From Planctomycetota bacterium (GTDB taxonomy: Bacteria > Planctomycetota > Planctomycetia > Pirellulales > PNKZ01): a DNA stretch of 64,000 bases. Every line of letters begins with the position of its first letter. Within the stretch, counting starts at the first letter, position 1. The notes beneath the pieces are model-generated. The model worked only from the letters and a program-made list of their open reading frames with translations. It made no database searches and was not told where the DNA came from. The stretch is taken from contig JAFEBQ010000002.1 of NCBI GenBank assembly GCA_018242585.1, positions 62,001 through 126,000 of the forward strand, given 5' to 3'. The translations under genes and the position numbers were made by a program. Shown in pieces: positions 1-64,000 of the stretch.

Positions 1-1246
1 GTGCATCATTCTGTTTCTCAGCGGGGGCCCCTCGCAGCTTGAACTGTGGGATCCCAAGCCCGACGCGCCGGCCGAGGTGCGCGGCTCGCTGAAGCCGATT
101 GCCACCAAGAGCCCGGGACTGGCGATTGGTGAACTGCTGCCGCAGACGGCCGCGCTGAGCGAACATTGGACGGTCGTACGGTCGATGACCACGCGCGATA
201 ACGCCCACTCGTCGAGCGGTTACGCCATGCTGACCGGCGCGCCCCACGCGCCGATGAACGCCGAGGACCAGAAGCCCGGCGCGCCGAATGACTGGCCGGT
301 GATGGGCGCGATTGTCCAAAAGTTTCGCGCTCAGCAGCCCAATCAACAAACCGCCTTGCCGGCCGCCGTCCGCTTGCCGACCGAAATCTGGAACAACGGC
401 CGTATCCTGTGGCCCGGTCAGGACGCCGGCTTCTTGGGCCGGGCAACCGACCCGTGGCTGTTGAACTGCAATCCAAACGATGTGCAATTCGACGTGCCCG
501 GACTGTCACTGCTGGAAGGAAACACGGCGATCGAGTTCGATCGCCGGCGACAACTGCTGCATGAAATCGCTTCGTCAACCTCGACAAGCACTCAACCACC
601 CGTTTCGGAGCGCTGGTCGCAGCTACGGCAACAGGCATTCGATCTGATCGGTTCCGGGCGTTCGGCTCGCGCCTTTCGTTTGGATGATGAGTCGTCGGCG
701 ATGCGCGACCGGTACGGCCGAACACGGTTTGGGCAGAGCGTGCTCCTGACCCGACGCTTGGTCGAAGCCGGCGTGTCGCTGATCCAGGTCAACTGGGCCC
801 GGCAGGATGACGACCCGGTCGAAAGCCCGATGTGGGACACCCATCGGGGGAATGAGAACCGATTGAAGACGGCCCTCGTGCCACCGCTGGACCAGGCCTA
901 TTCAGCTTTGCTCGAAGACCTGCGCGACCGCGGGCTGCTCGACGAGACGTTGGTGGTCTGCATGGCTGAATTCGGCCGGACGCCCAAGATCAACCGGAAT
1001 GCGGGTCGCGACCACTGGGGACACGCTTTCTCAGTGGCCCTGGCCGGTGGGGGTGTACGGGGGGGCCGGGCCATTGGGGCGTCGGACAAACTGGCGGCAT
1101 ACCCCGCCTCGCGGCCGACCGGGCCAGGCGACCTAAGTGCCACGATATTCCACAGTTTGGGGCTGCCGGCCGAAACGATCATCCACGACCGTTTGGGGCG
1201 TCCACTACCAATTAGTACCGGTCAGGTCATTTCTGAGTTATTCTAA
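1..1246 (+). CDS. DUF1501 family protein (5' truncated by window edge)
   Basis: The frame is open from base 2 to the TAA at 1244-1246, so the start codon lies outside the window. The first residues read CIILFLSGGPSQLELWDPKP, the characteristic early motif of planctomycete DUF1501 proteins, a family with an alkaline-phosphatase/sulfatase-like fold. The family's C-terminal motif is also present (AEFGRTPKIN, then RDHWGHAFSVALAGGG and GASD). DUF1501 genes usually sit beside DUF1549/DUF1553 genes and are often exported; here both partners follow on the same strand. The substrate is unknown. Family assignment is firm, biochemical role is not. Confidence 0.93.
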   Translation, partial: CIILFLSGGPSQLELWDPKPDAPAEVRGSLKPIATKSPGLAIGELLPQTAALSEHWTVVRSMTTRDNAHSSSGYAMLTGAPHAPMNAEDQKPGAPNDWPVMGAIVQKFRAQQPNQQTALPAAVRLPTEIWNNGRILWPGQDAGFLGRATDPWLLNCNPNDVQFDVPGLSLLEGNTAIEFDRRRQLLHEIASSTSTSTQPPVSERWSQLRQQAFDLIGSGRSARAFRLDDESSAMRDRYGRTRFGQSVLLTRRLVEAGVSLIQVNWARQDDDPVESPMWDTHRGNENRLKTALVPPLDQAYSALLEDLRDRGLLDETLVVCMAEFGRTPKINRNAGRDHWGHAFSVALAGGGVRGGRAIGASDKLAAYPASRPTGPGDLSATIFHSLGLPAETIIHDRLGRPLPISTGQVISELF

Positions 1247-1322
1247 AAGCCCGCCTGCTCTTTGCCGCTTGTTGCCCCGCCGCACCCGCCCGCCTTTTGA
1301 ACGCATCGAAGAAGCGCCCGCC

Positions 1323-3698
1323 ATGAATCACTGCCTGAGACGAGCCCGGCTGATTGCTTGTTTGCTGATCCCAGCTTGGGCGGCGCTCTGCTCGTTGGCC
1401 GCAGCACAAGCGCCGACGGTGAATCAGCTTTGGCCGCGGGCGGTTCGCCCCGGTGGCACGCACGAGTTGGTGTTTCTGGGTGCGAATCTGGCGAAGCCGA
1501 CGCGGTGGTGGACGAACGGGCCGTTGCGCTTCGAGCCGGCCGAAGCCGGCGCCGACAAACAAAACAGCGCCGAGCGAACCGGCGTCCGAGTCGTGGTGAC
1601 CGACGAGGCGATGCCGGGCGTGTACGCCGTGCGAATGGCGACGGTGCAAGGCCTGTCGAATCTGCAACTGATCGTGGTCGACGACTTGCCGACCTTGGCG
1701 GCTGGCAATTCGCATCAAGCCCCCGATCGCGCGCTGCCCGTCGAAGCGCCCGTGGCCGTCGAAGGTCTCTGCGCCGCGGGACAATATGAATACGTTAAGT
1801 TCCATGCCCAGGCGGGGCAGCGGCTGTCGTTCGATGTCTTTGCCCGACGGCTGGGCTCGCCGCTCGACCCCGTGCTGAGGCTGCTCGATGCGACCGGCCG
1901 CGAGTTGGCCTACGCCGACGATGACGAGGTGGCCGGCGCCGACAGCCGGCTGACCTATCGCTTTGAGCGCGAAGGGGACTACCTGCTCGAGCTGCGCGAC
2001 GTGCGCTATCAAGGGAGCGACCGGCATTTTTACCGCTTGCGGATCGGCGACTTCCCATTACCCGCGGCGGTTTATCCGTTGGGCATTCCGGCCGGCGCGG
2101 CCAGCAGCGTGACCGGTGTGGCCCGCGATGGTTCAATGTTGCCGGCGGTGGCGGTTGCCGCTCAGCCGCGCGACGCCACGCAAGTGAACGTCCCCTTGCG
2201 GTACACGGCGGGCGGCGCGGCCAGTTGGGCCGGCGTGGTCGTCGGCTCGCGGCAAGAACAAATCGAATGGGAACCGAACGACGAAGTCGCGACGGCCGCC
2301 CCGCTGACAATCGGCGGCGCAATGAACGGTCGCTTCGATCGCGCCGGCGACAAGGACTATTTCACCTTCACGGCCAAGAAAGGTGAGAAGGTGCGGTTCA
2401 CCGGAGCGACGCGCCGACTCGGCGCGCCGACGGACCTCTACCTGCGATTGCTCGACGCCCAGGGGAAGCAACTCGCCGAGTCCGACGACTCGGGGAGCGA
2501 GGAAGGGGTGCTCGAATACACGCCAGCCGCCGATGGCCCGTACATTTTGCAGGTCGAAGAACTGCTCGGTCGCGGCGGGCCAGGCTTTGTCTATCGAATC
2601 GAAGCGGCGTTGGCCGAGCCAGGCTTCACCCTGGTGGTCGACGCCGACAAGCTCGACGTGCCACAAGGGGGCGTGTTCAAGGTCAAAGTGACCGCCGTGC
2701 GCCGCGACTTTACCCAGCCGATCACGTTGGCGCTCGAAGGGATCTCGGGGGCCACACTTTCGGGCGAGACGATCGCCACTGGCAAGCTGATCACCACGTT
2801 GACCGGCACGCTGCCGGCCAGCTACACGCCGGGAACGCTGTTGTCGATGCGCGTGGTCGGCGAAGGAACCGACGGCAAGAAGAAGTTCCGCGCCGTGGCC
2901 AGCAACCTGCCCGAGCTGCGCAAGTCGCTCAGCGGTCTGCCTTGGCCGCCAGCGTCGCTCGACGGGCTGACGCTGGTGAGCGTCGGCGCGCCGATGGTCG
3001 ACTTTTTTAAGCTGGCCGCGTCAAAGCCCGTGGTCGTGTTTCCGCAATACGCGGGCAAGGCCACGCTGACCGTGAAAGTCGAACGGCTTAACAAGTTCGA
3101 CGGGCCGGTGACGCTGGCTTTCCCCAACTTGCCGGCGGGTTTCGCGGCGGGCAAGGCCGTGACGATTGATAAAGGCAAGAACGAGCTCGCGGTCGAGTTG
3201 ACTGGGCCGGCGACCGCCAGCGTGCGCGAGCAAGAGCTTCAAGTCGTCGGCTCGGGCGAGTTCCAGAACCAGCCGCGGTCGGCAACCCTGTCGGGGGTGA
3301 AGCTGCGCGTCGCGCCGCCGATTGAAATTGATCCGGCCCAGGCGACCGTTAGCGTACCCTCGGGGGGCAAGCTCCTCTTGACGCTGACGCTGGTACGGAA
3401 CATCGACGCCAAGACTCCCGTCGAGTTGAGCGTCGCAGGATTGCCGGCCGGGGTGACGCTTGCCGCGCCGTTAAAACTGGAAGGGGACAAGCCGGTCGCG
3501 AAAGCGGAACTGCTGGCCCAGGCATCGGCCGCGCGCGGCTCGGCGACGGCGTTGCTGCGCGCCACCACGACGATCGAAGGGCGAAAAGTAACATTTGACG
3601 TCGGCACAATCGCGCTCGACGTGATGGCACCCGCCAACGATAAGCCCGCTAATAACAAGCCAGCGGCCGAAACGCCGGTGGCACAAACCCAGCCTTAA
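1323..3698 (+). CDS. Secreted protein with two pre-peptidase C-terminal (PPC) domains
   Basis: 791 aa. I chose the ATG at 1323 because it opens a clear signal peptide (LIACLLIPAWAALCSLAAAQA); the frame is open further upstream but that part overlaps the DUF1501 gene and has no secretion signal. Two beta-sandwich PPC-like repeats are visible, about residues 150-245 (QYEYVKFHAQAGQRLSFDV...YLLELRD) and 335-425 (DKDYFTFTAKKGEKVRFTG...YILQVEE). The rest looks like Ig-like or putative adhesion beta domains. It lies 76 nt after the DUF1501 gene and 31 nt before the DUF1549/DUF1553 gene, so probably one transcript. Probably periplasmic or cell-surface; no enzymatic motif seen. Confidence 0.88.
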   Translation: MNHCLRRARLIACLLIPAWAALCSLAAAQAPTVNQLWPRAVRPGGTHELVFLGANLAKPTRWWTNGPLRFEPAEAGADKQNSAERTGVRVVVTDEAMPGVYAVRMATVQGLSNLQLIVVDDLPTLAAGNSHQAPDRALPVEAPVAVEGLCAAGQYEYVKFHAQAGQRLSFDVFARRLGSPLDPVLRLLDATGRELAYADDDEVAGADSRLTYRFEREGDYLLELRDVRYQGSDRHFYRLRIGDFPLPAAVYPLGIPAGAASSVTGVARDGSMLPAVAVAAQPRDATQVNVPLRYTAGGAASWAGVVVGSRQEQIEWEPNDEVATAAPLTIGGAMNGRFDRAGDKDYFTFTAKKGEKVRFTGATRRLGAPTDLYLRLLDAQGKQLAESDDSGSEEGVLEYTPAADGPYILQVEELLGRGGPGFVYRIEAALAEPGFTLVVDADKLDVPQGGVFKVKVTAVRRDFTQPITLALEGISGATLSGETIATGKLITTLTGTLPASYTPGTLLSMRVVGEGTDGKKKFRAVASNLPELRKSLSGLPWPPASLDGLTLVSVGAPMVDFFKLAASKPVVVFPQYAGKATLTVKVERLNKFDGPVTLAFPNLPAGFAAGKAVTIDKGKNELAVELTGPATASVREQELQVVGSGEFQNQPRSATLSGVKLRVAPPIEIDPAQATVSVPSGGKLLLTLTLVRNIDAKTPVELSVAGLPAGVTLAAPLKLEGDKPVAKAELLAQASAARGSATALLRATTTIEGRKVTFDVGTIALDVMAPANDKPANNKPAAETPVAQTQP

Positions 3699-3729
3699 AC
3701 TATTTGCCCTCACGGGCAGCAGGTGATCT

Positions 3730-6261
3730 ATGGACCGGAAAACCTTGGTATCGCTACGACGCACGATCGGGGCCTTGGCCGTGGCGAGTGCCTGGGCGTG
3801 GCTCGGCGCGAACGCTCATGCGGCCGACGCCCAACCTGCCGCGAACACCGTGGCGGCGGCCAATACGACGAACGCTCCGGCGCCAGCAGCCGCGAGCGTG
3901 CCAGCGCCGATTGTGCGGATGGAAGTTCATCCTGAGCGGATCAAGCTCAGTGATCCACGCGACTATGCTCGTGTCATCATCTCGGGCTACGACGCCGCGG
4001 GCCTAGTGCGCGACTTGACCAACACGGCGCAACTGACGATCGACAACGAGAAGGTCGTCAAGATCAAGAACCATCGGCTGTCGCCGGTGGGGCAGGGGAG
4101 CGCCAAACTGACGGTTCGCTCGGGCACGCTGCAAAAGGAAGTTGCCATCGAAGTTGGCGCGCTCGACCAGCCGCGGCCGGTGTCGTTCCTGCTCGACGTG
4201 CAGGCTTCGTTGACCAAGCAAGGGTGCAATCAAGGGGCTTGTCACGGTTCGCCGAGCGGGAAGGGGGGGTTCCGCCTGTCGTTGCGAGCGTACGACCCCG
4301 TGCTCGATACCGAGACGCTGATTCGCGAATCGTTCAACCGCCGGGTGAATCTCGCCGACCCGCTGGCCAGCTTGATCATCCGCAAGCCGCTAATGGAAGT
4401 GCCGCACGTCGGCGGCAAGCGACTGGGCAAAACCGATGAAGCCTACGCGTTATTGCGCGACTGGATCGCCCAAGGCTGTCAGTTGGACAAGGATCCGAAT
4501 ATTCATTGCGTGAAGATCGAGGTCTATCCCAAGCAGCGGCTCTACTACTTACCCGCCGATCAACAGTTGATGGTCACGGGGCACTTCTCGGACGGTTCGA
4601 TCCGCGACATCACGCGCTTGGCCGACTTTAGCAGCAGCGACCAGGCCGTCGCCTCGGTCGACACCGAAGGGCTGGTCCGCGGCGAGCAGAACGGCGAATC
4701 GACGATTCTGGTCCGTTACCTGGAACAGATGGAAACGATTCCGCTAGTGTTCCTGGAGCAGCGGCCGAACCTGAAATGGGCCGCGCCGGCCGAAAAGAAT
4801 TACATCGACAAGCTGGTCTTTACCAAGCTCAAGCAGTTGCAAATCGTCCCGTCGCAACCCGCCGGCGATGAAGAGTTCGTGCGGCGTCTTTACCTGGACG
4901 TGATCGGGCGCTTGCCCAAGGTGGCTGAGACCGAGCAGTTCCTAGCCGACAAGGATCCGAACAAGCGAGCCAAGTTGATCGACCAGTTGATCGAAGCGCC
5001 AGAATACGCCGAATACTGGGCGCTGAAGTGGGCCGACCTGCTGCGCGTGCGCAAGACCGCGGTGTCGGAGCCAGGCGTGTTCAAGTTCCACCACTGGCTG
5101 GTCCAAGCCCTGCGCTCGAACATGCCGTACGATCAGTTCGCCCGGCAATTGCTGACCGCCCAGGGAAGCACGCTGCAAAACCCCGCGGCCAACTTCTTCC
5201 GCGCCGCGGCCGAGACCAACGATTGCACCGAGACGGTCTCGCAGATATTTCTGGGCGCGCGCATCCAATGCGCCAAGTGCCACAACCATCCGTTCGAGCG
5301 CTGGACGCAAGATAACTACTACGGGATTAGCGCCTTTTTTACCCGCATTCAGCGCAAGAAGAGCGCCGACGACAATGATCTGGTCGTGTGGGTGGCCCGC
5401 TCGGGCGAGGTGACGCAACCGCGCACGGGCAAGCAAATGCAGCCCTGGATGCCGGTTCGCGGCACGGTGCCGATGACGGGCGAGTCGGATCGCCGCTTGC
5501 TGTTGGCCGAGTGGCTGACCGCGGCGGACAATCCGCGATTCGCGCGCGTCGAGGTTAATCGCATTTGGGCCCAGGTGATGGGGCGCGGCATTGTCGAGCC
5601 GATCGACGATTTCCGCGACTCGAACCCAGCGGCTCATCCGGCCTTGCTCGACGAGTTGGCCCGCGACTTCATTTCGCACGGCTTTGACCGCAAGCATGTC
5701 CTGCGGGTGATCCTCAATAGCCAGATCTATCAACTCAGTTCGCGGAGCAACGAGTTCAACCGTGACGACGCGAAATACTTCTCGCACTACCACACTCGCA
5801 TCCTGCCGGCCGAAGTGCTGCTCGACGCCATTTGCCAAGTGACCGACGTGCCCGAGAAGTACGCCGGCCTACCCGCTGGCACGCGCGCCGTGCAAATGCC
5901 CGGCACCGACAGCGACCATGAGTTCCTGAAAGTGTTCGGCAAACCAGCCCGTGAAACGCCGTGCGCATGCGAACGCTCGGGCGAGACGAACCTGTCGCAA
6001 GCGTTGCAGATGATCAACGGCGCGCTGCTGCACAACAAGCTGCGCGACGGCGACAGCCGGGCCAAGAAGTTGCTCACCGCGGGCAAGTCGCCCGAACAGA
6101 TCGTTCGCGAGCTGTATCTGGCGGCTTGTTGCCGAGCGCCGAACGCCAACGAGCTGAAGGCGGCGTTGACCTATGTGAGCGCCAATGGCGACATGGCCCG
6201 CGGGCTCGAAGACGTGAGTTGGGCGCTGTTGAACAGCAACGAGTTCTTGTTCCAGCACTAG
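3730..6261 (+). CDS. DUF1549/DUF1553 protein with N-terminal Ig-like (Big-2) region and cytochrome-like motifs
   Basis: 843 aa with an N-terminal signal segment (LAVASAWAWLGANAHA). Residues about 55-145 and 260-345 look like bacterial Ig-like domains. A cytochrome-c-like cysteine motif (GCNQGACHG) is at about residue 165. The DUF1549 part carries CAKCHNHPFERW at about 514, a CxxCH motif typical of the family. DUF1553 runs from about 585 (DRRLLLAEWLTAADNPRFARV) to the end. The family is expanded in planctomycetes and paired with DUF1501, as here. Haem binding is suggested by the motifs only. The gene ends just before a palindromic terminator-like element. Confidence 0.93.
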   Translation: MDRKTLVSLRRTIGALAVASAWAWLGANAHAADAQPAANTVAAANTTNAPAPAAASVPAPIVRMEVHPERIKLSDPRDYARVIISGYDAAGLVRDLTNTAQLTIDNEKVVKIKNHRLSPVGQGSAKLTVRSGTLQKEVAIEVGALDQPRPVSFLLDVQASLTKQGCNQGACHGSPSGKGGFRLSLRAYDPVLDTETLIRESFNRRVNLADPLASLIIRKPLMEVPHVGGKRLGKTDEAYALLRDWIAQGCQLDKDPNIHCVKIEVYPKQRLYYLPADQQLMVTGHFSDGSIRDITRLADFSSSDQAVASVDTEGLVRGEQNGESTILVRYLEQMETIPLVFLEQRPNLKWAAPAEKNYIDKLVFTKLKQLQIVPSQPAGDEEFVRRLYLDVIGRLPKVAETEQFLADKDPNKRAKLIDQLIEAPEYAEYWALKWADLLRVRKTAVSEPGVFKFHHWLVQALRSNMPYDQFARQLLTAQGSTLQNPAANFFRAAAETNDCTETVSQIFLGARIQCAKCHNHPFERWTQDNYYGISAFFTRIQRKKSADDNDLVVWVARSGEVTQPRTGKQMQPWMPVRGTVPMTGESDRRLLLAEWLTAADNPRFARVEVNRIWAQVMGRGIVEPIDDFRDSNPAAHPALLDELARDFISHGFDRKHVLRVILNSQIYQLSSRSNEFNRDDAKYFSHYHTRILPAEVLLDAICQVTDVPEKYAGLPAGTRAVQMPGTDSDHEFLKVFGKPARETPCACERSGETNLSQALQMINGALLHNKLRDGDSRAKKLLTAGKSPEQIVRELYLAACCRAPNANELKAALTYVSANGDMARGLEDVSWALLNSNEFLFQH

Positions 6262-6332
6262 ACGCGGTGGCTGACTCGATTGAAACGCAGCGGGCGCGGC
6301 CTGGATGCTGTTCTGGCGTGCCATTCAAGCAA

Positions 6333-6362
6333 TAAGCCCTAGGGGTGAGCCCCCTGGGCTTG
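6333..6362 (+). terminator. Palindromic repeat / probable terminator after the DUF1549 gene
   Basis: An inverted repeat AAGCCCTAGGGG - TGAG - CCCCCTGGGCTT, with one mismatch, is followed by a T-rich stretch (TGTTTGATTCTTTT). It lies 71 nt after the stop. The same palindrome recurs at 10769-10796, 10817-10843 and 22225-22252, so it is also one copy of a repeat family. Confidence 0.65.
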
Positions 6363-6388
6363 TTTGATTCTTTTCTCGCATTGGCGTC

Positions 6389-6967
6389 TTACGAGCCGGC
6401 GGCTGAAGCGCCACCGCTCGATGAACCGCGGCCGGTTGCCGGCGGCAAGGTCGGCGCCGGGCGCGATTCACGCCAGGCCCGATCGATGGCGTCAACGTAG
6501 AAGGCCGGCGTGGCGCGCGGCTTGACGCGGGTTTCGGCGACCTGGGCCAACTCGCCCGGGGCCACCATCTTGTCGGCCGCCTGCTGCACCGACATGATCC
6601 GTGCCGCGGTCAATTCGGGCGATTCGGCCGTCACCACGTAGATGCAGCGATACTGCATCTGCGACTCGGTCAGGATGGTGTAAACCTTGTTCATGCCGGC
6701 TTCCTTCAGACGGCCGGTGTCCGGTTCGAAGTAATCATCCCCCAACGTGTTCTGAAAGCGATAGCCGTTCTCGATGCAGAGTTGCATCGGGGCTCGCACG
6801 CGAGCCCGGTCGGACGGGATAAAAGCCTCGGGCCAGGCGTTGTTGCGTTGGGCGTCCCGCTTGAAGGCGCGGAACGGGCGCTCGAGAAAACCTTCGGCCT
6901 GGACGATGGCGGCGCCGAACAGCGAGGACACGACGGCCAACACGCAGAGTTTCCAAGACTTTCGCAT
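6389..6967 (-). CDS. Secreted protein of unknown function, downstream of the Tad genes
   Basis: 192 aa with a signal peptide (LCVLAVVSSLFGAAIVQAEG). The mature part has no motif I recognise; it contains conserved-looking aromatic and Cys residues (LCIENGYRFQN, QYRCIYVVTAESPE) and a low-complexity Ser/Gly/Ala tail. It is the last gene on the minus strand after tadC, separated by about 200 nt, so it may be transcribed with the Tad locus or separately. Export is well supported; function is unknown. Confidence 0.75.
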   Translation of the reverse strand: MRKSWKLCVLAVVSSLFGAAIVQAEGFLERPFRAFKRDAQRNNAWPEAFIPSDRARVRAPMQLCIENGYRFQNTLGDDYFEPDTGRLKEAGMNKVYTILTESQMQYRCIYVVTAESPELTAARIMSVQQAADKMVAPGELAQVAETRVKPRATPAFYVDAIDRAWRESRPAPTLPPATGRGSSSGGASAAGS

Positions 6968-7166
6968 GACAACGGCTCCCGGGTTCGACCGACGCTGGCG
7001 ACGGCTTGGGCCGCCAGCACGCGGTGCGCGCAGATCGCAACGCTTCTAACGGTAATATCGGATCGAACGGGGGGACGAATGCAGCCCAAGGCGAGAATCG
7101 CGGCGTGCTGGCAGGGGTCACCACAACGCCTGTCAAGCTAGCAACGCATTTTATTGAAATAGCCGC

Positions 7167-8120
7167 TTACTTGCCGCTCATCATCGGGAACATTTCGCGG
7201 ACCATCGTGATGGCCGCCGGCCCGACCAGGATCACGAAGATGCCTGGGAAGATGAAGATCACCAGCGGGAAGATCAGCTTGACCGCTGTCTTGGCGGCCT
7301 TTTCCTCGGCCATCTGGCGGCGGCGAGTGCGCATGCTGTCGCTCTGGACACGCAGGGCCTGGGCGACGCTCGAGCCGAACTTGTCGGCCTGGATCAAGAT
7401 CGACGCCAGAGCCTTCAAGTCGTCCACGCCCGAACGTGTGCCCAACTCGTGCAACACTTCGCTGCGTGTGCGGCCGACTTGCATCTGGAAGTTGGCCAGG
7501 GCGAATTCCTCGGCGACCACCGGGTAGGACTTCTTCATCTCTTCCGAGACTTTGCGCATGGCCTGGTCCAGGCCCAGGCCCGCTTCGACGCAGACCACCA
7601 TCAGGTCCAGCGCGTCGGGCAGGCCGAGAAAGATGCCTTCCTTGCGCCGCGAGATCATGAACGCCAGAACCAGGCCGGGCAGATAGAACATCACGCCGGC
7701 CACCGAAACGGCCATCATGATCGCCTGTTGATCAAAGCGGGCCAGCGCCGTCATCGTGACGCCGCTGAACATTAGCCCCAACACCAGGCACATGAACTTC
7801 AAGCCCAGAAAGACCGTGGGCGCGGTTTCAGCGCGGAACCCGGCGTTGGCCAGGCGCAGCTTCAGCTTGTTGGCTTCCAACTCGTTGGTCGGTTGCAGCG
7901 GCTTGGCCAAGGCGGGAGTCGCCTTGACGATCATCTGGGTGACCGCGCCTTGTTTCTTGATGGCGGCTTCGCTTTCGAGCCGCTTCTTGCGCAGCGTCGG
8001 GTTGCGAATCTCGTCCAGCCGTTCGGCCGAGCGCGGCTTTTCGGCGGTCAACATATTCATGACCGCCCACACGGCCATGGCGATCGCGCCGAAGACCGCG
8101 AAGGGAACCACCGTTATCAT
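7167..8120 (-). CDS. tadC: Tad pilus inner-membrane platform protein TadC
   Basis: Type II secretion F-domain membrane protein of the Tad system. I prefer the ATG at 8120, which has an AAGG upstream and starts directly with the first membrane helix (ITVVPFAVFGAIAMAVWAVM); a GTG at 8144, 7 nt after the tadB stop, is also possible. The family core is visible in the C-terminal half (LPDALDLMVVCVEAGLGLDQA... and TRSGVDDLKALASILIQADKFGSSVAQALR), flanked by membrane helices. It follows tadB directly. With TadB it should form the platform on which the CpaF ATPase acts. The family is well recognised. Confidence 0.92.
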   Translation of the reverse strand: MITVVPFAVFGAIAMAVWAVMNMLTAEKPRSAERLDEIRNPTLRKKRLESEAAIKKQGAVTQMIVKATPALAKPLQPTNELEANKLKLRLANAGFRAETAPTVFLGLKFMCLVLGLMFSGVTMTALARFDQQAIMMAVSVAGVMFYLPGLVLAFMISRRKEGIFLGLPDALDLMVVCVEAGLGLDQAMRKVSEEMKKSYPVVAEEFALANFQMQVGRTRSEVLHELGTRSGVDDLKALASILIQADKFGSSVAQALRVQSDSMRTRRRQMAEEKAAKTAVKLIFPLVIFIFPGIFVILVGPAAITMVREMFPMMSGK

Positions 8121-8151
8121 GCTGAAGCCTTGAAAGACAAACACGGCAGTC

Positions 8152-9114
8152 TTAAACCTTGATGTTGATGATTTTGCGAATGACGAGCGCGCCGAGCACT
8201 TGCATGATCACCGCGCCGGCGAGCATCTTGGTGCCCATTGGGTCGTCGAACAGCAGCATGATGTAATTGGGATTCAGCCGGTACACGGCCAGGAACAACA
8301 CCGGCGGTAAGGCCAACAGCACAATACCCGACAGCCGCCCTTCGCCGGTCAGCGCCTGGACTTGGCCGTAGATCTTGAATCGCTCGCGAACCAGGTGGCC
8401 GATCTTGTCGAGGATTTCCGCCAGATCGCCACCGGTGGTCCGCTGCAACACGACGGCCGTGCAGAAGAACTGCAAGTCCATGTTCGGCACGCGCTCGGTC
8501 AGGCCTTCGAGGGCTTCTTCGATGGGCAGCCCCAGGTTCTGTTCTTCAAACACGCGGCCAAACTCGGTGGCGATCGGCGCGTTAAGCTCCGACTGCACCA
8601 ACTCGAACGACGCCGCCAGGCTGTGCCCGGAACGGAGCGCGCGACCCATCAGGTCGAGCGCTTCGGGCAATTGGGCGCCGAATAACTTGAGCCGGCGTTT
8701 GCGCTTCATCGACAAGTACATCAGCGGCATCACGCCGGCACTCAGGGCCACGACCGGAACCATCCAGACAGGCAGCCGAGCCACCACGCACACCATCATC
8801 CCCAAGAACGCCAGGCCGCCGCTCATCATGCCGAATTGCGACGGGGTCAGCTTGGTGTCGGCCTGCTGGAACAGTAGCCGCGACTTGCCGAACCGGTTGA
8901 GCAGGGCTTCGATCAGGCCTGGCGCGGCGTCAAGCGGCTGGATCAGCAACGTCTCTTTGAGCGACGGCTCCTTGCTGGTCGCGCCCTTGCCGGCCAACAT
9001 GTCGAGCCGGTCGGACAGCTTGTCGTCGTCCTTGTCACCGAACATCTGCATCACGGCCCAGGCCATGGCGGCAACAGCGGCGAACGCAGTGATTGAAATC
9101 AGCAGTGGTGACAT
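8152..9114 (-). CDS. tadB: Tad pilus inner-membrane platform protein TadB
   Basis: 320 aa, type II secretion F domain. An N-terminal membrane helix (LLISITAFAAVAAMAWAVM) is followed by a cytoplasmic stretch, two helices (about residues 92-125), the F domain (LPEALDLMGRALRSGHSLAAS, VLQRTTGGDLAEILDKIGHLVRERF) and C-terminal helices. It sits between cpaF and tadC in the usual Tad order. It is expected to pair with TadC in the inner membrane. The 54-nt gap upstream carries a run of TAGGG-like repeats, and the cpaF stop is close, so co-transcription is likely. Confidence 0.93.
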   Translation of the reverse strand: MSPLLISITAFAAVAAMAWAVMQMFGDKDDDKLSDRLDMLAGKGATSKEPSLKETLLIQPLDAAPGLIEALLNRFGKSRLLFQQADTKLTPSQFGMMSGGLAFLGMMVCVVARLPVWMVPVVALSAGVMPLMYLSMKRKRRLKLFGAQLPEALDLMGRALRSGHSLAASFELVQSELNAPIATEFGRVFEEQNLGLPIEEALEGLTERVPNMDLQFFCTAVVLQRTTGGDLAEILDKIGHLVRERFKIYGQVQALTGEGRLSGIVLLALPPVLFLAVYRLNPNYIMLLFDDPMGTKMLAGAVIMQVLGALVIRKIINIKV

Positions 9115-9122
9115 GAGAGGCG

Positions 9123-9149
9123 CTAGGGATTAGGGGCTAGGGACTAGGA
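9123..9149. repeat. Short tandem TAGGG-like repeat in the cpaF-tadB gap
   Basis: Four imperfect repeats (CTAGGGAT, TAGGGG, CTAGGGA, CTAGG) fill the intergenic gap between cpaF and tadB. This kind of run is seen near genes in many bacterial genomes; no function is implied by the sequence. Confidence 0.5.
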
Positions 9150-9168
9150 AAGACCGCGGACAACGGCA

Positions 9169-10503
9169 TTAGCACTTCAACATCACACGTTGGCGGAAGG
9201 CGCTGGCCGGCAAGCGGATGCCCGCTTGCTCGATGCGGTCCATGCATTTCGGTCGAATGCCGGTCGCCTCGAAGCGGCCAAAGGCTTTGGAATTCTCGTC
9301 GATCCCCTCCTGGATGAACCGGAAAATGTCTTGCATCACGATCGTGTCTCCTTCCATGCCAACGATCTCGGTGATGTAGGTGATCTTGCGCGGACCGCCT
9401 TGCAGACGGCTGGCCTGGATGATCAGGTTGACGCCGCTGGCCATTTGCTGCCGCATGGCCTTCAACGGCAGTTCGAAGCCCGACATCGTGATCATCGTTT
9501 CCATACGAGACAGGGCGTCGCGCGGGGTGTTGGCGTGCAGCGTGGTCATCGAACCTTCGTGGCCGGTGTTCATGGCCTGGAGCATGTCCAAGGTTTCGGC
9601 GCCGCGGCATTCGCCGATGATGATTCGTTCGGGCCGCATACGCAGGGCGTTGCGCACTAGGTCGGTGGCCGTGATCGCCCCTTTGCCTTCGATATTGGGT
9701 GGGCGGGTTTCCAATCGCACCACGTGTTCTTGCTGCAATTGAAGTTCGGCGGCGTCCTCGATCGTGACAATGCGGTCGGTGTTGCCGATAAAGCTCGACA
9801 AGGTGTTCAACAGCGTCGTCTTGCCCGAGCCAGTACCGCCGGAGATCACGACGTTGAGTCGAGCCTTGATCGCCCCTTCCAGTAGCATCACCATCTCGGG
9901 CGTGAAGGCCTTGTAGTTCAACAGGTCTTCCAGCTTCAACGGGTTCGAGCCGAAACGGCGAATCGAGACGGCCGCGCCGTCCAGGGCCAACGGCGGAATG
10001 ATCGCGTTGACGCGTGAGCCGTCTTGCAAGCGGGCGTCGACCATCGGACAGACCTCGTCGACGCGGCGACCAACCTTGGACACGATGCGGTCGATAATCT
10101 GCAGCAGGTGGGCGTTGTCGCGGAACGTCACGTTCGAGCGTTCCATCCGCCCTTTGCGTTCGACAAAGATGTGCTTGGGGCCGTTGATCAGAATATCGCT
10201 GATCGTCGCGTCCTTGAGCAGCAACTCCAACGGCCCCAGGCCGAACGTCTCGTCCAGCACCTCGTCAATCAGCCGGTCGCGCTCGCCGCGATTGAGCATG
10301 ATGTCTTCGGCATCGCACAGATGCTCGACGACCATGCGAATCTCGCGGCGCAGCACATCACCTTGCAAGTCGCCCACCCGGTTCAGGTCGAGCTTGTCGA
10401 CCAGCTTGCCGTGAATCTTGCGCTTGAGTCCTTCGAATTCCGAATCGCCCGACTTCTCGCCAGGACGACCGACCATCGGCAGGGGCTTGTTGGGAGCAGA
10501 CAT
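9169..10503 (-). CDS. cpaF: Tad/Flp pilus assembly ATPase CpaF (TadA)
   Basis: 444 aa, type II/IV secretion ATPase. Walker A is ISGGTGSGKTTLLN at about residue 220. The Walker B/Asp and His boxes follow (RPERIIIGECRGAETLDML, then TGHEGSMTTLHAN). The N-terminal all-alpha domain typical of CpaF covers about residues 25-110, and DILINGPKHIFVERKG marks the N2 domain. Length matches the family. It supplies energy for pilin assembly through TadB/TadC, which are encoded directly downstream. This is a confident assignment. Confidence 0.97.
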   Translation of the reverse strand: MSAPNKPLPMVGRPGEKSGDSEFEGLKRKIHGKLVDKLDLNRVGDLQGDVLRREIRMVVEHLCDAEDIMLNRGERDRLIDEVLDETFGLGPLELLLKDATISDILINGPKHIFVERKGRMERSNVTFRDNAHLLQIIDRIVSKVGRRVDEVCPMVDARLQDGSRVNAIIPPLALDGAAVSIRRFGSNPLKLEDLLNYKAFTPEMVMLLEGAIKARLNVVISGGTGSGKTTLLNTLSSFIGNTDRIVTIEDAAELQLQQEHVVRLETRPPNIEGKGAITATDLVRNALRMRPERIIIGECRGAETLDMLQAMNTGHEGSMTTLHANTPRDALSRMETMITMSGFELPLKAMRQQMASGVNLIIQASRLQGGPRKITYITEIVGMEGDTIVMQDIFRFIQEGIDENSKAFGRFEATGIRPKCMDRIEQAGIRLPASAFRQRVMLKC

Positions 10504-10768
10504 GATTGATTCGTATCCTGATTCTGATTCAGGCGGCTTGAAACACGCGGCACTCGGCCAACGTCATCAGGCGTCACCGTCGCGGTGGCAGGTAATAGGC
10601 GGGAGGTAACCGGCGATGGAACGCTGCGGCCGCGGAAGTCCGTTGCCAAGTCCGGCGTGGGTGCCTTTTGTCACCAGCGCCGATAGTTCCACCTAGCAAG
10701 TCTAGGTTACGGTTAAGACGTGCCGGGGCCCGAGAGGGCGAAAACGCGACACACGGCGAAGGTTTCAA

Positions 10769-10843
10769 TAAGCCCAGGGTCTCACCCCCTGGGATAAGGA
10801 TAGAAGTGGACACAAGAACCCAGAGGATGAAACCCCTGGGCTT
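10769..10843. repeat. Tandem pair of palindromic AGCCCAGGG elements between cpaE and cpaF
   Basis: Two imperfect palindromes occur about 20 nt apart: 10769-10796 (AGCCCAGGG-TCTC-ACCCCCTGGG) and 10817-10843 (AACCCAGAGG-ATGAA-ACCCCTGGGCTT). They belong to the same family as 6333-6362 and 22225-22252. The surrounding 345-nt gap (10504-10848) holds no gene that I can support. On the minus strand the pair lies just after the cpaE stop and could attenuate transcription into cpaF. Confidence 0.6.
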
Positions 10844-10848
10844 TGCGA

Positions 10849-12078
10849 CTACTTCTTCTTCCCGCCGAACATGCTGAACAGCCCTGACTTGCCCGGCTTG
10901 GCCTGTTCGGCCGGGGCAGCGGCTGCTTCGCCGGCGGCCTCGGCCGGCCCGGCCGAAAGCTGCTCGGCCAGGCGAATGAGCGATTGAGTGACGGGCGCCT
11001 TGGGAGCTTGCTCGATCAACGGCACGCCGTTGTTGCGCACTTCGACCATCGTGCGGAACTCGTTCGGCACCTGGGCAAAGATCTCGCGGCCGATCGTTTC
11101 CTGGGCTTTCTTCAAGCTGATCGTGCTGTCGTTCAGACCGACACGGTTGCAGACCACCTTGACCTTCTCGCCCATGCCTTCCATCTCGTTGAACGAAGTG
11201 AGCAATCGGACCACGTTTCGCAAGCAGGGCAAGTCCAACTGGGTGACCAGCAGGATGTGCGTCGCCATTTGCAACGCGACCATGTCCAACGGGGTGTACG
11301 ACTTGGACAAGTCGAGCACCACGTGCGAGAACGTCGCCTTTAACAGGCCGATCACGCGTTGCAAATCGTCGGGCTGGACCAGCCCCATGTCTTCCATATT
11401 CACTGGCCGAGGCAGCAAGAACAGCCCCGACGAGTGTTTGGTTAGCGACCGTCGCAACAGAGTAAAGTCCAAACGCGACACGTTCTGCGCCACGTCGACA
11501 ATCGAATAATCAGGAATCGTGTCCAAGAACACGTCGGCATCGCCCAGGCACAAATCCATGTCGACCAGGACCGCCGAGTTCTTCGGCTCCTTGGCCAAGA
11601 TGCAGCCCAGGTTGACGCTGATGCTCGTGGTGCCCACGCCGCCGGTGGCGCCGCAGACGGCAATGACCGTCGAGGCTCGGCTCTTGGTTTCGCCGCGGCC
11701 GAACCGCCGCTCGGCAATACGGCCGATGGCGTCGAACAGATCTTGCAGCTTGAGCGGTTGGGTCAGGTATTCCTTGGCTCCGGCCCGCATGGCGCGGAGG
11801 ATCAACTTGCCGTCGGTCGACGAGCTGACCACCAGGATATTGCAGTCGGGGGACAACTCGCTGAGCCGAGCCACCAGGTCCAGCGCCTTATCGGCGTCGG
11901 AATCGAGCGAGACAATGCCGATGTCCGGGTGGGTTTGACCGACCACGTCGGCAAAGAACTCGTAGCGCGAACATTCCGCTTCGAGCCAGACAATGTCCAT
12001 GCCGAGCAGCATGCCCTTCAACGCTTCGCGCGAGGCGTCGTTTGGATCAACGACGGCTAGACGGAGAACGTTGCTCAT
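10849..12078 (-). CDS. cpaE: Tad pilus localisation ATPase CpaE/TadZ
   Basis: 409 aa. Residues 1-125 form a receiver-like domain (LAVVDPNDASREALKGMLLG...MRAGAKEYLTQPL). Residues about 137-370 are a MinD/ParA-like ATPase with an atypical Walker A, CGATGGVGTTSISVNLG, which lacks the Lys of the usual KGG motif as is common in TadZ; VLVDMDLCLGDADV is the next motif. The last ~40 residues are Ala/Pro-rich and end in Lys. The family targets the Tad machine to a cell pole or site. It lies between the secretin and cpaF genes, the usual order. Confidence 0.93.
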   Translation of the reverse strand: MSNVLRLAVVDPNDASREALKGMLLGMDIVWLEAECSRYEFFADVVGQTHPDIGIVSLDSDADKALDLVARLSELSPDCNILVVSSSTDGKLILRAMRAGAKEYLTQPLKLQDLFDAIGRIAERRFGRGETKSRASTVIAVCGATGGVGTTSISVNLGCILAKEPKNSAVLVDMDLCLGDADVFLDTIPDYSIVDVAQNVSRLDFTLLRRSLTKHSSGLFLLPRPVNMEDMGLVQPDDLQRVIGLLKATFSHVVLDLSKSYTPLDMVALQMATHILLVTQLDLPCLRNVVRLLTSFNEMEGMGEKVKVVCNRVGLNDSTISLKKAQETIGREIFAQVPNEFRTMVEVRNNGVPLIEQAPKAPVTQSLIRLAEQLSAGPAEAAGEAAAAPAEQAKPGKSGLFSMFGGKKK

Positions 12079-12209
12079 GGCGTGACCACTCGAATCCCAG
12101 AAATACGACCAACCGGGTACACTGTCCGCAGTAACACTAGGTTACGAACGGCGCACGTGTAGCCGCCTATTGCCCCGCCCAATACCACCTGGGGGGTCAA
12201 TTCACACGA

Positions 12210-14246
12210 CTACTTTAGGTCGTCGTATCCCAGCGGGCCGATAAATCCTGGCGCTGGCTTGGCTCCCTGGCGGATCGCCTGTGTCGCAGGATGCGAGACA
12301 GACCGGTCGTTCGGATTATTCCGAGGGGTCGGCAAGGCGATCGGCGAACTGAGGGCCGGCCCACGTACGGGTGCCGAGACGTTCTGGGGCGTTGGCACCG
12401 AGGTCTGAGGGAGCCGAACCGGGCTAGCAGCCCCGGCCGGCGCATTCGGAATCGTCGGCACAGCCGTTACCACCGGCGCTGTCCGCACCAAGGCTGCCGA
12501 ACCGGCCGCAGAAGTGCCCGTTGCTGGCAGCGTCACGTTCGGAGGTGTTGTCCCTTGGCCCGAGTTGCTCGGCGTCGTCGACCGCGAACCCGGCGCGATC
12601 AGGGCCGCTGGACGGATCAACCCCGAGACTTTCGACTTGCCCGTTGCATCGGGCGCCGGAACCGGCGGAGTCGGCGAGTTGGCCGGAACCACTTCACCTG
12701 GCGGCACATCATTCGGGTAGTTCATCGGCATGTCTCCCGGCGCCACGTTCGGGGCCACCAGCTTCGGCACTTCAACATGTCCCTTGACGTACATCTGGAA
12801 GTCGGTCGGGAAGGTGGTGTCCATGCCCGGCCCGCAGTTGGGAACTTGATCGCAGTCCATGGCTTCGACCCAGTGGGGAGTGACCATGATCAACAATTCA
12901 ACTTCGTTGAAGATCGACTTATTGGTGCCGAAGAACGGGCCAATAAAGGGCAACTCACTTAGGATTGGCAGACCTGATTTGGCCGCCTCTTCGCGGTAAT
13001 TGACCAACCCGGCAATCGCCAACGTCTGCCCGGCCCGCATCTCGACGCCGGTGTCGATTTCGCGGACCTTCAAGCCCGGCACCGTAATGCCGTTGAGCGT
13101 GGTGCCCGTGGTGTTGTCGATTTCGCTCACGCGCGGGCGCACTTCCAGGCGAATGGCGCCGTTGCCCAGTACGATGGGCACAAAGTCGACTTGCGTGCCG
13201 TAGGGGCGGTACTGCACGGCCACGGTGCCCAAGCTGTTCGGCACCAGAATCGGGAATTCGCCACCGGCGTTGAAATAGGCTGGGCGGCCGCTGACCGTGA
13301 CAATGTCCGGTTCGCTCAACACCTTGGCCAGGTTGTCCTGCCGCAGAGCCTGCATGAACATACTGAACGACTGATAGTTGTCGACGATGCCAAAGGCAAA
13401 CGATTGCGTGCCAGCCGTGTTGATCTGGCCGGGCAACACCGAAACGCCGGTCGCCGACGAAGTGCTTTGCACGGTCTGGGACAGCAGCGCGTTGGGCTTC
13501 AGCAAGCCAGCGCCGGCGCTGCCGACATAGCTACCTGAACTGGTGATCTCGGCAAAGTCGATGCCCAGTTGGCGAAGCTTGGTGCGCGAGACTTCCATCA
13601 CGCGGACCTTCAGCACCACTTGCTGGGCGCCGCCAACTTGAATGTTGTTGATCACGGTGGGGTGAAACTGTTCGGCGATTGAAATAATCCGGTTCACTTG
13701 CGTCGGATCATCGACATAGCCGCCGATGATGACCGAATTGGGGAGCGGAATGACTTGCAAAGCCGACTTGGGGAACTGGGCCTGCAAGAGCGCGGTTAGC
13801 TCGCGCGCGTCGGCGTAAATAAGCAATTCGACGGTGAACACCTCGGCCTTGTTCTCGGTCCAGAGATTGATTTGCGTCACGCCGGGCTTCTTGGCGTAAA
13901 TCTGCAATTGGTTCGGCGACAGCGGAATGACGTCGACCAGTTCGGGATTGTTGACCGTGGCCTCGGGAATCCGCTGTTCCAGGGTCAGGATGCGGCTCGA
14001 ATTGGCGATCATGGTCACGCGCTCGCTGGCCGCTTGCACTTTGTGCATGACCGGCTGAGGGCCCGTCATTGACGGAGCGGCCGGCGGCGGCGTCTGGACG
14101 GGCGGCTGCTGCCAGGCCAGGCGCAACGTCGGACGCGCGCCCGGTTGCTCGGCCATTGCCAGCGTGGGCGCGATGGCCATCCACACGGCCAGGACCGTCA
14201 TCGCTTTGCGAATTGACGACGCTTGAAAACAGCGCATCGTAATCAT
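12210..14246 (-). CDS. cpaC: Tad pilus outer-membrane secretin CpaC/RcpA
   Basis: 678 aa. Signal peptide near the N-terminus (MTVLAVWMAIAPTLAMAEQ). Next is the pilus-assembly N-terminal domain (TLEQRIPEATVNNPELVDVIPLSPNQLQI), then a BON-like repeat (ARELTALLQAQFPKSALQVIPL). The secretin core spans about residues 205-470 (VLKVRVMEVSRTKLRQLGIDF ... VEMRAGQTLAIAGLV ... LLIMVTPHWVEAM). A Pro/Ala/Thr-rich tail of about 180 residues follows, longer than in typical CpaC. It forms the outer-membrane channel for the Flp pilus. A 131-nt gap separates it from cpaE. Confidence 0.95.
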   Translation of the reverse strand: MITMRCFQASSIRKAMTVLAVWMAIAPTLAMAEQPGARPTLRLAWQQPPVQTPPPAAPSMTGPQPVMHKVQAASERVTMIANSSRILTLEQRIPEATVNNPELVDVIPLSPNQLQIYAKKPGVTQINLWTENKAEVFTVELLIYADARELTALLQAQFPKSALQVIPLPNSVIIGGYVDDPTQVNRIISIAEQFHPTVINNIQVGGAQQVVLKVRVMEVSRTKLRQLGIDFAEITSSGSYVGSAGAGLLKPNALLSQTVQSTSSATGVSVLPGQINTAGTQSFAFGIVDNYQSFSMFMQALRQDNLAKVLSEPDIVTVSGRPAYFNAGGEFPILVPNSLGTVAVQYRPYGTQVDFVPIVLGNGAIRLEVRPRVSEIDNTTGTTLNGITVPGLKVREIDTGVEMRAGQTLAIAGLVNYREEAAKSGLPILSELPFIGPFFGTNKSIFNEVELLIMVTPHWVEAMDCDQVPNCGPGMDTTFPTDFQMYVKGHVEVPKLVAPNVAPGDMPMNYPNDVPPGEVVPANSPTPPVPAPDATGKSKVSGLIRPAALIAPGSRSTTPSNSGQGTTPPNVTLPATGTSAAGSAALVRTAPVVTAVPTIPNAPAGAASPVRLPQTSVPTPQNVSAPVRGPALSSPIALPTPRNNPNDRSVSHPATQAIRQGAKPAPGFIGPLGYDDLK

Positions 14247-14343
14247 CCCTGATATCCTGCGTTACACCAGCGACGCGGGGTGGCATGCACACCGCTTGGC
14301 GTCAACTGGCAGCTAACCATTCATCCTTGAACCGCGGCACTGC

Positions 14344-15309
14344 TTAGGGCTTGGTCTCGGGCGTCGGCGGGACGCCGTTGTCGCCGGCCGAGTTGCCTGA
14401 CAGCGTGCGGGGCACGCCATCTTCGAATTCCACTTCACGCGGCGACGAACCATCGAAGATTCGCATCCGCCACACATCCTTCTTCACGATGTCCGGCGTC
14501 GGCACTTGCTCGGCCGGCATCGGGGGCTTCTGTTGATTCAAGAGTCCGAGCAAATCCGGCTCGGGCTTTGGTTCGCTGCTGCTGTGCTTTACACCCAGCA
14601 ACTCTTCGGGGCTGGCGCCGTCCGTCTCGGACTTACCGTCGTCGTCGGCCGGCCGCATGATCAGCCGCAGCGTCCCTAGTTCAGTCGCCAGGGTCACCAA
14701 TTCGGCTTGTGCCGGCGTGACCAGCACCGAGACCGTCTTGGCCACGACCGCTTGCTGGCCGTCGTTGTCGCGACGGAAGACGTCGTCGACGGCGATGATC
14801 TTTACGTTCTGCAAAAACGTCCGCGCGCTGGGCATGCTGATGCCGTAGGTCGGGTTCGGGTGCAAATGGACCACCATGTCGACGCGATCGCCAGGCTTGA
14901 GCAGGCCGGCCATGCCGCTGACCGCGTCGACGCGCACCGAGACGACGCGCATCCCCTTGGCGATCATGCCCGACAGATCCTCGCCGTTGTCCCCTTTGGA
15001 GAGCAACATCTCCTCGACGATCGGCAAGCCAGGCAGAATCGGGTGCCGGGCCCGACGGCCGATGGCGTTCTCCCAATCACTCACCGCATTGGGCGGCATG
15101 CGGTCCTTGGGGAACTCTTCGAGCTTGATGTTCTCGGGCTTCAGCGGGTCGCCGGTGCCAATATTGCTGAGCGCCATGATCACCGGCACCATCTCGCCGG
15201 CTGGGGCCGCGACGACTTCACGGTTGGCCAAGGTCTGGTTGATGCCGATGGCGGCCACCAATCCACACCCCAAGGCGACAACGAGCAGCATCATCGTTTT
15301 CGGACGCAT
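14344..15309 (-). CDS. cpaB: Flp pilus assembly protein CpaB/RcpC
   Basis: 321 aa. N-terminal membrane anchor (MMLLVVALGCGLVAAIGINQTL). A SAF domain covers about residues 40-110 (MVPVIMALSNIGTGDPLKPENI ... GRRARHPILPGLPIVEEMLL), followed by the RcpC domain (GMRVVSVRVDAVSGMAGLLKPGDRVDMVVHL). CpaB proteins are periplasmic partners of the secretin. Immediately upstream of cpaC on the same strand, 97 nt apart. The C-terminus ends with a low-complexity region. Confidence 0.94.
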   Translation of the reverse strand: MRPKTMMLLVVALGCGLVAAIGINQTLANREVVAAPAGEMVPVIMALSNIGTGDPLKPENIKLEEFPKDRMPPNAVSDWENAIGRRARHPILPGLPIVEEMLLSKGDNGEDLSGMIAKGMRVVSVRVDAVSGMAGLLKPGDRVDMVVHLHPNPTYGISMPSARTFLQNVKIIAVDDVFRRDNDGQQAVVAKTVSVLVTPAQAELVTLATELGTLRLIMRPADDDGKSETDGASPEELLGVKHSSSEPKPEPDLLGLLNQQKPPMPAEQVPTPDIVKKDVWRMRIFDGSSPREVEFEDGVPRTLSGNSAGDNGVPPTPETKP

Positions 15310-15672
15310 CGATTCACCTGTGGTCGCGTTTTAACCGTCGCAGCCGGTGCAAGCGTCGAAGGCGGCACGCCGCGAAGAACTGTTAAAACCCTTCATAGTT
15401 GATTGGCTGTTACCGCCCGCAGACTTGATAACAGCGCCTCTTGGCGGCACGCTTCGCCTGGCCGGAATCACCGGCATTTCCGGCACACGCGGAACGACCG
15501 GTAAAGTTTGCCAACGACCTTTTCGCAGGCTGCTGGCATGAATCGATCCGTGCGCGGAAAAGATTACGCCTCTACTCTTGTCGGCATAACCGGCAATGTT
15601 TGTGCAGTTTGAACAGCTTCTCAAACGGCTTTTTCAGGCAAACTTCGCTAGCAACCAACCCAAGCGAGGGAT
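15310..15672. other. Intergenic gap between cpaA and cpaB
   Basis: A 363-nt gap inside the Tad locus. I find no supported gene, RNA or strong hairpin. It is long for a pilus operon and may carry a promoter for cpaB and the genes after it, but no convincing -35/-10 pair is visible. Confidence 0.4.
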
Positions 15673-16236
15673 TTAGCCCAGCATGCCATGCATGAAGAAG
15701 TACAGGATCGTCCCCATCGCAATGGGGATCCCATAGGGCAGCAGCATCATGGTCTTCTTCCGGTCGGCGGCAATCGCCGCCAGTTGGTTCGGGTCGCGAA
15801 CGGTCACAATCTCGTTGACGATGTGCTGGAACTGCTGGCGATGCTTGGTCCAGACCCGGCGGTACAGGACCATCATCACCGCTATCACGCCACCCAGGAT
15901 GGCCGAATAGCAAAAGGCATAAAAGGTCACCACGCTGCCGACCCAGGCGCCGACACCGGCCAGCAACTTGACATCGCCAGCGCCCATGCCGCCGATGGCA
16001 TAAGCCGGCATCAACAGGGCCAGGCCGACCCCGGTGGCCAGCAAGCTGAAGCCCAGGCCTTCCCAACCGCCGACACAGAACCCGTAGACCCAACCCCCGA
16101 CAATCATCGGGAAAGTGATCCAGTTCGGCACTTTCAACTGCCAGCCGTCGATCACGGCCGCAACCACCAGCGTGACGGTCACGAACCAAACGTGCCAATT
16201 GTTGAACAGGGCAGCGGCAAAGTCTTTTTCAAACAT
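15673..16236 (-). CDS. cpaA: Prepilin peptidase of the A24 family (CpaA/TadV)
   Basis: 187 aa, polytopic membrane protein. The two catalytic aspartates of A24 peptidases are visible: one in AAVIDGWQLKVPNW (about residue 30) and one in the GxGD motif GGMGAGDVKLLAG (about residue 88). It lacks the N-terminal methyltransferase domain, as expected for TadV/CpaA. It should cleave the leader of the Flp pilins at 16616-16801 and 47912-48097. Length and topology fit the family. Confidence 0.93.
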   Translation of the reverse strand: MFEKDFAAALFNNWHVWFVTVTLVVAAVIDGWQLKVPNWITFPMIVGGWVYGFCVGGWEGLGFSLLATGVGLALLMPAYAIGGMGAGDVKLLAGVGAWVGSVVTFYAFCYSAILGGVIAVMMVLYRRVWTKHRQQFQHIVNEIVTVRDPNQLAAIAADRKKTMMLLPYGIPIAMGTILYFFMHGMLG

Positions 16237-16310
16237 GTCAGTTCATCCTGGCAGGTGGGTGCAGTGTGGGTGGGAGTCGCGCGGCAACCGTTCGCCGCGT
16301 CAGGCGGATG

Positions 16311-16412
16311 TTAGGCGCGAAAGATCATCAGGCGAGCCACGAGCGTAACGGCCACAAACGCGGTGAATACCAACGGCGCCATTCCGGCCAAATCAACGGG
16401 AAGGATCGGCAT
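16311..16412 (-). CDS. 33-residue membrane micro-protein in the Tad locus
   Basis: ATG at 16412 reads MPILPVDLAGMAPLVFTAFV followed by AVTLVARLMIFRA and a stop. It is preceded by AGGTGA at suitable spacing, and contains one clear hydrophobic helix followed by Arg residues. It lies between the flp terminator and cpaA (75 nt upstream of cpaA). It has no family that I recognise. The ribosome-binding site, the transmembrane character and the position inside a conserved locus support a real gene; it could be an accessory subunit of the pilus machine. Confidence 0.6.
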   Translation of the reverse strand: MPILPVDLAGMAPLVFTAFVAVTLVARLMIFRA

Positions 16413-16545
16413 GGTGGTCACCTGGAATTGTGGTTTACTGCCCGGGCGTGGGCGCGCGCTCGGGCGCGCTGCCTACCAGCAACTATAGGTCGCAAATCGC
16501 CGTGTGCAGGCGATTTGACCACGGGCGTCCAACACGGCGATCAAC

Positions 16546-16583
16546 AAAAAAATCCCCGCGGTTCCTGGACGGAACCGCGGGGA
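16546..16583 (-). terminator. Rho-independent terminator after flp
   Basis: Perfect 12-bp stem CCCCGCGGTTCC / GGAACCGCGGGG (16554-16565 with 16571-16582), 5-nt loop, followed on the minus strand by seven T residues. It lies 33 nt after the flp stop and before the micro-protein and cpaA. It should end most flp transcripts and let some through to the assembly genes. Confidence 0.92.
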
Positions 16584-16615
16584 CTGAGGATCGAACCAAA
16601 GCTGGTTCGCGGGTA

Positions 16616-16801
16616 TTAGCTCGACGAAGTCTGGAGCTGGGTGGCGACCTTCTGGAACGTCGCGTTGGCGTTCGTGCCAATCGACTGGATGGCCGTCAAG
16701 CAGACGATGACGATCAACGCCAGCATCACGGCGTATTCAACCGCGGTGGGGCCGTCTTCCGACTTCAAAAACTTCTTGATCTTGGTGGCGAAACGAATCA
16801 T
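16616..16801 (-). CDS. flp: Flp-type pilin (Tad major pilin)
   Basis: 61 aa. A short basic leader (MIRFATKIKKFLKSEDG) is followed by the class IVb cleavage region G/PTAVEYAVM with the conserved Glu5-Tyr6 of the mature protein, then a hydrophobic helix (LALIVIVCLTAIQSIG). Predicted mature pilin is 44 residues, in the usual range. GGAG is present just upstream of the ATG (GAGGAGACC). First gene of the Tad locus and separated from it by a strong terminator, which would give excess pilin over assembly proteins. A ~75% identical paralogue is at 47912-48097. Confidence 0.95.
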   Translation of the reverse strand: MIRFATKIKKFLKSEDGPTAVEYAVMLALIVIVCLTAIQSIGTNANATFQKVATQLQTSSS

Positions 16802-17545
16802 GGCTGTGGGTCTCCTCAGATGTGCGTTCGGCCGTAGCGGAAGCGGGCGTGTTCGCCAGTTCTCTCGTGCCGATCGACCGGCCGGTGGCTACCGCCGGCC
16901 CGACTAACGATATTCGAGACCACTCCGCACACACCGTCGCAAAAACAATTCGACGACGGCCTGCTGCGTGTCCAAAGCGTCTCACGTTATTGGTTCAGCA
17001 CCTCTGATCCAGTCAGCCCGAGGGACGCGTTTCAAGGATTGCCGGCAGGACAATCGCTTGCACCACGTCCGAAGTCGCCAGCCGAAAGCCGCCGGTCGGA
17101 TTCACACCCGAGCGACGCGCGTTCGACTCACATCCTTCGGCAGCCTGGCTGCCTGGACAGCGTTCGCTATTCAGGCCCTTGGCTTTGCGCCCCGACCTCG
17201 CGGCCGGTTTGCCTTTTTCGAAGATGCAGAGGTATTGAAGCTGACCGCGAGAGTCCAACTGACGCGAAGCAACACCACGCGGGTTACCGTCGCCAGCCGT
17301 TCGCCCCCAGTCAACTTCGAGGCCGGTCGCAGAACCAACCTCGCAGCAGCCTCGTGCTCACGCACTTTGCTCCTGCACTGAAACCCTAGGTCAGCCAGGT
17401 TCCTAGTCAAATCGCGGTGTGTAAAAATTGCAAAATTCCGTAGACTGATCCGGGGGTATCGATTGTGACGATTTGAGCGCCCAGGTACGTGTCAAGCCGC
17501 TGCCGATGATTACTTAATGACCACGCCAACCCCACCACACTCCGC
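16802..17545. other. Divergent intergenic region upstream of flp
   Basis: A 744-nt gap between flp (-) and the prenyltransferase-fold gene (+). It must contain the flp promoter. I see no riboswitch of the type found upstream of the second pilin, no convincing sigma-70 or sigma-54 promoter and no supported gene. A tiny frame MTTPTPPHSA (17518-17550) ends in an ATGA overlap with the next gene's start and could be a leader peptide, but this is weak. Confidence 0.4.
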
Positions 17546-18427
17546 ATGACTTGGCTCACCAACACGCTCGACGAACTCGCCCACGTTGAAGAGTTCAGCT
17601 ATACCCCTGGCGGCGTGGCGTCGGCCGAGCCAGCGGCCTGGGCGGCACTGGCACTGGCGGCGCACGACCGCACCGACGCGGCGTTACGCGCTGCGCGGCA
17701 ACTCGCGCGGCTGCAAAACGTCGATGGCAGCGTGGGCATCAGCGCCGACCAGAACAATCCGTATTGGCCGACGCCCATGGCCATGTGCGCCTGGCACGCC
17801 CTCAAACGCCACGCCGCCGAAGAATTTCAGCCACTGATCGATCGCGCGCAGGCTTGGCTGCTCGTCGCGCATGGCAAGTCGCTGGATCAGGCCGAGTTCC
17901 TGGGGCACAACACGCGGCTGATCGGTTGGGCCTGGGTCGAGGGAACCCACTCCTGGGTCGAGCCCACTGCGTTCGCCGTGTTGGCCTTGAAGGCCGCGGG
18001 CCTGCACGATCACGCGCGCACGCGCGAAGCGGTGGAACTGCTGGTTGATCGATTGCTACCCGAGGGTGGTACGAACTACGGCAATACATTCGTGTTGGGT
18101 CAGGAACTACGTCCACATGTCGAGCCCACGGGGCTCGTGCTACTGGCCTTGCGCAACGAAGCGGACGCCAGTGGCCGCCTCACCCGAACGGTCGACTACG
18201 AGGTGCAAACGATTTCATCCCACACCACGGCGGCATCCCTGTCGTACGCGCTGTTGGGGCTGGCGGCCTGGCAGCGCACTCCGGCCGAGGCCGACGCCTG
18301 GCTAGCCGCTGCCGCCGAGCGGACGCGACGCCGGCCTGGCGCGTTGCCGCGACTGGCCATGTTGGCGCAAGCCGCTCGCGGCGCGGCGGCCCCGCTGGTG
18401 CAGATTGCCCAGGAAGGAGCCGGCTAA
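17546..18427 (+). CDS. Prenyltransferase/squalene-oxidase-like alpha-toroid protein
   Basis: 293 aa, soluble. Repeated helical segments with the pattern of the prenyltransferase/terpene-cyclase toroid are visible: AARQLARLQNVDGSVGIS, YWPTPMAMCAWHAL, SWVEPTAFAVLALKAAG, EPTGLVLLALRN, TTAASLSYALLGLAAW. The DxDD box of true squalene-hopene cyclases is not seen, so enzymatic cyclisation is doubtful. It is half the length of a full cyclase. The next gene (DUF362) starts at the base after its stop, so the two are almost certainly translated together; the function of the pair is unknown. Confidence 0.78.
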   Translation: MTWLTNTLDELAHVEEFSYTPGGVASAEPAAWAALALAAHDRTDAALRAARQLARLQNVDGSVGISADQNNPYWPTPMAMCAWHALKRHAAEEFQPLIDRAQAWLLVAHGKSLDQAEFLGHNTRLIGWAWVEGTHSWVEPTAFAVLALKAAGLHDHARTREAVELLVDRLLPEGGTNYGNTFVLGQELRPHVEPTGLVLLALRNEADASGRLTRTVDYEVQTISSHTTAASLSYALLGLAAWQRTPAEADAWLAAAAERTRRRPGALPRLAMLAQAARGAAAPLVQIAQEGAG

Positions 18428-19495
18428 GTGAGCGACGCCGAAAAACAGCCCGACTCCAGTAAGCTGATCCTGCCGCCGGCGTCGGAGCGCGTCGATCGTC
18501 GCGCGCTGATCGTCGGCGGCGGCGCCGCGGCGGCCGGCCTCTTGGGCGTGGCGTGGTGGCGAGGCAAGTTGCACCGAATCTTTGGCGGCTCCACGCAAGC
18601 TGGCGTGTTTGTGGCCCGCAATCAGCGCTACGACGGGCCACTGGAACAAACGATTCGCGACGGCCTGATCGCATCGGGAATCGTGGCGGAAACGATGCGT
18701 GGACTGCGCGTGCTGCTAAAGCCCAACATGGTCGAGCCCATGCGCTTGTCGCCGCAGATGACCACTCACCCAGCCATGGTCGTGGCCGTGGCCAACGTGT
18801 TTCGCGGCTGGGGCGCCGAAGTGCGAGTGGGGGAAGCGCCCGGCCACGTGCGCGACACCGAGATGGCGCTCGAGGAATCGCGCCTCGGCGAGGCGCTCGA
18901 CGACGGCAAGATCGAGTTCGCCGATCTGAACTATCAAGACGTCCGCTGGGCCCACAACGCGGGCCGGCGCTCGGTGCTCAAAGGTTTCTACTTCCCCCAG
19001 GCCGTCGTCGAAGCCGACCTGGTCGTGTCGATGCCCAAGCTCAAAACGCACCATTGGATGGGCATGACCGCGGCGCTGAAGAACATGTACGGTTCGCTGC
19101 CAGGCTGCAAATATGGCTGGCCCAAGAACGTGCTGCACCACGCCGGCATTCCCGAGACCGTGATCGACATTAACGCTTCATTACCGCGCACGATCACCGT
19201 CGTGGACGGCATCACTTGCATGGAAGGTGACGGGCCGATTCTGGGAAGCGCCAAGCAAATGGGGCTGGTTGTCGTGGGCACGAACCTGACGGCGGTCGAC
19301 GCCACCTGCGCACGAATTATCGGCCTGGCGCCGCAGCGGATTCCTTACCTGCAACTGGCCGGCGGCGTGCTTGGTCCGTTGGCCGATCACCAGATACGCC
19401 AACTCGGCGAGCCGTGGCAATCGGTGGCGTCGCCGTTCGAGATCCTCGACGCGCCCCACTTGCGCAGCATGCGCCCGAGCATCTTCACGTCGTAG
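18428..19495 (+). CDS. DUF362 domain protein with N-terminal membrane segment
   Basis: 355 aa from a GTG start placed directly after the previous stop codon (TAA GTG). Residues about 20-42 form a signal or anchor helix (RALIVGGGAAAAGLLGVAWW) preceded by RR, so Tat or Sec export is possible. The DUF362 domain follows (GLRVLLKPNMVEPMRLSPQM, THPAMVVAVANVFRGWGAEVRVGEAPGH, DLVVSMPKLKTHHWMGMTAALKNMYGSLPG). DUF362 proteins often carry a ferredoxin-like part; no cysteine cluster for Fe-S binding is present here. Function unknown; operon with the toroid-fold gene is well supported. Confidence 0.85.
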   Translation: MSDAEKQPDSSKLILPPASERVDRRALIVGGGAAAAGLLGVAWWRGKLHRIFGGSTQAGVFVARNQRYDGPLEQTIRDGLIASGIVAETMRGLRVLLKPNMVEPMRLSPQMTTHPAMVVAVANVFRGWGAEVRVGEAPGHVRDTEMALEESRLGEALDDGKIEFADLNYQDVRWAHNAGRRSVLKGFYFPQAVVEADLVVSMPKLKTHHWMGMTAALKNMYGSLPGCKYGWPKNVLHHAGIPETVIDINASLPRTITVVDGITCMEGDGPILGSAKQMGLVVVGTNLTAVDATCARIIGLAPQRIPYLQLAGGVLGPLADHQIRQLGEPWQSVASPFEILDAPHLRSMRPSIFTS

Positions 19496-19521
19496 TCGGC
19501 TGCGTTCTCATCGCTGTCGAG

Positions 19522-20211
19522 CTACGAACGCAGCATTCCCCACGGCATGTTCACTCCGGCCACCCAGGCCAGCGCGAGCGACACCAGCAGATAGAAGATG
19601 TAGTGGAATAGCCCATTGCCGAAGTCGAGATCATAGCTGACAAAAGCCACGGCCGCTCCGCCGGCGATCAACAATGCCGCCACGATCAGCAGGGTGTAGA
19701 TCGAGTTCAAGAAGTCGCTCGGCAGGTGATAGAACGCCACCCAGAGCCCGGCGTAGAGGAACGAACAGAGCGTCGTGCGCACCAACATGGCCCGACCACG
19801 ATAGGGTTCGAGTTCCTGATCGCGCAGCACGGCATAGCCCAGAATCGTCGCCGGGAAAGCGATGACCAGCAATCCCGCCGCGCGCATCGCCAAGGCCGCC
19901 AGATCAATTCCTTGCAGCGTCGTGCGCAGGAAGTACGCCCCCACGAACACGCCAATGACCACGATGGCGCCGATGGCCACCAGCGGAATATTGAGCTTGG
20001 TCTCTTCGCGCAAGATGGGCTTGGTGACCAGCGAGCGCTTGGTATCCTTGCCCCCTTCGGCCCCTTCCGGCGCGTGGATTTTGACTTCCGCCGCCGGCTT
20101 GGGAACGGTGATGACCGTCTTGCACTTGGGGCACGGGCCCTGCTTGCCGGCGAACTTCTCGGGAACCGAAAAGACGGCCTTGCAACTGGGACAAGAGACC
20201 TGGATGGGCAT
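19522..20211 (-). CDS. Membrane protein with N-terminal MJ0042-type zinc ribbon
   Basis: 229 aa. The N-terminus has two CxxC pairs (SCPSCKAVFSVPEKFAGKQG, then PCPKCKTVITVP), a rubredoxin-like zinc ribbon common in planctomycetes. About five membrane helices follow from residue 74 (IPLVAIGAIVVIGVFVGAYF ... to the C-terminus). Function unknown. The neighbouring divergent gene at 20570 also starts with such a ribbon but has no membrane part. It converges with the DUF362 gene (26 nt gap). Confidence 0.8.
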   Translation of the reverse strand: MPIQVSCPSCKAVFSVPEKFAGKQGPCPKCKTVITVPKPAAEVKIHAPEGAEGGKDTKRSLVTKPILREETKLNIPLVAIGAIVVIGVFVGAYFLRTTLQGIDLAALAMRAAGLLVIAFPATILGYAVLRDQELEPYRGRAMLVRTTLCSFLYAGLWVAFYHLPSDFLNSIYTLLIVAALLIAGGAAVAFVSYDLDFGNGLFHYIFYLLVSLALAWVAGVNMPWGMLRS

Positions 20212-20569
20212 GCGCGATAGCTCGACGGCGTGGGCACTCGAAACGGCTTAGTTTTGGCCCCCAGGCCCGCTAAGTCAAGCGTTCAACCGATTTGCGGGCC
20301 GCCGAGACGCGCGGGCATGGCGGCGTTCGCCGGCGCGGGGCGCGGCACGCTTGATTCGGGCCAAAAACTTGCGATAAAGCCGGTGCAATCGCTACTTCCG
20401 CGTACCCAAGCTCGGGACTCCAAGCTACGATTGTACACTGACCGCAGTTCCCGGCTGGGCTGGCCCACGGCCGCTTTACCGGTGGCTGGATCATGCTTTT
20501 GAGGAACAGGCACGTCGGGCTCGCCCGCTCCGATTGAGTTGACACCCCTGGCCACGGCATTGCACGACC
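20212..20569. other. Divergent promoter region between the two zinc-ribbon genes
   Basis: A 358-nt gap between two genes read outward. It must hold promoters for both. No gene, RNA or repeat is visible, and I cannot fix a promoter with confidence. Confidence 0.35.
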
Positions 20570-21370
20570 ATGACCATCACCTTGTTGTGCCCCAACGGGC
20601 ACAAGCTTGTCTGCCCCGAAAGCCAGGCCGGTAAGCGCGGCAAGTGCCCGCAGTGCGGCGCGATCTTCCGCGTCCCCGAAATCAAAACAGGCTCGTCACC
20701 CGGTAACTCGGGCATCAAGATCGATACCGGCGCCGGCTCGGCACCGTCGGCCCCCGTTCCCATTGTCGTCGGGCCGGCTGCTGGCTCGTCCCCGTCGAAC
20801 GTCTCGGCCGCGGCTGAAACGCCGGAAGCACACGAAGAACCTGCGAACCCAATTCACGTTTGTGCCGAAGGCGAGTCGCCGGCCGACGGAGAGATTGCCT
20901 TCCTGTGCCCTAACGGACACCACCTGGCTGGCAGCGTCTCGCTAGGGGGTGAACCGGGCAAGTGCCCCGAGTGTGGCGTCAAGTTCCTGGTGCCAACCGA
21001 GGAAGAACTGCAACAGGTCGAAGAGCCGGTTGACGTGTTTAATCCGCTGGCGATCGATCCTGCTTCGTTAATGCCAGCGTCGACTCCGTTCGGGCCGGCC
21101 CCCGAGGCGCGGCCGTTGATGGCCCAGTACTTCGAACGGTTGTGGGGTTACAAGGAGCACAACGCCGAAATCGAAGTCTACCTGGCCGGCGGGACGGTCC
21201 TCACGCCGCACGGCTATGCGGCGAACCTCTCGCGTCAGGCGGAAGGGGTGTTCCTGATCGAAGAAGAAGACCAGTCGTTTGCCGTGGCGATCGTGGCCTG
21301 GAAGTCGGTGACCCACGTCGTGGTCCGCGGCCTGTCCGAGCCGCCGCCGAAGGTTTTCAGCATTCCTTGA
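20570..21370 (+). CDS. Protein with two zinc ribbons and an unrecognised C-terminal domain
   Basis: 266 aa. Two ribbons of the same type are present: residues 1-45 (LLCPNGHKLVCPESQAGKRG, KCPQCGAIFRVP) and 103-145 (FLCPNGHHLAGSVSLGGEPG, KCPECGVKFLVP). They are joined by a Ser/Ala/Pro-rich linker. The last ~85 residues (from FERLWGYKEHNAEIEVYLAG) look like a small beta domain. No membrane helix or signal peptide, so cytoplasmic. The CPNGH variant is repeated in both ribbons, which suggests internal duplication. Function unknown. Confidence 0.78.
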   Translation: MTITLLCPNGHKLVCPESQAGKRGKCPQCGAIFRVPEIKTGSSPGNSGIKIDTGAGSAPSAPVPIVVGPAAGSSPSNVSAAAETPEAHEEPANPIHVCAEGESPADGEIAFLCPNGHHLAGSVSLGGEPGKCPECGVKFLVPTEEELQQVEEPVDVFNPLAIDPASLMPASTPFGPAPEARPLMAQYFERLWGYKEHNAEIEVYLAGGTVLTPHGYAANLSRQAEGVFLIEEEDQSFAVAIVAWKSVTHVVVRGLSEPPPKVFSIP

Positions 21371-21415
21371 TTCTCGTAGCGTGGACGCATCGAGAAACGG
21401 AATGTCAACTAACGC

Positions 21416-21913
21416 CTAATCCTCGTCGGACAGATCACCCTCGGTGATCATGTGAAAGCCTTTGCTGGCCAGCGTTTCGAGCCCGATGTCGATGTTATCG
21501 ACCATTAGGGCCACGATCGGCTTGCCGCGCGGGCGCACCAGTAGGGGATAGGCCTGGATGATGTTCACCTCGGCCTGTAGCAGAGCCGTGCAGACGCGCA
21601 ACAACGGCTGGGGCCCTTCGGGCAGTTCGACGGCGATCAGATCGCTTTCAATCAGCGCCAGGCCGGCACGTTCGAGGATCTCGCGCCCCTGCTCCGGATG
21701 ACTAAGCAAAAAGCGGCAAAACGCGCACTCGGACGAATCCGAGATCGACAGCGCGACAATCTTGACTTTGCTCCCCTCGAAGCGGCGGACCACTTCCAAC
21801 AGTTGGCCGACACGGTTCTCGAGAAAGACCGTGAACTGGCGAATCGAAGGGTAATTACGGCCGCGCGCCGTGGCAAAACCCACCCCAGCGCCGCTGCCTT
21901 CTCCGGTACTCAT
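21416..21913 (-). CDS. Tandem ACT-domain regulatory protein
   Basis: 165 aa. Two ACT-like domains: about residues 25-95 (IRQFTVFLENRVGQLLEVVR ... ALSISDSSECAFCRFLLS) and 96-160 (LPEGPQPLLRVCTALLQAEV ... YPLLVRPRGKPIVALMVDN). This resembles stand-alone ACT proteins often annotated as acetolactate-synthase small-subunit-like in planctomycetes. ACT domains bind amino acids; the ligand is unknown here. No ilvB/ilvN gene is nearby, so a role in branched-chain biosynthesis is not supported by context. Confidence 0.8.
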   Translation of the reverse strand: MSTGEGSGAGVGFATARGRNYPSIRQFTVFLENRVGQLLEVVRRFEGSKVKIVALSISDSSECAFCRFLLSHPEQGREILERAGLALIESDLIAVELPEGPQPLLRVCTALLQAEVNIIQAYPLLVRPRGKPIVALMVDNIDIGLETLASKGFHMITEGDLSDED

Positions 21914-22054
21914 GGCCGAAACTATAAGCCGGGGCCACAGTTCCGGTCAATGGTCGGCGTCGGAACCGTAATTCGGGTGGGCCGACAAGCTGGCGTCAGC
22001 AAAGGACTGTGAAGCATCAGAACTGCTCACATCATCCCTTTCAACATGCACTCC

Positions 22055-22125
22055 GTCATTCCCGCGCAGGCGGGAATCTAGATCGCGAGCCGTCAACTCT
22101 GGATTCCAGCCTGCGCGGGAATGAC
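22055..22125. repeat. REP/MITE-like inverted repeat
   Basis: Two 28-nt arms starting GTCATTCCCGCGCAGGC face each other (22055-22082 and 22098-22125, three mismatches) around a short spacer. The arms are also internally palindromic (CCCGCGCAGGCGGG). This is the form of small mobile repeats found at many sites in bacterial genomes. It lies in the gap 21914-22289, which holds no gene that I can support. Confidence 0.75.
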
Positions 22126-22224
22126 GGCAAGTGCGGGGCGTCAGGGTAAACGCAGTGCCGTATTGCAAGTTGAAACGGAAGGTGCGGCCACCTCAGGTCA
22201 AGACGTGAATCTGCGCAATAAAAA

Positions 22225-22252
22225 AGCCCAGGGGCGGAACCCCCTGGGCTTG
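22225..22252 (-). terminator. Palindromic repeat acting as terminator of the response regulator gene
   Basis: Stem AAGCCCAGGGG / CCCCTGGGCTT around a short loop, followed on the minus strand by six T residues (GGGCTTTTTTATT). It lies 38 nt after the response-regulator stop. Fourth copy of the window's AGCCCAGGG palindrome family. Confidence 0.8.
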
Positions 22253-22289
22253 TAGAATCACACGACAGTCATTGCGTTGGCGGCGGCGA

Positions 22290-22922
22290 TCAGACCAATC
22301 CCTTGCGGACGGCCCACACCGCCGCTTGGGTGCGATCGGTGACACCGATTTTGCGCAAGATGTGCTGCACGTGTTCCTTCACGGTTTCATAGCTGATCCC
22401 CAGCGCCTTGCCGATTTCCTTGTTGGTCAGGCCCAGCGCCAGTTGACGCAGCACTTCGCTTTCGCGCTGGGTCAGGGGCACATCGACCTCGCCGGCCATG
22501 CGGGGCGTGGCCAGCGCACCGGTGATCCGCCGCAGCTCGTCGCGCGTCCACGCATCTTCGCCACTCGACACCTTGCGCAAGGTGTTGATCAACTCTTCGC
22601 GACTGAACCCCTTGAGCATGTACCCGTTCGCCCCCAGGGCGACGGCACGGGCCACATACGTCGGGTTGTCGTATGTCGATAGCATGATGATCGGCAGATC
22701 GGGATGCGCGGAGCGCAATTGCCCCAATGCCGCCAGCCCGTCGACGTCGGGCATACGTATATCAAGCAAGACGATATCAGGCTTCTGCCGGGCCGCCATC
22801 CGAACGGCTTCTTCACCGTTGATGGCTTCGGCCGAGATTTGAAACTCGGTCCCTTCCAGCAGGCTCCGCAGACCGGAGCGGACTACCTGGTGGTCGTCTG
22901 CCACGAGAATCTGCACGGACAT
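22290..22922 (-). CDS. NarL/FixJ-type response regulator
   Basis: 210 aa from the ATG at 22922, which has GGAG 8 nt upstream and begins directly with the receiver (SVQILVADDHQVVRSGLRSL). The phospho-acceptor Asp is in DIVLLDIRMPDVDG (about residue 54), with the conserved Ser/Thr (IIMLSTY) and Lys (YMLKGFSREEL). The C-terminal LuxR-type helix-turn-helix is clear (PLTQRESEVLRQLALGLTNK, EIGKALGISYETVKEHVQHI). No histidine kinase is adjacent, so it is an orphan in this window. Target genes unknown. Confidence 0.95.
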   Translation of the reverse strand: MSVQILVADDHQVVRSGLRSLLEGTEFQISAEAINGEEAVRMAARQKPDIVLLDIRMPDVDGLAALGQLRSAHPDLPIIMLSTYDNPTYVARAVALGANGYMLKGFSREELINTLRKVSSGEDAWTRDELRRITGALATPRMAGEVDVPLTQRESEVLRQLALGLTNKEIGKALGISYETVKEHVQHILRKIGVTDRTQAAVWAVRKGLV

Positions 22923-23767
22923 GGCAATCACTCCGCTACCCTCATTACCGGGCGTATTGAACTGGTACATCACAAGCCCCAGGCAAGCGGTTCCTGCTCG
23001 CTGTCCAAACGGTTCATTCCTGTGCGCAAACCAAGCTCGGCGATTCGTCCCGGAACGTCATTTGTGACAGACCGCGACACCGACCGCAGGTCGGATCTCA
23101 ACAACTCAACAGCAAACCCAAACTGAATTCAGACTTCAGTCAACAGCGGTAGCTGCGAAGAATAGCAGGTGTTTCTCGCTGCACGATTGACAACACGCCG
23201 CAACGCATGCAGCCAGAATTCAGCGAGTAAAACGCCGGCGAAGAGAAAAGCCGAGCCTCAAACTAGGTGAATCATACTACGAACCCCCTGAATGACATCC
23301 CCCGTTGATTCAAATTGGCAGATCGACGAGCGGCACATCATCGAAAACAAAACACGCAAACAATTACTTGCAAATACCTTATGGATATTCACAATCAATC
23401 AATGAATTTTCACTCATCCGCCAGCGGAGTCGCGGTACTCTTAGCAAAATCGTCATAACCGGGGGGGATGGGTCTCCCTCTTAATCTCATAGTTACGACC
23501 TTTAAACCCGCCAGGTCGACATACAATTTCGTGGTGCTGGGCAGACCGCGAAACTACCGGCTCGGTCAGATTCTGGAATGGTTCAGCCAGCGTTATCTTC
23601 TAGAGCAATTCTCAGAAGCATGGATCGCTTGCTTACCCAAGTCGGCGGCTCTGCCGCCAATTTCGGTGGCAAAGCCACCGGCTTGGTGGATACGCACGCT
23701 ACAGTGAATCGAGAGGCGCTCTAATACGTCGGACCTCTCGCGCCGCTTACGACTCGAAAGCTGCATC
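22923..23767. other. Long intergenic region with AT-rich patch and paired hairpins
   Basis: 845 nt without a gene that I can support. Around 23290-23420 the sequence is markedly more AT-rich than its neighbours (for instance AACAAAACACGCAAACAATT), which suggests promoter DNA or a foreign fragment. At 23644-23680 two tight palindromes follow each other: GGCGGC-TCT-GCCGCC and GGTGGC-AAA-GCCACC. They are probably an intergenic repeat. A 79-codon frame at 23468-23707 spans these palindromes and is not a convincing gene. Confidence 0.45.
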
Positions 23768-25069
23768 TTGGTCGCCACGCTGCTAGCTAGTCTTGCGCTG
23801 CTCATGCCCGTTGCCGTCGAAGACGGCAAACTTGCCGATCGGGTTGCGCCACTGGTCAAGCAGCTTGACGCCGCGAGCAAGGCCGACCGCGACGCCGCCG
23901 AGCAAGGCCTGGTCAAGCTGGGGGCGGCCGCGATGGTTTATTTGCCGGCGGACGATGCGCCGGTCAGCGCCGAGGCCGCGCTCCGCTTAAAGCGGATTCG
24001 CAAACAGTTCGAGCAATTGGAAGTCGAACAGTTTCCCGCCGCGCGCGCCGTCACGCTGCACGCCGACCAGATGCCTCTCGACCAAGCCTTGGCTGAAATC
24101 GAGCGCCAGACCGGCAACCCGCTGGTCGATCACCGACAGAAGTTCGGCCAACTGCCCGGCCCGGTTGCCATCACGCTCGACGTGCAAGACGCGCCATTCT
24201 GGCCGGTGCTCGATCGCTTGTTGGACCAGGCGATGATGACGACCTATCCCTACGCCGACACGCGAGCGTTGGCGCTGGTGAACCGCGCGCCGAACATGCT
24301 GCCGCGCGCCGGCCGAGCGGTCTACTGGGGGGCGTTTCGCATCGAGGCGGTCGATCTGACCTCGCGCCGCGACTTGCGCGACCCCAGCCGCGACCACTTT
24401 CGCACATTGATCGAGTTGAGTTGGGAGCCGCGATTCCGACCGGTGGTGGTCAAGCTGCCGCGGCGCGACGTGCGCGTGCAATACGACGACCAGGCCGAGC
24501 GCTCGGCCACCGATCGCACGGTGCTCGAACCCGCCATCGGCTCGCGCGCCAAGGCCTATGAGTTCGACGTCTGGCTTCCCATTCCGCCCCACGGCAGCCG
24601 GAGGATATCCTCGCTGAAGGGGGAATTTCAGTTGCAAATTCCCGGGCGCGAGGCGGACTTCCGCTTCAAAAACCTGGCGGGGGAGCGCAGCCTGGAACAA
24701 CGCCAGGCCGGCGTGACCGTGGCGCTCGAAAGTGTCGTCGCCAAGCCCGTCGTGCGGCCAGCCGGCGGCCAGCCAGCGCTGCGGCCGTGGGAAGTTTCGC
24801 TGCGCGTCACGTTCGACAAGGCCGGCCAAGCGCTCGAATCGCATCGCAACTGGACTGATGACAATCCGCTTTGGATCGAAACACCCGACGGCCAGCGGCT
24901 CGACCCGCTGGCCCAGACCACCACGCGGCAAAGCGACCGCGAATTCGGCGTGTCGTTCACTTTTCAACGCGAGCAAGGTTTGGACAATTGCACGCTGGTG
25001 TACCGCACGCCCACGGCCATTATCGACGTGGTCGTCCCGTTCGAGCTGAAAGGTTTGGAGTTGCCATGA
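23768..25069 (+). CDS. Secreted protein of unknown function
   Basis: 433 aa from a TTG at 23768, which gives a signal-like N-terminus (VATLLASLALLMPVAVEDG); an ATG at 23804 would remove most of it. The frame upstream has no other start before a stop codon at 23705. Residues 20-95 resemble a helical repeat that carries the planctomycete pattern 'divide the load over all rows' (LDAASKADRDAAEQGLVKLG ... LRLKRIRKQFEQLE). Residues 100-165 (DQALAEIERQTGNPLVDHRQ) recall a secretin/TonB short N-terminal-like fold, then beta-rich sequence. The stop overlaps the next start (ATGA), so it is translationally coupled to the isomerase gene. Confidence 0.7.
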   Translation: MVATLLASLALLMPVAVEDGKLADRVAPLVKQLDAASKADRDAAEQGLVKLGAAAMVYLPADDAPVSAEAALRLKRIRKQFEQLEVEQFPAARAVTLHADQMPLDQALAEIERQTGNPLVDHRQKFGQLPGPVAITLDVQDAPFWPVLDRLLDQAMMTTYPYADTRALALVNRAPNMLPRAGRAVYWGAFRIEAVDLTSRRDLRDPSRDHFRTLIELSWEPRFRPVVVKLPRRDVRVQYDDQAERSATDRTVLEPAIGSRAKAYEFDVWLPIPPHGSRRISSLKGEFQLQIPGREADFRFKNLAGERSLEQRQAGVTVALESVVAKPVVRPAGGQPALRPWEVSLRVTFDKAGQALESHRNWTDDNPLWIETPDGQRLDPLAQTTTRQSDREFGVSFTFQREQGLDNCTLVYRTPTAIIDVVVPFELKGLELP

Positions 25070-26085
25070 CAGGAAGTTCGCGTCCCAAGTTGCTGCGTGT
25101 TGCTCGGCTAGTTTGCCTGGTGGCCGCATTCATTAGCACCTCTTTCCGAGCATCGGCACAACCGGCGCCGACGAGCGCGCCAGCCCCGGGTGACGCGGTC
25201 GTGGCCGCGATCGACGGCCAGCCCATTCGGGCCAAGGAAGTGCAAGCCTTGCTGGCCGGGGCGCTGCACGGGCGCAAGATCGCCGCCGAAATCGAACCGC
25301 TGGCCGAGGCGCAAGCGCTCGAACAATTGATCGGCCGCCGACTGACAACCAAGTATCTCGGTCAAAAGAAGCAAGACGTCACGCCGGCCGAGATCGAAGC
25401 CCGCTTGCAAACATTGACGAACGAAGCGGCCGGTCACAACACGACGCTCGAAGCGCAACTGGCCAAGCAAGGTCGGACGCTCGACGAGTTGAAGCAGGAA
25501 ATCGCCTGGGATTTGAACTGGACGCGGTACAGCTTGTCACAAGCCACTGACACAAAGCTCGAAAGCTGGTTCAAGGCTCATCGCGCCGACTACGACGGCA
25601 CCGAAGTCCGCGCCAGCCATGTGCTGTTGCGGCCGATGGCCGATCAGAGCCCCCAGGCGATCGAAGCCCTGGTCAAGCGGGCCGCCTTGCTGCGCGACGA
25701 GATCACGATCGGCAAGATGACCTTTGCCGAAGCGGCCCAGCGCTATTCGGCCGGTCCCAGCCGGGCCCAGGACGGTGATGTGGGCTACTTCCCGCGGCAC
25801 GATCGGATGGTCGAGCCCTTCGCCGCCGCGGCTTTCAAATTGAAGAAGGGGGAAATCAGCCCGCCGGTCGTCACCACGTTTGGAGTACACGTGATTCAAT
25901 GCACCGACATCCGCCAGGGGGCCAAGCCCTGGCAAGATTCGCGCGACGAGCTAGTGCGGGCGGTGACCGACGACTTGTTCCAAACGATTACGAGTGAAAT
26001 GCGCTCCAAGACCAAGATCGAGTACACCGGCCAGGGGCCGCATCTTGATCCGGCTACCAAGCAGTTGGTGCTGCCTAAGAAGTGA
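25066..26085 (+). CDS. Parvulin-type peptidyl-prolyl cis-trans isomerase (PrsA/SurA-like), exported
   Basis: 339 aa. The ATG at 25066 overlaps the previous stop and opens a signal peptide (VARLVCLVAAFISTSFRASA). A SurA-like N-terminal helical region (residues 45-170) precedes one rotamase domain at about 180-290 (RASHVLLRPMADQ ... FAEAAQRYSAGPSRAQDGDV, GYFPRHDRMVEPFAAAAFKL, VVTTFGVHVIQ). These motifs are canonical for parvulins. It should help fold exported proteins in the periplasm. Coupled to the upstream secreted protein; a bidirectional terminator follows. Confidence 0.92.
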   Translation: MTGSSRPKLLRVARLVCLVAAFISTSFRASAQPAPTSAPAPGDAVVAAIDGQPIRAKEVQALLAGALHGRKIAAEIEPLAEAQALEQLIGRRLTTKYLGQKKQDVTPAEIEARLQTLTNEAAGHNTTLEAQLAKQGRTLDELKQEIAWDLNWTRYSLSQATDTKLESWFKAHRADYDGTEVRASHVLLRPMADQSPQAIEALVKRAALLRDEITIGKMTFAEAAQRYSAGPSRAQDGDVGYFPRHDRMVEPFAAAAFKLKKGEISPPVVTTFGVHVIQCTDIRQGAKPWQDSRDELVRAVTDDLFQTITSEMRSKTKIEYTGQGPHLDPATKQLVLPKK

Positions 26086-26126
26086 ACGAACGCTCGTCGG
26101 TTTCCAGCGTTCTTCCGCCAGACCAA

Positions 26127-26161
26127 TAAAAACGCCCACGTGCATCACGTGGGCGTTTTTT
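26127..26161. terminator. Bidirectional terminator between convergent genes
   Basis: Stem ACGCCCACGTG / CACGTGGGCGT with a 3-nt loop, flanked by AAAAA on the left and TTTTTT on the right. It lies between the isomerase gene (+) and the TPR gene (-) and can serve both. Confidence 0.93.
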
Positions 26162-26190
26162 GTTGCGAGCAAAGTACTCGTACGCCGGAC

Positions 26191-27861
26191 TTACCGGCGC
26201 GGCTTGCCGCTGGTTGCATCACCCGAACTGGCTACGGGCTTCTCGGCCACAGCTTCGGCGTCGTCGTGCAGCTCTTCGCGAACCGGCTGGCCCCGTTCGT
26301 AGTTGGCGATTTCCTTTTTCAGGTTCTCGCGCGTGGCGTCATCGGTGGCTTCGTCCATGGCCTTCTTCGACCACTTCTTCGCCTCTCCGATATCGCCGGC
26401 CTCGGCGTACGCGGCTCCCAGGGTGCTGAGCAGATTCGATTGCTTGTAGTCGGTCACTTCGCAGGCGATCTTGGCTAACTCGATGGCCCGCTTGCCATCG
26501 CGGACCTTGTCGTCGGGTGAAGTGGACAGCACCCAGGCCAGGTTGTTTAGCAAGCCGCTCTCGCGCGGGGCCTGCTTGACGGCCTCGTTATAGTCGGCGA
26601 CCGCGTCGCGGTGACGCCCCATACCCAACAGCGTATCGCCGCGGACATAGCGCAACAGCCACTGCTGAGGGTCGATGGCAATCGCGGCGTCGAGCACCTT
26701 CACCGCTTCGCCGTAACGATGCTGCTGCCGATAGAGCACCGCCAACTGCATTTGCAACTCCAACTCCCGCGGCTCGTTCTCGACCGCCTGCTTGATTTCG
26801 GCGATCGCTTCCTCGGGCTGGCCGCTCAGGGTCAGCGTCGTGGCTAGGATTTTCAGCGACGGCACATGCTTGGGTTGCAGTTTCAAGACACGGCGCACGT
26901 CGGCCAGCGCGCCTTCGTACTGCTTCAAATGCGCCAGTGACTGGGCCCGCAGTAGCAGCGCCGTGGCATTGTCTTCGTCCAACTTCAGCACCTTGGCCAC
27001 CGATTGGGCGACGGCCTGGTAGTCCTCGGCCATGAACTCCATTTGCGCTTTTTGCAGCCAGGCGGCAATCGACTTGGGGGCCAACTCCGTGGCCTTGTCG
27101 AACTCCACGCGAGCTTCGTCCATTCGCTTGAGCATGGCCAACGTCACGCCGCGCACTTCGTGCGTGGCGGCGTCGCCTGGCTCCAATTCAATCGCCTTGT
27201 CAAAGTCGGCCAGCGCCTCGTCGAACTTGTCTTCCGCCAGATAGATCGCCCCGCGCGTACGCAACGGCGCCGGCTCGGTCGGCTTGACCTTGTGTGCGGC
27301 GGTCAGGTCTTCGATTCGCTGCTCCGGCGTCTCGCGCGTGTTCGAGCGGATCATCAGCACTTCGTAGTGCATCTCGGGCTCGTCTTTGCCCAACTCCAAA
27401 GCCCGCTCCAACGAGCGCTTCAGTTCGGCGCGATCGCCGCCGGGCAGGCTGTTCAGCCGCACCAGCAGCAAGTGCGTCGGCGCTTGCTCGGGATCGTTCT
27501 CCAGTGACTTGCGCGCGTCGCGACGGGCGGCCTCGCGCAACTGCGGCCAGCGCGGGTCGGGCTGCTCGGGAGCAAAGATGGCCGAGGTGATAGCCTGGGC
27601 GCGTTGATACAGCGACGAAGCCAGCAGGTAGCGCGCGAACTCGTTGTTCTCTTCGTTCAGCCCCAGGTCGATCGCACGTTCGATCAACTCGATGACGTTG
27701 TTCAAATCGTCGAGCGATTCAATCGACAACTTCGCCGACACCGCGGCGTCGAGGTCGGCTTGCCCCCGCGCTTCGCCCGTGTCCTCACCCTTCTTGGGAG
27801 CGGCAAACGCTAGCGGCGCCACCAAAATCAGGGCCGCGAAACAAACTACGCCAAACCTCAT
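26191..27861 (-). CDS. Exported tetratricopeptide-repeat protein
   Basis: 556 aa from the ATG at 27861, which starts a signal peptide (FGVVCFAALILVAPLAFAAP). The rest is a run of TPR units, for example AAWLQKAQMEFMAEDYQAVA, ATALLLRAQSLAHLKQYEGA, WLLRYVRGDTLLGMGRHRDA and LLNNLAWVLSTSPDDKVRDG. TPR arrays act as protein-binding scaffolds. No enzymatic domain is present. The last 40 residues are charged and low complexity. The partner proteins are unknown; it stands alone on its strand. Confidence 0.9.
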   Translation of the reverse strand: MRFGVVCFAALILVAPLAFAAPKKGEDTGEARGQADLDAAVSAKLSIESLDDLNNVIELIERAIDLGLNEENNEFARYLLASSLYQRAQAITSAIFAPEQPDPRWPQLREAARRDARKSLENDPEQAPTHLLLVRLNSLPGGDRAELKRSLERALELGKDEPEMHYEVLMIRSNTRETPEQRIEDLTAAHKVKPTEPAPLRTRGAIYLAEDKFDEALADFDKAIELEPGDAATHEVRGVTLAMLKRMDEARVEFDKATELAPKSIAAWLQKAQMEFMAEDYQAVAQSVAKVLKLDEDNATALLLRAQSLAHLKQYEGALADVRRVLKLQPKHVPSLKILATTLTLSGQPEEAIAEIKQAVENEPRELELQMQLAVLYRQQHRYGEAVKVLDAAIAIDPQQWLLRYVRGDTLLGMGRHRDAVADYNEAVKQAPRESGLLNNLAWVLSTSPDDKVRDGKRAIELAKIACEVTDYKQSNLLSTLGAAYAEAGDIGEAKKWSKKAMDEATDDATRENLKKEIANYERGQPVREELHDDAEAVAEKPVASSGDATSGKPRR

Positions 27862-28043
27862 GGCGACAATCCTTTCTGGGTTGAACCGGCAGCGCAGCCG
27901 CCATCCTGGCGGGCGCTCAGCGTGGACCATTATGCGCCGCCCCCGGAAATGGAGCTATGCGAGTTTTCCTCGCAGTTGCCAGATTTTGCTAGCTGGCGAT
28001 TCGGCCGCACGCGGGAAGTGACGCCTTGGCAGCCACCCGTGGT

Positions 28044-29153
28044 CTAAGCCAGCTTCAGCGGGAAGTCGCTCAGCAGTTCCACGCCGGTCGGTGTGACCAG
28101 GTAGTCATTTTCCAGCCGAATCCCGCCGTGTAGCGTCGGCCCATACAAGCCCGGCTCGGCCGTGAACACTTCGCCGACCTCGAACGTGTCGTCCCAGTGC
28201 GGGTTCAGGTGGGGCGCTTCGTGCGGGAACAGCCCGATGCCGTGCCCCAAGTGATGTTCGAACTTGCCCAAATGGCTGCCGACCAAGTGCTCGTTGACCA
28301 ACTCAAAAAGCTGCCGGCACGAGGCCCCCGGCTTGACGAACCGCTGGACGATGGTGAACACCTCGGCGATCCGCTCCCAGGCCTGGTGCTGGTCGTCGGT
28401 CGGTCGGCGATTAACGGCAAAGGCCCGGCAATTGTCGGCAAAGTAGCCCCGAAACGCCGGCCCCAGGTCCAGAATGTATAGCTCGCCGTCCCGGGCCGCG
28501 CGGGGCCGGGGCGCGCCGCCCGGCACGCCACAGGCATAGTCGTTGCCGGTGCCGGTCAGCATCTCGCCAAACTCGCGGACGGCGACCCCTTGCAGGGTGT
28601 TGAACACGTCAAGTTCCGAGACGCCCGGCTCGATCATCTCGCGAGCGGCGGCGTACATGGCCCCCGTGCCGGCGATGGCTTTCTTGATCCGAGCCAGCTC
28701 GTCGGGATCCTTTTTCCGCCGTAGTTTGAACAGTGCTGGTTCGATATCGACCAGTTCGGCCGACAGTTCCTGAGTAATGTGGGGCCCGCAGACCGAGAAT
28801 TCGACGCCCACGCGGCGGGGCTTGGGCTTCTGGGCCAAGGCCGCCAGCAAGGCCTGGCTCGAGGCGTGCCGCTGGTCGTTTCGCAGCGTCGAATGCCACT
28901 GGGCGGCATAGGTCACCACCTCGTCGGCCGCCGCGACCGCCGGCGCCTGGTTCGGCGCGACCAGCGTGCAATGTCCGTCGGCCCACAGGGCGACCGCCGG
29001 CTCGAACGTCCAGGCGAACCGCGGCCCGGCCAGGTATTGCACATGCTCGATCCGGTTGACGATCACCAAGTCGAGCTTCAGCTCCTGCATCACCGCCAAC
29101 AAGCGCTGCTGCCGCCCGCGGCTGAAGGGAATCGAGATGTCGTATTCGCTCAT
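28044..29153 (-). CDS. M24 family metallopeptidase (Xaa-Pro aminopeptidase-like)
   Basis: 369 aa. The N-terminal creatinase-like domain covers about residues 1-135. The C-terminal pita-bread domain has the five metal ligands: two Asp in LDLGPAFRGYFADNCRAF, His in HHLGHGIGLFPHEAPHL, Glu in VFTAEPGLYGP and Glu in GGIRLENDYLVT. Length fits Xaa-Pro aminopeptidases and dipeptidases. It is cytoplasmic, with no signal peptide. It should release N-terminal residues next to proline; exact specificity cannot be read from sequence. Confidence 0.92.
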   Translation of the reverse strand: MSEYDISIPFSRGRQQRLLAVMQELKLDLVIVNRIEHVQYLAGPRFAWTFEPAVALWADGHCTLVAPNQAPAVAAADEVVTYAAQWHSTLRNDQRHASSQALLAALAQKPKPRRVGVEFSVCGPHITQELSAELVDIEPALFKLRRKKDPDELARIKKAIAGTGAMYAAAREMIEPGVSELDVFNTLQGVAVREFGEMLTGTGNDYACGVPGGAPRPRAARDGELYILDLGPAFRGYFADNCRAFAVNRRPTDDQHQAWERIAEVFTIVQRFVKPGASCRQLFELVNEHLVGSHLGKFEHHLGHGIGLFPHEAPHLNPHWDDTFEVGEVFTAEPGLYGPTLHGGIRLENDYLVTPTGVELLSDFPLKLA

Positions 29154-29167
29154 TCGATCAACTCCGA

Positions 29168-29268
29168 GATAATGACCAATGTCTAAATCTCAATGACCAA
29201 GGACGAGGAATGTTCCCGAATGACCATTCCATTCGCGAATTGGTCATTGGAACTTGGTCATTGGGGCT
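29168..29268. repeat. ATGACCAA / TTGGTCAT repeat tract between genes
   Basis: The gap holds ATGACCAATG, AATGACCAAGG, AATGACCATTCC and then the opposite orientation TTGGTCATTGG and TTGGTCATTGGGG. Together they can fold into a hairpin. This simple repeat is found between genes in many environmental genomes; no gene is present. Confidence 0.55.
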
Positions 29269-29270
29269 TC

Positions 29271-30158
29271 TTATTCGCTTCGCCCATAAAAGGCGGCTAC
29301 GGGCAGCCCGGTTTGCCGCCTCACCAGGGCCGACAACTCGTCGACCTCGGCATCGCTCAAGGACGAGACGTTGCGCTCGGCCGGCGGTCGGGCCACGGTG
29401 TAGACCTGAACCAGGCTCAGCTTGCCGCCGGCCGCGATGACCTCGTTCAAGCGATCGCAGAACGCCTGCTGCTCGGCGGCCGACGGACCATGCCCGTCGA
29501 TCCGCATGAACAGGGCTTGAATCACCAGCGGCCGCACCCGGGCCGCAGCGGTGATGTTATCCAAGATTTGCTGGAACGGAATGCTCGTCCGCTCGATCTG
29601 TCGGTAATAGGACTCGGTGCCGGCGTCGAGCTTGGCCCAGATTTCACCTTGGTTCGCGTCCAGGATCGCCAGGCCACGCTGGACGGCCGGCCGATGAAAC
29701 ATACTGGCGTTGGTAATCAGCACTAGTTTCACCTGATCGAGGCCGCGTGTGCGCTTCCGCTCGGCCACGGCGGCGACCACCTCGTCAAAGTTGCGGTGCG
29801 TGGTCGGCTCGCCGTCGCCGCTGAAAGCGATGTCGTTCAAGCGCCGCAACGGCGCCGGCGTGGCGGCCCATTTCCCCTCGGCGAACAAGGCACCGCTCGT
29901 CACGAGATCAAGCATTTCGTCCAACTCGGCCAACAGCGCCGGCAGGTCAACGAAGTCGGTCTCTCCCTTTTCGACCCGGTTTACCTGACAGTAGATGCAG
30001 TCGAAGTTGCAAACTTTGTCCGGGTTCAGGTTGATCCCGATCGACACGCCCCCCGACCGGCGACTGAGGACCGGGTAGACAAACCGGTTGGCCTCGAATC
30101 GGCGCGGATGGGCCGAAAACAAGGGGAGGGCATCGGTCTGGTTCGTGGGGAGCGGCAT
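29271..30158 (-). CDS. Radical SAM protein
   Basis: 295 aa. The [4Fe-4S]-binding motif CNFDCIYCQVNR (CxxxCxxC) is at about residue 50, followed by an SAM-binding glycine/glutamate motif (DIAFSGDGEPTTHRNFDEVV). The radical SAM barrel continues with LVLITNASMFHRPAV and KLDAGTESYYRQI. The C-terminal part has no extra cysteine cluster. The closest described relatives are small anaerobic-type radical SAM proteins of unknown reaction, often compared with the wyosine-synthesis family. Substrate unknown; gene is monocistronic here. Confidence 0.9.
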   Translation of the reverse strand: MPLPTNQTDALPLFSAHPRRFEANRFVYPVLSRRSGGVSIGINLNPDKVCNFDCIYCQVNRVEKGETDFVDLPALLAELDEMLDLVTSGALFAEGKWAATPAPLRRLNDIAFSGDGEPTTHRNFDEVVAAVAERKRTRGLDQVKLVLITNASMFHRPAVQRGLAILDANQGEIWAKLDAGTESYYRQIERTSIPFQQILDNITAAARVRPLVIQALFMRIDGHGPSAAEQQAFCDRLNEVIAAGGKLSLVQVYTVARPPAERNVSSLSDAEVDELSALVRRQTGLPVAAFYGRSE

Positions 30159-30289
30159 TGAGATGGAAGTTCTGAAAGGCGACGATTTCCTACCTATTTA
30201 TACACACAACCGGCCGGGCAGGGCAGCTAGCAACCGGGCGACTTAACTGGCGTTGTCCGGAAACCGATGGGGCCGTACAAGGGACGGCC

Positions 30290-30805
30290 ATGATCGCCAG
30301 ATTCTCGCTCAAATCGTTGCTCAAGCCGCGCGTGCGCGTGGCGCTCGCCGTGGCCCTGGTCGCGGCGGCGGGGCTCAGCAGCGCGCGCTATGCCGAACGC
30401 GGCCTCAGACACCACCGCGAGGGTTACACCAGTCGCTATGCGGCGTTTACCGCGCGGCTTGATCCGCTACGTGCCCATCTGCCGACCGACGGCACGATTG
30501 GCTACCTCGCCCAGCCCGATCCTACGACCGACGAGTTGGTCAACGCCTATCGCCAGTCGCTGATCGGCTATGACTTGCTGCCGTGCCGGGTCGAGCCGGC
30601 CGCCGAGCAGGAATTGATTCTGTTCGACGCGGACGATCCGCAAGTGGAACCAGCCCAAGCGCGCACTGGAAGCTGGTTGCTCGTGGCCCAAGGCGGCGCT
30701 GGAATGAAGTTGTACCGCACGGAGTTGGGCGTTCACGCCAGCCAGGCGCGCGCCACGCAGGTTGACGAGTGGAATCGATTGCGCGCGGCGCGGGTGGGAC
30801 GATGA
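30290..30805 (+). CDS. Exported or membrane-anchored hypothetical protein
   Basis: 171 aa with an N-terminal hydrophobic segment (VRVALAVALVAAAGLSSARY) after basic residues, so anchored or secreted. No domain recognised. Its last four bases overlap the start of the following polytopic membrane gene (ATGA), which argues for translational coupling and a shared process. The sequence LRAHLPTDGTIGYLAQPDPT is typical of small partner proteins found next to membrane glycosyltransferase-like genes, but this is a weak hint. Confidence 0.65.
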   Translation: MIARFSLKSLLKPRVRVALAVALVAAAGLSSARYAERGLRHHREGYTSRYAAFTARLDPLRAHLPTDGTIGYLAQPDPTTDELVNAYRQSLIGYDLLPCRVEPAAEQELILFDADDPQVEPAQARTGSWLLVAQGGAGMKLYRTELGVHASQARATQVDEWNRLRAARVGR

Positions 30806-32292
30806 TTACGGCACTATTCCTCGCCATCGCGCTGCCGACTTGGGCGATGTATCACGTCGTCGGCGCTGGCCTGGTCATTACGAATGGAAAGTCCGGCCGG
30901 CTTCCACTGGTGCTTGGCTTGGCACTTGGGTTGGGTTTGGGCCTGACGGCTTGTAGCTATTTACTCTGGCGCGTCGCGGTGGGTGCGCCCGATTGGCGTT
31001 ACCTGGCTTGTGAGTCGATCGCGCTGCTCGTTGTAGGATTGTTCGCCCGGCAGCGGCACCTGGCCAATCAACGGGGCGCACTACCAGTTCACGTTGAATC
31101 AGTTGCGCCGGTATCCGGCATCCTGCGCTGGCTCCCATGGGCAAGTTGGGCGACCTTGTTGCTTACCGCGGCCGCGCTGGTGTTGGGCTACCGGGACGAG
31201 CCGATGGGATCGAGCGACGCTTGGTGCATTTGGAATCACCGCGCGCGGGTGTTGCATCGGGGCGGGGATGCGTGGCAGTCGTTCCTCACGGCCGAAGCGC
31301 CCCACGCCGATTATCCGCTCTTGGCGCCGGCTTGCTCGGCGCGGCTATGGGCATACGGAGGCGAAACCCGCTGGGGACCGTGGCTGGTGCAATCGTTGTT
31401 CATGGGCGCGCTGTGTGCTGTGATTTACGGTGGCGTTGCCTTGGTGACGACGCGCTCGATGGGGCATTTGGCGCTATTGGCATTGTTGGCCGACGTGCGC
31501 ATCGCTCAGCTCGCGGTCACGCAATATGCCGAAACCGCGCTGCAGTTTTACTTTGCCGCGGCCGTCATCGCCGCGGGGCTGGCGGCCACCAAAACGGCTC
31601 CGCGCGTGGCAGGGTACGCACTGAGCGGTTTGTTGGCGGCGTTGGCGGCTTGGACCAAGAACGAAGGAATCATGTTCGTCGCCGTCGCCGGGCTAACGAT
31701 CGTCATCAGCAGCGCCTGGTACGCAGGCTGGCGCGGCGCCTTCGAGAATACGAGGGCTTGGCTCGCCGGAGGCATCGCCGTCTTACTGCTGGTCGCGCTC
31801 TATAAATTATCAGTCCAGGTCGACAACGATCTGGTCGCGGGACAAAACCTGAGCGATACGTGGCAGCGGCTGACTGATCTATCGCGATGGAGTGTCGTGC
31901 TGGGCGGGGCGGGGCGGATCACCGCTACGGTTCTGAAGGCCGCCGTGGTGTTGTTGCCGCTGGCCGCAATGGCGCTGGGACCGAGCAAGGACCGCTCGTT
32001 GCGACCTGCGGCGATGCTGGCAGTGGCCGTCTTGGCATTAATGTCGGCGGGCTTTGCCCTGGTGCTGATCACGACGCCCAATGATTTGCAATGGCACGTC
32101 AATACCTCGGTCGATCGGTTGATTAGTCAGTTGTTCCCGATCGCGATCTGGGCAGCGGCCTGCTGGCTAGCCGCGCCGGAACATTTGCTCGAGCAAGGGA
32201 AATACATCCCATCGCTTCGGCCAGACTTTGACCGAGCGCAGCCCCAGGGACATGCAGCGGGCACAGGCCCATTCTATCGGCGCGCCGGTTGA
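30802..32292 (+). CDS. Polytopic membrane protein, possibly GT-C type glycosyltransferase
   Basis: 496 aa from the ATG at 30802. About ten to twelve hydrophobic segments are visible (for example LFLAIALPTWAMYHVVGAGL, PLVLGLALGLGLGLTACSYL, LLTAAALVLGYRDEPMG). The first loop after helix 4 contains DEPMGSSDAWCIWNHRAR, with acidic residues where GT-C enzymes of the PMT/ArnT type carry catalytic Asp/Glu. Residues YPLLAPACSARLWAYGGETR follow, in line with that class. No direct family hit is claimed. It ends with a polar tail. It is coupled to the preceding small gene. Confidence 0.65.
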   Translation: MITALFLAIALPTWAMYHVVGAGLVITNGKSGRLPLVLGLALGLGLGLTACSYLLWRVAVGAPDWRYLACESIALLVVGLFARQRHLANQRGALPVHVESVAPVSGILRWLPWASWATLLLTAAALVLGYRDEPMGSSDAWCIWNHRARVLHRGGDAWQSFLTAEAPHADYPLLAPACSARLWAYGGETRWGPWLVQSLFMGALCAVIYGGVALVTTRSMGHLALLALLADVRIAQLAVTQYAETALQFYFAAAVIAAGLAATKTAPRVAGYALSGLLAALAAWTKNEGIMFVAVAGLTIVISSAWYAGWRGAFENTRAWLAGGIAVLLLVALYKLSVQVDNDLVAGQNLSDTWQRLTDLSRWSVVLGGAGRITATVLKAAVVLLPLAAMALGPSKDRSLRPAAMLAVAVLALMSAGFALVLITTPNDLQWHVNTSVDRLISQLFPIAIWAAACWLAAPEHLLEQGKYIPSLRPDFDRAQPQGHAAGTGPFYRRAG

Positions 32293-32579
32293 ACCTTCAG
32301 TTTCCCCTGGCACAACCGCTGCCGGCGCATCCCTCACGATCAGCCCCAACTGGGGTGAATCCGTGGACGTCCCAGCAGGCATGATGCCCTTTGGCAACAG
32401 ACCGTGCATCACGCGATTGGGACACGGGCGACATACTGGCGGGAAAAGGCCCCATGTCCCTCCCAATACTTTCGAGCCAGGGGGGTGACGACCCGGCCCA
32501 GGTTTTCGGGCTATGCTTCAGTTGGAAGTAGTCTTTGTGGCTTTCCACCACCCTCTGGCCCCCGCAAACCGGTCACGGC

Positions 32580-33905
32580 ATGACGGCCATCGCGACACTC
32601 GCAGTGCCTTGCAATACGCTGTTGCGCTGCGCGGTCTGTACAACCGTGCTGCCGCTCCGCCTGGCGCGGCACGACGAGCAGGCCGGCGATTGGACCTGTG
32701 CCGAGTGCGGCTCCACAATGTCAGCGGTGTTCGACGCGACGGCGCCCGTCCACGTGCTGCGCAATGCCCGGCCGGCGGCCAAGCCGCCAGTGGCTGACTC
32801 GACGTTGAGCCTGAGTCGCTATGTGCCGAAGGGGACGGCCCAAGAGGCGTTGCCAACTCGCAAACGCCTGGTCTGCCCTTTTCAGACTTCCGATTCGCGC
32901 GAGTTCGACGCCGAGATCACCTCAGGCGCGGGGTTGATTCACGAACTCCAAGGCGAGGCGTTCCTCAAGAACTCGAACCAGTCGCGCGGCGCCGAACCCT
33001 TTGATGCTCGGCTGGCCCACGTGATGGTCCAACAAATCGACGCCACCGCCGCGGCCGTCGAGGATATGTTCAAGCGAATCTCGCTGTGCAAGTCGCCGGA
33101 ACTGAACAAGCTGCCGATCCTGGCCGAAGACGCCTTGACCCGTGCGGCTGATGACATCGATCTGTTCGTCACGCTCGGGCTGAATCGCCCGGGCACCGAC
33201 GCCCTGCCACGGCACAGCTTGCACTCGGGCATGCTGGCCATGAGCATTGCGGCCCACATGGGCTTCGACGGGCAAACGCTGGTCGATCTTGGTCTAGGCT
33301 GCCTGATTCACGATGTCGGGATGCTGAAGCTGGAAGACGCGCTGTACGCCCGCCCCAGGGTACTGGAACATGATGAGTTCCTGCCGATCCTGAAACACCC
33401 GATCTACACGCTCGACATCTTGAGCCCCCACATGGGCGCGCTGTCCACCGGAACGCGCGCCGTGGCCTATCAATTGCACGAGCGCTGCGACGGCAGCGGG
33501 TACCCACGGGCGCGCACCGCCGATTCGATTCACCAACTGGCCAAGATCGCCGCCGTCTCCGACGTGTACATCGCCTTGGTGTCGTCGCGGCCACATCGCC
33601 CCGGCCTGATGCCATACTTCGCCATCGAGCGACTGCTGCGTGACACGAGGCAGGGGTTGTTCGACCCAGCCGTGGTCCGGGCCCTGTTACACACCGTATC
33701 ATTGTTTCCGCTAGGATCGTTCGTGTTGTTAAGCGACGGCCGCGCCGGCCAGGTGATTCGCAGCAATGGCAAGACGTATGACCGGCCCGTGGTCGAAGTC
33801 TGCCGCAAGGACGGTCGCGCGGTCCAGCGCGATATCATCGATCTGACCGCCGAGCAGGACATCAAGATCGTCCGGGCCATGCAGTCGCTGAACGAAGCCA
33901 CGTAG
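32580..33905 (+). CDS. HD-GYP domain protein with N-terminal zinc-ribbon-like segment
   Basis: 441 aa from the ATG at 32580 (an earlier GTG at 32535 is possible). The N-terminus has CxxC...CxxC (RCAVCTTVLP, TWTCAECG-like WTCAECGSTM). The HD-GYP phosphodiesterase domain covers about residues 200-390: LHSGMLAMSIAAHMGFD, CLIHDVGMLKLED, ILKHPIYTLDIL, VAYQLHERCDGSGYPR, KIAAVSDVYIALVSSRPH. Two positions deviate from the usual pattern: the first His of HHE is Leu, and the DAL after DVY is IAL. The family breaks down c-di-GMP; activity here is uncertain. A c-di-GMP riboswitch lies 14 kb away. Confidence 0.87.
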   Translation: MTAIATLAVPCNTLLRCAVCTTVLPLRLARHDEQAGDWTCAECGSTMSAVFDATAPVHVLRNARPAAKPPVADSTLSLSRYVPKGTAQEALPTRKRLVCPFQTSDSREFDAEITSGAGLIHELQGEAFLKNSNQSRGAEPFDARLAHVMVQQIDATAAAVEDMFKRISLCKSPELNKLPILAEDALTRAADDIDLFVTLGLNRPGTDALPRHSLHSGMLAMSIAAHMGFDGQTLVDLGLGCLIHDVGMLKLEDALYARPRVLEHDEFLPILKHPIYTLDILSPHMGALSTGTRAVAYQLHERCDGSGYPRARTADSIHQLAKIAAVSDVYIALVSSRPHRPGLMPYFAIERLLRDTRQGLFDPAVVRALLHTVSLFPLGSFVLLSDGRAGQVIRSNGKTYDRPVVEVCRKDGRAVQRDIIDLTAEQDIKIVRAMQSLNEAT

Positions 33906-33938
33906 CAGGCTTTAACCGTTCAGCACCTTCACAAGTCG

Positions 33939-34550
33939 TTATTCGATCAGCGGCTTGATCGCAATGCGGCGCACTTCGTCGTCGATGCCGTCCCCTTCCA
34001 GCACTTGGGGGGCACGTTCGCGCAACAACTGACGCCAGCGGTGGTCGTCGCGCCAGCGCTGAACCGGCAACAAGGCATCGAGCAATCGTTCGCCCAAGGC
34101 GTCAATCTGGGGCCGGATGGTCGTGGCTAAGTCGGGGGCTTGAACTGGCTGGGGCAAGATAACTGAAGGTCGGCTGAGATCACGCTCTTGAATCAGCTTG
34201 CCGGCATCGATCTGGGCGCGGACGACGGCCACGGTCCAGTCCGCATCGAGGCCGCGCCAGCGCCCCGCCTCGGCGGTCTGGTCGAGCACTTGCCGCTCGC
34301 GCGCCGTGTCGGTCACTGGTAGCTCGGCGCGGCGTTTGAACTCGGCCACGTCATGCATCAATCGTAAACGATCGCGCAAGACGACCAACAGCGCGTCAAC
34401 ATCTCGCTCGGCGTGCGCTGGCAGCGGCGCGTCGAGCGTCGCCTCGGTCTCAGGGGGCGCGGCCGGAGCACAGCCCAGCCCCATGACGGCAATCGCCAGG
34501 AGCACGCCGTAGCGAGCCAGCTTGCGCCGCAATGAAAAAACCTCGTTCAA
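33939..34550 (-). CDS. Lipoprotein of unknown function in the channel operon
   Basis: 203 aa. The N-terminus is a lipoprotein signal: basic residues, a hydrophobic stretch (YGVLLAIAVMG) and a lipobox LGC at about residues 25-27. The mature part is helical and charged, without a known domain. Its start overlaps the stop of the MscS gene by 4 nt (ATGA), so it is coupled to it and probably acts with it at the envelope. It is the last gene of the minus-strand run. Confidence 0.75.
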   Translation of the reverse strand: MNEVFSLRRKLARYGVLLAIAVMGLGCAPAAPPETEATLDAPLPAHAERDVDALLVVLRDRLRLMHDVAEFKRRAELPVTDTARERQVLDQTAEAGRWRGLDADWTVAVVRAQIDAGKLIQERDLSRPSVILPQPVQAPDLATTIRPQIDALGERLLDALLPVQRWRDDHRWRQLLRERAPQVLEGDGIDDEVRRIAIKPLIE

Positions 34551-36049
34551 AGGAGCCTCAAGCGGAAGAAGTCGCGAATGCGGTCGAGCAAATCGCCTGG
34601 CTCGCCGTTACTGGCCGCTGCCGAAGCCGCCACCATCGTATCGGCCTGGTGCTGATGTCGCTGGGCGATCACTTCGCTGATGGCCGCGGCCAATTCAGGC
34701 GACTCGTTCAACACCCGCGACAGCGCTTCCTTGTCGACGACATAGCACCGGGTCGGCTGGATCGCCTTGACCGAAGCCGAGCGCGGCGCGCCGGTGAGCA
34801 GCGACATCTCCCCCACAAACCCGGGGGACGAGACACGATCGATTTCGATCGTCTCGCCGGCGGGTGTCTTCTTGACGATGGCGAGTTGGCCGGCCTTCAC
34901 GATGAACAATTCGCTGCCCGTTTCTCCTTCCCGCATCAATAGCTCGCCGGCGGCGTACAGTTTGCGACGCACGCGCGAGGCCAATTGCCCCAGGGCCGGC
35001 TGAGGTAGTTGGCGGAAGAAGTCGACCGACTGCAGCGCCCGCACACAAGCCCGCAGGCGGCGCGAACGATGATGCGTGGGCTGGCGCGTGTCGACATGAT
35101 CGAGCCGGACGCTGTGCTGCAAGCGCGGCATGGTGATGCCGTGACGCTGGAAGGCGTACCAAATGCGGTCGCGCGCCTCGCCATCGACCCGGTCGCGAAT
35201 GTCCAACTCGGTGGTAAAGATCCGCAGCCAGTATTGAATGCCGCGTTCGCTGAAATCGAAGGTCACGATGTTGGGCACCGGCGTCTTGACGATCATCGGC
35301 ATGTCGGCGATGGCTTCCATGACAATGCGATGCACCTCTTGCGGAGCCACGTGGTAAGGCGCGGCGAAATAGATCGACCGGCGCGAGATGGGGGTCGGCC
35401 GCGTATAAACCACGATGGCCGTCTGGGCCAATAGGCCGTTGGGGACCGTGATGGCAGCCTGGTCCAAGGTGAGCAGCTTGGTCGCGCGCCAGTTGATCTC
35501 CAGCACCTTGCCCATGTGCGACTTCTCGGCGTCGTATTGAATCCAGTCGCCAATGCCGAAGGGCCGTTCCGCCTGGATCGCCAGCCCGGAGAAAACATTG
35601 GCCAGCATGTCCTTGGTCATCAAGCCGATGACCACCGTCAGCATGGCCGAGCCGGTGACGAGCGACGACGCCTCGACCCCCATCAGGTGCAAAGCAAAGA
35701 AGAATCCTGTGGCCAAAATGATCGCCTGACAAAGATCAAGAATGATCTTCGGCGTGCTGGCAAACAGGGCCCGTTGCGGCCGCGCCGAGACCAGCAACAA
35801 GAAGCCGAGCCGGCAGAGACAATACAACAACAAGCACAAGACAACATACTGCAGCGCGGCGGTTCGCAGCCCGGCCAAGGCCTGGACATGCCACGGCGTC
35901 AAGCACAGTGTCGCCAATAGCAGGACAACTCCTGGCAACAAGAGCCGCTTGCGATCGCGAGCCGGCAGCAGCACCGCGTTGGCGGCCAACAGGGCCACGG
36001 CAATCGGCCAGCCGCGGCTTTCGAGCAACGCGAACATACTATCGTCCAT
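34547..36049 (-). CDS. MscS-type channel with C-terminal cyclic-nucleotide-binding domain
   Basis: 500 aa. Four to five N-terminal membrane helices lead to the MscS pore region (LVTGSAMLTVVIGLMTKDML, ANVFSGLAIQAERPFGIGDW) and beta domain (GKVLEINWRATKLLTLDQAA, ITVPNGLL). Residues about 335-465 form a CNB domain: FFRQLPQPALGQLASRVRRK, YAAGELLMREGETGSELFIV, and the phosphate-binding cassette FVGEMSLLTGAPRSASV with its Glu and Arg. Such fusions are known as bacterial cyclic-nucleotide-gated channels that are related to MscS but often poorly mechanosensitive. Upstream on the same strand are a carbonic anhydrase and a nucleotide cyclase. Confidence 0.92.
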   Translation of the reverse strand: MDDSMFALLESRGWPIAVALLAANAVLLPARDRKRLLLPGVVLLLATLCLTPWHVQALAGLRTAALQYVVLCLLLYCLCRLGFLLLVSARPQRALFASTPKIILDLCQAIILATGFFFALHLMGVEASSLVTGSAMLTVVIGLMTKDMLANVFSGLAIQAERPFGIGDWIQYDAEKSHMGKVLEINWRATKLLTLDQAAITVPNGLLAQTAIVVYTRPTPISRRSIYFAAPYHVAPQEVHRIVMEAIADMPMIVKTPVPNIVTFDFSERGIQYWLRIFTTELDIRDRVDGEARDRIWYAFQRHGITMPRLQHSVRLDHVDTRQPTHHRSRRLRACVRALQSVDFFRQLPQPALGQLASRVRRKLYAAGELLMREGETGSELFIVKAGQLAIVKKTPAGETIEIDRVSSPGFVGEMSLLTGAPRSASVKAIQPTRCYVVDKEALSRVLNESPELAAAISEVIAQRHQHQADTMVAASAAASNGEPGDLLDRIRDFFRLRLL

Positions 36050-36093
36050 CGCGGACCTCGCAAATCAGTAGGCAAATCACCAGCGGAACCTCG

Positions 36094-36717
36094 CTATTGC
36101 AACGGGTTTTCGCCGGTCACGCCGTCGACCAGCACGCGGACGCGCCCCGTGGCGATGTCATAGACCCAGCCGTGCAAACGCGGCACCTTGGCGCTCTTGA
36201 TCCAGGCCGAGCGAATCACGCTCAGGTGGCTGAGATGCTTGACCTGGAGTCGCACGTTTTCCTCGACGACCAGACGCAGGTACTCATCCTGGTTCAGTTC
36301 TTGCTTGCGCAGGCCCAGGCGCTGGTCGACCCACTTCTTGGCCCAGGAGATGATCATCAGCCAATCGCCGATATAGCCGGTGCGGATATTGTCGGCGCAC
36401 GCCGCCGCCACGCCGCCACATTTGTAATGTCCACAGATAACGACGTCCTCGATGTGCAGCGCGTCGACGGCGTACTCGATGACCGCCGCGATGTTGATGT
36501 CGTTGTAGGCCACGACGTTGGCTACGTTGCGATGGATGAACAGCTCGCCCGGGCCGCACTTCAACAATTGCTCGGCTGGGACGCGCGAGTCCGAGCAGCC
36601 GATCCACAACAGCCGTGGCTTCTGCCCCTCGGCGTGTCGCGCGAAGAAGTCTTTGTCCCGGGCCAACTGCTCGGTAGCCCATTGTTCGTTACGCGCGAGG
36701 AATTCTTCCAATGACAT
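36094..36717 (-). CDS. Beta-class carbonic anhydrase
   Basis: 207 aa from the ATG at 36717, chosen because GGAGG lies 5 nt upstream; the frame extends 4 codons further. The zinc ligands and catalytic dyad are visible: Cys-Asp-Ser-Arg in LWIGCSDSRVPAEQ, HRNVANVV, and His-xx-Cys in VVICGHYKCGGVAAA. It interconverts CO2 and bicarbonate in the cytoplasm. It lies between the cyclase gene (98 nt) and the MscS-CNB gene (44 nt), all on the minus strand. Confidence 0.96.
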   Translation of the reverse strand: MSLEEFLARNEQWATEQLARDKDFFARHAEGQKPRLLWIGCSDSRVPAEQLLKCGPGELFIHRNVANVVAYNDINIAAVIEYAVDALHIEDVVICGHYKCGGVAAACADNIRTGYIGDWLMIISWAKKWVDQRLGLRKQELNQDEYLRLVVEENVRLQVKHLSHLSVIRSAWIKSAKVPRLHGWVYDIATGRVRVLVDGVTGENPLQ

Positions 36718-36814
36718 AGTGCCCTCCAAGATAAAAAAGTTGTCATGTTGCCCAGCGACTCGGCGGCGTGAATGTAATTCAAAACTTTGGCTCGTCGAAA
36801 GGATGGCGGGGACG

Positions 36815-38653
36815 TTACTTTCCCGGCGGCACCCAATACGAGGGACAGGGCTCGTTGGACGTGAGCGCTTCGACGCAGCGTCCCAACAGCAGCATCGTCG
36901 GCCCGTCGTCCGGCAGCTCGTCCATGATCTCGGCCAGCAATCGAGCCGCCGCGCGATAGCGACGTTCCTCGAACATCTGCAGCGCTTGTTCGTAGCGCGA
37001 CTTCAGGCTGTGCCAACTCTCGGTCGGCTCGCTTGGCAGCTCGAACAACTCGACAGGTTGCGAAATGTTCACCACCTGCACCGAGCACAATCGCCGCGAC
37101 GGGACGTCCGCCGGCAACAGGCGGCGCGTCTCCGCGGTGACCAGCAGTTCGGTGCGCAGGTACTTGTTCATCCCTTGCACCCGACTGGCCAAATTGACCA
37201 TCGGCCCCAGCGGGCCGTATTTGAATTTGCTCAGCGAGCCGGTGTTGCCGACCCGGGCCGTGCCGGTGTTGACGCCGACCCCCACTCGGATCGGTTCTTG
37301 CAATACCGCCTGCCAGCGCGCGGAAAGCTCGGGCAACGAACGGATCATGTCCTTGGCCGCGGCACTAGCCAGCGCGGCATGATCGCGCTCGGGCTTGGGC
37401 GCGCCCCACATGGCCAGCAACTCGTCACCGATGTAGTCGACTAGCACGCCGTGATGGCGCACGATGCAGTCGGACAACACCTGCATCGTCTCGCCAATCC
37501 ATTCAAAGGTCTTGACCGGCCCCAGCCGCTCGCTGATGCGACTGAAGCCGCGAATGTCGCAGAACAGCACCGTCACTTCCGCATCGCGGCCAGACAGCAA
37601 GTGGGGATCTTCGTTCAGCGACCGGGCCAGCTCAGCGCCGAAAAACTGTTCAAACTGTACCTGGGCCGCCAGGGCGGTGCGTTCCTCTTTCAGCCGCGCG
37701 ACGCCGGCCGCGACACCGCGGGCCAACATCTCAACCAGTTGCGCTTCGAGCTTGTTGATCGCAATGGATCTGCCGACGGTCGAGCGCTTGCGGTCCCCGT
37801 ACAAGGCGCCGATCACTTCTCCGCTGCGATTCAAAATCGGCGAGGCGACCAGCGCCTGCAACTGGTCGATGCTGCCATAGTTGTTCCCCGCGGCCGGCAG
37901 TTGCCAGATGGTTTCCTTCTTTTGCCGCACGGCGGTCAAAATCTGTTGACTGGGGCGCCATTCATCAATGCCTTCCCCCAACAGCGGGCTGAGGTGCTTG
38001 GCGGCCACACTGGTCCGTCCTTCGTCGAACAGGACGACCGCGCCGGCATCGAGCTTGATCAGATCAACCAGGGCCAAGGCCGCCGCGTTGAAGAACTCGC
38101 TCGAACTGGTCGCTTGCTCCAGCACCAAGGAAATGGTCTGGAACCAGGCCAGCACGTCATCGGTCGATGTGACCTGAATCGTCGCCGGCGAAGCAAGCTG
38201 CGAGACCAGCGGGGCCGCCCGGTGCTGTCCCCAACTCCCCGGGGCGAGCGTCTGTTGTCCCAGGCTTTCAAACGCCGGCGTCGCTTCGCCGGCCTCGACG
38301 CGAATGGTCAATTCGCCCTTTGAGAACAGGAACGGCAGCGGCGCGTTGCACGCCCCGTTGGGCGCCAGCGTCGTCGACGTGTCGATCTTCAATTGCGCGC
38401 TGTCGTGCGGATTGATGACCTGGAGTTGTCCCTGCGGGCCGGGAAGGAAGCGGATCAGCTTGCGCGGCATTTCCAGATTGGAAAGAGGCGCCACGTTCAA
38501 CCGTTCGCAACCGGCCCCCGAAGCCGAGCCCACCAGCTTCTGAAACATCGGCTCGTCAACGCTGCGCTGACGGCCGGCTTCGAGCGCCTGGTCAAGCGTG
38601 TCCGAGTAGACAAGTCGTTGGTGCATGTACACCTTCAACTGCAACCCCGGCAT
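36815..38653 (-). CDS. Class III nucleotide cyclase with FHA-like and GAF domains
   Basis: 612 aa. Residues 1-110 look like a divergent FHA domain (EAGRQRSVDEPMF), about 165-325 is a GAF domain (FFNAAALALVDLIKLDAGAV ... VASPILNRSGEVIGALYGDR), and about 370-545 is a class III cyclase (VTVLFCDIRGFSRISERLG, VDYIGDELLAMWG, YGPLGPMVNLASRVQ). Both metal-binding Asp (in CDIRG and IGDE) and the transition-state Asn/Arg (VNLASR) are present. The purine-selecting Lys and Asp are not: the Lys position before YIGD is Asp, and the Asp after Y in the VN motif is Gly. So product identity (cAMP or other) is open. The C-terminus has a short TPR-like helical region. Confidence 0.88.
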   Translation of the reverse strand: MPGLQLKVYMHQRLVYSDTLDQALEAGRQRSVDEPMFQKLVGSASGAGCERLNVAPLSNLEMPRKLIRFLPGPQGQLQVINPHDSAQLKIDTSTTLAPNGACNAPLPFLFSKGELTIRVEAGEATPAFESLGQQTLAPGSWGQHRAAPLVSQLASPATIQVTSTDDVLAWFQTISLVLEQATSSSEFFNAAALALVDLIKLDAGAVVLFDEGRTSVAAKHLSPLLGEGIDEWRPSQQILTAVRQKKETIWQLPAAGNNYGSIDQLQALVASPILNRSGEVIGALYGDRKRSTVGRSIAINKLEAQLVEMLARGVAAGVARLKEERTALAAQVQFEQFFGAELARSLNEDPHLLSGRDAEVTVLFCDIRGFSRISERLGPVKTFEWIGETMQVLSDCIVRHHGVLVDYIGDELLAMWGAPKPERDHAALASAAAKDMIRSLPELSARWQAVLQEPIRVGVGVNTGTARVGNTGSLSKFKYGPLGPMVNLASRVQGMNKYLRTELLVTAETRRLLPADVPSRRLCSVQVVNISQPVELFELPSEPTESWHSLKSRYEQALQMFEERRYRAAARLLAEIMDELPDDGPTMLLLGRCVEALTSNEPCPSYWVPPGK

Positions 38654-39170
38654 CGGAACTTCTCCGAACTCGAACCCAGACTTGAGACACCGTCAATCTG
38701 CGCTTCGAGCACCACGACGCTAAGCAAGCGGCCCTTCTGGAACGCTAGCGCGACTGGTTGACGAGCTGCCCAACCAAGATGCCCTCCGCGGTCGGCGGCG
38801 ACCAAAGCCAGTCGGTCGCGGCACGCGCGGTACGGCAATCAACATAGCTGTCCTGCATGCGAAGTCAAACAATCAACTCGTGAAGGAAACTCCTGAATCG
38901 ACTTGACGATGGCATCGGCCGCGACAGATCGTCGCCTTGGGGAAGTGAGCGTTACCCCCCGCGGAAACGGATGTTTTCCCCGTCCCGGCTGACTATACTG
39001 GCCAAGGTCAAGGGCAGGCCTGCTGACGTGAACGATCGGGCACGGCGAACGAGGACTCGGCAACCGCCATCCGCGCGTGATGGCTCATTGCCGCTGCGCC
39101 AAACGCAGGGCAAGAATGTCAGCCTCGCTGCGCTCTCCACGTCGGTCAGCGCCGACGCTGGGGGCGAACG
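38654..39170. other. Divergent region between cyclase and kinase genes
   Basis: 517 nt with no gene, RNA or clear repeat. It should carry promoters in both directions. A TATACT at 38994-38999 would suit a -10 box for the kinase gene but has no good -35. Confidence 0.4.
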
Positions 39171-42100
39171 ATGGCCGGTAGTTTCTCGGATCGCAATCTA
39201 CTGTTCGGCGTGCTCGCGCTGCAGCTCGAGCTGATCACGCGCGACGAGCTGATCGCCGCCGCGCACGTCTGGACCTTGAACAAAAGCCGATCGCTGGGCG
39301 AGATTCTTGTCGAGCAGAAGCGATTGCAGGCACCCGACCGCCAGGCGCTCGAACGGCTGGTTGGCAAGGTGACGGAGTCGCCCCACGCCAAGAACGCGAT
39401 TCCGGAACTTGGTGACGGGCCAGCCACCCTTGAGCCCGCCGCGAATGGTTTGCCGCTGCCGGCGCCGCCTATTCCCGCGCCGCACGTCTCGCGAGCCGCA
39501 CGCGCCACGTTCGATGCGCCGCAGCCGGAACCTTCGCTTCGCGCCGGCGCGGCCCCCCAGCACGTGGCGCCATTGTCCCAGCGCGACCAGGCTACTCAGA
39601 ATTATCAAGCCGAACCGGCGCCCGACCCGAACGACGCCCTGGCCACGCGAATGATCGGCGAGGCCGAGCCACAGGGAAGCCCCGACCGCTATCACATCGT
39701 CCGCCTGCATCGTTCCGGTGGGTTGGCCGAGGTCTACCTAGCGGTCGATGAAGAGTTGCGCCGCGAAGTGGCGCTCAAGCAAATCAAGCCCGTCCACGCC
39801 GACGAGCTGTCAAGCCGGGAACGATTCGTCAACGAGGCGGAGATCACCGGCAGTCTCGAACACCCGGCGATCGTGCCGGTCTATAGCCTGGGTCAGTATC
39901 CGGATGGCCGGCCTTATTACGCCATGCGGTTTATCGAAGGTCAGACGTTACAAGAGGCCATTGAACGGTTTCACGAAGCCAATGAATCGCAAGGCCGCAG
40001 CGAAGGGAGCCGAGGTCTCGAGCTGCGTAAGCTGCTCAGCCGGTTCATCACGGTCTGCGAAGCCGTGGAATATGCCCACAGCCAGGGGATTATCCATCGC
40101 GATCTCAAGCCCAGCAACATCATGCTGGGGGACTTTGGTGAAACCCTGGTCGTCGATTGGGGGCTGGCCAAACGGCTGGACCAGGCCGAACCCACGCGGC
40201 ATTCCCATTCGCGCATCGTGACCATGACGGGAAGCTCCAGCTCGGGCCATACCCGGTTGGGAAACGTCGTCGGCACTCCGCAGTACATGAGCCCCGAACA
40301 AGCCCAAGGACGGAACGACAAGCTGGGCCCGGCGACGGACATCTATAGCCTGGGGGCGGTGCTATTTACCCTGCTGGTCGGCAAGTCCCCCTTCGATGGG
40401 CGTGATTCTGTCGAGCGGATGATCGAGGATGTGCGCCGCGGCCACTTTAAGCGCCCTCGCGAACTGAACCGCGCGGTCTCGACGGCGCTGGAAGCGATTG
40501 TCCTGAAGGCGATGGCCCAGGCCCCCGAAGACCGCTACACCTCGGCCGAGGCGCTGGCCGACGACGTGGAACACTGGCTGGCTGATGAGCCGATCTTGGC
40601 ACTTCCCGAGTCATTTTGGGTCCGCGCCGGGCGCAAGGTGCGCCGGCACCGCGGCGTTGCCTTGGCGACCACGATGCTGCTGGCGGCGGTCGCCATTTCG
40701 GGCGGACTGATGTGGAACCAGCGGACGCACGCCCAGGCCGTGCGCGACGAAGCGGAAATCGCCATGAAAACGGTGAACCGCGTCTTCGACAACGTCAGCA
40801 CCGACGAGCTGCTTGACGAGCCCTCGTTGCAATCGATTCGCATCACGCTGTTGGAATACTACAAGCACCACGCCGGGCTGGTCGGAGACGACTCGACGCT
40901 GTTGCAAGAATATGCCGACGCCCAGATGCGAATGGCCAAGATCGCCCGCGCCACGGAAACCAAGAACGAGGCGTTTGACTATTACGCCAAGGCGCAGAAA
41001 GTTTACGAGCGAATGTTGCGAGCGGCCCCGGACGACGCGGCCCGCAAGCGTGACCTGGCGAACATCGCCATCCAGCAAGGGAACGTGATGTATGAACTGG
41101 GAGAATACTCCCAGGCGGAAGAACAATTGACCAAAGCCCGCGATGAGTTGAAGCGGCTGAGTGATGAGCGTCCCAGCGATTTGTCGCTCAAGTCCCTGCT
41201 GGCCGAGGCCTGGCACAATCTGGGCATCGTGCTCTCGAACACCGAGCAAAGCACGACCCAGCAGCGGATTATCGAAGCCTATGAAAATGGCCGAAAGCTC
41301 CGACAACAACTTTACAACCTGAACCGAGACAGCCGCGAAAACGTGCTGGCGTTGGCGGCCAGTTGGGGCTACATCGGCGACTACTACCTCGACGCCAACC
41401 AGTGGAACAAGGCGCAGCAAGCCTATCTCGATTCCAAGCTGCTCCGCGCCGACGTGGTGGAGCGAAACAAGGACGATCTCGAGGCCAAGTTCCAACTGGC
41501 GCGCGCGGAACGCAACATGGCCTTCCTGCATTGCCGGTCACATCGCCAGGACCAGGAGGCCGTCCAAAATTTCGCCCTGGCCAAGGAACACTTTCAGAAG
41601 GCCATCGCATTGCAATTGACGCTGCGCGAGCAAAAGCCGGCCAACCGCTGGTACGGCGACGACCTGGGCTACACCTATGCCATGTACGGCTCGTTGTGCA
41701 TCGACACGGGCGACCTGACCGAAGGGCTCGACGCCTCGCGCAAGGCGTTCGAGATCTACAACCGACTGGTGCAAGGGGACGCCGAAGTGCCTGACTTTCG
41801 CCGCGGCCGCGCTCGATCGGCGATCAACCTGGCTAAGTGCGACTTGGCGCTGGCCAAGGACCAGCCCGACACCCCGGCCGGCAATGTCGACGCCCACCTT
41901 GAACAGGCCCGCAAGCACCTGGCAACGGCCGAAGCGGACCTTACACAAAACTCAGCGTCGAACTCAACCAAGCGCAGCGCCGGCGAAGGGGAAGAGCTGT
42001 ATTTATTGGCCCAGGCCAAAGCCATGCGCGCGGAGCTGAGCGCCGACTCGGAAACATTGCTCAAGGAAGCCGCCTTGTTGTTGCAGCGCGCCAGCCGGCA

Positions 42101-42218
42101 GCGGTTCGCTGATCTCGACCTGCTGGCTCGCGATCGCGCGTTCAAAATGCTGCGCAGCTCCGCCAGCTTCAACGATCTGGTCAATTACATCAAAAGCAGC
42201 AGCGCCGCGGCGAACTAG
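39171..42218 (+). CDS. Transmembrane Ser/Thr protein kinase with C-terminal TPR region
   Basis: 1015 aa. Residues 1-65 form a small helical domain common to planctomycete kinases (RDELIAAAHVWTLNKSRSLG, EILVEQKRL). The kinase domain spans about 173-475: GLAEVYLAVDEELRREVALK (Lys of VALK), HRDLKPSNIMLG (about 307), DWGLAKRL (328, Trp where most kinases have Phe) and GTPQYMSPEQAQG. A membrane helix follows at about 493-513. The rest, outside the membrane, is TPR-like helical sequence. It probably phosphorylates Ser/Thr in response to an extracytoplasmic signal. The DWG motif is typical for this phylum and does not imply inactivity. Confidence 0.95.
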   Translation: MAGSFSDRNLLFGVLALQLELITRDELIAAAHVWTLNKSRSLGEILVEQKRLQAPDRQALERLVGKVTESPHAKNAIPELGDGPATLEPAANGLPLPAPPIPAPHVSRAARATFDAPQPEPSLRAGAAPQHVAPLSQRDQATQNYQAEPAPDPNDALATRMIGEAEPQGSPDRYHIVRLHRSGGLAEVYLAVDEELRREVALKQIKPVHADELSSRERFVNEAEITGSLEHPAIVPVYSLGQYPDGRPYYAMRFIEGQTLQEAIERFHEANESQGRSEGSRGLELRKLLSRFITVCEAVEYAHSQGIIHRDLKPSNIMLGDFGETLVVDWGLAKRLDQAEPTRHSHSRIVTMTGSSSSGHTRLGNVVGTPQYMSPEQAQGRNDKLGPATDIYSLGAVLFTLLVGKSPFDGRDSVERMIEDVRRGHFKRPRELNRAVSTALEAIVLKAMAQAPEDRYTSAEALADDVEHWLADEPILALPESFWVRAGRKVRRHRGVALATTMLLAAVAISGGLMWNQRTHAQAVRDEAEIAMKTVNRVFDNVSTDELLDEPSLQSIRITLLEYYKHHAGLVGDDSTLLQEYADAQMRMAKIARATETKNEAFDYYAKAQKVYERMLRAAPDDAARKRDLANIAIQQGNVMYELGEYSQAEEQLTKARDELKRLSDERPSDLSLKSLLAEAWHNLGIVLSNTEQSTTQQRIIEAYENGRKLRQQLYNLNRDSRENVLALAASWGYIGDYYLDANQWNKAQQAYLDSKLLRADVVERNKDDLEAKFQLARAERNMAFLHCRSHRQDQEAVQNFALAKEHFQKAIALQLTLREQKPANRWYGDDLGYTYAMYGSLCIDTGDLTEGLDASRKAFEIYNRLVQGDAEVPDFRRGRARSAINLAKCDLALAKDQPDTPAGNVDAHLEQARKHLATAEADLTQNSASNSTKRSAGEGEELYLLAQAKAMRAELSADSETLLKEAALLLQRASRQRFADLDLLARDRAFKMLRSSASFNDLVNYIKSSSAAAN

Positions 42219-42330
42219 CGCCGCAACCCGCGACGCTGATCGCCGCCATGTGAAAATCGACGTTCCGGGGCCACCGGCGATTTGCTAGGTTCTTCACGGC
42301 AAACACGGCTTGATCTCGCGAAAGGCATGA

Positions 42331-43233
42331 ATGGATTTGGCGCAAGATTCGCTTTGGTGGGTGGTTCCCGCGCTGCTGGCGCCCCTGTTGTGGGCGAGCA
42401 CCAACCTGGCCGATCGATCGTTGATGGATCGAGACTATCTTTCGCCGTTGGCCATGTTGTTGCCCACCGGGCTGATTCTGGCGATTCCAGGCTGGCTCGC
42501 ACTGGCCGCCACGGGGCTGCACTGGCCGGGATGGCAGATTGCCGCGGCGGCGATGGGACTGGGCGCGCTGCAACTGGTTTTCTATTGGCTCTACTTTCAT
42601 GCCATTAGGGTCAGCAGCCCATCGCTGGTGATCCTGCTGTGCAACTTCAAGCCGTTGTTCGTCGTCTGCCTGGCAGTTCTGTTGGTTGACGAAGAGTTGA
42701 ACCGCTGGCAATGGATCGGCATCGTGGCGATGGTAGCCAGCACGATTCCCTTGTTGCTGGGGGACCAGTGGCGATCGTTCGGGCGCGCCATGGGGCTGAT
42801 CGTGCCCGGCTGCATGTTCTCGGCCACGGTCGCCGTCGGACAAAAGCTGCTGGGGTATTACGCCCGATTTTCCACGATCATCATGTTCATGGCGTTGGGG
42901 GCCACGCTGGTTTCCTTGGTGGTATTCTCGCTCACGTTTCGACAATTGAAGTTCGAGCTACCCGACTTGCGTCTGGGCGTGCTCGGGCTGCTGGCAATCA
43001 GTTACGGCTTTGACGCTCTGGCCGATTTTCTGACAAAATACGCCATCAGCCTGGGATCGGTCAGCCTGGTCAACGCCTTTGGCACTTCACAGGCGGTTTG
43101 GGTCGCCGTCGGCGAACGTGCCTTGCAACAGCGCAGCCCCCGTTGGGCTCGACACTCGGAACCGGTCGATATGAGCCGATACTTTGCCGCCCTGGCATTA
43201 TCGGTCTTCGGCTTGCTGTGCGGCATTATTTAA
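42331..43233 (+). CDS. EamA/DMT-family membrane transporter
   Basis: 300 aa with about ten hydrophobic helices in two repeats (VPALLAPLLWASTNLADRSL ... IMFMALGATLVSLVVFSLTF), the layout of the drug/metabolite transporter superfamily. The motif LCNFKPLFVVCLAVLLVDEE at about residue 108 marks the end of the first EamA repeat. The second repeat is shorter than usual and ends QRSPRWARHSEP before the last helix. Substrate unknown. The FAD oxidase gene starts 16 nt later, so an operon, perhaps for a polyprenyl or sugar-linked substrate, is likely. Confidence 0.85.
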   Translation: MDLAQDSLWWVVPALLAPLLWASTNLADRSLMDRDYLSPLAMLLPTGLILAIPGWLALAATGLHWPGWQIAAAAMGLGALQLVFYWLYFHAIRVSSPSLVILLCNFKPLFVVCLAVLLVDEELNRWQWIGIVAMVASTIPLLLGDQWRSFGRAMGLIVPGCMFSATVAVGQKLLGYYARFSTIIMFMALGATLVSLVVFSLTFRQLKFELPDLRLGVLGLLAISYGFDALADFLTKYAISLGSVSLVNAFGTSQAVWVAVGERALQQRSPRWARHSEPVDMSRYFAALALSVFGLLCGII

Positions 43234-43249
43234 TGGACCGTCGATAGCG

Positions 43250-44623
43250 ATGGCCGACCAGACGCAACTCGATCATCATTGGCAAGTTCTCGGCGGCTGG
43301 GGCCGCTCGCCGGTCGAGACCTGCCGCGTGGTCTCGCCCGCTTCGGGCGAGGCGCTGTCCACGGCAATCCGCTCGGGAGCATGCGCCAGCTACGTGCCAC
43401 GTGGCTTGGGACGCGCCTATGGCGACAGCGCGCTGAACCGCGATGCCGGCGTGCTCGACTTGCTGGCGCTGCCGCGAATGTTCGAGTTCGACGAGTCGCA
43501 AGGCCTGCTGCATTGTGACGGAGCGATTTCGTTCGACACGATCATCGGCGGACTGTTGCCGCGCGGCTGGTTCCTGCCCGTCACGCCGGGTACACGATTC
43601 GTCACCGTCGGCGGCGCGCTGGCCGCCGACGTGCATGGCAAAAACCATCATCGCGTCGGGTCAATCGCGCATTTCGTGGCGGGCCTACAACTGCAAATCG
43701 CCAGCGGCGAGGTGCTCGACTGCTCGCCCGAGCGACATGCCGAGCTGTTCTGGGCCACGTTGGGGGGGATGGGGCTCACGGGAGTAATCGTCAGCGCCAG
43801 CCTGCGGATGCAGCGCGTGCCGAGCGCGTTCTGCCAGGTTCGCTACGAGCGAACGGCCGACTTGGACCAGACGCTTACCCTTTTCGATGCGACGAACAAC
43901 GATTACGCCTATTCAGTCGCTTGGGTCGATTGCCTTGCCAGGGGCGGCAAACTTGGGCGCTCGGTCGTCATGCTGGCCAACGATGCGGCGATCGGCGATT
44001 TGCCCGGCCGGTTTCGGCACGAGCCGCATGCCTGGTCGCCGCGCCGCGAGTTTGATTTGCCGTGGAATCTGCCTGCGCTGGCGCTCAATCGCTGGACGGT
44101 TCGTGCGTTCAATGCGCTCTACTATTTGCGACATCGACCGCGTCATATCGTCGCACCCTATGCCTCGTTCTTCTATCCGCTCGATCGCGTGCGACACTGG
44201 AATCGTGCCTATGGCCGCCGCGGGTTTGTCCAATACCAGGCGCTGTTCCCGCCCGAGACGTCCCGCCAGGGGCTAAGCGAGCTACTCGGAAAGCTTGCCC
44301 ACACGGGTCGCGCACCATTCCTAGCCGTGCTCAAACGATCGGGTCCGGCGTCGCCGGGGCCGCTGTCGTATATGTACCCTGGCCATACGCTGGCCCTCGA
44401 TTTGGCCGATACTGGCAACGATTTACGACAACTGACGCGCGAACTCGATCGCATCTTGCTCCGTCACGGCGGTCGCTTGTACCTGGCCAAGGACGCGCTG
44501 ACCGACGCCGCGACGTTCCGGGCCATGTACCCACGGTTGGCCGAGTTCCAAGCGATCAAGCGGCAAGTTGACCCTCATCAACGGTTCAGCTCTTCGCAAG
44601 CGCGGCGCGTGGGAATCGTTTGA
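43250..44623 (+). CDS. FAD-binding oxidase related to DprE1 / aldonolactone oxidases
   Basis: 457 aa from the ATG at 43250, 16 nt after the transporter stop. The FAD-binding-4 domain is clear: PRGLGRAYGDSALN, PVTPGTRFVTVGGALAADVH and HGKNHHRVGS, a set of motifs shared with decaprenylphosphoryl-ribose oxidase DprE1. The C-terminus ends with the family pattern DPHQRFSSSQARRVG. DprE1 oxidises a polyprenyl-phosphate sugar in cell-wall synthesis; whether this protein uses such a substrate is inference. No DprE2-like reductase follows, since the next gene is unrelated. Confidence 0.85.
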   Translation: MADQTQLDHHWQVLGGWGRSPVETCRVVSPASGEALSTAIRSGACASYVPRGLGRAYGDSALNRDAGVLDLLALPRMFEFDESQGLLHCDGAISFDTIIGGLLPRGWFLPVTPGTRFVTVGGALAADVHGKNHHRVGSIAHFVAGLQLQIASGEVLDCSPERHAELFWATLGGMGLTGVIVSASLRMQRVPSAFCQVRYERTADLDQTLTLFDATNNDYAYSVAWVDCLARGGKLGRSVVMLANDAAIGDLPGRFRHEPHAWSPRREFDLPWNLPALALNRWTVRAFNALYYLRHRPRHIVAPYASFFYPLDRVRHWNRAYGRRGFVQYQALFPPETSRQGLSELLGKLAHTGRAPFLAVLKRSGPASPGPLSYMYPGHTLALDLADTGNDLRQLTRELDRILLRHGGRLYLAKDALTDAATFRAMYPRLAEFQAIKRQVDPHQRFSSSQARRVGIV

Positions 44624-44997
44624 GTGGCATTACCAGTTCGGCGCCAAACGATTCCGAACGGCCGGACTAACGCTTGATGTCCGACCGTTCGTGACGCTGC
44701 GCAACCTGGCCGATTTTTTCTTGCATTGCCCAGCAAACACTTTTAGAGTTGAGCCTCGTTGCGGGCAGCAATGGCAGGGCAGCTTCAGGCAGGGCAAATC
44801 ACGGGCAGCTTTTCACCGATCTCCGAGCGGCATGTTCTTTGACGAGCCAACGCTCGTCGCCAGGTTTTCGTTCGTTGCCGTTCACTCCTGCTGGCGGTCT
44901 TGACGTGCCACATCGCAGCCGCGCTACCCGAGCGCGATCGCACGAATTCCAGGCGTTTTGCGCGATTTCCTTTGGCGTCCGACAGCAAGGAGACTCT
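44624..44997. other. Intergenic region upstream of two secreted-protein genes
   Basis: 374 nt with no gene that I can support. It should hold the promoter for the gene at 44998. No hairpin or repeat of note. Confidence 0.4.
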
Positions 44998-45699
44998 ATG
45001 CGAAGGTTAATTTTCACGGCGGCCGCGCTTTGGCTGGCCGCACAATCAGGTTGGGCCGACGAGCCCCGTTCCGAGCGCGCCAGACTTGCCGACTTCTTAC
45101 GCACGCACTTGCAGGACAGGGCCTTTATCACGCACGGCGACGTAATCGTTCGGCAAGAGAACCGGGAAATGCAGTTGGAACAGGTGACCACTTTTTCCAA
45201 CGTGCGCCTGACCGAGCGCGGGCTGACGTTCGACATCACCACCAAGAGCACCCGCACGCACCGCGTCATTCCATCAAGCGACAGCCACAAGCCGTCGACG
45301 CCGGCCGACAACCAGGAACGCAGCGTCTCGCGCACGCTGGTGCGGCGCGTTGAGCTGGCCGAGCAGAAGCACACCGGCCACCTCGTGGGCTTTGCGCGGC
45401 ACGTCAAGGATTCGCAAGGCGATCCAACCGGGGCGGTCTCGGCCGTGTTCGTCGAACATTCGAGCGATCCGCACACCGCCGTGCTCGATTTCTCGGACGC
45501 CGTGTACCACGAAGCGCCGGGTGGCGAGCCGATCAGCGAGGACGAGACCATCTCGCTGCGCCGCCACGGCGACGGGACGTTGGAACTGCACCAGAACTAT
45601 CAGTTTTTCTCGGTCGATCCGGCTGCTCTGCAACGCTCGCACATCGACCGCAAACTGGTCGGGTTCCTGGAAGTCGTCAGCTACGAAAAAAACCGCTAA
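44998..45699 (+). CDS. Secreted protein of unknown function
   Basis: 233 aa. The ATG at 44998 is preceded by AAGGAG at ideal spacing and begins a signal peptide (LIFTAAALWLAAQSGWADEP). The mature part is beta-rich and charged, with no known domain; it may be a partner of the next gene, 15 nt downstream, which is also secreted. Gene pair conservation would be needed to say more about its role. The assignment as a real, exported protein is secure. Confidence 0.78.
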   Translation: MRRLIFTAAALWLAAQSGWADEPRSERARLADFLRTHLQDRAFITHGDVIVRQENREMQLEQVTTFSNVRLTERGLTFDITTKSTRTHRVIPSSDSHKPSTPADNQERSVSRTLVRRVELAEQKHTGHLVGFARHVKDSQGDPTGAVSAVFVEHSSDPHTAVLDFSDAVYHEAPGGEPISEDETISLRRHGDGTLELHQNYQFFSVDPAALQRSHIDRKLVGFLEVVSYEKNR

Positions 45700-45714
45700 C
45701 CACGTGAGCTCATC

Positions 45715-47298
45715 ATGAGACTTCGTCCTTTCATATCGATCCTGGCCATTTACCTGACCTTGTTCAACCTGATGCCCGTCGCCGCCTTTGGCGCTAAGAC
45801 GGGGGGCAGCTCGCGCGGCGGCGGTGGAGGTGGCGGTGGCTATCATGGCGGAGGCGGTGGGGCCGTTCATACCGGCGGCATGTCGTCGCGCCCCGCATAC
45901 TCGGGCAACTCGTCGCATCTGTCGAGCGGCGGCGCATCTCGCGTCAGCTCGCCGTCGTATTCCAACCACAATTACACGTCGCACTCGACCAGCAGTCTGC
46001 ACAGCTCGAGCGGCAGCGGCTTTCACCCCTCGTCCAATGGCTTTTCCTCGTCGTCAATGAATACGGGGCACTCGAACTCGGGAACCAGCGTCAGCGGATT
46101 GCACCATACGCCGGTTACTGGCAGCTCAGGTACTAATCAATTCTCGCACACGGGGACTTTTGGCAACTCAGGTTTGAACTCTGCTTCGCATGTGTCCGGA
46201 CTGCATGGGAGTGCCACTGGCACTCATAATCCCGGGCTTGGCAGCACAAGTCATACTGGCACCGGTTCACACTCGAGCACTGGTCTGCACGGCAGCAGTC
46301 ATACCGCGACAAGCTCGCACTCGAACACGGGGCTGCCAGGTATGAACAATTCAAACTCGCACGTGGGTAGCATGCATGGCACCAGCCACACCGGTACGGG
46401 ATCGCACACCACCACCGGTTCGCACAATAGCTTTGGGCTGCACGGCGGGAACAACGCCGGCCTGGTGGCCAATGGCACTCACCACCACACCTTCACCGGT
46501 TCGCATGCCGGCGCCGGTGGCCAGCACCGGACGCCAACCACGGTCAATCACAGCGGAACCGGCAGCCTTACCATGGCCGGCAACCGAACCGGGCACCCAT
46601 CCACCGTCGGAACGTGGCATGGCCATACCCGGGCGCAACTTCTCGATCGAATGACCGGTTGCACGGGCACGTATTGCAAGAATCGCGGCTGTGCCCCTTG
46701 CACCGGAAGCTGGTGGGGATCGCATGGCTGCCATAACTGGTGGGGGAACTACAATCCCTGGTTTGTTTGGGGGACGGTTGGCGCCGTTGGCTTGGCTTCG
46801 TGGGTCGGCGCCGGCTGGTACAACTCGGGCACCTACGTCGACCCGGTTCCCTATTACGTGGGGACGACCGTCGTTGGCAATTCTTATGTCGAAGGATTGG
46901 CCGATGTCCAACCGCTGGTTGAAAACGGCCAGAACATTTCGCTGACGGATGATGAGAAGTGGCAGCCGTTGGGCGTCTACGGACTGATTCCACCCGACAG
47001 CGAAGACGTGGTGTACATGTTACAGTTGGCCTCGACGCGCTACGGCATCCTCCGCGGCACGATCATCGAGATCGCGTCGGACCAAGCAGAGCAAGTCAAC
47101 GGCTCGATCGACATGTCGACGCTGCGATTGGCTTTCGCCCCCGAGGGAGATGATTCGCTGCAGTTTGAAAGCTCGGTGCCCAACCTGAGCCAGTCGACGT
47201 CGCTGGTCAATGTCTATGACCCGGTCGCCAAGAGCGCCACCGCGTGGCAGTTGGTGCGACAGGAAGCCCCGCCGACCGATTTGGTCGCACAGCAATAG
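45715..47298 (+). CDS. Secreted Ser/Gly/His/Thr-rich repetitive protein
   Basis: 527 aa. Signal peptide (LAIYLTLFNLMPVAAFGAKT), a run of Gly with His (residues 30-50), then ~260 residues of low-complexity Ser/Gly/His/Thr/Asn sequence with recurring units such as SHTGTGSHTTTGSH and GLHGSSHT. Next is a Cys/Trp-rich stretch (TGCTGTYCKNRGCAPCTGSW) at about 320-340 and a hydrophobic segment (WFVWGTVGAVGLASWVGAGW). The last ~140 residues form an ordered domain without a known name. Its many His could bind metal. A strong terminator follows 35 nt after the stop. Confidence 0.78.
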   Translation: MRLRPFISILAIYLTLFNLMPVAAFGAKTGGSSRGGGGGGGGYHGGGGGAVHTGGMSSRPAYSGNSSHLSSGGASRVSSPSYSNHNYTSHSTSSLHSSSGSGFHPSSNGFSSSSMNTGHSNSGTSVSGLHHTPVTGSSGTNQFSHTGTFGNSGLNSASHVSGLHGSATGTHNPGLGSTSHTGTGSHSSTGLHGSSHTATSSHSNTGLPGMNNSNSHVGSMHGTSHTGTGSHTTTGSHNSFGLHGGNNAGLVANGTHHHTFTGSHAGAGGQHRTPTTVNHSGTGSLTMAGNRTGHPSTVGTWHGHTRAQLLDRMTGCTGTYCKNRGCAPCTGSWWGSHGCHNWWGNYNPWFVWGTVGAVGLASWVGAGWYNSGTYVDPVPYYVGTTVVGNSYVEGLADVQPLVENGQNISLTDDEKWQPLGVYGLIPPDSEDVVYMLQLASTRYGILRGTIIEIASDQAEQVNGSIDMSTLRLAFAPEGDDSLQFESSVPNLSQSTSLVNVYDPVAKSATAWQLVRQEAPPTDLVAQQ

Positions 47299-47332
47299 CA
47301 AGCGGCGCACCAAGACGAACTGTGCCATTCCC

Positions 47333-47373
47333 GCCACCTCGCCCCTCACGGGGGGCGAGGTGGCTTTGTTTTG
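47333..47373 (+). terminator. Strong rho-independent terminator
   Basis: Perfect 13-bp stem GCCACCTCGCCCC / GGGGCGAGGTGGC (47333-47345 with 47352-47364), 6-nt loop, followed by TTTGTTTTG. It isolates the riboswitch-pilin unit from the upstream secreted-protein genes. Confidence 0.94.
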
Positions 47374-47456
47374 TCATGGACTGCGCCGGCAGATTACAAA
47401 TCGCGCTGCTCGTTTTGCCACCAGGATGATTCTGAACTAGGGTTTCAATGGCGAAG

Positions 47457-47483
47457 TTGACGAGCTCGCCGCGACATTATCTT
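47457..47483 (+). promoter_or_regulatory. Possible promoter for the riboswitch-pilin transcript
   Basis: TTGACG (47457-47462) and TATCTT (47478-47483) are separated by 15 nt, a short spacer. It lies after the terminator and upstream of the riboswitch. Weak match; listed because it is the best candidate in the gap. Confidence 0.3.
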
Positions 47484-47596
47484 TAGTTCGCTCATCTTTT
47501 CTACGTCGTTCTCTGGCCGGTTCCGGCCCTTGCCGCCTCTCGGCCGTTGTTCCCGATCACCTTCTTCTCTTGAGGAGACTCTGGCCCGCTGCCTCT

Positions 47597-47695
47597 ACGT
47601 CCTCCGACAAGGGCAAACCGGTCGCAAGGCCGGGACGCAAAGCCATAGGGCCGGGGCGGTCAACCATCGCCACGGCAGCCTGGTTACCGAAGGGA
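47597..47695 (+). ncRNA. Cyclic di-GMP-I riboswitch (GEMM-I aptamer)
   Basis: The conserved core is present in order: GGGCAAACC (47611-47619), a hairpin CCGGTC-GCAA-GGCCGG with a GNRA tetraloop, GGGACGCAAAGCC (47632-47644), the P2 arm with GGCC, and CCTGGTTACCGAAGGG (47679-47694). This is the standard layout of c-di-GMP-I aptamers. It lies 217 nt before the second flp gene on the same strand, so it should control that gene. No clear terminator hairpin or anti-SD element is visible between aptamer and ATG, so on/off polarity cannot be read. Confidence 0.93.
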
Positions 47696-47911
47696 TGTAG
47701 CTCGATGGGTCGCTCGCGTGGGGCGGGGCGGCCACCCTTCATCCGAGGAAGTGCGTTGAGGCAATTGATTTCAACCTTGCCATCGCCACCGCCCGCGCCG
47801 GGCTAGAGAAGCATTGTTCGCGCGGCCGTCGACGAGCGCACATTGCTGGCCTTGCGGCCCAGCGCGACGGGTTCGTCGTCTGGCTCCCGCGGCGCCAGAA
47901 AGGATGAACCC

Positions 47912-48097
47912 ATGAGTCGTGTCGCTGCCCAACTGCGCAAGTTTCTTGGTTCGGAGGACGGCCCCACCGCCGTCGAGTACGCGGTGATGCTGGCCTTGAT
48001 CGTCGTGGTCTGTTTGACGGCGATCCAAACCGTCGGCACGAACGCCAACGCGGTGTTCCAGAATGTGGCCTCGCAACTGCAATCGGCGTCAAGCTAG
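47912..48097 (+). CDS. flp: Second Flp-type pilin, downstream of the c-di-GMP riboswitch
   Basis: 61 aa, same length as the pilin at 16616-16801 and identical at about 46 of 61 positions. Leader MSRVAAQLRKFLGSEDG, cleavage region G/PTAVEYAVM, hydrophobic helix LALIVVVCLTAIQTVG. The mature helix is nearly unchanged; most differences are in the leader and the last third. AAGGA lies before the ATG at 47912. No other tad gene is nearby, so it should rely on the locus at 7-17 kb for processing and assembly. Orphan pilin under separate control. Confidence 0.95.
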   Translation: MSRVAAQLRKFLGSEDGPTAVEYAVMLALIVVVCLTAIQTVGTNANAVFQNVASQLQSASS

Positions 48098-48573
48098 AAC
48101 ACCACACTTTACGCCAGGCTCGGCAAACCGCTCGCGCACCGGCCCGCCGACCGGCGGTGTGCGCCGCCGCCGGCACGGCCAGGTTCTCGTGCCAGCACCG
48201 CGCTGCAAATTACATTTTATTCATTCCGCCGAGAGACATTCTGATTCCCAAAGGCGGCTCGGCCATCATTACGTTCATTGGTTACGTCTTGCTGCTGGTG
48301 TTGCCCGGCAACTCCAACGCCAAGCCCAAGTCCCAGCAGGGGACGCCGGCACCGACGGTCGCCGTCGAAAGCCCCAGCGCCGGGTTACCGGCTGCCGATT
48401 AGCGAAGCCCTGAGGGTTGAAAGTTAACATTTCGAGCGGCGACACCGCCAGCGACGAAAAGAGCGCTAGGCGGTGATCGGCGCGGCCGCGCAAGTGCTAG
48501 CATGCGATCGCATTGGTAAGGATACCACCGAGTGGCCGTTGAGTTGCTCGGGGCACTGCCTAGGGCACATGTC
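48098..48573 (+). other. Intergenic region after the second pilin
   Basis: 476 nt. A frame at 48157-48402 (GTG start, 81 codons) ends with a hydrophobic helix (SAIITFIGYVLLLVLPG) and a polar tail; it may be a small membrane protein read from an internal ATT/TTG start, but no ribosome-binding site supports it. No terminator is visible directly after the pilin. Confidence 0.35.
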
Positions 48574-49737
48574 ATGATGACTCTTCGACGCATTCCGTTG
48601 CTGCTGCTGGTCATCGCCGGCTGGCACGCTGCGTGGTCATCGGCTGCCTGGGGCGCTGAGTCGCGCGGCGACTTGCTGGCTGACGACGACGTGCCGACGC
48701 TCAGCGAACCGAGCGCCCTGCCGCGCCGCGTGCAGGTGCAGCCCGCCAATCAACCCGGCCGTATCTTCAGCGATCAGCCGGTGCTGGGCGATCTGGAATG
48801 GTCGACCGCTGGCCGCGAGACGGCGCCCGGGCGCGAAGAGTACCCGCACATCTACTCGACCGACGTCTGGAACCCGAACCGGTTCTGGTACACCAATCGT
48901 CCCAATATCCTCAACATGCCGGTCGACAAGGATTGGGACGCGATGAAGATCATCAACACCGACCGCCCCGACTTTACGGACGTGGCCACTGTGGTCGGCA
49001 CCGGCGTGGTGCAATCGGAAAACGGCTGGACCTATCGCTATCACGTCGACCCCAGCACGACCTACGCGCGGAACACGCTGCCCGAGTCGCTGTTGCGTGT
49101 TGGCGTCAGCGATCGGCTTGAGCTGCGCATCAAGACCGACCTCGGCTATACGAACACCCGTTACTCGGACGCCGCGACGGGCCAATCGCAGTACGTCGAA
49201 GGGATGTCCGACACGACGCTGGGCATCAAGTACATCGTCAAGAACCAGGACAACTGGGTTCCCCTCCAAACGCTGATCCTCCGCACCGACGTGCCGACCG
49301 GCTCGCCGGCTTACACGGCTAACACGCTGCAGCCGGGCGTGACGTACATCTACAACTGGCAAGTCCGCAAATGGTGGTTCATCCGTGGCAGCACCGGCTG
49401 CGACTGGCTGACCTCGGCCAACCCGGTGTTCGGCGATCCGGGGCAGGGGGTCATCAGTTACTCGCGCACGTACAACGTGCAAGGCTTTCAGTCGATCTCG
49501 TCGTACTTTCAGATTGCGCCGCGGCTGGGCATGTATGTCGAGTGGTTCGCGCTGTTCCACAGCGGTCTGACCGACAACCGGCCCGACCATTACCACAACT
49601 ACGGCCTGTACTACTACATCACACCCAATCTGCAGCTCGACGCCCGCATTGGCTGGCGATTCCCGAGCGACGTGCAGGAATACTTCACCGGGGCGGGCAT
49701 TTCGTACCGCACCGGCGGGATTAAAAAGAAGCGGTAG
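48574..49737 (+). CDS. Exported outer-membrane beta-barrel-type protein (MetA-pathway/transporter family)
   Basis: 387 aa from the ATG at 48574, which opens a signal peptide (RRIPLLLLVIAGWHAAWSSA); a GTG at 48532 is less likely. The barrel part starts near INTDRPDFTDVATVVGTGVV, the hallmark of the phenol_MetA_deg / 'transporter' family, and continues with alternating strands (LRVGVSDRLELRIKTDLGYT ... LGMYVEWFALFHSG, YGLYYYITPNLQLDARIGW). Ends with RTGGIKKKR. Location in the outer membrane is inferred from the family. Last host gene before the integrated element. Confidence 0.83.
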   Translation: MMTLRRIPLLLLVIAGWHAAWSSAAWGAESRGDLLADDDVPTLSEPSALPRRVQVQPANQPGRIFSDQPVLGDLEWSTAGRETAPGREEYPHIYSTDVWNPNRFWYTNRPNILNMPVDKDWDAMKIINTDRPDFTDVATVVGTGVVQSENGWTYRYHVDPSTTYARNTLPESLLRVGVSDRLELRIKTDLGYTNTRYSDAATGQSQYVEGMSDTTLGIKYIVKNQDNWVPLQTLILRTDVPTGSPAYTANTLQPGVTYIYNWQVRKWWFIRGSTGCDWLTSANPVFGDPGQGVISYSRTYNVQGFQSISSYFQIAPRLGMYVEWFALFHSGLTDNRPDHYHNYGLYYYITPNLQLDARIGWRFPSDVQEYFTGAGISYRTGGIKKKR

Positions 49738-49764
49738 CGCTCGCGGGCTGAACTGGCTGCGACG

Positions 49765-49786
49765 GCTCGGACGAGACCGTCCGAGC
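49765..49786. other. Hairpin between host gene and att site
   Basis: Perfect 9-bp stem GCTCGGACG / CGTCCGAGC with loop AGAC, 28 nt after the stop of the outer-membrane gene. No T-run on either side, so a terminator role is uncertain. It borders the tRNA fragment. Confidence 0.4.
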
Positions 49787-49796
49787 GAAGAGAAAG

Positions 49797-49850
49797 TACA
49801 CCCCACAGGGTTCGAACCTGTAACCTTCGGTTCCGTAGACCGATGCTGTA
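49797..49850 (-). tRNA. 3' fragment of tRNA-Arg(ACG), probable attachment site
   Basis: Read on the minus strand, the sequence holds the anticodon arm TCGGT-CTACGGA-ACCGA (anticodon ACG, 49834-49836), variable loop AGGTT, a perfect T-arm ACAGG-TTCGAAC-CCTGT and the 3' acceptor strand. The D-arm and 5' acceptor strand are missing: the sequence toward 49860 does not match a tRNA. So this is a remnant, not a working tRNA. The tyrosine integrase gene starts 145 nt away, which fits the att end of an element that recombined into a tRNA-Arg gene. Confidence 0.85.
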
Positions 49851-49994
49851 TTGAACAGCGAGCGGCCGCCTGTAGCGGTTGAAATAAACGAGCGGGGCGG
49901 GATGGATTGCGGCGAACGCGCAAACAGCAAATGCGCTCCGCTTGTGCGGCATGGATGAACTACCGTTGCCCTTGCAAGGGGTTCGATAGCCACC

Positions 49995-50837
49995 ATGAAG
50001 TTGCAGCGTTTCGCCGACGAATACTGCCAGCGGGTCGAAGGCTCGGCCGGCTACCGTCACCAGCTCGCCGTCGCCGTGCGCGCGTTCAGTGAATCGCTGC
50101 GCCGGCCTGCCATGCTCGACGACCTCTGCGCCGAATCGCTGAACGCGCACTTAGCCGAACTGCGCGCCGCCGATTACAGCGACAGCTATCGCAAGGGGCG
50201 GAAAACGAATCTGCTTGTGTTGTGGAATGCGGCCGCCGACGACGAACTGATAGCGCCGCCGCGGCGACGAAAGCTGCTGCCGTGTCGCGTCGCCGATCGC
50301 GTTACAACAGCTTGGACCAGGGCGCAGGTTACACAGCAGCTTTTGCCGGCCTGCCAGGGATTGAAAGGGCAGCATTCGACGGGCGTCGCTCGGGCCGACT
50401 ACTGGCGCGCCTGGATTCTCTGCGCCTGGGATAGTGCGCTACGCGGCGTCGATCTTCGTCGGCTGAAGTTCTCGGGCGTCGCTTCGAACGGTCGGGCGGT
50501 CGTCGTCCAGCATAAGACGGGAAAGCGCATCGTCGCGCAATTCACGCCGACGACGATGCACGCGATCGACTGCGCGTCGGCGCCGCGTCGGGAACTTGTG
50601 TTCCCCTTGTGGGGGTCGGGAGAAATATGGCGCCGCGAAGCCGCCAGGCTGATTGCGCTAGCGGGCTTGCGCGGCTCGATTGGAATGCTGCGCGCGTCGA
50701 CGGGAACTGATTACGAACTGCGCCACCCTGGCCGCGGCCATGAACTGCTAGGCAACACGCGAGCAGTCTTTGAAAAGCATTATCTCGACCTGTCGATTGT
50801 CGAGTCAGCCCGGCCGGCGCAGGAATCGCTTATTTAG
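49995..50837 (+). CDS. Tyrosine recombinase / phage integrase
   Basis: 280 aa. The N-terminal ~100 residues are a SAM-like core-binding domain (VRAFSESLRRPAMLDDLCAE). The catalytic domain shows Arg in WDSALRGVDLRRLKFSG, Lys in VVVQHKTGKRIVAQF, an Arg in GMLRASTGT at the HxxR position, a later His in PGRGHELLGNTRAVF, and the Tyr nucleophile in EKHYLDLS. The first His of HxxR is replaced by Met/Leu, a tolerated variation. It faces away from the tRNA fragment and converges with the next gene (8-nt overlap of 3' ends). It should integrate and excise the element. Confidence 0.9.
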   Translation: MKLQRFADEYCQRVEGSAGYRHQLAVAVRAFSESLRRPAMLDDLCAESLNAHLAELRAADYSDSYRKGRKTNLLVLWNAAADDELIAPPRRRKLLPCRVADRVTTAWTRAQVTQQLLPACQGLKGQHSTGVARADYWRAWILCAWDSALRGVDLRRLKFSGVASNGRAVVVQHKTGKRIVAQFTPTTMHAIDCASAPRRELVFPLWGSGEIWRREAARLIALAGLRGSIGMLRASTGTDYELRHPGRGHELLGNTRAVFEKHYLDLSIVESARPAQESLI

Positions 50838-51132
50838 CCTGCCTGCTGCGCAGCTCGGCAGCCTTGGCGCGAATCTGTTCCAGCGTCATGCCGTCCAGCG
50901 GCGTGAACATGGCGTCAGGTTCCTTGCCGATCTTCATTAGACCGCCTGGCGTGCCGCCCGTTGCGATAATCATTACGTCTTTGCCGAACGCCTCCCGCTC
51001 GGGCTGCGCCATATCGGCCGTCATTGCTTGCGTCGACTTCTCGCCGGCCGCTTTGCTGCGGCCGTCAAACTTTTTTCCCGAGCCGCAACCAATGACGACC
51101 AGCGCGGTTAGCGCGAATGCGAAGCGCTTCAT
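50830..51132 (-). CDS. Small lipoprotein carried by the element
   Basis: 100 aa from the ATG at 51132, with AAGGGG upstream. N-terminal lipobox signal (FAFALTALVVIGCGSGKKFD, Cys at about residue 17). The mature part is short and charged with no known domain. It ends inside the integrase 3' end (8 nt overlap, convergent). A surface role such as superinfection exclusion is possible for phage-borne lipoproteins, but nothing in the sequence proves it. Confidence 0.72.
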   Translation of the reverse strand: MKRFAFALTALVVIGCGSGKKFDGRSKAAGEKSTQAMTADMAQPEREAFGKDVMIIATGGTPGGLMKIGKEPDAMFTPLDGMTLEQIRAKAAELRSRQAK

Positions 51133-51156
51133 CGTGTCCCCTTCAAGTTTTTTTAG

Positions 51157-51186
51157 TTGACGAACCCTGCCGCCGCTCCGTATAGT
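51157..51186 (+). promoter_or_regulatory. Sigma-70-type promoter for the sigma-like gene
   Basis: TTGACG (51157-51162), an 18-nt spacer and TATAGT (51181-51186) form a good promoter reading toward the gene at 51231. It lies between two divergent genes of the element and is the best promoter match in the window. Confidence 0.75.
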
Positions 51187-51230
51187 ACGCCGAGCAGGGG
51201 GCAAGGTTCAATTAGCAGCCACGGAACGGC

Positions 51231-51767
51231 TTGTCTTATTTCGACGGCCGCGCAGTCGGGGAAGTGATCGCGAAACTTCGCGGTTGCAAGATCGCGCGGC
51301 AAATGGCGAACGAGCGCAAGGAATCGCTCAAAAGCAAAGCATCGCGCGATCGCTTCGACGCTGAAGCTGCCGCCTTATCGAAACAGGTCGACGACCTGGA
51401 ATCACAGCTCGCCGTCGCCGTCTACGCCGTTTGCGATCGCGTCGCCGGCAAGTTCATTCGCGAAGAGTTGCGCGAACATGCCGACGACTTCACGCAAACG
51501 GCCGTACTGCACGTCGTGCGCAACATTCACAAATACGACCGCTTCAGGAAGCGCAGTCTGCTCGGCTGGATTACGCAGGTCGTCAAGAACGTGTTTCGCA
51601 TGGAAGCCCGGCGGCTCAACACGCAGGCCGCGCACTTCGCCCGCTACTGCGAATCACAGCCCGCGGGCGAGCCTTTCGAGTACGCTGGCCGCAAGCACGG
51701 TCAGGAAGCTGCCGGCGAGCCCGTAGGCGACGACGACGCCTGGCTGTTCGATATTGACGACGAGTAG
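51231..51767 (+). CDS. Sigma-factor-like protein (region 2 only)
   Basis: 178 aa if the TTG at 51231 is used; an in-frame stop lies just before it, and the first ATG is at 51303. The centre resembles sigma-70 region 2: ELREHADDFTQTAVLHVVRN, then KYDRFRKRSLLGWITQVVKN and VFRMEARRLN. Region 4 and its helix-turn-helix are absent; the C-terminus is short and acidic (DDDAWLFDIDDE). So it may bind RNA polymerase or DNA without being a full sigma factor. Its last 114 nt overlap the DUF1360-like gene on the other strand. Confidence 0.65.
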   Translation: MSYFDGRAVGEVIAKLRGCKIARQMANERKESLKSKASRDRFDAEAAALSKQVDDLESQLAVAVYAVCDRVAGKFIREELREHADDFTQTAVLHVVRNIHKYDRFRKRSLLGWITQVVKNVFRMEARRLNTQAAHFARYCESQPAGEPFEYAGRKHGQEAAGEPVGDDDAWLFDIDDE

Positions 51768-51929
51768 CGCGCAGGCGACGCCTGCCCAGAAACCAGAACA
51801 CTGGTAACACTTGACCAGTGTTCGCAGCGGGCCAGGGAGGGCGTCGCGCAGCGGTCGCAACAGGTACGACTCGACAACGATCATCGCCAGCCCGACGCTA
51901 GCCAGTAGGGTCAGCAGCGCGTCGAGCAT
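51654..51929 (-). CDS. Small membrane protein, DUF1360-like
   Basis: 91 aa with an N-terminal helix (LLTLLASVGLAMIVVESYLL) and a second one near the C-terminus, and the motif VKCYQCSGFWAGVACALLVV (CxxCxGFWxG), which is typical for DUF1360 proteins of phages and bacteria. Function unknown, probably membrane. The ATG shares its A with the stop of the preceding gene (TAATG), so it is coupled. Its 3' part is antisense to the sigma-like gene. Confidence 0.78.
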   Translation of the reverse strand: MLDALLTLLASVGLAMIVVESYLLRPLRDALPGPLRTLVKCYQCSGFWAGVACALLVVNIEQPGVVVAYGLAGSFLTVLAASVLERLARGL

Positions 51930-52135
51930 TAGAGAACCGCTGGCGATTCAAACGGAACTGTCGGCGACTCGTTTTCTTCGCCATCGCCTTTCGGCTCCGA
52001 ATCGCCGGTCAGCTTCGACAGCTCGCGTTCAAGCTGCGCGCAGCGGTTCGCGAGCGCGTCGCGCTGCTGTTCCAAAACCGCAATCCTGATCGTCTGCCGT
52101 CCGACGACAACATGCGCCGAAGTCAATTCGTCCAT
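51929..52135 (-). CDS. Small coiled-coil phage protein
   Basis: 68 aa. Residues about 15-43 (RIAVLEQQRDALANRCAQLE) form a heptad coiled coil; the C-terminus is acidic and disordered. It lies between the tail-fibre gene and the DUF1360-like gene, coupled to the latter through TAATG. No signal peptide or membrane helix. Function unknown; could be an assembly or lysis accessory. Confidence 0.6.
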   Translation of the reverse strand: MDELTSAHVVVGRQTIRIAVLEQQRDALANRCAQLERELSKLTGDSEPKGDGEENESPTVPFESPAVL

Positions 52136-52144
52136 TGCTTGCTC

Positions 52145-53917
52145 CTAGCTAGCCGACACACAAATTCCATTAACAAACGTGAACGTAGTAAACACACCGC
52201 TGCCACTGAACCCAGCATTGCCGTTGATGAACAGATTGCCCGGTGTTCCAGCCCCTGCACCGCCGTCTAAACCAGCAGCGCCGGTGCTAAGATAAAGATT
52301 CCCGCCGTTGCCGCTAACTTGAGTACCTGTTCCTGCGCCGCCGGTACTTGCCGCCAGGTAGCAATTGCCGCCTGCGCCGGCGGCGAGCGACAGCCCATCG
52401 CTGGCGTCACCGCCCACTTGAGAAGAGACGTTAAAAGCGCCGCCTGCGTTCCCTGTTACGGCGGAGCTTGGGTTGAACGTGAAGCTAGAGCCAGCAAATG
52501 TCACCGTCCCAGCGACCCCTAGCCCTGTTCCTGCGCCGGCATTGAAGCTGAGATTGCCGCCGTTATGGTTGCCGCTGTCGTCGCCATTAGCGGCAGAGGC
52601 GTAGACATTAACGTCGTTGCCTTGGCTTCCGCCCGAGTTGGCGGACCCCGCGTTGATGGTACATGGGTCGCCGACGGGACTTGAAAATGTCAATGCGGAA
52701 AGAGTATTGACGACTAGATTGCCAGCGCCATCGGTCGTCGCGACGCTATCTCCACCAAATGCGCCAGCGTTGTTGTACTGAAGCTGGCGATTGCTACCGC
52801 CGGGCGATCCTCCGCCCGCCGAGCCGTTGGCCGCGGCCGTGATTCGCCCGTTCGCATCGACCGTGATATTCGCCGAGGTGTAACTGCCTGGCGTGACGGC
52901 TGTCGTGCTGAGCCGCGCGTCGCCAAGCGTGCCGCTTGTGATGTTGCTCGCGTTCGTCGTGTCGGTCGTCGCCGAGGCGACCAGCCCCAGATTGCTACGG
53001 GCCGTCGCGACACTCGCCAGGTCGGAGAGATTGTTGCTCGCGACGAGCGCGCCGGTCACATGATGCGCGAGTACGAACCAATTCGTCCCTACGGTCGCCT
53101 CGTCGCCGCCGGCATTGTTCGCCGCGCAAACCAGCAGGTCGCCGATTTCGACGGCCTTACCGCTGGCGCCGCCGACCTTGCCGGCTGCCGAGACATAGTA
53201 GGCGTCGCCCTTTGTGCCGGCCGGGTAGCTCGGATTCGCCGAAGCGTCTTCGTTCCCCTTGAAGTCAAGCAGGCTCGTCAGGCTGGCGTCGACGTAAGCC
53301 TTCGTCGCGGCATCCTGGCCGCTCGTCGGCGACGGCAGGCCCGTAATCGACCCGCCGGTAATCGCGACGCTCGACGCCGCCTGCGTCGCCAGGCTGCCCA
53401 GCCCCAAATTAGTACGCGCGGTTGAAACGCTGCCTAGATCGCTAAGATTGTTTGCAGCCAAAACGCGCGCGTTGAGTTGTCCTTGAATTGCCGCGGTGAC
53501 GCCGGACAGATAGCCGACCTCGGCCGCGGTCGCCCCCCCCACGTTATGGCCCGCCAGGGAGAGATTGCCGCCCAGCGCCGGCGACGTGTCCTGCGAAACG
53601 TGCTGCAAGTACGCCGAATCGTCGTCGTCGGCGACGACCTGTTCAGCGACGAACTGCGTAATCCCGCCGGCCGTCATAACCGCGACGACGGCTGCGTTCG
53701 CGTCGTGCGCGTCGGCCACCGAGTCTTCAATGCCGCGCGTGACGGTCAACGTGTTGCCGCTGACGCTCGTGACCAGCATCAGTTCGCTATCGACGACGAC
53801 GCGAAAGTTTCCCGCCGTGGGGAAGCTACTCGCGTCGTGAATCGCGCACGTCGTTTGAGCGCGGGAAATCGCGGCGACAAGCGTTGACGCGCCGTTATTG
53901 ACGAGTTGTTCGGCCAT
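52145..53917 (-). CDS. Phage tail fibre/collar-type protein
   Basis: 590 aa. Residues 1-100 have a beta-rich, collagen-free N-terminal domain (SRAQTTCAIHDASSFPTAGN). Two copies of the tail-fibre repeat NNLSDLxSVxTARxNLGL occur (about residues 155-175 and 295-312), a hallmark of phage fibres. From about 370 the sequence is Gly/Asn/Ser-rich and low in charge, as in trimeric fibre shafts. It ends FTFVNGICVSAS. It should bind the host surface. Its start lies 4 nt after a GGCATAGATA element (53922-53931) with no Shine-Dalgarno. Confidence 0.88.
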   Translation of the reverse strand: MAEQLVNNGASTLVAAISRAQTTCAIHDASSFPTAGNFRVVVDSELMLVTSVSGNTLTVTRGIEDSVADAHDANAAVVAVMTAGGITQFVAEQVVADDDDSAYLQHVSQDTSPALGGNLSLAGHNVGGATAAEVGYLSGVTAAIQGQLNARVLAANNLSDLGSVSTARTNLGLGSLATQAASSVAITGGSITGLPSPTSGQDAATKAYVDASLTSLLDFKGNEDASANPSYPAGTKGDAYYVSAAGKVGGASGKAVEIGDLLVCAANNAGGDEATVGTNWFVLAHHVTGALVASNNLSDLASVATARSNLGLVASATTDTTNASNITSGTLGDARLSTTAVTPGSYTSANITVDANGRITAAANGSAGGGSPGGSNRQLQYNNAGAFGGDSVATTDGAGNLVVNTLSALTFSSPVGDPCTINAGSANSGGSQGNDVNVYASAANGDDSGNHNGGNLSFNAGAGTGLGVAGTVTFAGSSFTFNPSSAVTGNAGGAFNVSSQVGGDASDGLSLAAGAGGNCYLAASTGGAGTGTQVSGNGGNLYLSTGAAGLDGGAGAGTPGNLFINGNAGFSGSGVFTTFTFVNGICVSAS

Positions 53918-53920
53918 GAC

Positions 53921-54271
53921 CTATCTATGCCGCGCGTCAGCCGCCGGCGCCGCGAAGGAAACAGCCTGGTTGAGCTGCCGCTGTCGCTCTTGGCAATCGC
54001 CACAGTTCGCGATGTTCGTGCCGGCCACGGCGTCGATGACTCGCGCGATGGGCTGGGCCAGCGCCGCCACAACGTCTCCCAAGCCGCGTAGCTTGGGGCG
54101 CTCGGTGCGCGTGATCGTGACCGGAATCGCGCGCGGGTTGGCGCAGGGCGTGCCGCGCTGCCGGCAGACGGCGCAGATCGACGCGCTAACCAGGTTGTCG
54201 TGCGCGTGAACGCTGGTGTGTCGGCAAAAGTGCGCGCCGTCAATCAGCGCTAACAGCGGGCAATCGCTCAT
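53921..54271 (-). CDS. Phage protein with cysteine motifs, function unknown
   Basis: 116 aa. Contains ICAVCRQRGTPCANPRA near the middle and NCGDCQERQRQ near the end, with His residues (HFCRHTSVHAH) at the N-terminus; together they could bind a metal or Fe-S cluster. The start overlaps the stop of the next gene upstream by 4 nt. No family recognised. It ends inside the motif that precedes the tail-fibre start. Confidence 0.65.
   Translation of the reverse strand: MSDCPLLALIDGAHFCRHTSVHAHDNLVSASICAVCRQRGTPCANPRAIPVTITRTERPKLRGLGDVVAALAQPIARVIDAVAGTNIANCGDCQERQRQLNQAVSFAAPAADARHR
53922..53931 (-). promoter_or_regulatory. GGCATAGATA start-associated element, copy 1
   Basis: GGCATAGATA, then GGTC and the ATG of the tail-fibre gene at 53917. 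Same 4-nt spacing as the other three copies; no Shine-Dalgarno is present. Confidence 0.6.
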
Positions 54272-55293
54272 ACGAAACCGTTGATCGTAAGCACGGGCGT
54301 GATCGACTCGGAACAGCCCCCCGTGCCGCCGTCACTACAAGTGAAGTCCACCGCCGACGAGGTGATAACGGTCGTCGCCAACGTGGCGTCGGGCAAACCA
54401 CTGGCGGTGGTGTTCCAGCTCGACACGCCGCCATCGGCGCTCACCCACTGGCAGGGGCCCGGTCCCCCCAAGGGGTTGGCGCGCTGCCCCTCGCCGGTCG
54501 CGCGCAGCAGCCATTGGCAACAACCGTACATTGCGACAATGACGAGCGATAGGAACCCCGCCGTTCCCAGCGTCCCTTCGCTGTACGAATAGCTGCCGTC
54601 GCCGTTCGAGGTCAGGACATAATCGCCATCATTGGTGCCCCCGTCGCACGTCGATCCCGTGCCCGAGAGGGTCACGGAAAGGTTGCGCGAAACATTCGAG
54701 GTCAGCGAACTACAGGTGAAGTCGCTGGAACACTCCGCCTCGGTCGTGATCCGGCTGCCAGTGACATTGCTAAACGTCACGTCCCCCGTATTGTTTTCGA
54801 CCTTGATCGCGAAGCCCTTGCCAGTCGGCGCGGCGGCGGTGACGATCGCTCCGGACAGTGGTCCGGAAACAATGCAGCGCGTGTCGCGCACGAACCATTG
54901 GTCGCTGTCGCACACGGGCTGATCGTTGGTGACGTAGAGCAGAAACCCCGTGGGCGTTTTGGGCGTGCCAAGATTGACGCTGACCGTGTCACCACCGCTG
55001 GTCAGCGTGTACGCGCCGGTGGCGTTGTCGTACCGCGCGTACGTGCCGGTGTCGGGCCAATTCGGGTAAACCGTGATCTTGGCGTTGGCGTCGAGCGGGC
55101 TGGACCAATCGACGTAGACAAAGTGCTTGTCGGCGGCGCTCGCCGTGACGCTATGCACTTGGCCGCCGCCGGCGGCCACCACCAGGCTTCCCGACGCGAT
55201 CGACCAACTGCCCGAGTCCACGGACAATCCTGCCATGCCGTTGCCTGGGATCGTGTAGAAGGTGCAGCCACAGCAGCACGGCAGCCAGCGCAT
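54268..55293 (-). CDS. Phage structural protein of unknown function
   Basis: 341 aa with a Shine-Dalgarno AGGAG 5 nt before the ATG at 55293. The N-terminus MRWLPCCCGCTFYTIPG has an unusual Cys cluster (CCCGC). The rest is Thr/Ser/Gly/Asp-rich and beta-like (SGDTVSVNLGTPKTPTGFLL), consistent with a tail-tip or fibre-associated protein. Position between the tape-measure end and the tail fibre fits this. No family recognised. Confidence 0.65.
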   Translation of the reverse strand: MRWLPCCCGCTFYTIPGNGMAGLSVDSGSWSIASGSLVVAAGGGQVHSVTASAADKHFVYVDWSSPLDANAKITVYPNWPDTGTYARYDNATGAYTLTSGGDTVSVNLGTPKTPTGFLLYVTNDQPVCDSDQWFVRDTRCIVSGPLSGAIVTAAAPTGKGFAIKVENNTGDVTFSNVTGSRITTEAECSSDFTCSSLTSNVSRNLSVTLSGTGSTCDGGTNDGDYVLTSNGDGSYSYSEGTLGTAGFLSLVIVAMYGCCQWLLRATGEGQRANPLGGPGPCQWVSADGGVSSWNTTASGLPDATLATTVITSSAVDFTCSDGGTGGCSESITPVLTINGFV

Positions 55294-55300
55294 AACACTC

Positions 55301-55705
55301 CTAGGACGGCGGAATCGGACCAGGGCAGGTGTCGCTGTTGATGACCCACCAGCGGCCGGCGGCGTAGACCAGCGTGACTCGCGCGCCAGACGGAATCTGG
55401 GTCTGATCCACCAAGGACCAGTGCGCCCAACAATCGGTCTCGGGCCAACTGACGGCCGCCGCCTCCTGGCTCGTGTCGTCGTCGGGTGACGGCGCGCACC
55501 AGAGGGTGAACTTGCCCTTGTTGTCGGCGAATGTGCCGCCGTCGTTGCGCTTGACCGCCTGGGTCAGCTTGCCAAGCACGATTGTGGCGTTCGTCGGTCG
55601 ATGACTCGACGGCGGAGCGCCTTTCCGATGTTGCTCGATTCGCTGCGCGGCCGCGCCAACGCGCGCTGCTTGGTGCGGCGTGAGGCCCGCCGGCCGTTGG
55701 TTCAT
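55301..55705 (-). CDS. Phage protein of unknown function
   Basis: 134 aa. Starts MNQRPAGLTPHQAARVGAAA, then an Arg/Pro-rich part and a C-terminal beta-like domain (VTLVYAAGRWWVINSDTCPG). The ATG shares its A with the stop of the upstream gene (TAATG). It belongs to the tail-tip region by position. No motif recognised. Confidence 0.62.
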   Translation of the reverse strand: MNQRPAGLTPHQAARVGAAAQRIEQHRKGAPPSSHRPTNATIVLGKLTQAVKRNDGGTFADNKGKFTLWCAPSPDDDTSQEAAAVSWPETDCWAHWSLVDQTQIPSGARVTLVYAAGRWWVINSDTCPGPIPPS

Positions 55706-56616
55706 TAAGGGGGCCCGCTCACTACGCCGCTGGGCAGCGCGGAAAAGTCCATCATCGGCTGAATGTCGTAGCGCTTGAAAATGACCGTGCCGCTGCCGTC
55801 GACCGGCAGCATTAGCCCGCTGTTGTCGAGCGGCCAGGGTTGCGCCGGCGGCTGGCCGTTAATCAGAATTTGCCGCAAATTGCCGCTTTTCTTCTCGAAG
55901 AATCCGGCGTTCAGCACCTGCGGCTGCCAACTCTGGATCGTGTTGACGACAAACTTCAGGACCAGCGTGTAATAGATCGTGTAGACGCCGCCAATGTCCT
56001 CGCGGACTTGCTGCCAGCTCACGTCGTCCAGCTTGACGTAACCGGCGCCGTAACCAAAAAACGAGCCGCTGTTCAGCGCGTCCTGATACGACAGGATGGA
56101 ATTGACGGCCGACCAGTTTTGCACGGCGAAACTGGCGCTCACCACGGGGAAGGTGAACACGCGGGTGAGCGTGGGATCATACGGCTGGCCCGCCGTGTTC
56201 AGGATCGGCTTGCCGGCGTCGCCGCTGTCGTCGACGTTGCCCGTGGAACTGATTTTGTCGACGGGCAATTCCTGCTTCAGCCCGCCGCCGCTCCACACCG
56301 GCGCGCGATTCCAAGGCAGCTCCTCGGCGTCGAGCCATTCGTAGTCGCACTTGACGACCCAAAACTGCCCCGCCCGATCGGTGTTGTCGGCGTGTTTGTT
56401 CGCGCAGTAAATAAACGGGCGCGTCGGGTGCGCGTCGCGAAACGCGGGAATGCCCGATTCGTACAGCGCGTTCTGGTCGGTGTAGTCGCTGCGCGAGTCC
56501 AGGCTGGACAGCTTGATTTCAAAGACGCGGGTCGACGTGCCCAGGTCTTTGTACGAACGGCCGCCGCCGCGTCCGCCGCTGCCGATTTCCTTGACGTAGT
56601 CAATCGAGTAAGCCAT
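55705..56616 (-). CDS. Phage tail-tip protein candidate
   Basis: 303 aa. Directly downstream of the tape-measure gene, which is the place of distal tail proteins in siphophages. Sequence is beta-rich (TRVFTFPVVSASFAVQNWSA, YTIYYTLVLKFVVNTIQSWQ). I cannot assign a family. The ATG overlaps the tape-measure stop (TAATG), so the two are coupled. Confidence 0.62.
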   Translation of the reverse strand: MAYSIDYVKEIGSGGRGGGRSYKDLGTSTRVFEIKLSSLDSRSDYTDQNALYESGIPAFRDAHPTRPFIYCANKHADNTDRAGQFWVVKCDYEWLDAEELPWNRAPVWSGGGLKQELPVDKISSTGNVDDSGDAGKPILNTAGQPYDPTLTRVFTFPVVSASFAVQNWSAVNSILSYQDALNSGSFFGYGAGYVKLDDVSWQQVREDIGGVYTIYYTLVLKFVVNTIQSWQPQVLNAGFFEKKSGNLRQILINGQPPAQPWPLDNSGLMLPVDGSGTVIFKRYDIQPMMDFSALPSGVVSGPP

Positions 56617-58607
56617 TAAATCCCCGCCGCCGCGGCCGCCGGCGCCGACAGCCCCTTACTGATCTGCCCCAGGTATTGCGTCTGCTGCCGAAGCTGTTCG
56701 TTCGCCGTTTCTTGCAGCCGCCGAATTGCGTCCATCGGGTTATTGTTCTGGCCCGCGTTGCGATACGCTAAGACAGCCGACCGCGCTTCCGCCGTGCCAG
56801 CTAACATCGCACCACCGGCCGACGCCTTGACTTGCGGCACGGCCGCTTGCAAATCCTTGACGAGCGCACCCTGCGCACGCTGGAACGTCGCCGTATCAAT
56901 GCCGCCGGCGTCGTGTAGCTCCTTCAGCTTCTTCATTTCCCGCTCGAACTTTTCGAGCGGCGTTTCCAGCGACTGCGCTAGCTCTTTGCCCTTCAACTGC
57001 GCGCCCAGCTTTTTCACCTGCTCGACTTGCGCTGGCGTCGCCCCCTTTTCCTTCAGGTCGGCGGCTTTCTTTTGCCAGTCGTCCATGCCGAACGACTTCA
57101 GGTCCGTCTGAAGACTTTGAATCAGCTTCGTCGCTTCCGACTGCGCTTCGATCTCGCGCGCGGTCAGTTGCTTCATGGCCGCCGCCGGGCCGTCGACGAT
57201 CGCCTTTTTCATTTCGCCGGCCGCGTCTTTCGCGTCCGACTTCATGTCGTCAAAAAACTTCTTGACCTTCGTCGACGGCAACTGCTCGGAAACCGACTTG
57301 CCGAGCGCCGCGGCGCCGGCGTCGGCGTTGTCCCAGCCGGCTTTCGCCCATTCGTCAATATCTTTCGCCAGCGCCCTGGCGTCGTTCGCCGTCGCCTGCG
57401 AAATAACCCCCAAGTCGGCGAGCACCTGCGCCGCCTTGGCAGCGCCAGACGCCAGCAGCGCGAAACCTTCGATTGTGCCGGCAACCATTACGTCGAAGCC
57501 GAGCTGTAACGCCTGATAGCCGATCTTCAGGTAATGAACCGCGTCGGCGACGAGCCCAGCGCCCCAGGCGGCCAGCTCCCAGGCTTTGTTACTGATCGCG
57601 ACCCGATCGACGCTGCCGAGCCAGCCTTGAACTAAATCAATTCCCCCCTTCAGGGCCGGCGCCACGGCTTCGCCGACGACCGCTGCAATGTCGGAAAACG
57701 TGTTGTGCAAGATCGTCAGCTTGCCAGAGAGGGTGTCGCCCGCGGCCTCGGCGGCGCCGTCGTACTGCTGCTTCATCGCGTCGAGAATGACGCCTTGCGC
57801 GCCGGCCATATCGCCGGCGGCTTGCATTTGCTGGATGGCGTCAATTTGCGCCGTGCTGAACGCGACGCCAGCGCGGGCCAGGTCTAGGTAGCCTTCCCGC
57901 GGATTCTTCAGGGCTGCCCCCAGCGCCTGCGTCGCCGCGGTCGCGTCCTGCCCGCTGACCGCGGCCCAGTTCTGCGCCTGCTTGATTGCTTCCGTGAACG
58001 CCGAGCCGCTGACCGCCTGGAACTTCGCGAGCGCGGCCGCCTGACTCATCGTCGCCGCCGTGCTGTTCGTCGTCGTCTGCGCCAGTTCGGCGCCGAGTTG
58101 TCGCACCTGGCCGAGCGAAACGCCGGCGGCGTAGCCGTTCCCCTTCAGGGCCGCCGACAGCTTCGCGCTGGATTGTTCCAGTTCGCTGTAACTGGACAGC
58201 GCGACCTTTAAGCCCGCGGCGATCGCAGCGCCGAGCGTCGCGGCGCCGGCTGCAATGCCGATCGCAAGCTTTTTTCCGACGCCAGGGCCGTTGGCGGCCG
58301 CCAAGTCTTCGTTCAGCTTTTTCTGCGCGCGGCTATACTGCTGCGCATCGATCAGTCCTGCGGCGCGCAGCGCCTTCAGCTTTTGTTGTTCTTGCCTGAA
58401 TCGCTCCGTCGGCGTCTTCGTCGACTCGGCGATTCGCTGGGCTTCGGCCTGCATCTTGCCGGCCCAGCCCTCAAGCGACTTATTGTCGAACGCCTTGGCC
58501 GACGAGCCGACGTACTGGCCGACCAGCGCGCGCGCTTTCGCCAGGCCCTTTTCTAGCGGCCCAGTGGTTGCGCCGAGGATGAGAGATAGCGACCCGGCGA
58601 CTGGCAT
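56616..58607 (-). CDS. Phage tail tape-measure protein
   Basis: 663 aa. Long helical protein with hydrophobic stretches (AIGIAAGAATLGAAIAAGLK) and the classic TMP pattern of alternating Ala/Gln-rich helices: KFQAVSGSAFTEAIKQAQNW, GEAVAPALKGGIDLVQGWLG. It is the longest gene of the module and lies after the tail-assembly chaperones, as expected. TMP sets tail length; a tail of roughly 100 nm can be expected from about 660 residues at 1.5 A each. Start ATG at 58607 follows the previous stop directly, with GGAG upstream. Confidence 0.92.
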   Translation of the reverse strand: MPVAGSLSLILGATTGPLEKGLAKARALVGQYVGSSAKAFDNKSLEGWAGKMQAEAQRIAESTKTPTERFRQEQQKLKALRAAGLIDAQQYSRAQKKLNEDLAAANGPGVGKKLAIGIAAGAATLGAAIAAGLKVALSSYSELEQSSAKLSAALKGNGYAAGVSLGQVRQLGAELAQTTTNSTAATMSQAAALAKFQAVSGSAFTEAIKQAQNWAAVSGQDATAATQALGAALKNPREGYLDLARAGVAFSTAQIDAIQQMQAAGDMAGAQGVILDAMKQQYDGAAEAAGDTLSGKLTILHNTFSDIAAVVGEAVAPALKGGIDLVQGWLGSVDRVAISNKAWELAAWGAGLVADAVHYLKIGYQALQLGFDVMVAGTIEGFALLASGAAKAAQVLADLGVISQATANDARALAKDIDEWAKAGWDNADAGAAALGKSVSEQLPSTKVKKFFDDMKSDAKDAAGEMKKAIVDGPAAAMKQLTAREIEAQSEATKLIQSLQTDLKSFGMDDWQKKAADLKEKGATPAQVEQVKKLGAQLKGKELAQSLETPLEKFEREMKKLKELHDAGGIDTATFQRAQGALVKDLQAAVPQVKASAGGAMLAGTAEARSAVLAYRNAGQNNNPMDAIRRLQETANEQLRQQTQYLGQISKGLSAPAAAAAGI

Positions 58608-59009
58608 TTACTTCAGCTCCAAAATGCCAGCAAGAACCCGATTCAAAGTATCGGGAACCAATGATTCCGCCTGTTCAATGCCGCGCTGCATAAACCGATT
58701 AGCCGCCTGTCGACCGCGCGGAACGCTGACGCCGTAGTTCGGCGCGAAAGCGTAATACTTTCCTTCTTTCGTCGCTTTCGCGACGATCCGAAATGCAACG
58801 TCGAAACGCTTCTTACTCTTGACGACGCGAACCCTCAGGCTGCGCGACAGGAACTTAGTTTCGCCGCGCGGAATCATCGGCTTAACTAGCGCGGCAGCTT
58901 GCTTCGTCGTTTCGCGCAGCTCTTTGCGCAGCACTTTGTTAGCCTTGCGGCCGACTGTCAAAAGCGCTTCGTTTACTGCGTCGAAACCCTCGAAACGAGC
59001 TGACTGCAC
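58608..59009 (-). CDS. HK97-gp10-like phage protein
   Basis: 133 aa from a GTG at 59009. Basic, with FDAVNEALLTVGRKANKVLR, KELRETTKQAAALVKPMIPR and a C-terminal helix; this fits the HK97 gp10-type tail-completion family (head-tail or minor tail role). Its position between chaperone and tape measure is unusual for gp10, which normally precedes the tail tube, so the family call is tentative. The start is 4 nt after a GGCATAGATA element (59014-59023). Confidence 0.6.
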   Translation of the reverse strand: MQSARFEGFDAVNEALLTVGRKANKVLRKELRETTKQAAALVKPMIPRGETKFLSRSLRVRVVKSKKRFDVAFRIVAKATKEGKYYAFAPNYGVSVPRGRQAANRFMQRGIEQAESLVPDTLNRVLAGILELK

Positions 59010-59013
59010 AAGG

Positions 59014-59023
59014 TATCTATGCC
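59014..59023 (-). promoter_or_regulatory. GGCATAGATA start-associated element, copy 2
   Basis: On the minus strand GGCATAGATA is followed by CCTT and the GTG start at 59009. Its TAG is the stop of the upstream chaperone frame. Exact copies lie before the starts at 60718, 61884 and 53917. Confidence 0.6.
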
Positions 59024-59373
59024 AGTTCGGACAGGGGGACGCTGGCCCAGGTCGGCGTGATGCCGACGCTGCGTAGAACGCCGTCGAGAATCGACGCCAT
59101 TTCAGCCGGCGTCTGTTCGCGCTCAGGCAGCAGCCGCGGAATGAAGTCGGCCGGCTGCGCCGCCGTCGTGCGCTTGGCGTAGGGGTTGCTATTCGCGATC
59201 GTGGCGCAGATTGCCCCGGCTTGCAGCCATTCGTCGCCGAACGGTTCCAGGCGATAGAACGCTAGCCAGTGGTCCAGTTCGCCAGGCCCGAGAGAATCAA
59301 GCAACTCGCCGACGGTCTTCTTGAGTTCCCGCGCCAGCTTGAACAGGAACCACAGCGACGAATTGCTTTCTAG
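59017..59373 (-). CDS. Tail-assembly chaperone, frameshifted C-terminal part (gpGT-like)
   Basis: This frame has no good independent start; its only early start is a TTG at 59304. Reading continues from the A AAA AAC slippery site at 59373-59379 in the -1 frame without a stop, giving LESNSSLWFLFKLARELKKT and then LDSLGPGELDHWLAFYRLEP, FGDEWLQAGAICATIAN and SVGITPTWASVPLSELA. The segment WLAFYRLEPFGDEW is typical for the T-part of lambda-type tail chaperones. A -1 frameshift from the upstream gene would make a fusion of about 232 aa. It should chaperone the tape measure during tail assembly. Confidence 0.85.
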   Translation of the reverse strand, partial: LESNSSLWFLFKLARELKKTVGELLDSLGPGELDHWLAFYRLEPFGDEWLQAGAICATIANSNPYAKRTTAAQPADFIPRLLPEREQTPAEMASILDGVLRSVGITPTWASVPLSELA

Positions 59374-59714
59374 TTTTTTACTGGCTGCTCACTGCTGCTT
59401 TGCTGCACGTCGACGACGGCTTTGAACAGGTCGTCGATTTCATTCGACGGAAACTTGGCTAGCTCGTCGGCGCCGGTCGCGCGATCGAACAGCAGGTTCC
59501 CCGCTTCGTCGCACAGTGACCAGGCGATCACGCGACAGCGAATCAGCAGGTCCGACGTCTGCGATTCTTCCTGCTGCTTGCAGAACATCGCCCAGTCGAT
59601 TTTGTCGCGTTCCGACCAGGGGCGAATAAAACAGTCGTTCCCCATGAAACGAACTGCGATCAGCTCGGGCTTGCCGAGCGCAGAGAACAAGTTGTCCTTC
59701 AGACTCACAATCAA
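59370..59714 (-). CDS. Tail-assembly chaperone, zero-frame product (gpG-like)
   Basis: 114 aa from a TTG at 59714, preceded by AGGGAG. Contains IAVRFMGNDCFIRPWSERDK and ends SSEQPVKN, then stop TAG. The last codons GTA AAA AAC contain the canonical slippery heptamer A AAA AAC, directly before the stop. So most ribosomes make this short form and some shift to -1 and continue. Location between tail tube and tape measure is where gpG/gpGT genes sit in siphophages. Confidence 0.87.
   Translation of the reverse strand: MIVSLKDNLFSALGKPELIAVRFMGNDCFIRPWSERDKIDWAMFCKQQEESQTSDLLIRCRVIAWSLCDEAGNLLFDRATGADELAKFPSNEIDDLFKAVVDVQQSSSEQPVKN
59373..59379 (-). other. Programmed -1 ribosomal frameshift site (A AAA AAC)
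   Basis: The heptamer A AAA AAC is in phase with the zero frame (GTA AAA AAC TAG). After a -1 slip the next codon is CTA and the frame stays open for 118 codons to 59017. Slippery sites of this type are the known mechanism for gpG/gpGT production. Confidence 0.9.
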
Positions 59715-59749
59715 CGCTCCCTAACTATTGCCCCCTGCCGCACGCCCGA

Positions 59750-60205
59750 TTACGTGCGGGTATTCGGGCCCGTGACGCGAACGGCCAGGTCGGCCTGAAT
59801 GTTCCCTTGAACCTCGACGCCGGTCGGCTTGAATTGCTTGACAAAGCCCTCGAAGATTTCCGTCTTCGCCGAGCCCGGCACACTCGCCCCCGGCCCTTGC
59901 GGGTTGGCGTAGGTGAACTTCCAAAACAAGATCGTCCCCGCCGCACAAGCGGTCGTCAGCGCGGCGTGCGTCGTCTGCGACGGGTCATAAAAGATTTTAA
60001 GCGACAGGTCGTCATTCTTGACGATCGTCGGCGTTGCCTCTTCGGCCGTCGAGTCCAGGGCCGTCGACTCCGCTTCGCCCATGTTCAGGGCCGGCGGCTC
60101 GATGGAAATAACCTGCAAAATCTTGGTGTACGTCGTGCCGCCGTCGCTCGAATACTCAAGTTTGCAGCCCTTGCCGGGAATCGGATTCTGGAACGTGTAC
60201 GTCAT
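59750..60205 (-). CDS. Phage major tail (tail-tube) protein
   Basis: 151 aa with GAGG upstream of the ATG at 60205. Beta-rich small protein: FQNPIPGKGCKLEYSSDGGT, KILQVISIEPPALNMGEAES, STAEEATPTIVKNDDLSLKI and FEGFVKQFKPTGVEVQGNIQ. This pattern (lambda gpV-like tail-tube fold) fits its position just before the chaperones. It should form the tail tube. Confidence 0.8.
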   Translation of the reverse strand: MTYTFQNPIPGKGCKLEYSSDGGTTYTKILQVISIEPPALNMGEAESTALDSTAEEATPTIVKNDDLSLKIFYDPSQTTHAALTTACAAGTILFWKFTYANPQGPGASVPGSAKTEIFEGFVKQFKPTGVEVQGNIQADLAVRVTGPNTRT

Positions 60206-60208
60206 GCG

Positions 60209-60718
60209 CTAGAACCTCGGAATAGGCTGATAAAACTTGACCGCGACGACCAGCGTTCGGCAAAACCAAACGTTCCCGCTGCCGTCTTTCGGGTCTTCCT
60301 CGTCGTCGGACCAGTCGATAACTTCAACGTCTGCAACGCCAACACAGCCCCACCACCCGCCGCCGAACCCGGTCAGCAAGTCGCGAAGCGCAGCCGCTAC
60401 CGTCACCACGTCAGCGAACAGCGTCGACCAGCTTTCCAGCTCGATCGTCGCGTCAGCGACGCCGGCCGAGCCGTCCAGAACGGTTGCCTGTTCGACGCCG
60501 ACCACCTTGTACGCGATCGCGGGGAACGTACTGTTCTGGCGAGCAATGCGGCCGGGGTAAATCCGGTTCGCGACCAGCGCCGAAAGACAAGCCGCTTCAC
60601 GCAGATACTTATCAAGCCCTGCTTCTAGCGTGCTGTCCGACAGCGCTGGCGTCATGCCGCCCGAGCCCAGGGCCGGGCAACCAGCTTGCGGCAGGTTTCC
60701 CCCGTTCGGTTGCGGCAT
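60209..60718 (-). CDS. Tail completion / terminator-type protein (DUF3168-like)
   Basis: 169 aa from the ATG at 60718; a second ATG at 60655 gives 148 aa. The core TLEAGLDKYLREAACLSALV, ANRIYPGRIARQNSTFPAIA and YKVVG ... ATIELESWSTLFADVVTVAA matches the small tail-terminator family that caps the tail near the connector. Position between head-tail proteins and tail tube agrees. The start is 4 nt after a GGCATAGATA element. Confidence 0.75.
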   Translation of the reverse strand: MPQPNGGNLPQAGCPALGSGGMTPALSDSTLEAGLDKYLREAACLSALVANRIYPGRIARQNSTFPAIAYKVVGVEQATVLDGSAGVADATIELESWSTLFADVVTVAAALRDLLTGFGGGWWGCVGVADVEVIDWSDDEEDPKDGSGNVWFCRTLVVAVKFYQPIPRF

Positions 60719-60722
60719 GTTG

Positions 60723-60732
60723 TATCTATGCC
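60723..60732 (-). promoter_or_regulatory. GGCATAGATA start-associated element, copy 3
   Basis: GGCATAGATA, then CAAC and the ATG at 60718. The TAG inside it ends the small gene 60726-60911. Confidence 0.6.
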
Positions 60733-60911
60733 ACTAGCCAGTTGTCGGGGTCGATCAATTTCCTTCCGGCGGCGCGAAGTTGATTGCGCACGATGCGCAC
60801 AGCCGGCGAGTCTTCCAGAATGCCGAGCGTCAACAGCGCGATCGAAAGATGGTCGACCAAGTCGACGACCTGCGACTTTTCCATTTGCAGGAAAGCGAAA
60901 CGCTCCGTCAT
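60726..60911 (-). CDS. Small phage protein
   Basis: 61 aa, MTERFAFLQMEKSQVVDLVD and then a helical, leucine-rich part ending DPDNWLVA. No signal peptide. Its start overlaps the stop of the preceding head-closure gene by 4 nt (ATGA), so coupled translation is likely. Function unknown. Confidence 0.62.
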   Translation of the reverse strand: MTERFAFLQMEKSQVVDLVDHLSIALLTLGILEDSPAVRIVRNQLRAAGRKLIDPDNWLVA

Positions 60912-61261
60912 TGCAGCAGCTCCTGAACTAACAAGGTGTGTCGGACATTCCGTTCCGACTCATTCAAAATCGACAGCACGTTAAACACGCGCGAGCCGTA
61001 GCGCAGCCGATGGACGTCCGGCGACAGGCCCGCGAAATACCGCATAACAACTTTATGCGTCGTCAGGTTGCGGACCTGTTCACTAGCGACGAACGCCTGA
61101 CCGCTCGCCGGCAGAATCGCGGCCCAGCGGGTCGCGACCGCCGACCAGCTCGGCACCGCTTGCCCCTTCTTATCCTGCGTCGGCGCGTTCGCCTCGATTG
61201 TCACGCGCTGCCGCATATCACCCGCGGCGATCGCGAACACGTCAGCAGGCATTACGTCCAC
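60908..61261 (-). CDS. Phage head-closure / head-tail adaptor protein
   Basis: 117 aa. AAGDMRQRVTIEANAPTQDK, SWSAVATRWAAILPASGQAF and the Arg/Tyr-rich C-terminus (LRYGSRVFNVLSILNESERN) match the phage head-tail joining family (SPP1 gp16-like). It closes the DNA channel after packaging. Overlaps the connector gene stop by 10 nt. Confidence 0.82.
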   Translation of the reverse strand: MDVMPADVFAIAAGDMRQRVTIEANAPTQDKKGQAVPSWSAVATRWAAILPASGQAFVASEQVRNLTTHKVVMRYFAGLSPDVHRLRYGSRVFNVLSILNESERNVRHTLLVQELLQ

Positions 61262-61884
61262 ACCCCCGCCGACTCGGCCGCCAGCAAGTTTTCAACGGCG
61301 AGCGGAACCGGCGCGCCGGCGTCGCCAACGGCTTCGCGATTCTTGTACCAGTGCGCGACGAGCAGCTTGATAGCCGTCTTAATCGAATCAGGCACGGCCG
61401 AAGCGTCGCCGTAGCCAGCGACGTAGGCAATCTGAACGCTACCAGGGACCGGCCGAGCAGCGGGCCAGGATTGTGAATAGGCCGGCGTGATTCGCCCTGG
61501 CTGGCTGATCGTATCGACGATGTAGGTCGACGGGTCAAGCGTAATTGGCGTGCCGTCGCTCGCTTCGTAAACGATCGACGTAACCGATTGCAGCGGGGGG
61601 AGCGGCAGTCGCAGCTCGGGACCGACCAGCGTCCATTGCTGGCCGAGCACCGGGAACTGATCGGCCGTCAACTTCCAAGTTTGCGTAATCAGCGCACGTT
61701 TCAAATGCGCTTCGACGTAACGGCGCGCGGCGACAATCAGCGATGTAATGAGCGCGTCGTCGTCGGTAATTTCGACGCGCGCCCAGTCTTTCGCTTCGGC
61801 GAGCGTGACGGGCTCGACGGCCGGCGGCGTAACAAGCTGCAAACCAAAATGCAGCGGCTGACCGTACCAGGAAGTATTCGCCAT
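61252..61884 (-). CDS. Phage head-tail connector protein
   Basis: 210 aa. LAEAKDWARVEITDDDALIT, SLIVAARRYVEAHLKRALIT and QTWKLTADQFP are typical of the gp6-like connector family; C-terminal SIKTAIKLLVAHWYKNREAV also fits. It forms the ring below the portal. The capsid genes usually found upstream are not here: in this element the preceding genes are small membrane proteins and a protease. Start is 4 nt after a GGCATAGATA element (61889-61898). Confidence 0.85.
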   Translation of the reverse strand: MANTSWYGQPLHFGLQLVTPPAVEPVTLAEAKDWARVEITDDDALITSLIVAARRYVEAHLKRALITQTWKLTADQFPVLGQQWTLVGPELRLPLPPLQSVTSIVYEASDGTPITLDPSTYIVDTISQPGRITPAYSQSWPAARPVPGSVQIAYVAGYGDASAVPDSIKTAIKLLVAHWYKNREAVGDAGAPVPLAVENLLAAESAGVWT

Positions 61885-61888
61885 GCAG

Positions 61889-61898
61889 TATCTATGCC
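61889..61898 (-). promoter_or_regulatory. GGCATAGATA start-associated element, copy 4
   Basis: GGCATAGATA, then CTGC and the ATG of the head-tail connector gene at 61884. The TAG inside it ends the 20-codon frame at 61892-61954. Confidence 0.6.
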
Positions 61899-61954
61899 CG
61901 CACGGCGCGATTGAAAAACGCCGCGGTCAGCATCCCTGCCGGCCGCGGCGTCAT
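61892..61954 (-). CDS. Possible 20-residue micro-protein before the connector gene
   Basis: ATG at 61954 reads MTPRPAGMLTAAFFNRAVRA and stops inside the GGCATAGATA element. It fills the gap between the 17-aa peptide and the connector gene. No ribosome-binding site is clear. It may be chance; the frame's stop forming part of the motif is the reason for listing it. Confidence 0.3.
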   Translation of the reverse strand: MTPRPAGMLTAAFFNRAVRA

Positions 61955-61995
61955 AGTCGCCAGCGCATCCCTGCGCCGGCTGCGACAGGTAAGCC

Positions 61996-62049
61996 CTATC
62001 GCTTCGCGATCAGCACGACCAAAAGAAGAAAGAACAGGAACAAAAACAT
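61996..62049 (-). CDS. 17-residue hydrophobic peptide
   Basis: The ATG at 62049 directly follows the stop of the small membrane gene (TAA ATG) and reads MFLFLFFLLLVVLIAKR. It is one membrane helix with a positive C-terminus. Such minimal peptides occur among phage lysis proteins, but chance cannot be excluded at this length. Confidence 0.4.
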   Translation of the reverse strand: MFLFLFFLLLVVLIAKR

Positions 62050-62220
62050 TTAGCGGCCCTCGGGCGACTGCACGGCTTGCGGCACGTCGAGAAAATGCGG
62101 GCGGAAACCGTAGTATTGCACGACGGCCCAACTCAGACCGACGACGACGGCGAAGCTGACTGCCGCCCGCCAGGCGGTTCGCAGCGTATCGTCGAACAGG
62201 TTGTAAGGTTGCTGTTCCAT
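62050..62220 (-). CDS. Small phage membrane protein
   Basis: 56 aa from the ATG at 62220 (MEQQPYNLFDDTLRTAWRAA, then VSFAVVVGLSWAVVQYYGF). One transmembrane helix, short polar ends. Part of a cluster of four tiny membrane proteins between the protease and the connector gene. Could be a holin or accessory lysis protein; no family recognised. Confidence 0.55.
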   Translation of the reverse strand: MEQQPYNLFDDTLRTAWRAAVSFAVVVGLSWAVVQYYGFRPHFLDVPQAVQSPEGR

Positions 62221-62236
62221 AGAACCCAAGCGCCCG

Positions 62237-62377
62237 CTAGAACCCAAGCGCCCACAGCACGACGCGAATCAACGTCTTCAGGCTAGGGTGCCAGGCGCGA
62301 ACGACCATACAGAACGCCCACAGGGCGAACCACCAGCCGACGAACGCACCCGCTAACGACTGAAGAAAGGACTTCAA
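62237..62377 (-). CDS. Small phage membrane protein, coupled start
   Basis: 46 aa, TTG start overlapping the upstream stop TGA (TTTTGA). LKSFLQSLAGAFVGWWFALW then AFCMVVRAWHPSLKTLIRVV and LWALGF. Two short hydrophobic stretches. Its end lies in a direct repeat with TAGAACCCAAGCGCCCGC (two copies, 62220-62253 on the plus strand). Not recognised; the coupled start supports it. Confidence 0.5.
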   Translation of the reverse strand: MKSFLQSLAGAFVGWWFALWAFCMVVRAWHPSLKTLIRVVLWALGF

Positions 62378-62571
62378 AAGTCAATCCACCTGTAAATCGT
62401 TCGCGGCGTTATCAGGTACAGGCCGCGGCATTCCGGCGTCGGGCCGAAGACAAAGTAAAAGCCGTCCGCATGCCGCGGCCGTTCTATCCCATATATGCCC
62501 GCTGCCGGTCGCGCGTTCACTTGGAACTCGCCGGCAATCAGCGCGCAGACAAACCACAGACAGCGCAGCAT
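62374..62571 (-). CDS. Small exported phage protein
   Basis: 65 aa from the ATG at 62571 (a GTG lies 6 nt upstream). N-terminal hydrophobic segment (LRCLWFVCALIAGEFQVNA) looks like a signal peptide, followed by GIYGIERPRHADGFYFVFGP and one Cys. No family recognised. It overlaps its neighbours by 3 or more nt at the 3' end, as usual in this cluster. Confidence 0.5.
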   Translation of the reverse strand: MLRCLWFVCALIAGEFQVNARPAAGIYGIERPRHADGFYFVFGPTPECRGLYLITPRTIYRWIDF

Positions 62572-62573
62572 TG

Positions 62574-62837
62574 TCACGGCTGGCCCGCCTCGGCGAACGG
62601 ATTCGGCGCCGGCCGATCAGGTACGCGCGGGTGCGGCCGATGATGCTCGACCGGCCAGTAAACGCCGAACGCCGAACAGCAGCCGCAACAGTCGCAGCGG
62701 CCGAAACGTGCGCCGCTGCCGATCGTCAGGCCGACGACCAGCATCACAGCCGCCAGCACGACGGCAGCGGCCGCGGCGACGCCTACCTTGCTCGCCACAC
62801 TCGACGGCATTGGCCGTTCTGACACGTCGTCACCCAT
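62574..62837 (-). CDS. Small membrane protein with CDCCGCC motif
   Basis: 87 aa from the ATG at 62837, which has AGGTGG upstream; the frame extends further but that part is antisense-like and Arg-rich. One membrane helix (VGVAAAAAVVLAAVMLVVGL) is followed directly by RCDCCGCCSAFGVYW, a dense Cys cluster, and a Pro/His-rich tail. It starts 55 nt inside the protease gene's 3' end in another frame. Function unknown. Confidence 0.55.
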   Translation of the reverse strand: MGDDVSERPMPSSVASKVGVAAAAAVVLAAVMLVVGLTIGSGARFGRCDCCGCCSAFGVYWPVEHHRPHPRVPDRPAPNPFAEAGQP

Positions 62838-63841
62838 TGACCACCTGCTTTCGTTGGATTGGCTTTCGCTTTGTCGTCGGGCTGTTCGTTCTTCAGCGCG
62901 ATCGTTTTGAATAGGTCGGCCGGCGCTTCGGCGTCGGGCTTCGTCAACCAGTCGGGGAGCAGTCGCTTCGGGAACCCGGTCGCGCTCGACAGCGCCCACG
63001 AATCGCCGGCGCGGAGAATGCGCGCGATATGTTGCGGCTCGACGTAGAACGAGCCGTCGGGCTGATCTTTGTACTTGTTTTCGCTGCTCGGGCCGTCGCC
63101 GCGAATGTACGCGCCCCAGCTATTCTGAACGAGATAGCCCTTGCGGCCGCCGTTCCGCTTGCCGCAAATGTGCATGCAATGCGACCAGCCCCCCGCCGGC
63201 CGACAAAAGCCGTCCTTGTCCCGCGGGCTCGCGAAGCCGACGCCGCTGCAAATCGTGACAGGGCAGCCGTTCTCGAGCGCCTTGTCTAACTCTTCGAGCG
63301 TCGTGACCTTCGCGGCCCCCTTGACGGGATGCTTTTTCGCCTCTTCGTCGAGCGGCCCGCTTACCGTGTTGTCGCCGCCATTGCTGCGCGCGCCCCAGTC
63401 TTTACAGCGGGGGACTTCGTAGCTCGTCAGGTCGACGCCATGCTGCGAATAATTCTGCCGGAACAGAACCCCACCAACGTCTTTCAACCACTTGACCGCG
63501 GCATAGCCGTTGCTGCCGTCGCTATAGCTGTGACCGACCCGGCCGTAAGCTTCATTGCGGGCGCCGCCGTAAATCGACTCGGCCGAGCAAGGGAGAAACT
63601 TTCCCGCTTTCCCCGCCACTACGTCGATCGCTAACAGCTCGTCGACGGCGCCGGCGTGCCCGACCGCGACGCAAGAACCGATTTTCTTTTGATTGAGGGG
63701 CAAATGCCCCGGCAGCAGTTTCTGGACGGCGCGATAAAGGAAAACTTCGCCGTCGCCGTTCGGCGGAATGACGCCGCCTTGCGACAGCACTAGCCAGGCG
63801 AACAGCGCAAAGCCGATCAGCCGCTTTTGCGATGACTGCAT
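62783..63841 (-). CDS. Papain-like (C1) cysteine protease carried by the element
   Basis: 352 aa. N-terminal hydrophobic segment (LIGFALFAWLVLSQGGVIPP). The catalytic set of papain-type enzymes can be seen: Gln and Cys in NQKKIGSCVAVGHAGAVD, His in GGWSHCMHICGKRNG, and Asn in YLVQNSWGAYIRGDG. The usual CWAF is CVAV, so the Trp is missing. The C-terminal ~70 residues are Lys/Pro-rich. Possible roles: procapsid maturation protease, host-surface degradation or virion-associated enzyme. The gene faces the structural module; no capsid gene lies between. Confidence 0.82.
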   Translation of the reverse strand: MQSSQKRLIGFALFAWLVLSQGGVIPPNGDGEVFLYRAVQKLLPGHLPLNQKKIGSCVAVGHAGAVDELLAIDVVAGKAGKFLPCSAESIYGGARNEAYGRVGHSYSDGSNGYAAVKWLKDVGGVLFRQNYSQHGVDLTSYEVPRCKDWGARSNGGDNTVSGPLDEEAKKHPVKGAAKVTTLEELDKALENGCPVTICSGVGFASPRDKDGFCRPAGGWSHCMHICGKRNGGRKGYLVQNSWGAYIRGDGPSSENKYKDQPDGSFYVEPQHIARILRAGDSWALSSATGFPKRLLPDWLTKPDAEAPADLFKTIALKNEQPDDKAKANPTKAGGQWVTTCQNGQCRRVWRAR

Positions 63842-63879
63842 AAAACCAGAGACTCCGACAGGAAGAGACGAGCCGGCGA

Positions 63880-64000
63880 CTACTTGTCGTCGCCGTCAAA
63901 TAGATGCGGCGCGACCTCGCGCAACGTTACGGGCCCGTCGGCCGCGTACTGCCGCTGCACTTCCACCGGGGGCGGAGTCCAGCCGCATGAATCAGGCGGC
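63880..64000 (-). CDS. Truncated CDS at window edge, function unknown
   Basis: The frame is open from the right edge to a TAG at 63880-63882 and reads DSCGWTPPPVEVQRQYAADG, then PVTLREVAPHLFDGDDK. It is the end of a gene that begins outside the window, 38 nt upstream of the protease start. No family can be named from 40 residues. Confidence 0.55.
   Translation of the reverse strand, partial: PPDSCGWTPPPVEVQRQYAADGPVTLREVAPHLFDGDDK

Follow-up and report, generated by a model that had tools for sequence, protein, structure and literature searches.

Phage T4 transcribes its late genes from promoters that consist of a single 8-bp TATA box, TATAAATA, with no -35 element, and that are read by gp55, a small phage sigma factor with a region 2 but no region 4 (PMC2988020, PMC7892883); a hydrophobic and acidic tail of gp55 binds the sliding clamp (PMC2988020). 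The middle and late promoters of phiEco32 also consist of one element, tAATGTAtA, which is recognized by gp36, a sigma factor without region 4, and from which transcription starts 6-8 bp downstream (PMC8948821). Late promoters of phiKZ are described as a very short element, TATG, at the RNA start (PMC5312081). On the bacterial side, leaderless (TA-led) genes carry a TA-rich box ~12 bp before the start codon and have no Shine-Dalgarno (SD) sequence (PMC3160421).

Here we analyze a stretch of 64,000 nucleotides (the window) that forms part of contig C2 in a 5.57 Mb Planctomycetota assembly and holds a prophage continuing to the contig end, at window-equivalent position 80496. Domains of the PSCyt2/PSD1 type in host proteins are suggestive of Planctomycetota. 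A first-pass annotation had drawn attention to a 10-mer, GGCATAGATA, before four phage start codons, reading it as either a promoter that gives leaderless mRNAs or a non-SD translation element. From the sequence and its comparison with related phages, we consider it likely that the element, GCATAGATA, is a -35-less, single-element late promoter of a temperate HK97-like planctomycete phage, read by a sigma factor that the phage itself encodes.

Results

A strand-specific octamer precedes late genes of the prophage

The four copies of GGCATAGATA that had been reported on the minus strand are correctly placed, and each is followed by exactly four nucleotides and then ATG or GTG (4/4). The copies and the genes behind them, which were named from PHROGs matches, are as follows.

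53922..53931, minus strand: GGCATAGATA, proposed late promoter; four nucleotides, then ATG at 53917
52145..53917, minus strand: tail-fibre-like gene, proposed to be leaderless
59014..59023, minus strand: GGCATAGATA, proposed late promoter; four nucleotides, then GTG at 59009
58608..59009, minus strand: neck/tail-completion gene with a GTG start, proposed to be leaderless
60723..60732, minus strand: GGCATAGATA, proposed late promoter; four nucleotides, then ATG at 60718
60209..60718, minus strand: tail-terminator gene, proposed to be leaderless
61889..61898, minus strand: GGCATAGATA, proposed late promoter; four nucleotides, then ATG at 61884
61252..61884, minus strand: head-tail adaptor gene, proposed to be leaderless (phrog_442, E 7.8e-32)

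With up to one mismatch allowed, the 10-mer matches five times in the window against 0.61 expected, the fifth match (one mismatch, at 56894) lying inside the tape-measure gene with no start codon behind it. Elsewhere in the 5.57 Mb genome the exact 10-mer occurs only three times, in no case four nucleotides ahead of a start codon (0/3). The only other exact 8-mer in the genome with that spacing to an ATG or GTG, a site on contig C6, is antisense within another ORF and was set aside as a chance match.

A scan of the rest of the element, which the first-pass annotation had suggested, revealed the enrichment that its proposal predicts. Across the whole prophage, the minus strand carries 10 copies of the pattern CATA(G/A)ATA and the plus strand none, compared with a mean of 0.14 in dinucleotide shuffles, and seven of these copies stand four nucleotides ahead of an RTG codon (shuffle mean 0.003). 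The octamer takes the form CATAGATA, plus one CATAAATA. Copies beyond the window, where the terminase, portal and protease genes were named by sequence and gene order, are listed by window-equivalent position.

70225, minus strand: copy four nucleotides before the start codon of the terminase large subunit gene
68638, minus strand: copy four nucleotides before the start codon of the portal gene
67308, minus strand: copy of the form CATAAATA, four nucleotides before the start codon of the protease gene
66704, minus strand: copy with no start codon at that spacing, 68 nt ahead of the major capsid ATG
71209, minus strand: copy with no start codon at that spacing, 13 nt ahead of a small gene
72465, minus strand: copy with no start codon at that spacing, inside the primase gene

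Outside the phage, CATAGATA is found 14 times in ~5.5 Mb, no more often than a reversed control pattern, which indicates that the octamer set is not a host regulon. In another genome of the same order (G012), CATAGATAGACCGTG occurs nine times in the host genome; these copies probably form a family of repeats that has no relation to the element of the phage.

Inspection of the sequences around the octamer copies shows that many coincide with the end of the gene before. The stop codon TAG of the preceding ORF overlaps the copy at 53922-53931 and lies inside the copies at 59014-59023 and 60723-60732; altogether such a stop falls in or overlaps the motif at six of the seven copies that have a start codon four nucleotides on, the portal copy (68638) having its stop 13 nt upstream. 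This overlap is no requirement of a promoter and counts against reading the element as one, as do the copy in the primase gene, which may be a chance occurrence, and the mismatched 10-mer in the tape-measure gene.

The genes that start four nucleotides after the element were also said to lack SD sequences, and this holds with one exception: SD matches at these genes do not exceed 3 nt, apart from an AAGG before 67296. Among the other late genes, most show matches of 3-5 nt, and early genes upstream of the late module carry ordinary SD-like sequences by inspection.

Two other features of this region are recorded here. A 352-aa ORF between the capsid and adaptor genes (62783-63841, minus strand) has features of a papain-like cysteine peptidase (SCVAVGH, QNSWG), which is unusual for a gene of a tail module, and is without a Pfam match at E 0.001. 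Upstream of a RusA-like gene, a very AT-rich intergenic stretch (L010, window-equivalent ~71890-72165) in this phage of ~62% G+C contains repeated CTTTCAAA/TTTGAAAG words together with TATATAGATAGATAC, and is possibly a regulatory region or an origin.

The element is conserved in relatives at differing distances from start codons

Searches of the genome_contigs collection with the terminase returned no close relative. The viral genome G397 (IMGVR_UViG_3300043409_001608), however, encodes a terminase 60% identical to that of the window phage. It has eight copies of the element, which are confined to the coding strand and to the structural genes. Five stand four nucleotides before an ATG, at the genes for portal, protease, tape measure and two tail-fibre-like paralogues, and three are followed by longer leaders, of 65 nt before the capsid gene, 36 nt before the next gene and 29 nt before the major tail gene. 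SD matches of 4-6 nt precede the genes behind these leadered copies. Another contig, L098, is 89% identical to G397 over 13 kb and retains all of the sites within its span. Comparison of these two contigs finds the 9-base element identical at 54/54 positions, as against 21/26 in the spacer and 93-98% in the flanks. The spacing to the start codon is not absolutely fixed, as it measures 5 nt at the L098 portal gene. Single CATAGATA sites in G088 (portal 26% identical) and G398 (terminase 25%), one of them apparently at a portal start, were not counted, because the octamer count in the G088 genome equals its control and no sigma factor of the kind described below was found nearby.

The frequent overlap with stop codons raises the question of termination-reinitiation, in which a ribosome would stop at the TAG or TAA in the motif and restart four nucleotides later. 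Such a process would explain why six of the seven copies contain or overlap the preceding stop, and CATAAATA, with TAA in place of TAG, would preserve it. However, at 68638 and at the G397 copies 21775 and 29000 the preceding ORF stops well before the motif begins, and the octamer and its four-nucleotide spacing are still kept. The leadered copies and those that follow terminators (see below) also speak against this explanation, to which we attach almost no weight.

A blind search for octamers over relatives found a further phage, on contig C4 of G220 (portal 38% identical), with the same architecture and a different octamer, CCTAAATA. Over 77 kb, the coding strand has 10 occurrences of CTAAATA and the other strand none; six sites stand four nucleotides and one site five nucleotides before an ATG, and three are leadered. 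The other portal-related phages that we examined, using a combined sigma profile built from the three positive phages, had neither a clear octamer of this kind nor a detectable sigma factor of this kind. Other octamers that recur ahead of start codons, in L072, L101 and L102, turned out to be tandem repeats and were rejected.

These comparisons bear directly on whether the element acts in translation. An mRNA sequence that recruits the ribosome to a start codon four nucleotides downstream, independently of an SD sequence, would fit the fixed 4-nt spacing and the absence of SD sequences at the genes concerned. In three phages, however, conserved copies lie 29-68 nt before start codons, so that not every copy is at a working distance; a ribosome signal would not be kept so far off. 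The copies just after terminators, the five-nucleotide spacer at one L098 site, and the sigma genes and TATA-like second octamer, which a translation element leaves unexplained, point the same way. This half of the original either-or proposal is contradicted by the leadered copies, and we consider it very improbable.

Terminators and base preferences point to RNA starts beside the element

Just upstream of the copy before the head-tail adaptor gene lies a hairpin that a generic terminator scan, with its loop limit of 8 nt, had missed.

61917..61952, minus strand: strong terminator-like hairpin (-28.2 kcal/mol, z -5.2), then a T run; just upstream of the proposed promoter at 61889..61898

Terminator-like hairpins with T runs also occur just upstream of copies in G397 (z -3.6) and, at two sites (z -4.1 and -3.9), in the G220 phage; three of these four post-terminator copies have their start codon four nucleotides on. 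A copy that directly follows a strong terminator implies that new RNA must begin there. Cleavage of a single extended late transcript immediately ahead of every start codon, by an RNA processing activity that recognizes the element, would be expected to give the same 5' ends as a promoter and would suit the copies in the dense gene cluster. Yet it would still need a new RNA start at the copies behind terminators, and it explains neither the TATA-like octamer nor the sigma genes; we find processing scarcely credible as the function of the element.

Alignment of 18 copies provides a second indication of where RNA would start. The base immediately after the four-nucleotide spacer is a purine in 17/18 copies and the base before it a pyrimidine in 16/18, and a purine preceded by a pyrimidine is the usual pattern at RNA starts. 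Start codons supply part of the purine excess, and the argument from this position rests partly on them; among copies without a start codon the purine is found in 5/6. Position-wise information over the 18 copies reveals no conservation in the -35 region. The octamer CATAGATA begins at -12 and does not fit the TANNNT pattern of host -10 elements.

Two additional terminator-like hairpins in the window phage (L009 16490-16530 and 17220-17300, minus strand), one after the capsid gene and one after a small downstream gene, have no CATAGATA nearby. Transcription of the genes from 65182 to 61900 is not accounted for by the promoters found.

The phages encode sigma factors with region 2 and no detectable region 4

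In G397 we found a sigma-like ORF (L088:17298-18173) that has region 2 without region 4, although its match to PF04542 is weak (E 0.009). An ATG is lacking in this ORF; the best candidate start is an ATT preceded by GAGGGAG, which would make a rare start codon, and the alternative is an internal TTG. A search of the host genome with this ORF identified a gene of the window prophage that has the probable integrase on one side and the tail genes on the other.

49995..50837, plus strand: probable tyrosine integrase at the end of the prophage (weak match to Phage_integrase, E 0.19, under the cut-off; assigned by position and neighbours)
51157..51186, plus strand: host sigma-70-type promoter sequence, TTGACG-18-TATAGT, ending 45 nt before the sigma gene start
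51231..51767, plus strand: minimal sigma factor gene, 178 aa, TTG start, proposed reader of the element (PF04542, E 1.4e-7)

The match of the 178-aa protein to sigma-70 region 2 (Pfam Sigma70_r2) is above the curated cut-off. The G220 phage encodes its own sigma factor, a 144-aa protein (MSNDYLDN...), among the structural genes, and this protein matches the gp55 family over residues 2-129 (phrog_234, E 1e-7). No Pfam family of sigma region 4 was detected in the 178, 265 or 144 aa sigma proteins of these phages, and in the window and G220 phages little of the protein follows region 2.

The placement of the window protein in the gp55 family is weak. Among PHROGs it matches phrog_1740 (E 3.6e-6) ahead of phrog_234, the gp55 family (E 0.002), and hhalign against nine gp55 proteins gave P 8e-4 at a probability of 25%, compared with P 0.32 for an unrelated control. 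A tyrosine in the N-terminal part of gp55 is aligned in 12/12 proteins compared, and the acidic and hydrophobic C-terminus, DDDAWLFDIDDE, resembles the DDSPSLDFLYEAND with which the 185-aa T4 gp55 ends; a tail of this type was not seen in the G397 or G220 sigma proteins. A structure predicted from the single sequence (pLDDT 59) had no useful PDB match and was discarded. The viral contigs gave no match to a two-sequence sigma alignment, and tblastn with the window sigma matched 0 records of the 'phages' collection. Scanning 397 genomes of the same order with phrog_234 recovered mostly long host sigma factors and is uninformative on how common the system is. One of these genomes holds a clear gp55 homologue (G234:C29:5963-6493, E 4.9e-67) with one internal TGA, which may belong to a T4-like phage contig or to contamination.

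The sequence TTGACG-18-TATAGT was found once upstream of the sigma gene, against 0.3 expected in shuffles; its position would make a host-driven sigma factor that switches on the late genes the natural reading. Close by, between the sigma gene and the tail module, lies a palindrome with 10-pair arms (GAACACTGG...CCAGTGTTC, 51796-51823), possibly an operator or a terminator. Adjoining the probable integrase, a stretch at ~49799-49850 looks like the 3' half of a tRNA, with no complete tRNA reported by ARAGORN; it is possibly the attachment site, in a tRNA split by the prophage.

A promoter need not be read by a phage protein, and a host sigma factor, either housekeeping or ECF, could serve instead, with the sigma-like phage protein having some other role. 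Hosts of this order have dozens of sigma factors, and in leaderless genes elsewhere the host -10 box in use stands ~12 bp ahead of the start codon (PMC3160421). Against this, the host genome shows no enrichment of the octamer, which does not fit TANNNT either. Moreover, both kinds of octamer co-occur with a phage sigma gene that has region 2 only, whereas the other portal-related phages examined have neither. We therefore regard recognition by a host sigma factor as unlikely, and favor recognition by the phage sigma factor, a pairing that we infer from this co-occurrence in three phages.

Discussion

Of the two functions first suggested for the element, that of a promoter is the one that has gained support, from the leadered and post-terminator copies, from the purine after the spacer and from the confinement of the copies to the one strand of the late genes; the region-2-only sigma gene and the parallel phage with its different octamer strengthen it further. 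We infer promoter activity, the RNA start and leaderlessness from these patterns, and envisage the following course. After induction, the host-type promoter would transcribe the minimal sigma gene of the phage (51231-51767), and host RNA polymerase carrying this sigma factor would recognize the octamer alone, beginning RNA at a purine ~5 nt downstream of it. For seven genes (terminase, portal, protease, adaptor, tail terminator, neck protein and tail fibre) the start codon would lie at the RNA start, giving mRNAs that are leaderless or nearly so and that need no SD sequence. Leaders of ~29-68 nt with SD-like sequences would be made for the major capsid gene and, in the relatives, also for the gene that follows capsid and for the major tail gene.

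The first-pass annotation knew of no named element of this form, a statement to be qualified: the late promoters of T4 and the promoters of phiEco32 are of the same kind. With T4, the proposed system would share a single octamer without a -35 element, its use at late genes, and a small region-2 sigma factor without region 4; in the G220 phage the likeness extends to the TAAATA that CCTAAATA has in common with the T4 box, and to a sigma factor in the gp55 family. The T4 box TATAAATA itself is nevertheless absent, its place being taken by CATAGATA/CATAAATA in the window phage and by CCTAAATA in the G220 phage. The phages here are small, temperate and HK97-like, and place start codons at the proposed RNA start. 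T4 additionally uses gp33 and the sliding clamp gp45, counterparts of which have not so far been identified in these phages, and the window sigma factor is only weakly tied to gp55 by sequence. By sequence, then, the window element is not a T4 late promoter, and its sigma factor cannot yet be filed as gp55.

The resemblance to phiEco32 lies in a single-element promoter, a phage sigma factor without region 4 (gp36 being compared here by its description) and a start a few bp past the box; the box and the type of phage differ, and a leaderless arrangement is not reported there. TA-led genes similarly have their box ~12 bp ahead of the start codon and no SD sequence, but theirs is a host -10 element, TANNNT, whereas the element described here is stringent, phage-specific and without a host regulon. 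In phiKZ, a multisubunit polymerase that the phage encodes reads the TATG element, in place of a host polymerase with a sigma factor. The proposed system would thus work like those of T4 and phiEco32 and yield what TA-led genes show. A literature search on planctomycete phages and on late sigma factors of phages with leaderless genes, which covered few subscription journals, returned no description of such a system, and no study of leaderless transcripts in Planctomycetota.

More tentatively, T4-type late transcription, with a minimal gp55-like sigma factor and single-octamer promoters, may have an unrecognized branch among small temperate Planctomycetota phages of the HK97-like type. Octamer and sigma factor would change in step between phages, and most head and tail genes would each have a promoter and be translated from leaderless mRNAs; coupling to the clamp through the C-terminal tail of the sigma factor would be possible. 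Late transcription by a region-2-only sigma factor from a -35-less octamer is already known from T4 and phiEco32. If our reading is true, the presence of this scheme, with two different octamers, in temperate phages of small size would mean that it is older or more mobile than thought, and the phages would provide matched pairs of sigma factor and promoter for studying promoter reading by region 2 alone. With the RNA start set on the start codon in gene after gene, they would also offer a simple natural system of leaderless translation in Planctomycetota.
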